A stretch of 21,914 nt of DNA. Source: a virus. Positions 1 through 21,914 of the stretch are shown piece after piece (the stretch's first letter is position 1; every line of letters begins with the position of its first letter). The position numbers were made by a program, and so were the translations under genes. The notes under the pieces were generated by a model. That model had not been told where the DNA came from and ran no database searches. It was given only the letters and a program-made list of their open reading frames with translations. The stretch lies in the IMG/VR virus record IMGVR_UViG_3300022822_000091, positions 1 to 21,914 of that record; one strand, given 5' to 3'.

Positions 1-37
1 TGAAAAAGTTAAAGCCTTTTCTTTTGGTTAATTTCAT
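1..37 (-). CDS. Start of next early gene, truncated by window edge
   Basis: An ATG at 37-35 opens a frame reading MKLTKRKGFNFF up to the window edge; only 12 codons are visible. It lies 22 nt after a TACATTTG promoter box and beyond the terminator that ends the recombination cassette, so it probably starts a new transcription unit. The N-terminus resembles the opening of phage replication or replisome-organiser-like proteins of Bacteroidota that carry a KGFNFFRSY-type start. That is recollection from a very short stretch, so the function is open. Confidence 0.5.
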   Translation of the reverse strand, partial: MKLTKRKGFNFF

Positions 38-59
38 AATTCTGTTTTTGTTTGTTTAG

Positions 60-67
60 CAAATGTA
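60..67 (-). promoter_or_regulatory. Bacteroidota-type -7 box before the gene at 37
   Basis: Read on the minus strand the box is TACATTTG, an exact match to TAnnTTTG. It ends 22 nt before the ATG at 37, the same spacing as the two upstream early promoters. No convincing TTG -33 element lies 19-20 nt upstream, so this promoter may be weak or need an activator. Confidence 0.5.
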
Positions 68-110
68 TAATAAATATATTTAACATCTGAGGTTATTTAA
101 GAATAAAGCC

Positions 111-143
111 AAAAAAAGGGAGATAAGTTAATATCTCCCTTTT
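111..143 (-). terminator. Intrinsic terminator ending the recombination cassette
   Basis: A perfect 12-bp stem (114-125 with 132-143, one arm AAAAGGGAGATA) encloses a 6-nt loop. On the minus strand it runs into a 7-T tract (117-111). It lies 15 nt beyond the stop of the DUF3127 gene, where an early operon terminator is expected. The plus-strand side has only four T residues, so termination should be mainly minus-strand. Confidence 0.9.
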
Positions 144-157
144 AAGACCTTTAATTA

Positions 158-523
158 CTAAAAGGGTAGTCCATCTTCATCTTCGACTAAAGATTGCTCA
201 GGAGCTTGATTTGACACCTCTTCAGATGATTTCTTCTCAATCTTCCAAGCAGACAAACTCGTAAAGTACTTTCCTTTCCATTCGTTGCATCCAATATTAA
301 ATTGAACACTAACTTCATCACCTACTTTTTGGAACTTTGTAAGGTTGGTTACTTTTTCCTCACCAAAAACTTCAAAGCAAAATACTTGCTCCTTACCTTC
401 ATATCCATCGTTATTGGATATTAGGAAGTTTTGCTTCTTCCATTCCTTACCACTTGCTTTTGCAACTCCGCTTTCAACGTCTAAAAATTGCTTAATCTTA
501 CCACTTAATGCTAATTCACTCAT
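158..523 (-). CDS. DUF3127 single-stranded DNA-binding-like protein
   Basis: This 121-residue protein matches the DUF3127 family, a short OB-fold-like family found in Bacteroidota and their phages and thought to replace SSB. A beta-rich core (about residues 4-95) includes the segment QVFCFEVFGEEK and a basic/aromatic EWKGKYFTSLSAWKIE strand. A disordered Ser/Glu/Gln linker follows, then the acidic tip EDEDGLPF. That tip closely mimics the C-terminal peptide of bacterial SSB (DDDIPF type) used to recruit replication and repair partners. The gene follows the ERF annealing protein by 9 nt, so both likely act on the same single-stranded DNA during phage recombination or replication. Family assignment is by residue pattern; the SSB role is inferred from the tail and the neighbour. 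Confidence 0.82.
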   Translation of the reverse strand: MSELALSGKIKQFLDVESGVAKASGKEWKKQNFLISNNDGYEGKEQVFCFEVFGEEKVTNLTKFQKVGDEVSVQFNIGCNEWKGKYFTSLSAWKIEKKSSEEVSNQAPEQSLVEDEDGLPF

Positions 524-532
524 AATTTCTAT

Positions 533-1093
533 TTATTTAGTTTTTAATAATGCTACTATACTACTTGGTACTGTGAACTTCTTTTCTAAACTATTTACAA
601 CGTAATCTAACTTGGTAGGGTTTTCTATTACATATTGCTTAGCTCTAAGGTAAGACTTGTCAGATAGATTTAGTAGTGGCAATTGCTTGTCGTGAGTATT
701 ACTTGCATCACTATCCTTCGTGTCATCAATAAGTAATAAATTACCTAACGCATATTTCTTGGCATACGATGAAGCAGCACCTGTTCTTTGTGGCATTTGC
801 ATACCCTTTGCTGTAAAATCTACAATAGCTTGTGCCGTAGACGCAACAGAGCTTTCTCTGTCTGTTGTTTCTAAATCAACAACTTTAGCCTCAGAATGAA
901 CATATACACTCTCTCCCACTATCCTTAGTTCATCCGTTATTTTAAACATAACGTTGTACTTCTTTTGAAGAGGCTTGATTGCCTCTAAAATGTCTTCTGC
1001 TGAACGGTAATTGTACTTACCAAAGGAGTTTCTTTGTCCTTTTGGAGCTTTTAGCTCTGACTGAATGAATTGTAATTTTTCTAAAATTGTCAT
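533..1093 (-). CDS. erf: ERF-family single-strand annealing recombinase
   Basis: This 186-residue protein has the ERF superfamily layout. The N-terminus carries a helical LEKLQFIQSELKAPKGQ and the conserved F-GKYNYRSAEDIL segment (residues 24-36), followed by a beta-sheet (47-75). Further on is the hallmark TGAASSYAKKYALGNLL segment (104-120) and an Asp-rich DDTKDSDA end (123-130). Residues 145-186 form a short helical tail that is probably DNA- or partner-binding. ERF proteins form rings that anneal complementary single strands in phage recombination and genome circularisation. The gene sits 2 nt after a 42-residue coiled-coil ORF and just before an SSB-like gene, a typical annealase plus SSB pair. 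No exonuclease partner is visible in the window. Confidence 0.9.
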   Translation of the reverse strand: MTILEKLQFIQSELKAPKGQRNSFGKYNYRSAEDILEAIKPLQKKYNVMFKITDELRIVGESVYVHSEAKVVDLETTDRESSVASTAQAIVDFTAKGMQMPQRTGAASSYAKKYALGNLLLIDDTKDSDASNTHDKQLPLLNLSDKSYLRAKQYVIENPTKLDYVVNSLEKKFTVPSSIVALLKTK

Positions 1094-1095
1094 TG

Positions 1096-1224
1096 TTAAT
1101 TTGCTTTAAATGTTAATAATTTATTATATTCTTCTTTTGATTCGTCTAACTCAGACTTTAATTCGTCTACCTTGTTTAGCAAGGCTATTATTCTTTGTCT
1201 TTGAAATTCTACAAGCTCGTTCAT
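1096..1224 (-). CDS. 42-residue coiled-coil early protein
   Basis: This short ORF begins MNELVEFQRQRIIALLNK and ends with stop TAA 2 nt before the ERF start. It is almost entirely charged/leucine heptad-like helix (L4, I13, L15/L16, V19, L22, L26), suggesting a small coiled-coil dimer. Support for a real gene comes from its own promoter 21 nt upstream, the tight junction with the ERF gene, and the fact that it fills an otherwise empty 180-bp gap. It could be an accessory factor of the recombinase or a leader peptide; no family was recognised. Confidence 0.65.
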   Translation of the reverse strand: MNELVEFQRQRIIALLNKVDELKSELDESKEEYNKLLTFKAN

Positions 1225-1245
1225 ATTTTTGTTTTTAATTGTTCT

Positions 1246-1277
1246 GCAATATAGTGATAATATATTTAACACGCAAA
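1246..1277 (-). promoter_or_regulatory. Early promoter P2 (TTTG-N20-TATATTGC)
   Basis: Read on the minus strand, TTTG (1277-1274) is followed 20 nt later by TATATTGC (1253-1246), close to the Bacteroidota consensus TTTG/TAnnTTTG. The box ends 21 nt before the ATG at 1224. The leader is A-rich with almost no G. The -33 box abuts the stop codon of the upstream gene. Confidence 0.65.
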
Positions 1278-1622
1278 TTACTGTATAAAATAAAATTGGT
1301 CGTAATCAATATCTCCATCTTGCTCACGTTCAGCTCTGTAGTGTTCCCCTGCTTCATCACTCTCTTTACTATCAAATAAAGATTCAAATATGTCTGTAAT
1401 AAACGTTTTTTGACTCTCTGTAAGTTCTGCTTTCACATCACCTAACATTACATTAATCTCAATAGTTCCGCTTCTGAAGTAGCTTATGTCTACTAATGAT
1501 TCTGTTTTTTGAATATACACAACAACCTCGTTAAGTACTCTTCCTAATGTTGAGTAGTCGTAGTTGTATTCTGTAAAGTTTTCGTCTAATAATCTTTCTA
1601 ATTGTTCGTCTGTTATTTTCAT
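1278..1622 (-). CDS. Acidic early protein of unknown function
   Basis: This 114-residue acidic protein (many Asp/Glu, C-terminus DIDYDQFYFIQ) has no family I recognise. The N-terminal half reads as helix (MKITDEQLERLLDENF), then a strand-rich section with VVVYIQK and TIEINVML, then a helix ESQKTFITDIFESLF. There are no membrane segments and no cysteines. It is the first gene after the late-region terminator, and promoter P1 lies 21 nt before its ATG, so it is probably expressed early and ahead of the annealing recombinase. Its charge could fit a DNA mimic or an inhibitor of a host nuclease, but nothing in the sequence proves this. Confidence 0.75.
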   Translation of the reverse strand: MKITDEQLERLLDENFTEYNYDYSTLGRVLNEVVVYIQKTESLVDISYFRSGTIEINVMLGDVKAELTESQKTFITDIFESLFDSKESDEAGEHYRAEREQDGDIDYDQFYFIQ

Positions 1623-1643
1623 CTGTTCTTGTTTTAAGATACC

Positions 1644-1674
1644 GCAATATACATCTATTTATTAAACCACCAAA
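1644..1674 (-). promoter_or_regulatory. Early promoter P1 (TTTG-N19-TATATTGC)
   Basis: Minus-strand TTTG (1674-1671) precedes TATATTGC (1651-1644) by 19 nt, and the box ends 21 nt before the ATG at 1622. The eight-base box is identical to that of P2. It sits directly after the late terminator, as expected for a new transcription unit. Confidence 0.68.
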
Positions 1675-1683
1675 ATAATAAAC

Positions 1684-1713
1684 AAAAAAAGAGGCTACAA
1701 TTAAGTAACCTCT
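1684..1713 (-). terminator. Intrinsic terminator ending the late (structural/lysis) region
   Basis: On the minus strand a 9-bp stem (AGAGGTTAC pairing with GTAGCCTCT, one G-U pair) with a 6-nt loop is followed by seven T residues (1690-1684). It lies 32 nt after the stop of the last lysis-region gene and just before promoter P1, so it separates late and early units. Confidence 0.85.
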
Positions 1714-1744
1714 CTAAACAAAAAACAAAATAAACAAAAAACAA

Positions 1745-2173
1745 TTAATATATTACTATCTCTGATTTCTTTAAATAAGAGTCTGTATCAAAGTATATGA
1801 AGTCATCTGCGATGTGTATTCTTGTAACACCATACTGAACTAACCCCCTTACAAATTTAAGCCTTATTCCTTTATCACAGCACTTAAATTTAATAGACTT
1901 ACCAACACGATGTCCGCTATTTGTTGGTAACTTAGTTTTATCTGCCAAAGGCTTAGACACATAACCCTTTAAAATGAAACCAAATATTCTCTCGGTCTTG
2001 CAAATAGCGTCTAATATAAATATAGGCTCTGATTCCATAAATCTCTTACCTGAACCTAATGTACAAGGGGAATCGAACATTGACCACTTGTAGACAGACA
2101 AGCCTTCGCTATCCATCTCTTCTGTGTATGTGTCCGTATATTCTACAGAGTATTTATTTTTAAGCGTATTCAA
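1745..2173 (-). CDS. Degenerate peptidase M15-like protein (predicted inactive)
   Basis: Residues 30-142 follow the M15 (D-Ala-D-Ala carboxypeptidase-like) phage endolysin pattern: FDSP...GSG near 33-42, then FILKGY (66-71), PTNSGHRVG (83-91), and GVTRIHIADDFIYFDTD (115-131). This aligns nearly end to end with the active endolysin two genes upstream (its NPTSSHIKG and GFTRLGIAETFIHADFD). Of the three expected zinc ligands only H88 survives: the Asp is K95 and the last His is Y127. The conserved Arg after Tyr is V72. It is therefore probably a pseudoenzyme, perhaps a peptidoglycan-binding or regulatory partner. The full frame starts with TTG directly after the holin stop; an ATG at 2116 (123 residues) is the alternative and keeps the whole M15-like part. 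The frame is intact with no disruption. Confidence 0.72.
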   Translation of the reverse strand: MNTLKNKYSVEYTDTYTEEMDSEGLSVYKWSMFDSPCTLGSGKRFMESEPIFILDAICKTERIFGFILKGYVSKPLADKTKLPTNSGHRVGKSIKFKCCDKGIRLKFVRGLVQYGVTRIHIADDFIYFDTDSYLKKSEIVIY

Positions 2174-2611
2174 TTACTTTTTATTTTTTCCATATTCACG
2201 CAAAGTAAAGTAACCCCCAATAGCTGTTACACCCATTGTCATAAGTATTGGTAAGTACGCTTCACCAAGAGGTTTACCCCACATTGCACAAACAATAACA
2301 ATATCTATAAGCAATGTAAAATTAGCAACTACCAACGGTCTAATATTTCTTGGTAGCCAATCTTGAGATTTATTGTCTGACTCCCATCTCTTAGTAAGCT
2401 CTCTTTCGTGCTCAACGTCTTTCTGAAGCTCTGCAATCAACATCTCTTTATCATCTTCTGTAAGCTCCTTGTCACCTGTTATAGCATTTAATATGTCAGA
2501 CACCTTTCCTCCTGTTATAGCATCCACTAATGGTAAACCTACTTTTTTACCTGTTTTTACAATTCCTGCAAATAGTTTGCCAAAAAAAGTCTTTTTATCT
2601 CCCTCTTTCAT
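2174..2611 (-). CDS. Holin of the 3TM / GTA-holin family (DUF3154-like)
   Basis: This 145-residue protein carries the family signature WLPRNIRPLVV (residues 85-95), followed by two hydrophobic segments (about 93-110 and 117-136) and a basic C-terminus (REYGKNKK). The N-terminal 80 residues hold an amphipathic segment (8-45) and a charged helix (50-78). Such holins permeabilise the inner membrane to release or trigger the endolysin. The gene lies between the M15 endolysin upstream and the degenerate M15 paralogue downstream, giving a clear lysis cassette. Length and signature fit the family; the number of true membrane segments (two clear, possibly a third weak one) is uncertain. Confidence 0.85.
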   Translation of the reverse strand: MKEGDKKTFFGKLFAGIVKTGKKVGLPLVDAITGGKVSDILNAITGDKELTEDDKEMLIAELQKDVEHERELTKRWESDNKSQDWLPRNIRPLVVANFTLLIDIVIVCAMWGKPLGEAYLPILMTMGVTAIGGYFTLREYGKNKK

Positions 2612-2620
2612 AATTTATAT

Positions 2621-2944
2621 TTAATAAGTCCAACTAACATTTTGTGATTTATCCAAGTCAAAATCTGCGTGAATAAAAGTTTCTGCAATCCCCAATCTCG
2701 TAAAGCCAACGTGTATTAGAGCCTCTAAGACCAAGAACCTTTCTCTACTACTTCTTATAGCTATATCCACTGCTAAGCCTTTGATATGGCTTGAAGTAGG
2801 GTTCTTTATTGATTCAGGATGCTCAGGACTTCTGTACGCTGAATTTATATTAAAAGGGATACCTGCATATTCTCTTGCAGCATCTAACTTTTCCAAGAAG
2901 CAAACATCCATATTCTCTTCTATATTTTTAAAGTATTTACTCAT
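2621..2944 (-). CDS. M15-family endolysin (D,D- or L,D-peptidase)
   Basis: This 107-residue protein is a compact peptidase M15_3-type domain. Zinc ligands are seen as H53 and D60 in SSHIKGLAVDI and H92 in FIHADFD, with the substrate-side SAYRSP (residues 35-40) upstream. It would cut peptidoglycan stem peptides at lysis. Compared with usual family members the N-terminal FDSP...GSG strand is missing: the protein begins MSKYFKNIEENMD and goes straight to the helix FLEKLDAAREYAG. No signal peptide is present, so export must rely on the holin. The start overlaps the preceding small membrane-protein gene by 8 nt, and the holin follows 9 nt downstream. Confidence 0.9.
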   Translation of the reverse strand: MSKYFKNIEENMDVCFLEKLDAAREYAGIPFNINSAYRSPEHPESIKNPTSSHIKGLAVDIAIRSSRERFLVLEALIHVGFTRLGIAETFIHADFDLDKSQNVSWTY

Positions 2945-3101
2945 CTTTTTCTTTATTTTTATTCATTAAATACCACTTTTGTGCGGTGTATCCAATCACC
3001 ACTAAGGTTAGTAATATTTTTAAACCAAGCTCAATTTGAGTATAGTTAACTGCAAAGGCAAACCCATTTAATCCGTATATTTTCAAGTCAATTAGTTTCA
3101 T
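2937..3101 (-). CDS. Small single-TM protein in the lysis cassette
   Basis: This 54-residue ORF begins MKLIDLKIYGLNGFAFAV and has one hydrophobic helix (about residues 24-40, LGLKILLTLVVIGYTA) followed by a basic/charged tail ending KNKEKDE. Its ATG overlaps the upstream stop in TAATG and its stop overlaps the endolysin start by 8 nt, so it is translationally locked into the lysis cassette. Similar short proteins (an amphipathic start, one TM, then a KWY-like segment) are, from memory, common next to endolysins in Bacteroidota phages. It may be a second holin, pinholin-like factor or antiholin; the role is inferred from position only. Confidence 0.75.
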   Translation of the reverse strand: MKLIDLKIYGLNGFAFAVNYTQIELGLKILLTLVVIGYTAQKWYLMNKNKEKDE

Positions 3102-3460
3102 TAAAATTTATGTGTTAAGTAACTCGCTCCTAAGAATGAGTGGATTCCTTCGTTATCTAATTCTACGCTATAGCTTTTCCAACCGTAAGGATGGTCTTTC
3201 TTTTCTAAGTTACCCTCTTCATCGAAAGTGTCTTCCAAGAACCAAGCCATATCAACGTGATACCCTTCCGAGTAGACGGCTTCTTTTACCTCCTCTCCTT
3301 GCTCGTTATATATTGCCTTTTCTAAAACGATATAACCTAAAGGCACGAATGCAAACTTTATTTTAGGTATCTCGTTTCCTTCTTGGTCAATGTCGTGTAA
3401 GGCATCCATTTTTGAATTAAACTGTTCTGCTGAATTAAACTCGTATTTTCCTATATTCAT
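3101..3460 (-). CDS. Conserved phage protein of unknown function, between tail fibre and lysis genes
   Basis: This 119-residue soluble protein has no signal peptide or TM. It contains beta-rich stretches (IKFAFVPLGYIVLE, residues 34-47) and a distinctive ending HPYGWKSYSVELDNEGIHSFLG, which recalls small proteins beside tail genes in flavobacterial phages; I know of no assigned function. The gene starts 2 nt after the stop of the 427-residue fibre protein and shares a TAATG with the small membrane-protein gene downstream. Position would suit a fibre assembly or baseplate accessory, but nothing specific supports it. Confidence 0.7.
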   Translation of the reverse strand: MNIGKYEFNSAEQFNSKMDALHDIDQEGNEIPKIKFAFVPLGYIVLEKAIYNEQGEEVKEAVYSEGYHVDMAWFLEDTFDEEGNLEKKDHPYGWKSYSVELDNEGIHSFLGASYLTHKF

Positions 3461-3462
3461 AA

Positions 3463-4746
3463 TTATCTTGTTAATTTATTTAAAAATTCTTCTGTTATTT
3501 CTCCTGACTTATAAAACCTTAAATCTCTTAACTTAAAATTACTATCGTTGTTAAAAAAGTTTTTAATTACTGATAATGAAAAATCATTAAAAATAGCTGT
3601 AATCTCTGTGCTTCCGCCTACACTTGATGTAGGTGCTATACTTCCATTTATAAATAGTTTTGTAGAGCCACTTTTATACCATAATGCTACTTTGTTAAAT
3701 TCTGTTGCATCTACTAAGTCGTAGGAAACATTCACTAACGTAGAGTTTGACTGTCTAATGTAAACGCTTATTGAGTCTTTAGTTTGATTTTGAAATAACC
3801 CTATTAAGTTGTTGCTGTTTCCTAAGCTGTCTTGTATAGATATAGAATTAACAATGTTTTTTGACTTACTTGAGTTAAAAGCTATATCAGCAAAAATAAC
3901 ACCTTCTCTGCCATCAAGATATTCGCTTAATCCTGACTTTGAGAATGATTCCTTTAATCTTGTTACTCCTGAGCTTGTTCCGAAATTTGGAATATACGAA
4001 GAACTGTAATTATTTTCTTCTAATTGTGCACCCCATAAATAAGCATAAGCGTTTGAATTTATGTCTGAGGAGTCTATTTTACCTTCTGAATCTCTTGGTG
4101 AAAAGGCTAAAGTTGCAGTTGAGTTGTTATCGGTTTCACAAGATATTGAAACTCTAAAAAAACCATTTTTAACCTCCTTTATTGAGTAGTTAGTTACTGT
4201 AAATGTAGTTGAGGTTACTAAAAAAACTTCCGAAGTTGAGTATCTGAATTGTAAATCAACACGAGCAGGAAACGAACCCGTAATCCTTATTGCTCCATAA
4301 TCTCCTAACCCTTTTTTAACAAAAAAACTTCCCGACATATTTACTACAGACGAACTTGACTTGTTAAATGCGTCATTAATATATGAGGCACTTGCAGATG
4401 TTCTTTTAATTTTATCAGCACTTTTAGAGCCGTCAGGAGCTATAGCCTCATTACTCGTAACATCTATATTTGATTTATTCCAATCATACCGAGCAAAGTC
4501 TTCTGAGTATTTTACAATATTTGTTGAAGCGTCTTCTATAAGTAAATACGGATTGTTAGACTGTTCCCAATTTAAACGAGGCGTATTTCCTGAAACCTCC
4601 TCTAATAGACCTTCTTTAGTAAACCTACGAGCAGAGCTACTTCTTGAGAAGTTTAAGTCAGCCTGACCGTTTATAGGTAGTTTGCTATAAATTAAACCAT
4701 CTTTATATCCGCTTGGAATAAATGCTATGCTTGGTGTTATTGCCAT
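3463..4746 (-). CDS. Receptor-binding / tail spike candidate with LamG-like C-terminus
   Basis: In this 427-residue protein, residues 8-72 follow the phage spike-type pattern seen in many Bacteroidota tail proteins: a YKDGLIYSKLPINGQADLNFSR stretch split by SSSARRF, then PRLNWE and YLLIEDASTNIV. Residues 78-255 form a beta-sandwich like a carbohydrate-binding module (starting YSEDF..YDWNKSN, ending WGAQLEE...SSYIP). Residues 280-427 (EGVIFADI...LWYKSGSTKLFINGS...LRDLRFYKSG) resemble a LamG/concanavalin-like lectin domain. It probably binds host surface glycans at the tail or a fibre. It follows the larger paralogue by 9 nt and both share the N-terminal spike motif and C-terminal LamG-like domain, differing in the middle. 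The exact location on the virion is not shown by sequence. Confidence 0.72.
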   Translation of the reverse strand: MAITPSIAFIPSGYKDGLIYSKLPINGQADLNFSRSSSARRFTKEGLLEEVSGNTPRLNWEQSNNPYLLIEDASTNIVKYSEDFARYDWNKSNIDVTSNEAIAPDGSKSADKIKRTSASASYINDAFNKSSSSVVNMSGSFFVKKGLGDYGAIRITGSFPARVDLQFRYSTSEVFLVTSTTFTVTNYSIKEVKNGFFRVSISCETDNNSTATLAFSPRDSEGKIDSSDINSNAYAYLWGAQLEENNYSSSYIPNFGTSSGVTRLKESFSKSGLSEYLDGREGVIFADIAFNSSKSKNIVNSISIQDSLGNSNNLIGLFQNQTKDSISVYIRQSNSTLVNVSYDLVDATEFNKVALWYKSGSTKLFINGSIAPTSSVGGSTEITAIFNDFSLSVIKNFFNNDSNFKLRDLRFYKSGEITEEFLNKLTR

Positions 4747-4755
4747 TTTATTATT

Positions 4756-6660
4756 TTAAGATTGCGTTGTTAAACATTGTAACTCTGTATCTGTTAGCTC
4801 AGGGAATACTGCTAAAGTTGTAAGCTTTCCAAAGAAATCACGCCCACCTACCCCATTATCAAAACTTATTTTATTTAACTTGTTGTTTCCAAAAACACTA
4901 CCTGTTAAGATTGTAGAACCTCTTTGAAAGCCATTTACAAAAAGCCTAAACTCATTAAGTTTCCAATAAAAAGCAACTTCATTAAATGTTTTAATATCAT
5001 CAACAACATAGCTTGTACTTCCTTGTACTCCTTCGGAATTGTAAAGAAAAGCTGATATTTTGTTTGAAATATTATAAAACCTAATAACGATATAATTAGA
5101 ATCAGACCCATCATTTAAAGTAATATATCTTTGTGATAAATCGTCATTTAATGCAGAGAAGTTCACATACAAAACCCCCGCTTCACTATTAATCAACCCC
5201 GATAAACCACCCCTACTTAAAGTTTCTGCAAGTCTTGTAGCAGTGCCTGTTGTGTTCGGAATATATGAACTTACATCTCCTACTTCTAATTGTCCTTTTG
5301 TCACTGTTCCTGAAACTGTGCTTGTTAGCGTTGCAGCAGTTGAAGTGAATTTTAAACTTACTCTTTCATTTACTCCTATTCCAGCCAACGTACCTGTATA
5401 TGCACCGCTTAAAGTAACTGTTCCTGTTCCGTAGAATGAAACACTATAATCTTGTGCAGTTGTTGTGTTATCTTGTGTGCCTAAAGTTTCTGTATTCTCA
5501 TAAAGTTGTGTAGCCTGACCCTCTAATAGTATATGCCCAACACCGCCTGTGTAGTCTATTCTTGGAATGTTGGTAACGTCTATTACTTCTTTTACTGATA
5601 CGTTGTCTATTGAGCCAATGAATAGATTTGATCTAAAATAAATCTCTTTTTGCGAACTTGAAGAGATTGTAGTAACTAATGTGTAAGTTCCGTTACTTGA
5701 AAAATCACCTAAATTAGGTTGACCAAAAGGTAGATAGGCTTTAATACTTCCTGAAGTATAGTTTAAAATATTAAATATTATTTTATAGGTTTTTCCTATT
5801 GTTAAATCTGATACCTCTTGTTTAATTGCAGAAGAATCCTCCCCATTACAACTTGCATAACCATTTGAGATACTCCATCCTGTACCTTTATCCCAATCGC
5901 TATCCGTTGCAAAATCTCCGTTTACAATCTCCTCAACTCCTAATTTATCAATACTATCAACATTACCATTAGCGTTTGTTCTCGTTGCAGCACTTCCTCT
6001 TACAAGGTCTAAGTCTGCTGATATAACTTCTTTTACTGATACGTTGTCGATAGAACCTATAAAGTTACTGTAAGCTAAAAATCTTAAAGAACTAAGATTA
6101 GCAACAATTATAATATCAACAAAAGTGCTAGAATTAATAGCAGTAGAATATCCTGCATTTCCTTTAATTTCCACATTTCCTTGTGTTACGGATATGTTTG
6201 CTTTAAGTCTATACGTATTACCTACAACTAAATTAGAAAACTGTTTAAGTTCAGAAAATGAGGATTGAGCTCCGCTACAATTAGCAGAACCCCCTGAAAT
6301 ACCCCAACCACTTCCCTTATTCCAATCACTATCAGTTGCAAAATCCCCATTTACAACTTCTTCAACTCCTAATCCATTTGTAGGTTTAGCAGCGTGTAAA
6401 ATACCATCACTATATGATGTTGGAGTAATAAGGATAGTTGCTTTCTCTAATATTTTACACTTCTCAAGACTATTAAGAGTTTCTTCTGTAGCTTCTTCGT
6501 TCTCGTAATAAGTTCCTACAGACTTTAGTGAAGATAATATTCCTGAAATACTGCTAACTAAGTTTGCATAAATACTTCCCCAACCATTAGTGGCGTTTGT
6601 CACACCTTTACCAAAGTTGGTCTTCTTATATATGCTACCCCAATTTATATTGTTTCCCAT
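4756..6660 (-). CDS. Large receptor-binding / tail spike candidate with duplicated binding module
   Basis: In this 634-residue protein, residues 1-73 are a unique anchor (MGNNINWGSIYKKTNFGKG). The spike-type motif seen in the neighbour is broken into three pieces: ILITPTSYSDGILHAAKPTNG (76-96), ADLDLVRGSAATR (215-227) and NIPRIDY plus ILLEGQAT (364-384). Two related modules, residues 97-212 and 240-359, interrupt it. Both begin LGVEExVNGDFATDSDW and end IDNVSVKEV, while their centres diverge, like carbohydrate-binding modules. A third beta-sandwich (about 385-470) and a C-terminal LamG-like domain (about 494-634) follow. It likely recognises host glycans together with the smaller paralogue downstream. 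The start ATG overlaps the stop of a 42-residue ORF (TAATG). Confidence 0.72.
   Translation of the reverse strand: MGNNINWGSIYKKTNFGKGVTNATNGWGSIYANLVSSISGILSSLKSVGTYYENEEATEETLNSLEKCKILEKATILITPTSYSDGILHAAKPTNGLGVEEVVNGDFATDSDWNKGSGWGISGGSANCSGAQSSFSELKQFSNLVVGNTYRLKANISVTQGNVEIKGNAGYSTAINSSTFVDIIIVANLSSLRFLAYSNFIGSIDNVSVKEVISADLDLVRGSAATRTNANGNVDSIDKLGVEEIVNGDFATDSDWDKGTGWSISNGYASCNGEDSSAIKQEVSDLTIGKTYKIIFNILNYTSGSIKAYLPFGQPNLGDFSSNGTYTLVTTISSSSQKEIYFRSNLFIGSIDNVSVKEVIDVTNIPRIDYTGGVGHILLEGQATQLYENTETLGTQDNTTTAQDYSVSFYGTGTVTLSGAYTGTLAGIGVNERVSLKFTSTAATLTSTVSGTVTKGQLEVGDVSSYIPNTTGTATRLAETLSRGGLSGLINSEAGVLYVNFSALNDDLSQRYITLNDGSDSNYIVIRFYNISNKISAFLYNSEGVQGSTSYVVDDIKTFNEVAFYWKLNEFRLFVNGFQRGSTILTGSVFGNNKLNKISFDNGVGGRDFFGKLTTLAVFPELTDTELQCLTTQS
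5584..5943 (-). repeat. Binding-module repeat, copy 2 (residues 240-359)
   Basis: This is the second copy of the NGDF...VSVKE module. Its edges match copy 1 closely (LGVEEIVNGDFATDSDW and FIGSIDNVSVKEV). A 23-nt stretch at 5585-5607 is identical to 6026-6048. The centre is divergent and of slightly different length (120 versus 116 residues). Confidence 0.8.
6025..6372 (-). repeat. Binding-module repeat, copy 1 (residues 97-212)
   Basis: This is the first copy of the NGDF...VSVKE module within the 634-residue spike candidate. Conserved borders and a divergent core relative to copy 2 suggest either an old duplication or separate acquisition of two members of one module family. Confidence 0.8.
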
Positions 6661-6788
6661 TATTTTTCCTCTTTATTTTTACCTAACTTATCTAACTTTC
6701 CGTCATTGACCTTCTTATAGAATGACATTAACTTAATTCTATTAGTTTCCTTAATTTTGTAGCTACCTCTTTTCTTAGATTCCTCCAT
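6660..6788 (-). CDS. 42-residue basic protein between connector and tail spike genes
   Basis: This short ORF begins MEESKKRGSYKIKETNRIKL and is Lys-rich throughout, without cysteines or TM. Both ends are TAATG junctions: its start overlaps the connector gene stop and its stop overlaps the start of the 634-residue spike gene. That reading-frame chain is strong support for a real gene. The content suggests a small helical nucleic-acid- or partner-binding protein; no function can be assigned. Confidence 0.7.
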   Translation of the reverse strand: MEESKKRGSYKIKETNRIKLMSFYKKVNDGKLDKLGKNKEEK

Positions 6789-7300
6789 TACAATACAAAA
6801 CTTGAGAAGGTGTCTGAATCTTTGTCAGGATACATATCACCATTTTGGTTAGCGTTATACTCAGGAAACTTGTTGTTGTTGTCACAGATGTAGTCAATAA
6901 ATCTGTTTGTATAAAACTCAGCTCTACCCGTAATCTTACTTTGCATTCTGTCTATATCCCTAAAATCAACACCTGCACTATCCTCGCTCGTATGCTTAGA
7001 TACTCCTCCGTTGTTAATCTTAAACATTGCAAAAGGCAAGTATTCCATTTGACTATACCAAACTAACATAGGCTTCAAGTAATCATCTCTAAGAGACTTG
7101 TAGTCTGAATACTGTGCAGTGTCAATGTCGTCTGAAAGCACTAATTCCTGCATCTTGTCGTATAGCTTACCGCCTAAGTAGTTTTGGATATGCATATCTT
7201 GTGCCACCTCAATAAAGTGTATCAACTTGTCTGCGTCTGTTCCTCCGTCTATAATAGACTTGTCCTTTAAATCTTTAACTGATATAAATAATGCCTTCAT
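6788..7300 (-). CDS. DUF6712-like head-tail connector
   Basis: This 170-residue protein begins MKALFISVKDLKDKSIIDGGTDADK and continues HFIEVAQDMHIQNYLGGKLYDKM, the pattern I associate with DUF6712-type phage proteins of Bacteroidota that behave like gp6 head-tail adaptors. It is mostly helical through residue 95 (LKPMLVWYSQMEYLPFAMFKI), then a loop-rich middle (NNGGVSKHTSEDSAGVDF) and a tyrosine-rich helix (GRAEFYTNRFIDYIC). It sits 3 nt after the portal gene, the expected position for a protein docking under the portal ring. The adaptor role is inference from family memory and context. Confidence 0.72.
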   Translation of the reverse strand: MKALFISVKDLKDKSIIDGGTDADKLIHFIEVAQDMHIQNYLGGKLYDKMQELVLSDDIDTAQYSDYKSLRDDYLKPMLVWYSQMEYLPFAMFKINNGGVSKHTSEDSAGVDFRDIDRMQSKITGRAEFYTNRFIDYICDNNNKFPEYNANQNGDMYPDKDSDTFSSFVL

Positions 7301-7303
7301 TTG

Positions 7304-9073
7304 TTATATTTTAGTAGATGGATAAGCTCCTTTGTCTGCTCTGTCAATCATCTTTTCGTCAATTTCTGACGGATTGTTTGGTTTTTTTAGTCCTTTTTCG
7401 TATGCAGCATCAGGACTTATTGTAGAGCCGTTCTTGCGATATACCCTCAGTTCCCAATAGTGGTGGCAATTCTTACCTCCTTTAAACTTTAACAAACTAT
7501 ATGCTCTCTTCTTGTGACCAAGCTCCTTGTTAATTCCTCTAAAGGACATCATATTAATGTCTTCTTTCCTAAATACCAATTTCTTAGAAGTCAATGCCTC
7601 CATACTTTTACAGAAGTTTCTGCTCATTGGTGACTTTCTCTCAGGCATATATGCATAGCGAATCTTATATACATCACTATCTTCAGTAGATTTCTTCTTA
7701 GGGTTAGCTAATGAAAGCAACTGCTTAAACCAATTGTCTTTTTTCTCTGACGCTAAATCAGACATTTTAAGCTCTTCTTTTCCTTCGTTATATACTTCAC
7801 TATGTATCATACTCCAATCATCGCTAAGAACCTCTCCTAAGCCTTCTAATTGACTAATCATATCATCACCGTCTTCGTCAGCAAAATCATCCATATACAT
7901 AGCTGATAACTTCTCTCCCGTTTCCTCTTCTCTTTTTACTTGTGTAGATACATTATCCAACTCTGTAAATTCAATAGGCTGTAATGTCTTGAAGTATAGG
8001 TTTTGGTGAATATCATTAAACTCTAACAGCTCCTCTAAACCGTATAATATTCCGTCTTGTAATGGTCTGATAATAACGTTATCCATCAATACAGATGCAG
8101 TTCTTAATTCTTCCGCATTGTTTCCAAATCCTGTGTTATCTTTAATACCTAATAAAATTGGTGATACTATGCCGTGTCCTAACATAATCTTAGCTGTAGC
8201 TTCGTCAGAAAGGAATTGATATTGTGCGTGAGCGTCAGGTAGGTGTATAGGTGTTATATCTGCTTTTGTTTCTGCACTGTCGTTAAATGCTATAATAGCC
8301 TTACCACTTTGAGATGTTCCGCTAAATTTCTTATTAATTTTATTCTCTATTGACTGCTGAACAGTCGAGTCAGGAATACCATTATTAAAGTTTATAAATA
8401 AAGATGGTGCTAAACCATTCTCAATGTTAGATATGTGGTAATTAGATACTTCTGACTCTAATTTTGCATATTGTAAACACGCTTGGTATGCCGTAGTAGC
8501 GTAGTAATAGAATCCACTTCTGTATGGTTTAAATACGTAAATCTCATTCAACTCCTTGTCACCTCCGTTACCAAAAGTAGGTATTCTTTTTGGCTCGTCA
8601 CTTGTTTTTAAATCTACCCACTTAGGATGGTAGTAGTATGCCTTGATTATTCCTTTAACAGCCTTCTCTGCCCTTAATGTTTCCATAGGGAAGTGAGACA
8701 CCTTTAAGATAGTCTTCTTGTCTTTAGAGTAGCTTACTTGCAAAGCTCCTTGACCTAAGAGGTAGTAATCGTTTATAAGTCTCTTAATTTCTTTTGGTCG
8801 CATCAGCTTACGCATCTTAACGTAATGACTTGGAAATATACTTGAATTTGTAGACTCTAAGCCTCTTCCGTACACCATATCTATAATACCGTTAATACAC
8901 CTTGAGTTTGTTGGACTGTCTAAGTACCTGTCAATTAATCTGTCGAAGTAGTCGTTGTTCTGACCAAAAGATACCCAATCCTTATTGTGTTCCTCTTTTA
9001 TGACAGGTGCGTCATAGGTTGCTAAATTAACAACCCTTATGCTATCCTTATATACTTTTTCCTTTTTTGCCAT
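7304..9073 (-). CDS. Portal protein with extra C-terminal Cys/His domain
   Basis: Residues 1-380 of this 589-residue protein follow the Bacteroidota phage portal pattern: an N-terminal WVSFGQNNDYFDRLIDRYLDS (residues 33-53, helix-rich), NSRCINGIIDMVYGRGL (56-72), a stem/wing middle (LLGQGALQVSYS, 105-116), FLSDEATAKIMLGHGIVSPILLGI (287-310) and a crown helix. The portal ring is the DNA gate in the capsid vertex. An acidic linker (395-435) leads to an additional domain (about 445-589) with FRGINKELGHKKRAY and the motif GGKNCHHYWELRVYRK (532-547; C536, H537, H538, W540). That domain recalls Bacteroidota phage head proteins and may bind metal. The gene shares a TAATG with the small protein upstream and is 3 nt from the connector gene. 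Confidence 0.88.
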   Translation of the reverse strand: MAKKEKVYKDSIRVVNLATYDAPVIKEEHNKDWVSFGQNNDYFDRLIDRYLDSPTNSRCINGIIDMVYGRGLESTNSSIFPSHYVKMRKLMRPKEIKRLINDYYLLGQGALQVSYSKDKKTILKVSHFPMETLRAEKAVKGIIKAYYYHPKWVDLKTSDEPKRIPTFGNGGDKELNEIYVFKPYRSGFYYYATTAYQACLQYAKLESEVSNYHISNIENGLAPSLFINFNNGIPDSTVQQSIENKINKKFSGTSQSGKAIIAFNDSAETKADITPIHLPDAHAQYQFLSDEATAKIMLGHGIVSPILLGIKDNTGFGNNAEELRTASVLMDNVIIRPLQDGILYGLEELLEFNDIHQNLYFKTLQPIEFTELDNVSTQVKREEETGEKLSAMYMDDFADEDGDDMISQLEGLGEVLSDDWSMIHSEVYNEGKEELKMSDLASEKKDNWFKQLLSLANPKKKSTEDSDVYKIRYAYMPERKSPMSRNFCKSMEALTSKKLVFRKEDINMMSFRGINKELGHKKRAYSLLKFKGGKNCHHYWELRVYRKNGSTISPDAAYEKGLKKPNNPSEIDEKMIDRADKGAYPSTKI

Positions 9074-9417
9074 TATATTTTATATGTGTTATCATCAACT
9101 TCATTATATTGAGTAAAGCTATCTGAAAGTATTTTATGTTTAATATTGAAGTTGTCTTTAGCTGTTACGAACACCTTGTCTCTGTAGATTAAGTCCGTTC
9201 CATCTGAAATCTCTAAAAAGTAAGTGTATCCTTCTTTTAGTATGGTTGAAGAAAATGTAACTTCCTTATAGTTTCCTGCGTCTGACAATGATATTACTTG
9301 TGTCAAATCAGCTCCATCACCATCTCTTTTAAGGAATAGCGTTGCGGATGCTATGCTTGAATCCCTTGGGATAATCGAGATAGTTTGGGGAGTTGATATT
9401 GGCTTCATTATAATCAT
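9073..9417 (-). CDS. Small beta-rich virion-associated protein, unknown
   Basis: This 114-residue protein is mainly strands (TISIIPRDSSIASATLFLKRDG, KEVTFSSTILKEGYTYFLEISDG, IYRDKVFVTA), resembling an Ig-like or tail/neck beta sandwich. It falls between the probable tail-tube gene (behind a terminator) and the portal, with which it shares a TAATG. Two starts are possible: the ATG at 9417, or the ATG at 9408 three codons later (MKPISTPQ). No family was recognised; a head-completion or neck protein would fit the position. Confidence 0.72.
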   Translation of the reverse strand: MIIMKPISTPQTISIIPRDSSIASATLFLKRDGDGADLTQVISLSDAGNYKEVTFSSTILKEGYTYFLEISDGTDLIYRDKVFVTAKDNFNIKHKILSDSFTQYNEVDDNTYKI

Positions 9418-9453
9418 ACTAATATAACCACAAATTGCAATTTTTGTTTTAAT

Positions 9454-9481
9454 AAAAAAACCCCACCGATTAAGATGAGGT
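9454..9481 (-). terminator. Intrinsic terminator after the probable tail-tube gene
   Basis: On the minus strand an 8-bp stem (ACCTCATC pairing with GGTGGGGT, two G-U pairs) with a 6-nt loop is followed by seven T residues (9460-9454). It begins 23 nt after the stop of the gene at 9505. No promoter that I trust follows it before the gene at 9417, so downstream portal expression probably relies on readthrough. Confidence 0.8.
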
Positions 9482-9504
9482 CTATTTAGTTAATTTACTT
9501 GTAG

Positions 9505-10044
9505 TTATGCTCCTACTGTTGGACTTGCAAATCCTACTGCGGTTAATGTCGCTGCAACACTCACACCTGCTTCTAAGAAGTTTGCAGGTGATTTTTCCAT
9601 ACCTGTAAAGCTCAAAGTGTACCCACTATTGTCTCCCATAGCTCCACCTGTTACTATCGTACCACCTGTTAAGTCCGCACCAAACTCTAACCCTGACATA
9701 AATAGATTCCCGTTATTGTCTTCTATTACAATATGCGGTCTTCCTGCTGCCAAAACCTTAATAGTCTTGTGGTCTTCTTTGGTTAGTTTATTTAGAGTAA
9801 GTTCTAATACTTGCTCGTAAAAAGTAGTACCATTTTCTCTACTTGAATTGATGGTTTCAGAATAAGATGATGTACCTCTTAAATCAAACTTAAATAAAGA
9901 GACATCAGAACCTACGTTGCTTAATTCCCCATCCTCTTCTACTTCAGGAGTTAAGTCTCCGTAATTTACAAAGTAGACAGCATTTAACCCACCTACGCTT
10001 TCTTTACAAGGCTCTAATCGACCTCTCGTTATATCACACGCCAT
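9505..10044 (-). CDS. Probable major tail tube protein
   Basis: This 179-residue protein begins MACDITRGRLEPCKESVGGL, then a beta-rich body (VYFVNYGDL, SLFKFDLRGTSSYSETINSS, TTFYEQVLELTLNKL) and ends with an Ala/Thr/Gly-rich tail after SGYTLSFTGMEKSPANFLE. The two N-terminal cysteines (C3, C13) are close together. Similar proteins sit next to capsid genes in Bacteroidota phages. The size, the beta-sandwich pattern with a late TLSFTGMEK strand, and the position alone between two terminators all suit an abundant tail-tube subunit. No other gene in the window looks like a tube, which strengthens this. It could instead be a capsid decoration protein. Confidence 0.6.
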   Translation of the reverse strand: MACDITRGRLEPCKESVGGLNAVYFVNYGDLTPEVEEDGELSNVGSDVSLFKFDLRGTSSYSETINSSRENGTTFYEQVLELTLNKLTKEDHKTIKVLAAGRPHIVIEDNNGNLFMSGLEFGADLTGGTIVTGGAMGDNSGYTLSFTGMEKSPANFLEAGVSVAATLTAVGFASPTVGA

Positions 10045-10072
10045 TTTATATATGTATTTAATTATTGTTAAT

Positions 10073-10103
10073 AAAAAAGGGTAAGTAGAATCTACCTACC
10101 CTT
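10073..10103 (-). terminator. Intrinsic terminator directly after the major capsid gene
   Basis: On the minus strand a 12-bp stem (AAGGGTAGGTAG pairing with CTACTTACCCTT, one G-U pair) with a 3-nt loop is followed by six T residues (10078-10073). It starts 23 nt after the capsid stop and ends 29 nt before the next ATG. I see no promoter between it and that ATG, so it likely acts as a partial terminator setting capsid output above that of downstream genes. Confidence 0.88.
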
Positions 10104-10125
10104 AATCTTATGTTAAAAGCTAATG

Positions 10126-11079
10126 TTAATCGTTAGCTGTATTCGTAATTCCGTAAGTTACAATGTCTTCAACAACACCATACTGAACTCCCGCTGTATA
10201 TCTCATAATTACTCTTACATTCTGAGAACCATCTAAGTCTGCCATATCTAACACCTTAACTTCGTTGTGGTCTGCTAAAATCCCTGTACCAAAGTGTAAG
10301 TTATCCTTAGTCGTTGCAATTGCTTGGTTAGCTCCTAATCCGTTTGCCATAAACAATTTAACACCGTCAAAGTAAACAATATTAACATCTTGGTTATTTC
10401 CTTGACTATTTACACCACTTGCTCCAACTCCGTTCGCTCCAAAACCTCCTAATGAACGCTTGTATGCTCTAAAGATGTTTTGTGAAATATAGATGCAGAA
10501 ATCTTCTCTTCCGTAAAGAGTTGAAGGCATTGCGTCTACAATTTTACCTAACTCATCAACAACGTTTTCTGCTGTAACTGTTGTTCCGTCAACTTCGTTT
10601 GCTTGTGGTAAATCAGCATCTGCTGCCAATAAAGTTCCAAACCCATCAAATTCACCTGCATTTCCGTTTACACCACCCCAAATTACTTGCTCAGTTCTCT
10701 GTGCTACTTTAGCAGCAACGTGAGAAATTAAGTAGCTTTGGAAATTAGGTGCTAAATTGTCGTGTGCAGAATATCCCATTTGGATAGCCTCCCAATCAGA
10801 ACGAAAGTCCTTCTTACACATCTCTAAGTTCACTTGGAACTCTTCAGGTTGTAAAATTCTCTCTGTAATCGTTAGTGTTGATGTGTCGTCAAAATCACAC
10901 GTTCCATCCTTTACGATTCCATCCAATTCTAATCTCTTAACAACCTCCTTGAACTTCACGTTCGGTCTGATTGTTAATCCACCGTTTGCCATTGTGTTTC
11001 CACTTAGTAAAGCTGCTGAGATATATTTCCCTGCTGCTTCACCTGCATAGGTAGTCGTAATACTTGTTGTAGTAGCCAT
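10126..11079 (-). CDS. Major capsid protein
   Basis: This 317-residue protein matches the Bacteroidota phage capsid pattern. It has a Thr/Ser-rich N-terminus (MATTTSITTTYAGEAAGKYI), an N-arm with GLTIRPNVKFKEVVKRL (34-50), a CDFDDTSTLTITERIL strand pair, a spine-helix-like NFQSYLISHVAAKVAQRTEQVIWGG stretch (112-136), an IVDAMPSTLY domain and a C-terminal RVIMRYTAGVQYGVVEDIVTYG strand. It probably has the HK97 fold, forming the icosahedral shell. It follows a scaffold-like gene by 12 nt, precedes a strong terminator, and the XkdF-like protease lies five genes upstream. Assignment rests on context plus pattern. Confidence 0.88.
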   Translation of the reverse strand: MATTTSITTTYAGEAAGKYISAALLSGNTMANGGLTIRPNVKFKEVVKRLELDGIVKDGTCDFDDTSTLTITERILQPEEFQVNLEMCKKDFRSDWEAIQMGYSAHDNLAPNFQSYLISHVAAKVAQRTEQVIWGGVNGNAGEFDGFGTLLAADADLPQANEVDGTTVTAENVVDELGKIVDAMPSTLYGREDFCIYISQNIFRAYKRSLGGFGANGVGASGVNSQGNNQDVNIVYFDGVKLFMANGLGANQAIATTKDNLHFGTGILADHNEVKVLDMADLDGSQNVRVIMRYTAGVQYGVVEDIVTYGITNTAND

Positions 11080-11091
11080 TTTTCTTTAAAT

Positions 11092-11541
11092 TTAATTATT
11101 AAATAACATTTGATTAATTCTGTCTTGAATAGTAGCAGGTCTTTTGTTCTCAAACAATACTACTTTCTTTTTATCCACTTCCGCTTCAGGTGAGTGTACA
11201 ATTTCTTTAGGTTTCTCTAACTCAATCTGAGTAGATAGCTCTTGTGGTACTTCTTTGTCACCTACAGATGTTTTGTCCTCGATAATAGACTTTATCATTT
11301 CTAATAACTCCATCTTAACTTGAGACAACTCCTGTTGTGTTGCAAACGCTGCTGCAACTACTTCGGCAACTTCTTCTTTCTTCTCTTCGGGTTTTGCTTC
11401 TGCCTTTGGCTCTTCCTTTGGCTTATTATCATCCTCCGCTAATTCTACTTTAACATCTTCTACTACCTCAACCTTCTCCGCTTCTTGTTTGGATAGCTTT
11501 AATAAGTCCTTGATGCCATTCACTATTTCACTTGCTTTCAT
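11092..11541 (-). CDS. Capsid scaffolding-like protein
   Basis: This 149-residue protein is highly charged (Glu/Lys repeats such as EEPKAEAKPEEKKEEV, residues 43-58) with a central helical coiled-coil segment (ATQQELSQVKMELLEMIKSII, 67-87) and a short ordered end, RPATIQDRINQMLFNN. The order of a charged helical protein with a short C-terminal motif 12 nt before the capsid gene is typical of siphophage scaffolds, which shape the prohead and leave or are cleaved. Predicted extended and helical; no enzymatic residues. The putative protease several genes upstream would be the natural processor. Confidence 0.78.
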   Translation of the reverse strand: MKASEIVNGIKDLLKLSKQEAEKVEVVEDVKVELAEDDNKPKEEPKAEAKPEEKKEEVAEVVAAAFATQQELSQVKMELLEMIKSIIEDKTSVGDKEVPQELSTQIELEKPKEIVHSPEAEVDKKKVVLFENKRPATIQDRINQMLFNN

Positions 11542-11596
11542 AAATCTATATTTACTTGTTAATATAACTAATTTGATTATTGTTGTTCGGTTTTGG

Positions 11597-12058
11597 TTAG
11601 TTCTGTGTCACCGTAACCGTTACTACTATTGATACTGCACTTGTTTTGTTGAAAGGTCCTATTGGAGCAATTCTGTTTAACAATGTAGTTCCGTTATCCA
11701 TACCTAACTCTTGCCAATTAAGGTTTGCGTCAGAAGTTCCGAATGTTGTTATAAAGGTTAGTGTTCTGCCAATCCTCGTAGGTGATGAGTCATATGCTTT
11801 AAAGTAGGAAGAAGACAAAGATGTGTTAGCTACGTTAGCAGAAGTTCCGCTTGTACCTACTCCTATACGACTTAATACGGACCTTGAGTTACTCACTAAT
11901 CTATCTAAAATAAACTCTTTACCTACCGTTGTTATAAGGTTATATCCCTCGATAGTTTCTAAGTACGTTTCTTTACTTTGAACATCTCCTTTGTAGACAT
12001 CTAATTTCCAATGACCCATCTGACCACCTGCACTCTCATTTACTTTTAATTTACCCAT
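11597..12058 (-). CDS. Virion appendage or decoration protein, beta-rich
   Basis: This 153-residue protein has a basic N-terminus (MGKLKVNESAGGQMGHWKLDVYKG) and a pattern familiar from phage fibre-tip or collar proteins: an NLITTVGKEFILDRL helix (40-54), SRIGVGTSGTSANVANTSL (63-81), a TLTFITTFGTSDANLNWQELGMDN strand set and a VSIVVTVTVTQN end. That pattern reads as a small beta fibre domain. It lies between two unrecognised proteins and the scaffold gene, so a capsid fibre or decoration role is as possible as a tail role. No catalytic motifs. Confidence 0.65.
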   Translation of the reverse strand: MGKLKVNESAGGQMGHWKLDVYKGDVQSKETYLETIEGYNLITTVGKEFILDRLVSNSRSVLSRIGVGTSGTSANVANTSLSSSYFKAYDSSPTRIGRTLTFITTFGTSDANLNWQELGMDNGTTLLNRIAPIGPFNKTSAVSIVVTVTVTQN

Positions 12059-12061
12059 ATC

Positions 12062-12244
12062 TTATATTTTTGTGTCTAAATAATTCGCCAATTCTTGCCA
12101 AGTTTGAGGACTTCCTCCCTTACTAAATATTGAGTTTAAGTTCGTTCTTTGGTGTACATCTAAGAATTCACTATCCTTTTTTACCGTAATCGTAAATCCG
12201 TCACCTACGTAAACTATTTCTGTTGCAGTCTCTGTTTTTCCCAT
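12062..12244 (-). CDS. 60-residue protein of unknown function
   Basis: This short ORF begins MGKTETATEIVYVGDGFTITVK. The first half reads as a beta hairpin and the second half as a helix with QTWQELANYL near the end. It is separated from the gene downstream by 3 nt and from the gene upstream by 1 nt, and starts with the same MGK as its downstream neighbour. Probably a small virion or assembly protein in the appendage block; no function recognised. Confidence 0.7.
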   Translation of the reverse strand: MGKTETATEIVYVGDGFTITVKKDSEFLDVHQRTNLNSIFSKGGSPQTWQELANYLDTKI

Positions 12245-12245
12245 T

Positions 12246-12989
12246 TTATAATATTAAGTTTAGTTCTAAGCTACCCGCATCAACGTTTAATGTTGCGGGG
12301 GTAACTCCTGCTACTGCGTCTACCGTTCTGTGGTAAATCTGTAGTGATTGTATTTTAGATAATGTGTCTACTCCTGACGCAAACAAGTCAAAAGTAAAAC
12401 TACCATCAGAGTAGTTGTCTCCACCATTTGTTTCGCTCACGGTGTACATAACTATGTCTGAGAAAGAGTTGTCAGAAGAGTGTGCTATCAAAGTAGCTGT
12501 TCCTGTAGCTAATGGCGTTATAGAAACAAACCAACCCCTATAAGTTGCAGTTGTAAAGGATATAGAGCCTATGTTAGAGCCTATCTCAGAATCTAACTGC
12601 TCTGTATTGCTTCCTAATGCATTTGTCGATAGTAACGCAGAAGAACTATCATCTTGTCCGTTTGCGTTTGATGGGTTATCCACTTCACCAACACTACTCG
12701 TACTACCTGATAACCATACACTAATTAAAAATCCTCTTGTGTCTAAAGGAGGTGCTGAAGCATCACCGTAAACTCCCGAAGGAAAGGCTAATTCAACTGT
12801 CTCGGTCTGATTGTTTATTTGGTCGTCTATCTCATAATCTATATCTAATGTTGCGTTATCTAATGGAGGGTTATTGCTATCTGCTATAATTAACTTGACC
12901 TCGTAACCGTCATTGAAAGCAGTACCTCCATCACCGCCTCCTCCTCCTGAAGACTTTACGTTAAAATATTGGTCTTTATTATTTATCAA
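12246..12989 (-). CDS. Beta-rich virion protein with Gly linker, TTG start
   Basis: This 247-residue protein has a short N-terminus (INNKDQYFNVKSS) joined by a GGGGGDGG linker (residues 15-22) to a beta-sandwich-like body with many Asp/Ser/Thr. That layout suits an anchor plus exposed domain on the virion. The start codon is TTG: TTGA overlaps the upstream TGA stop by 4 nt, an in-frame stop lies three codons upstream, and no ATG occurs in the first 180 residues, so TTG is the only sensible start. It probably belongs with neighbouring appendage or decoration genes. No family was recognised. Confidence 0.68.
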   Translation of the reverse strand: MINNKDQYFNVKSSGGGGGDGGTAFNDGYEVKLIIADSNNPPLDNATLDIDYEIDDQINNQTETVELAFPSGVYGDASAPPLDTRGFLISVWLSGSTSSVGEVDNPSNANGQDDSSSALLSTNALGSNTEQLDSEIGSNIGSISFTTATYRGWFVSITPLATGTATLIAHSSDNSFSDIVMYTVSETNGGDNYSDGSFTFDLFASGVDTLSKIQSLQIYHRTVDAVAGVTPATLNVDAGSLELNLIL

Positions 12990-13663
12990 ATCTCTTCACT
13001 ATTTAGGTTAATAAATCCAATGCCACTAACAACTACTACAACACTTGCGTATTGAGCAATGCTAACCCCCAATGAATAAGGATTGCCATTTACCGTAATT
13101 GTTACAGTAAGGCTATCGGGATTTGTAATTGAGTTTATTTTAAACGCAACTCTCGGTGTATAATTAAAAGGCTCAACCTCCTGAAAGTTTATAGATATAT
13201 TAAACAGCTTACTTTCTAACTGAGCTATCTCTGAAGCCGATATTAGCCTATCTCCTGCGACTTTATCTACTTTACTTCCTAATCCTTCAACATTCAGTTG
13301 TAGTTGCTCTGAGACGTTGTTTCTGTCACTTACCCATATCGTTCCGTTCCACAAATACCATCCTGCGGGATAATAAGTACCTCCGTAGCTGTAGGGTAGC
13401 CAAGGTGTTCCTGATGAAGCATTTACATATGCAATCTGACCTACTATTGTTCCTGCAGTCAATGATGCGTAATTAGCAGACTTCTGAGATACGGTTGTAG
13501 AGTTTGAACTTAAAGTTTCCCACATACTTCCGTTCCACATCTTAGTCACCTTGAGAAATCTATCGTATATAATTACTCCCTCTTCAGGAATTAACAACAA
13601 TATTTCTTCAGGCGTGTGCTTGTCAGGTCTTACTTCAAAAGATGTGTTCTTTTTAAATCCCAT
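12986..13663 (-). CDS. Putative head fibre or appendage protein with WNG motifs
   Basis: In this 225-residue protein, residues 38-50 contain KVTKMWNGSMWET and residues 99-114 contain PAGWYLWNGTIWVSD, two repeats of a W-NG-x-x-W pattern seen in Bacteroidota phage head or tail fibre proteins. Between them is a low-complexity Ser/Thr/Tyr stretch (ASLTAGTIVGQIAYVNAS). The last 75 residues (INFQEVEPFNYTPRV...GIGFINLNS) form a beta domain. It follows a 42-residue four-cysteine ORF directly (stop then ATG, no gap) and overlaps the next gene by 4 nt. Lying between the prohead protease and scaffold suggests a capsid appendage, but the binding partner is unknown. Confidence 0.65.
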   Translation of the reverse strand: MGFKKNTSFEVRPDKHTPEEILLLIPEEGVIIYDRFLKVTKMWNGSMWETLSSNSTTVSQKSANYASLTAGTIVGQIAYVNASSGTPWLPYSYGGTYYPAGWYLWNGTIWVSDRNNVSEQLQLNVEGLGSKVDKVAGDRLISASEIAQLESKLFNISINFQEVEPFNYTPRVAFKINSITNPDSLTVTITVNGNPYSLGVSIAQYASVVVVVSGIGFINLNSEEI

Positions 13664-13792
13664 TTAATCCTCTTCTTCTTGTTTGTGAATACTACCTATT
13701 CCTTGCTTCCAATATTCAGGTTGCTTACATCTCTTGTCGTCACAATTATCTATTGTGTATGTGTTTTGGCATTTACAGTATTTCGCTCTCAT
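13664..13792 (-). CDS. 42-residue four-cysteine (zinc-ribbon-like) protein
   Basis: This short ORF starts MRAKYCKCQNTYTIDNCDDK and carries C6, C8, C17 and C22, spaced like a small zinc or structural knuckle (CxC, then CxxxxC). It then has PEYWKQG and an acidic end EEED. It overlaps the end of the protease gene by 20 nt and its stop abuts the next ATG without a gap. That chained arrangement supports expression, though no comparison could be made. It may bind metal; a role in capsid assembly with the protease is only an inference. Confidence 0.72.
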   Translation of the reverse strand: MRAKYCKCQNTYTIDNCDDKRCKQPEYWKQGIGSIHKQEEED

Positions 13793-14372
13793 CCTCGAAT
13801 GCTTTTTCAATTTCTTTAATTATAAGCTCTGCTTCCGTTTCAGAACTCATTTCTTGAACACTATCGCTAAACATACCCTCTATAGAGAAGCCTAAGTACT
13901 TACCTGCCTTAACATCTTCCCATACGTTATCGTTGTATATCTTCATTATAACTGCCCAAGAACCCGTAGGAGCATTTAAACTGTATAGGTTGCTTTTATC
14001 CATTGCAGAGTCTTCTACTATCCAAGATTCTATTACAGAAACACCACTTGTTAATGTTTGATGTTCTAAGGTTGTGTTATTTGTCTTTAGTTTCTTTAGA
14101 TACAGCTCTGAAGCCTTGCATACAGTGTCCTTTGAGAACACTATGTTGTATTCGTAGTCTCCGCTTTTTCTGTATATCTTTTTGTCAGGAACTAATGCCA
14201 ATCCTACAACAATTCTCTTCTCAACATCAATAGTCTTAAACTCTACTTTATGTTGGTTAAGTGCTACCCAATTTTCTTCGATAGCAGGAAACTCTACTAA
14301 ACTTATAGCTTCTATACCGTCTAATTCCTTAGACTCGTCAATAAATAGCTCTACTGTATCTAATTTCTTCAT
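13773..14372 (-). CDS. XkdF-like prohead protease
   Basis: This 199-residue protein follows the XkdF-type putative phage serine protease family: SLVEFPAIEENWVAL near the N-terminus (residues 24-38), GLALVPDKKIYRKSG (57-71), a TLEHQ segment with H104, VIESWIVEDSAMDKSNLY (113-130), GSWAVIMKIYNDNVWEDVK, then GKYLGFSIEGMF with S163. H104 and S163 are the likely catalytic pair; such proteases mature the prohead by cutting scaffold and capsid N-termini. An acidic C-terminal helix (EAELIIKEIEKAFEDE) follows. Here the protease lies several genes before the scaffold and capsid rather than adjacent, which is unusual. Family is by residue pattern; catalytic residues are inferred. Confidence 0.85.
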   Translation of the reverse strand: MKKLDTVELFIDESKELDGIEAISLVEFPAIEENWVALNQHKVEFKTIDVEKRIVVGLALVPDKKIYRKSGDYEYNIVFSKDTVCKASELYLKKLKTNNTTLEHQTLTSGVSVIESWIVEDSAMDKSNLYSLNAPTGSWAVIMKIYNDNVWEDVKAGKYLGFSIEGMFSDSVQEMSSETEAELIIKEIEKAFEDESEIL

Positions 14373-14407
14373 ATTATTATAACTAAAATTATTATTATTG
14401 TTGTATT

Positions 14408-16801
14408 TTAAAATGTTGCTGACCCTTTTATGTTGGTGTCAAGTTCTTGCTGTGTTGTAATGTCCTTAGACACAACAAATGCCTTAATTGGCGTTTTAAA
14501 TTGACCTTGTATCGCATCTACTAACTGATTTCCTTGCGTGTTGCCAACTAAGTTAAAGTTAAACTCTCTGTCAGCACCACCTCCACTACCACCACCGCCT
14601 GAAGCTGTGTTTATAGGTGTAGCTGCCGAGGAAGATTGGAACTTAGTTCTTGCTATGGATGCTACTTGAGCTAAACCACTACCTACAACTGCTATCATAC
14701 CTGCTATTCTTGCTAAAGTACCTCCATCTGTGTCTTTTAAGACTGCTGCACCTGCTGCAAAAGTATCCATAGTTGCGGAAGCTATATTGAATGCTTTTTG
14801 TTGCATAAACTTTTTCTTTTCAATCTCTTGTTGCTTTTTTCTTAGTTTCTCGTCATTTTGCCAAATTTGATTCTGTATGTCTTTTCTTGTTTCTTTAGAT
14901 ACATTCTCGTTCAAGAGCCTATTGTTAAGCTCCTCATTCATTGCATTAGTTTTGTTTTCCTCTATAACAAGCTGTCTATCGTACTCACCGTCAATAAATT
15001 GAGTTACACCTGTCATAAGTTGCTTGTACGAATCTATCAAAACAAGCATATCTTCAGTCTGAGACTCTTTAATCATTCGGTCTGCAATAGCTCTATTGTA
15101 GGCTTTTATTGCGGCTTGTGCCTCAGGACTTAGTGTTGTATCTATCCTTAAAAACGAGTTAAGGTCTAATGGATTTACCTTTAACTTGTCTATCTGCATA
15201 GCACTTAACACAGCTTGTAGTACCTTTTCAGCCTTCTTAGCTTCTTCACCTATTTGTACCGCTTTGAGTCCAAGTAAATCCACCCTATCCCTGTCTCCTT
15301 CTTGTAATATCTTCTTTAAATCCTTACGTAGTTTTACTTGCAGTACTATGTGTTCATCATTAAATTTTATTAAACTATTTTTTCTTTTTGCATTATCTAA
15401 CTCACTATCTGTTAAGTCCTTGTTCCTAAATTCTTTCTCTTTTCTTAAAATACTTAACGATAATTGATAAGCCTCCTTAGTTAATCTTAATTTCTCATCT
15501 TTAGTTGTACTTTCGTTGTTTATTATAGCTTTGTTTATATTTACCCTGTGTTGCAACTCGGATATACTTAACTTCTCAAGCTCTTTTGTTAGTTTCTTAA
15601 ACTCTTTACCTGAATCCTTAAATAAACCCTTTGACACATCTGACAATCGTTCAATCTTATCGCTAGACTCCACCATCTCCTCCCTGTTCTTAAACAAGCT
15701 ATTGGTAAAATCATCTACAGCAACTCTACCAATACCTAAATTTGATTGATATTTACTTAAAATCAAAAATGAATCTGTAAAGGCTTTTGACTGTTCCCCA
15801 AGGGTCTTAGTTAAATCAAATTGAGATTCCATAACTTTTACGGAATTCTCTATGGCATCTCTATCGCTTTTCTCCATTAGAATAGCTTTATCTAATAAAA
15901 ACTTCTTAGTCTGCCTTAGTTCAACTTCTCTTTTGTCTGCTAACTCAACTAATTCACCTGCCTCTTCTTCTATCTTCTTTACAGCAGCTCTTTCTTTAGC
16001 AGCACTTATAAGTATCTTGGTGTATTCTTTTTCTAACTCTATAGCTTTTAATATATTTACGTTACCTCCATCTATTCCTTTAGAATAAGTATCTATAAGC
16101 TCAATAGCTTCAGGATACTCTTTTTTAAGTATTCTTAATGCTTCTTTTTTGTCTTCTAAGGAGTTTCTGTTGTCTTGAAGTATATCATTTAACCTCATAA
16201 ACGTACCAACTGTCTTTTGAGATTCTTGAGATAATTCTTTTGACGCGTTTTCTGCCTTTTTCATTCCTCCATAAAAGAAGTCAAACGCAGCTATTACAGC
16301 CTGTATTGCAAACAATATACCAAGAGGTCCAATAAATACTTTTCCCATTGATTTTATTATGCTTGAAAACCCAACAGCCTTGCCTGTGGTTTTATCTATT
16401 TGTTGTGCACCAAAAAGCATATTAGAGGCTAATTGAGAAACGTTGTTTGCCATACCTCTAATACCATAAGGTGCATCAGACACAACACGACCAAGTTCAA
16501 GCACAGACGTAGCAGCAGCACCTGAAGATTTTTCAGTGCCTTGTAGTTTTTTATTTAAAGGGGTTATACTTTTAGATAAGTCTTCATTAGATTTAGAAAT
16601 TTTAGCGGTATGTGCTACTCTTTTTTGTTGCACTTCGTTCAGCCTCGCTTCTTGATAAGCTAATTCTTCAACTTTAGTCGTGTAATTACTATGGGTAGCA
16701 TCTAATTTCTTTATGTCTGCATTTAGCTTCTCTATTTTTACACCTAATCTTGTTTCGTCTAATTTAATCTTTAGAAGTATAACGTCTGGATTACTTGCCA
16801 T
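14408..16801 (-). CDS. Tape measure protein
   Basis: This 797-residue protein is mostly long helix with heptad character. It begins MASNPDVILLKIKLDET, has a coiled coil (15-90), and a hydrophobic segment (about 155-178, IGPLGILFAIQAVIAAFDFFYGG) typical of tape measures. A long charged middle follows, then KKFMQQKAFNIASATMDTFAAG and an Ala/Gly-rich hydrophobic segment. A Gly/Ser linker (734-743) leads to the familiar ending KAFVVSKDITTQQELDTN. Tape measures set tail length; at about 0.15 nm per residue this predicts a tail near 120 nm. Its start overlaps the 51-residue ORF by 11 nt. It lies after, not before, the tail-tip gene, and no tail chaperone pair precedes it. Confidence 0.9.
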   Translation of the reverse strand: MASNPDVILLKIKLDETRLGVKIEKLNADIKKLDATHSNYTTKVEELAYQEARLNEVQQKRVAHTAKISKSNEDLSKSITPLNKKLQGTEKSSGAAATSVLELGRVVSDAPYGIRGMANNVSQLASNMLFGAQQIDKTTGKAVGFSSIIKSMGKVFIGPLGILFAIQAVIAAFDFFYGGMKKAENASKELSQESQKTVGTFMRLNDILQDNRNSLEDKKEALRILKKEYPEAIELIDTYSKGIDGGNVNILKAIELEKEYTKILISAAKERAAVKKIEEEAGELVELADKREVELRQTKKFLLDKAILMEKSDRDAIENSVKVMESQFDLTKTLGEQSKAFTDSFLILSKYQSNLGIGRVAVDDFTNSLFKNREEMVESSDKIERLSDVSKGLFKDSGKEFKKLTKELEKLSISELQHRVNINKAIINNESTTKDEKLRLTKEAYQLSLSILRKEKEFRNKDLTDSELDNAKRKNSLIKFNDEHIVLQVKLRKDLKKILQEGDRDRVDLLGLKAVQIGEEAKKAEKVLQAVLSAMQIDKLKVNPLDLNSFLRIDTTLSPEAQAAIKAYNRAIADRMIKESQTEDMLVLIDSYKQLMTGVTQFIDGEYDRQLVIEENKTNAMNEELNNRLLNENVSKETRKDIQNQIWQNDEKLRKKQQEIEKKKFMQQKAFNIASATMDTFAAGAAVLKDTDGGTLARIAGMIAVVGSGLAQVASIARTKFQSSSAATPINTASGGGGSGGGADREFNFNLVGNTQGNQLVDAIQGQFKTPIKAFVVSKDITTQQELDTNIKGSATF

Positions 16802-16946
16802 TTTTTGCTATTTTTTTACGCTTAATATTATCTTTTAACTCACTGTAAGACTCAGGAATCTTGTTAATTCCCTTGGCTATATCAATATCCTTGTCTCCTA
16901 TCATCCAATCACTACTATTTAGTAGCTCTAAAATATCTTTTATCAT
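16791..16946 (-). CDS. 51-residue protein just upstream of the tape measure
   Basis: This short ORF begins MIKDILELLNSSDWMIGDKD and continues through a mixed helix to a basic end KRKKIAKNGK. Its ATG overlaps the stop of the tail-tip gene in TAATG and its stop overlaps the tape-measure start by 11 nt, so both ends are coupled. It occupies the slot where other siphophages put tail assembly chaperones, but it is far too short and shows no chaperone pattern. Function unknown; support comes from the tight frame chain. Confidence 0.68.
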   Translation of the reverse strand: MIKDILELLNSSDWMIGDKDIDIAKGINKIPESYSELKDNIKRKKIAKNGK

Positions 16947-19717
16947 TATTGGTCTGTTGTTGCGTTTATTATATTAGAAATTCCACTTTCATTCCCTGCT
17001 GCATCTTTTGCAACCATTGCTACTGTATATTGTGTTCCTCCATCTAACCCTTCAAACAAGAATGTGCTTACAGCTCCTATTGATTGGTAGAATGATTGAT
17101 TCAAGAATATGTCATATCCTGTAACACCTACGTTATCGAACGGCTCTGTCCAATTAATCCTAAATCCATCGTCATTTATCTCGTTTTGATTTAATGTTAA
17201 GTCATCTATTTCTTCAGGTGGTGACGTATCTGCACTTGATGTAGTTGTTCCATTTACCGCAGTAGATTTAGCTGACTCATTACCTGCTGCATCTATTGCT
17301 GATATGGTTATTGAGTAGGTTGTAGAGCCTACAAGACCTGTAATTAACAAGGAATCTACATATCCCGTAGTTGTTTTAAGCACGTTGTTTAAAAACACCT
17401 TATATCCCGTCACATTCACGTTGTCTGTAGCGTGAGTCCAACTAATATTTAAGCTATTACCTTGAGCCGAGTCTACTGCTAAATCCGTAGGCACAGAAGG
17501 GTCTGTAACATCACTTGATAGTATTGCACTTGTGATTGAGAAGTCAGTAAGAAGCTCCATAGAAGTCTTACCACTCGTTAGGTTGGTCTTTATAGTGTTG
17601 ATTCTGTAGTCCATACCATTAATCGTAATCCTATCGTTCATCTTGTAAGATAAAAGAGTCTTTAGCTTTAATATTGCGTTAAATGTTACAAGCCTTGATG
17701 TTATCTTAAACAGATTTGATACATAATCTCTATAAAATAGGTTAAACAAACTCTTGTCTACGCTTAGACCCGTAAATTCATCAATTTCCTCACCAAAACT
17801 AAGTGATTTGCTATTATTAGCTGTTGAATTACTTGCTCTATTGTATTGGTTTATAGCTGATGTTTGTGTCTTGAATCCAATCTGAAAATTACTTGTATTT
17901 ACGGGTGTGGATATATTAAAGAATAAAACAGGCTTAGTTGCGGTAGGGGATTCGTCTTCGTCTGCTAACCAACCGTTAGAGAAGGGCGTGTAGGACAGGT
18001 CAGCCTCATCATCTAACCTTTCAAAGAACACTCTCTCAAATGGTAGCTTTATCTCGTACTTTCCACCGTCAAATACTAAATTACCGTTCTTTCCGTTGGT
18101 CGTAGCCTGAAATTGAAGGTTACCAAAGTTGTCTTGAGCTACTTCGTTTTGGTTTATTATACCAAAAGTCTTAGGTTCTGAGTACTTAAAGTCTATATTA
18201 CTGTAAAGCTCTGACCTCTTAACTGTGGTTTCTGCTAAGTCCAATTCATCTGACAAATCTAAGTCTGCACCATCAAAATAGAATTGATTTAGTGTCTTTA
18301 CTACAATTATACCATCTTCTACAGAAGCTGTTAGATTAAACATATTAAACAACCCTTTCAATAGGTCTATTATAGTTATTTTAGGCAACTGATTGTATAT
18401 GATAACCTCTTCTTGCATTGTTCCTTGCTTTGTCTGAAATTCAGCGTTCTCAAAGTTAGTTACAAGCACTTCTTCCCCAAACTGGTTCTCCTGAACATCC
18501 TCTTGCGTTATTTGCACAAAAGTCTTTAACGTAAATGTCAGTAATTCTCCCTCTGACTTTATTCTTGTTCTTAATATCCAAACTTTCTCCTGAGTACTTG
18601 ACAAAATAAATGAAAAAGAGTTAGTTCCCGTTCCGTTAAAAGAACGACTGTCTCTTACGTTGTTATCTGCGTCTAATACCTCTACTGTATAGTCACCACC
18701 ACCCGTTACACTATTTGCTGTTATTTGAGTAGTTATTTGAGCGTTTCTCTCTAAGCTACTGTAGCTTCCTTTTTGCGTAGTGTTTGTTGTTACGGGTAAT
18801 ACATCAGTACCATCTGAAGGTATCTGAGTGTAGTCACCTTGAGGACCTGTCGATAGCCAAAATACCCTCTCACTCCCTGCACCTGAAGTACTATTAGTAA
18901 GTCCTCCTTTCTTGTTGTGCAAAAGCATATACAAATTGTTAAAATCAACGTCAGAAAAGAAGTCGTCAGAGAAAGTTATACTTGCGTAAGACTCTTCGAT
19001 TGCTTCAAGTATTCTCTTAATCTTTAGTGCGGGTTTTAGTTCTTCATAGCCTATTCCTGTTGCTGACGAAGTGCCTTGTGACCATAAATTCTTCTGAAGA
19101 CCTTGGTTATAATCACTTTCTTGACCTGCAACACCTGAAGTGTCATAAAACCACTTATTTTCTACGGATATTGATGGGTAAACAATATCTCTAAGAGTAG
19201 ACTGTTGCATTACACCACTTGAATTTGGGGATAAACCTACTCTAAAGCCATTGTACACATTATTTATCGTGTAATCGTGGTTGTATTTAGAAAGCGTAAC
19301 TAAATCTTTTATCTCACTAACTCCAAATAGGTCTTTTAAGGTCACTATTGCTCCAAAGAAGGTAATACTATAAGAGAAAGGCTTTCCGTTCCTTAAAGTA
19401 GCCTCAGATAGCCTTATATACCCTTGTCTGAACTTAACTCCGTTTAAGGAAATAAATCCATTCCTTTTTACCCTTGCGTCAAATCCATTTGTGATTGACA
19501 TATTGTAAAAGTGGTTTAAAATCCTGTTATTAACCTGACTTGCAGGAATTGTAAACTGCTGAGAGAAATCCGTGAACACAGAGCCAATATCCCTAACATC
19601 TTGCATAGATGAGGTAAGCTCTATCGTCTCAAAATCAAAAAGCTCCAACCTCTCATATACAGGCTCGTCTTTTAAATCAGAAACAGTGTCTATATGTACG
19701 CTTGTGATTAATTTCAT
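16946..19717 (-). CDS. Tail-tip / baseplate hub-like protein with two fibronectin III domains
   Basis: This 923-residue protein has an N-terminal part (MKLITSVHIDTVSDLKDEPV...FDFETIELTSSMQDVRDIGSVFTDFSQQFTIPAS) that follows the pattern of large tail proteins of Bacteroidota siphophages that sit at the tail tip. The middle is beta-rich (VFWLSTGPQGDYTQIPSDG, EVIIYNQLPKITIIDLLKGLFNMFNLTASVEDGIIVVKTL). Residues 736-825 and 829-921 are two fibronectin type III domains, each containing a DNVxVTGY strand and an AAGNES end. FN3 domains often decorate tail tips and help attachment. The gene shares TAATG at both ends, with the 386-residue protein and the 51-residue ORF. No endopeptidase motif was recognised. 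Confidence 0.78.
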   Translation of the reverse strand: MKLITSVHIDTVSDLKDEPVYERLELFDFETIELTSSMQDVRDIGSVFTDFSQQFTIPASQVNNRILNHFYNMSITNGFDARVKRNGFISLNGVKFRQGYIRLSEATLRNGKPFSYSITFFGAIVTLKDLFGVSEIKDLVTLSKYNHDYTINNVYNGFRVGLSPNSSGVMQQSTLRDIVYPSISVENKWFYDTSGVAGQESDYNQGLQKNLWSQGTSSATGIGYEELKPALKIKRILEAIEESYASITFSDDFFSDVDFNNLYMLLHNKKGGLTNSTSGAGSERVFWLSTGPQGDYTQIPSDGTDVLPVTTNTTQKGSYSSLERNAQITTQITANSVTGGGDYTVEVLDADNNVRDSRSFNGTGTNSFSFILSSTQEKVWILRTRIKSEGELLTFTLKTFVQITQEDVQENQFGEEVLVTNFENAEFQTKQGTMQEEVIIYNQLPKITIIDLLKGLFNMFNLTASVEDGIIVVKTLNQFYFDGADLDLSDELDLAETTVKRSELYSNIDFKYSEPKTFGIINQNEVAQDNFGNLQFQATTNGKNGNLVFDGGKYEIKLPFERVFFERLDDEADLSYTPFSNGWLADEDESPTATKPVLFFNISTPVNTSNFQIGFKTQTSAINQYNRASNSTANNSKSLSFGEEIDEFTGLSVDKSLFNLFYRDYVSNLFKITSRLVTFNAILKLKTLLSYKMNDRITINGMDYRINTIKTNLTSGKTSMELLTDFSITSAILSSDVTDPSVPTDLAVDSAQGNSLNISWTHATDNVNVTGYKVFLNNVLKTTTGYVDSLLITGLVGSTTYSITISAIDAAGNESAKSTAVNGTTTSSADTSPPEEIDDLTLNQNEINDDGFRINWTEPFDNVGVTGYDIFLNQSFYQSIGAVSTFLFEGLDGGTQYTVAMVAKDAAGNESGISNIINATTDQ

Positions 19718-20877
19718 TAATTTATGTTGTTTATTGTGTCGAATGCAAATTCTATATTTATAGTGTAGTTTATTAGCTTCTCATTTACCGAAGTTTTAAG
19801 CTCTAAGTCACTACTTTTTATTGTAATGGGTAAATCTACCGCACCTGTGTCTAACCAAACTCTTTCGGATAGCATTAGTTGCTTAAAGTTTTCGCTAAAA
19901 GACTCAGGAACAAACCCTGAATTGATAGTCATAGACTCCTTTCCATTAGTGTTAAAACTCTTCATTGAGTGCTTACTTAAATCACCTGAAGCAAATGAAT
20001 TTAGCGTATTAGCTCTGTATGTTTCCGTTTTTGTCGATAATGAGTTGGTAGACTTTTTAAAGAACCATAAATCCTCTTTGACTCCGTACTTGTTTATAAA
20101 CTTTAACTTTTTAGCATCGTACTTGCACTCTGAAACGGGTACAATAGTAAGTTCTACTCTTTTACTTACATCTTCATCAACCGATATTACCACCTTAGTT
20201 GCAGGAAAGAATGAATAAGCGTCATTAAATTTATCTACTGCTTTTGAATACTCAAAAGTACCTCCATCTGCCAATACTCTCTCCTCAAACGAGTCAAACT
20301 CACTCTCAGATATGTAATTCACCCTATTAGAAGTTTTCCACACATCATTTCCTCCCGTAAAGGCACTAAAGTTTGTATTAACAGTGTTAATTAAGGATGA
20401 ACCATTGTAATACGCTATTGTTACATTTGTATCGGGAGTTGCAGATGCTCCGTCAATTAGTGGCAACAGTAATGGTATAGACAAAGGCTTATCATCGTGC
20501 CTATGTATGGTTTTATTGCTTCCTGCGTAGTAAGAATCTTTTGACAGCTCTGTTGATAGGTCAGGATTAAATCCTTCCTCGTATTTAGCATACCCATCAA
20601 CTGCAATATGCGATAGCAACACATCTGACTGAGTAACTTCATTTATAGCACCTGATACTGTTGTAGAAACAACCAATACATCTAAATTATCTAAATAGTC
20701 ACGTATTAATGGTGAAATATCAATATACTGCTGAGAAAAGAAGTTTAGGTTATATGTTTTTAGTGTCGTAACTGATGAATCTGTAATTCTGTTAGATATG
20801 GTTACGGAAAGCAAAGCACCGTTGTCAAAATTACCTTTACTTACAAAATACGGACTCCTTGTTAGTATTAATGCCAT
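19717..20877 (-). CDS. Tail protein, distal-tail-like
   Basis: This 386-residue protein has a mixed beta profile starting MALILTRSPYFVSKGNFDNG, with YIDISPLIRDYLDNL (52-66), a DGYAKYEEGFNP segment that recurs in Bacteroidota tail proteins, a Ser/Thr-rich middle, LKFINKYGVKEDLWFFKKS (273-291) and a C-terminal beta end (YTINIEFAFDTINN). It sits between a neck protein and the tail-tip protein, which suits a distal tail or tail-tip ring subunit. I recognise the family only by general pattern, so the role is inferred from gene order; the distal tail protein would normally follow the tape measure. Confidence 0.62.
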   Translation of the reverse strand: MALILTRSPYFVSKGNFDNGALLSVTISNRITDSSVTTLKTYNLNFFSQQYIDISPLIRDYLDNLDVLVVSTTVSGAINEVTQSDVLLSHIAVDGYAKYEEGFNPDLSTELSKDSYYAGSNKTIHRHDDKPLSIPLLLPLIDGASATPDTNVTIAYYNGSSLINTVNTNFSAFTGGNDVWKTSNRVNYISESEFDSFEERVLADGGTFEYSKAVDKFNDAYSFFPATKVVISVDEDVSKRVELTIVPVSECKYDAKKLKFINKYGVKEDLWFFKKSTNSLSTKTETYRANTLNSFASGDLSKHSMKSFNTNGKESMTINSGFVPESFSENFKQLMLSERVWLDTGAVDLPITIKSSDLELKTSVNEKLINYTINIEFAFDTINNIN

Positions 20878-21383
20878 TATATTTTATTTTTTATTCGTTC
20901 TATTAAGTCTTTCTTGTATCCTGCCATAAGTATGGTCAGCATTTGTTGCTTTAAACTCTCTTCCATCTTGTCAACAAAGCCACTTCCTTTGTATCCAAAT
21001 CTTTCGGATATTCCCCTGTGTCTTATTGACTTTCCAATTGCTATTGCCATTGAGTTCCAATGGTATTGCTTTATTTTAGTGTATTGACCTTTAGAATTTT
21101 TGGCGTTTGGTCGCATACCTCTTGTCTTTGCCCATTTGATAATACTTGCCCTGAACTTACGACCTTGCTTATTGTATTCAGGGTGTAGCTTTACACCTTC
21201 TGACAACGCCCTTGCGTATTCCTCGCTATGAAGAACAAGCTCCTTCTTCAACACCTCATATCTAAACGAAGTGTCTAACTTGCCCGATGCATAGAATTTA
21301 TCAGCCTTAGCTAACGACTTTAGTTTATCAGTAACTAATTTACCAACATCTGCCAAGGCTTTATTTAGATGTACATCTGACAT
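20877..21383 (-). CDS. HK97 gp10-like neck / tail-completion protein
   Basis: This 168-residue protein starts at the ATG at 21383, one nucleotide after the previous stop. A longer frame from a TTG at 21413 adds ten residues but overlaps the upstream gene, so I reject it. The protein is basic, with YARALSEGVKLHPEYNKQGRKFRASIIKWAK and MEESLKQQMLTILMAGYKKDLIERIK. The order of a helical start, a HSEEYARALSEG segment and a C-terminal helix resembles HK97 gp10-type proteins that join head to tail. It lies between a putative tail terminator and the tail proteins, as expected. The family assignment is moderate. Confidence 0.68.
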   Translation of the reverse strand: MSDVHLNKALADVGKLVTDKLKSLAKADKFYASGKLDTSFRYEVLKKELVLHSEEYARALSEGVKLHPEYNKQGRKFRASIIKWAKTRGMRPNAKNSKGQYTKIKQYHWNSMAIAIGKSIRHRGISERFGYKGSGFVDKMEESLKQQMLTILMAGYKKDLIERIKNKI

Positions 21384-21384
21384 A

Positions 21385-21843
21385 TTAACAGATACTTGAG
21401 GTATTCGGAACAACTATAGATATATCTGTAGTCCATCCTGCCAACTCGTTACTAAATCGCTCTTTAAAAGGCTCTAATGTTGGTTCTCCATCCAATTGGT
21501 ACTTAGAAGCAAATAAATCACCTCTCTTTAGCCTTGATATAAGGTTGTTTGCCACCTGAAGCTGTGTATTGAAGATGTCGTGTAGGTTGTTGTTGCCGTA
21601 AAAGTCATCAAACTCAGTGACATCTTTATTGTAGTCTACTACATCAGAAAATAGTATTTTTATATTAAATATCATTGTTTGACCTCTATGCTGTACGCTA
21701 TCCATTATAATGTGAGATAAGGGGAACATAGATGTTTTGTCAAGGTCAATTTCTGTTATATCGCCAAAAGTTACGGTATTTACCGATGGACTTAGTCTTA
21801 ACTCCTCTTTTAACTTGTCTAATATGTCGTAGAAATTTGTCAT
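21385..21843 (-). CDS. Putative tail terminator protein
   Basis: This 152-residue protein begins MTNFYDILDKLKEELRLSP and continues with NTVTFGDITEIDLDKTSMFPLSHIIMDS and MIFNIKILFSDVVDY, a mixed alpha/beta layout like phage tail-terminator or minor tail subunits. A helix QLQVANNLISRLKRG and a TDISIVVPN strand follow. It precedes the gp10-like gene, fitting the terminator position at the head-proximal end of the tail. The start ATG overlaps the preceding stop (TAATG). The assignment rests mainly on order and fold pattern. Confidence 0.62.
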   Translation of the reverse strand: MTNFYDILDKLKEELRLSPSVNTVTFGDITEIDLDKTSMFPLSHIIMDSVQHRGQTMIFNIKILFSDVVDYNKDVTEFDDFYGNNNLHDIFNTQLQVANNLISRLKRGDLFASKYQLDGEPTLEPFKERFSNELAGWTTDISIVVPNTSSIC

Positions 21844-21914
21844 TAATTGCTATTTTGTTTCATAATTCTATTCTCTAAGTCGTTTTTCTCTTTCTCATAC
21901 TCTAACCACATCAT
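21843..21914 (-). CDS. Short coiled peptide or C-terminal tail of an upstream gene
   Basis: A frame entering at the window edge reads MMWLEYEKEKNDLENRIMKQ and stops at TAA, overlapping the next ATG. It may be a complete 23-residue ORF (starts at 21914 or 21911) or the end of a longer gene. It is charged and helical. Short proteins with a WLEYEKEKND-like helix occur in phages, but this cannot be settled from the window. Confidence 0.4.
   Translation of the reverse strand: MMWLEYEKEKNDLENRIMKQNSN

Follow-up and report, generated by a model that had tools for sequence, protein, structure and literature searches.

T7 lysozyme (gp3.5) is the best-documented precedent for a phage cell-wall zinc hydrolase fold with a second, zinc-independent function. 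This zinc cell-wall amidase binds and inhibits T7 RNA polymerase, and zinc is not needed for the inhibition (PMC5445346). Outside phages, Hedgehog has been linked to the M15/DD-peptidase fold family (PMC6027127, PMC8052667), and its N-terminal domain uses this fold for protein binding. The closest phage proteins are the M15_3 endolysins (PF08291 / PHROG 894). A literature search for inactive endolysin paralogues in phages turned up nothing relevant, and there seem to be hardly any descriptions of phage pseudoenzymes that stem from lysis enzymes.

The window analysed here is the whole of a 21.9 kb stretch of DNA, an IMG/VR virus record. Beside its holin and M15_3 endolysin it encodes a second M15-like protein, called pseudo-M15 in the following. 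Fold, HxxG motif, spacing and ancestry are common to pseudo-M15 and the M15_3 endolysins, as is an N-terminus of the FDSP..GSG or CxCGC type. Unlike these endolysins, pseudo-M15 falls below Pfam detection and is not bound to one given holin or endolysin; the substrate Arg and two of the zinc ligands, the Asp and the second His, are replaced in all members. T7 lysozyme has an Amidase_2 fold and is still an active enzyme, whereas pseudo-M15 has an M15 fold and would be a separate, dead paralogue. The Hedgehog domain, with Z 6–7 to the model of pseudo-M15, keeps its zinc site and is a secreted animal signal; in pseudo-M15 two ligands are gone and no export signal is evident. Pseudo-M15 is a widespread, selected family without its own entry in Pfam, NCBIfam or PHROGs.

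The lysis region of the window and its host

Along the minus strand, a small hydrophobic ORF is followed by the endolysin, the holin, pseudo-M15, a strong terminator and a module of small ORFs, KDLcc, ERF and SSB genes (Table 1). The endolysin, the holin and the paralogue lie where a preliminary description of this DNA had placed them, and all three are on the minus strand. The TTG start of pseudo-M15 comes directly after the TAA of the holin, with zero gap; co-transcription of the two is therefore probable, and the window copy is likely to be transcribed late, along with the lysis genes. KDLcc is a label coined here for a coiled-coil-like ORF of 42–60 aa of the type MKDLxDFKNxQIEALQ...

Table 1. 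Features of the window between the lysis genes and the single-strand binding protein, in minus-strand order
Feature	Coordinates	Strand	Remarks
Small ORF with a single hydrophobic segment	2937..3101	-	Overlaps endolysin start; coordinates set by hand
M15_3 endolysin	2621..2944	-	Pfam Peptidase_M15_3, E=3.8e-9; PHROG 894 endolysin
Holin	2174..2611	-	PHROG 3427
Pseudo-M15	1745..2173	-	142 aa; TTG start abuts holin stop
N-terminal segment of pseudo-M15			YTDTYTEEMD + FDSP..GSG
Intrinsic terminator	1688..1715	-	30 nt past pseudo-M15 stop; z -5.65
KDLcc, small coiled-coil-like ORF	1096..1224	-	MNELVEFQRQRIIALL...; coordinates set by hand
ERF single-strand annealing protein	533..1093	-	First large gene of the downstream module
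DUF3127 / single-strand binding protein	158..523	-	

The small ORF upstream of the endolysin gave no family match and is possibly a second holin or an antiholin. Counterparts occur upstream of the endolysin in relatives (L003, L014, L021 and L285).

The phage probably infects a marine flavobacterium, because the nearest named relatives of the window capsid gene are the Nonlabens phages P12024S/L (32%) and phages of Flavobacterium and Olleya carry matches to a replication ATPase of L003, a relative.

M15 ancestry and the altered zinc site

Pseudo-M15 is shown to be homologous to the M15 endolysin of its own phage, with a similarity beyond chance. The two proteins match in BLASTP (E=5e-7) and, by tblastn within their own record, at E=3e-4, and a pseudo-M15 profile aligns with the endolysins in hhalign over residues 25–139 (E=9e-16). 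The homologue at L072 matches an M15 peptidase of Rheinheimera phages (6e-10). An M15-like structure, on which the preliminary description made its reading depend, is what AlphaFold2 predicts. The model (pLDDT 80.6) has the Zn DD-peptidase 1lbu as its best solved-structure match (Z 11.4, 2.8 Å, 116 residues), followed by other M15 endolysins and by Hedgehog, and the BFVD matches are for the most part M15 peptidases. Searches of Pfam, NCBIfam and PHROG gave the window protein no family match of its own, and a sequence search of the PDB gave none either. None of 41 pseudo-M15 members matches PF08291 at the cut-off of the Pfam model itself; L230, from the group T described below, does match it, with 27.3 bits. 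A PADLOC match (E=0.009) was taken as chance.

In the window endolysin, H53, D60, H92 and Y37-R38 are intact. It lacks the N-terminal FDSP..GSG, which is a true family feature. The alignment with the paralogue reads as claimed earlier, with the pairs (pseudo-M15/endolysin) H88/H53, K95/D60, Y127/H92 and V72/R38. Pseudo-M15 of the window thus keeps one zinc ligand (H88), has two replaced (D to K95, H to Y127) and has V72 for the substrate Arg. The same positions were compared in 56 distinct full-length pseudo-M15s. The first His is found in 56/56, the Asp position is occupied by Lys in 44 and by Arg in 12, and the second His position is Tyr in 55/55, one sequence having a gap. The position of the substrate Arg, after (S)GY, holds Thr, Val or Leu in all 56.

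The loss is not wholesale: every intact relative keeps the first His together with HxxG. H88, Y127 and D129 are invariant among pseudo-M15s. The former active site, however, shows no enrichment of invariant residues (Fisher p=0.25), which leaves the idea of a retained ligand pocket unsupported.

Maintenance by selection

Scanning IMG/VR yielded about 73 distinct copies of pseudo-M15; many of the contigs are fragments. For the closest pairs dN/dS is 0.05–0.10, and the pooled value is 0.23, versus 0.20 for ERF and 0.20 for the endolysin. Purifying selection on pseudo-M15 is thus shown, and the maintained pseudopeptidase of the preliminary description stands. The same description had considered that the copy might simply be decaying if homologues elsewhere carried all zinc ligands. 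All 56 distinct relatives are without the same ligands, so that no ligand-complete homologue was found among them, and these fixed substitutions together with the low dN/dS of the closest pairs rule out decay. Broken copies were seen only in L018/L156, with a frameshift (L018), and in L015, whose truncated copy is followed by a tyrosine-recombinase-like gene. A scan of 84,980 host genomes found no pseudo-M15, by a pattern search that needs short conserved stretches and could miss distant prophage copies.

Gene neighbourhood and transcription signals

Enough upstream DNA was available for 55 distinct loci. Pseudo-M15 lies behind endolysin and holin in 44 of them, and in 10 it follows DUF3310, sigma and metallophosphatase genes of a replication operon. 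At the 10 loci, the operon is of early type and no lysis genes surround pseudo-M15. These 10 loci represent about five or six lineages, with L078 as an additional case; the record of L078 is without a lysis region, and no inference on the lysis type of this phage was drawn. In the contig of L050 (L173), endolysin and holin lie 8 kb from pseudo-M15.

On the downstream side, KDLcc follows pseudo-M15 in 58/62 cases. The pairing looked absolute in loci found with pseudo-M15 or ERF seeds and was broken by a KDLcc-seeded scan, which disposes of a strict association. Since KDLcc modules without pseudo-M15 exist (L285, L320, L326 and L330), pseudo-M15 is not essential to the module. Collectively, the link with the KDLcc-ERF-SSB module is shown to hold across lineages, whereas the link with particular lysis genes does not.

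A terminator lies 3′ of pseudo-M15 in 58/73 copies overall and in 39/44 of those in the late-type arrangement, and in most relatives it closes the transcription unit after pseudo-M15. In this arrangement, 12 of 34 upstream regions, after collapsing, have the Bacteroidota promoter element TAnnTTTG at ≤30 nt from the ATG, versus 1.0 in shuffles. In many relatives, for example L026, L021 and L030, the promoter element TATATTTG stands a few nucleotides 5′ of the pseudo-M15 ATG, and a transcript starting from it would be nearly leaderless. The 58 kb record IMGVR_UViG_3300046167_000289, which includes L026 and L028, contains two similar copies of the whole lysis-pseudo-M15-ERF region; two phages were probably joined in its assembly.

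Relation to the lysis genes

A position next to the holin had suggested, in the preliminary description, a partner of the endolysin, or an inhibitor or immunity factor. This proposal did not hold up, as lysin and holin types exchange around an unchanged pseudo-M15 and the 10/55 loci stand off the lysis genes. Pseudo-M15s that are 95–100% identical adjoin differing types of endolysin (A or B) or of holin (B or C), and over the wider range of 85–100% identity exchanges of endolysin A/B and of holin are likewise seen. Close kin adjoin an Amidase_2 lysin, not an M15 enzyme, in L213, L220 and L253, and in L221 the lysin slot holds a DUF5675 gene. In L093, L094 and L222, the holin is followed by pseudo-M15 and no endolysin adjoins; a 65-aa acidic ORF precedes the holin in these three loci. 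The exchange of lysins and holins, the Amidase_2 neighbours and the arrangement in L093/L094 together rule out a general, dedicated role as partner of the M15 endolysin. The ‘complementary losses’ noted earlier between the two window proteins are a coincidence: in L175 and L228-L241, FDSP..GSG is kept in the endolysin and the pseudopeptidase alike, and a complementary split of domains between the two is thereby ruled out. The case is a warning that a gene adjacent to a holin need not serve lysis.

Regulation of lysis could take a broader form, in which lysis is delayed or tuned by pseudo-M15 binding to the endolysin or to its substrate, peptidoglycan. Such a role agrees with the position behind endolysin and holin and before the terminator of the unit, in the 44/55 loci and in the window, where pseudo-M15 is translated directly after the holin; masking of the substrate, a conceivable form of it, would moreover need no match to the type of endolysin. 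It is nevertheless rather unlikely, in view of the near-identical pseudo-M15s with differing endolysin and holin types, the close kin beside an Amidase_2 lysin or DUF5675 gene, the 10 loci in the DUF3310/sigma/metallophosphatase operon, the 8 kb that separate pseudo-M15 from the lysis genes in the contig of L050, and the many copies with a promoter-like element of their own.

Proposed role

At about an even balance of probability for its parts taken together, pseudo-M15 is an M15-fold protein, predicted to be catalytically dead, of marine Flavobacteriaceae phages, and has a regulatory or DNA-metabolism binding role exerted without catalysis. It would be a soluble cytoplasmic protein, with an interaction surface formed by the remodelled M15 fold and the conserved N-terminal segment YTDTYTEEMD-WSMFDSP..GSGK.FME. 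In the style of T7 lysozyme, it might bind and modulate a phage or host component of transcription, replication or recombination. Judged from gene neighbourhood and by analogy, transcription or replication would be the most likely target. Weighing against such a binding role are the probable late transcription of the window copy, the early-operon arrangement in just 10/55 distinct loci, the KDLcc modules without pseudo-M15, the lack of special conservation at the old active site, and the chance that group T proteins (see below) still bind metal.

Early inhibition of host wall synthesis or of superinfection, with the dead M15 fold binding wall precursors in the cytoplasm or else an enzyme of the host, is an unlikely alternative function. 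Descent from M15 peptidases implies a stem-peptide cleft in the ancestor, the first His and HxxG are always kept, and the promoter-like element and the copies in early operons would suit early action. No member of the window clade retains the substrate Arg, however, and the old cleft shows no special conservation.

A special case of the proposed binding role would make pseudo-M15 a recombination accessory that replaces NinG/Rap in the same gene slot. A NinG-like HNH protein indeed lies between the lysis genes and KDLcc in L285, L286, L320, L326, L330 and L331 (PF05766, with E from 8e-13 to 6e-8 for the three that were searched), and NinG and pseudo-M15 never occur together among the loci compared. 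These loci, however, amount to about five distinct phages that are probably related among themselves, the slot holds many unrelated small genes, and the NinG and M15 folds are unrelated. A Pfam search found no NinG/HNH domain in pseudo-M15, the gene slot alone being in common. Replacement of NinG is thus highly unlikely.

Intermediate forms and origin

An ERF-seeded scan gave two further groups of relatives, T and U; ERF and KDLcc seeds favour related phages. Their genes occupy the corresponding locus, upstream of KDLcc/ERF. In group T (L228, L230-L239 and L241), the motif HLIGRAAHI...YIHVDND corresponds to a His-His-His site, and the Arg is present in some members. With this unusual metal site, group T proteins may still bind metal. 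In group U (L213, L217, L219-L221 and L223), the Asp position holds Lys, Glu or Ile, and Tyr stands for the second His. L253, with Arg and Tyr, is placed beside the window family.

A maximum-likelihood tree sets all endolysins apart from a clade of T, U and pseudo-M15 (support 100/99); with all columns, T is the first branch and the window family is nested deepest. When the ligand columns are left out, the main split remains (SH-aLRT 100), but T and U can no longer be ordered firmly. Most simply, a single old paralogue would have lost its site stepwise; the direction of change depends on rooting with the endolysins. That the site was instead rebuilt around His88, Tyr127 and Asp129 in an altered but active metallo-enzyme is extremely unlikely: these residues are invariant and the His-His-His site of group T could still bind metal, but Lys or Arg at the Asp-ligand position in 56/56 brings a positive charge to the metal site, the substrate Arg is missing and conservation is not concentrated there.

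A complete scenario would have a lysis peptidase duplicated, its zinc site dismantled stepwise (H-D-H, H-H-H, H-K/E/I-Y, H-K/R-Y) and the product converted into a DNA-metabolism protein in the place of NinG. As a whole this course of events is distinctly unlikely; if true, replication or recombination would have gained a factor from the fold of a cell-wall enzyme, with the intermediates still alive. Living intermediates would open the loss of catalysis and the gain of a new role to stepwise dissection. In the phages that carry T or U genes, the active endolysins are intact where present.
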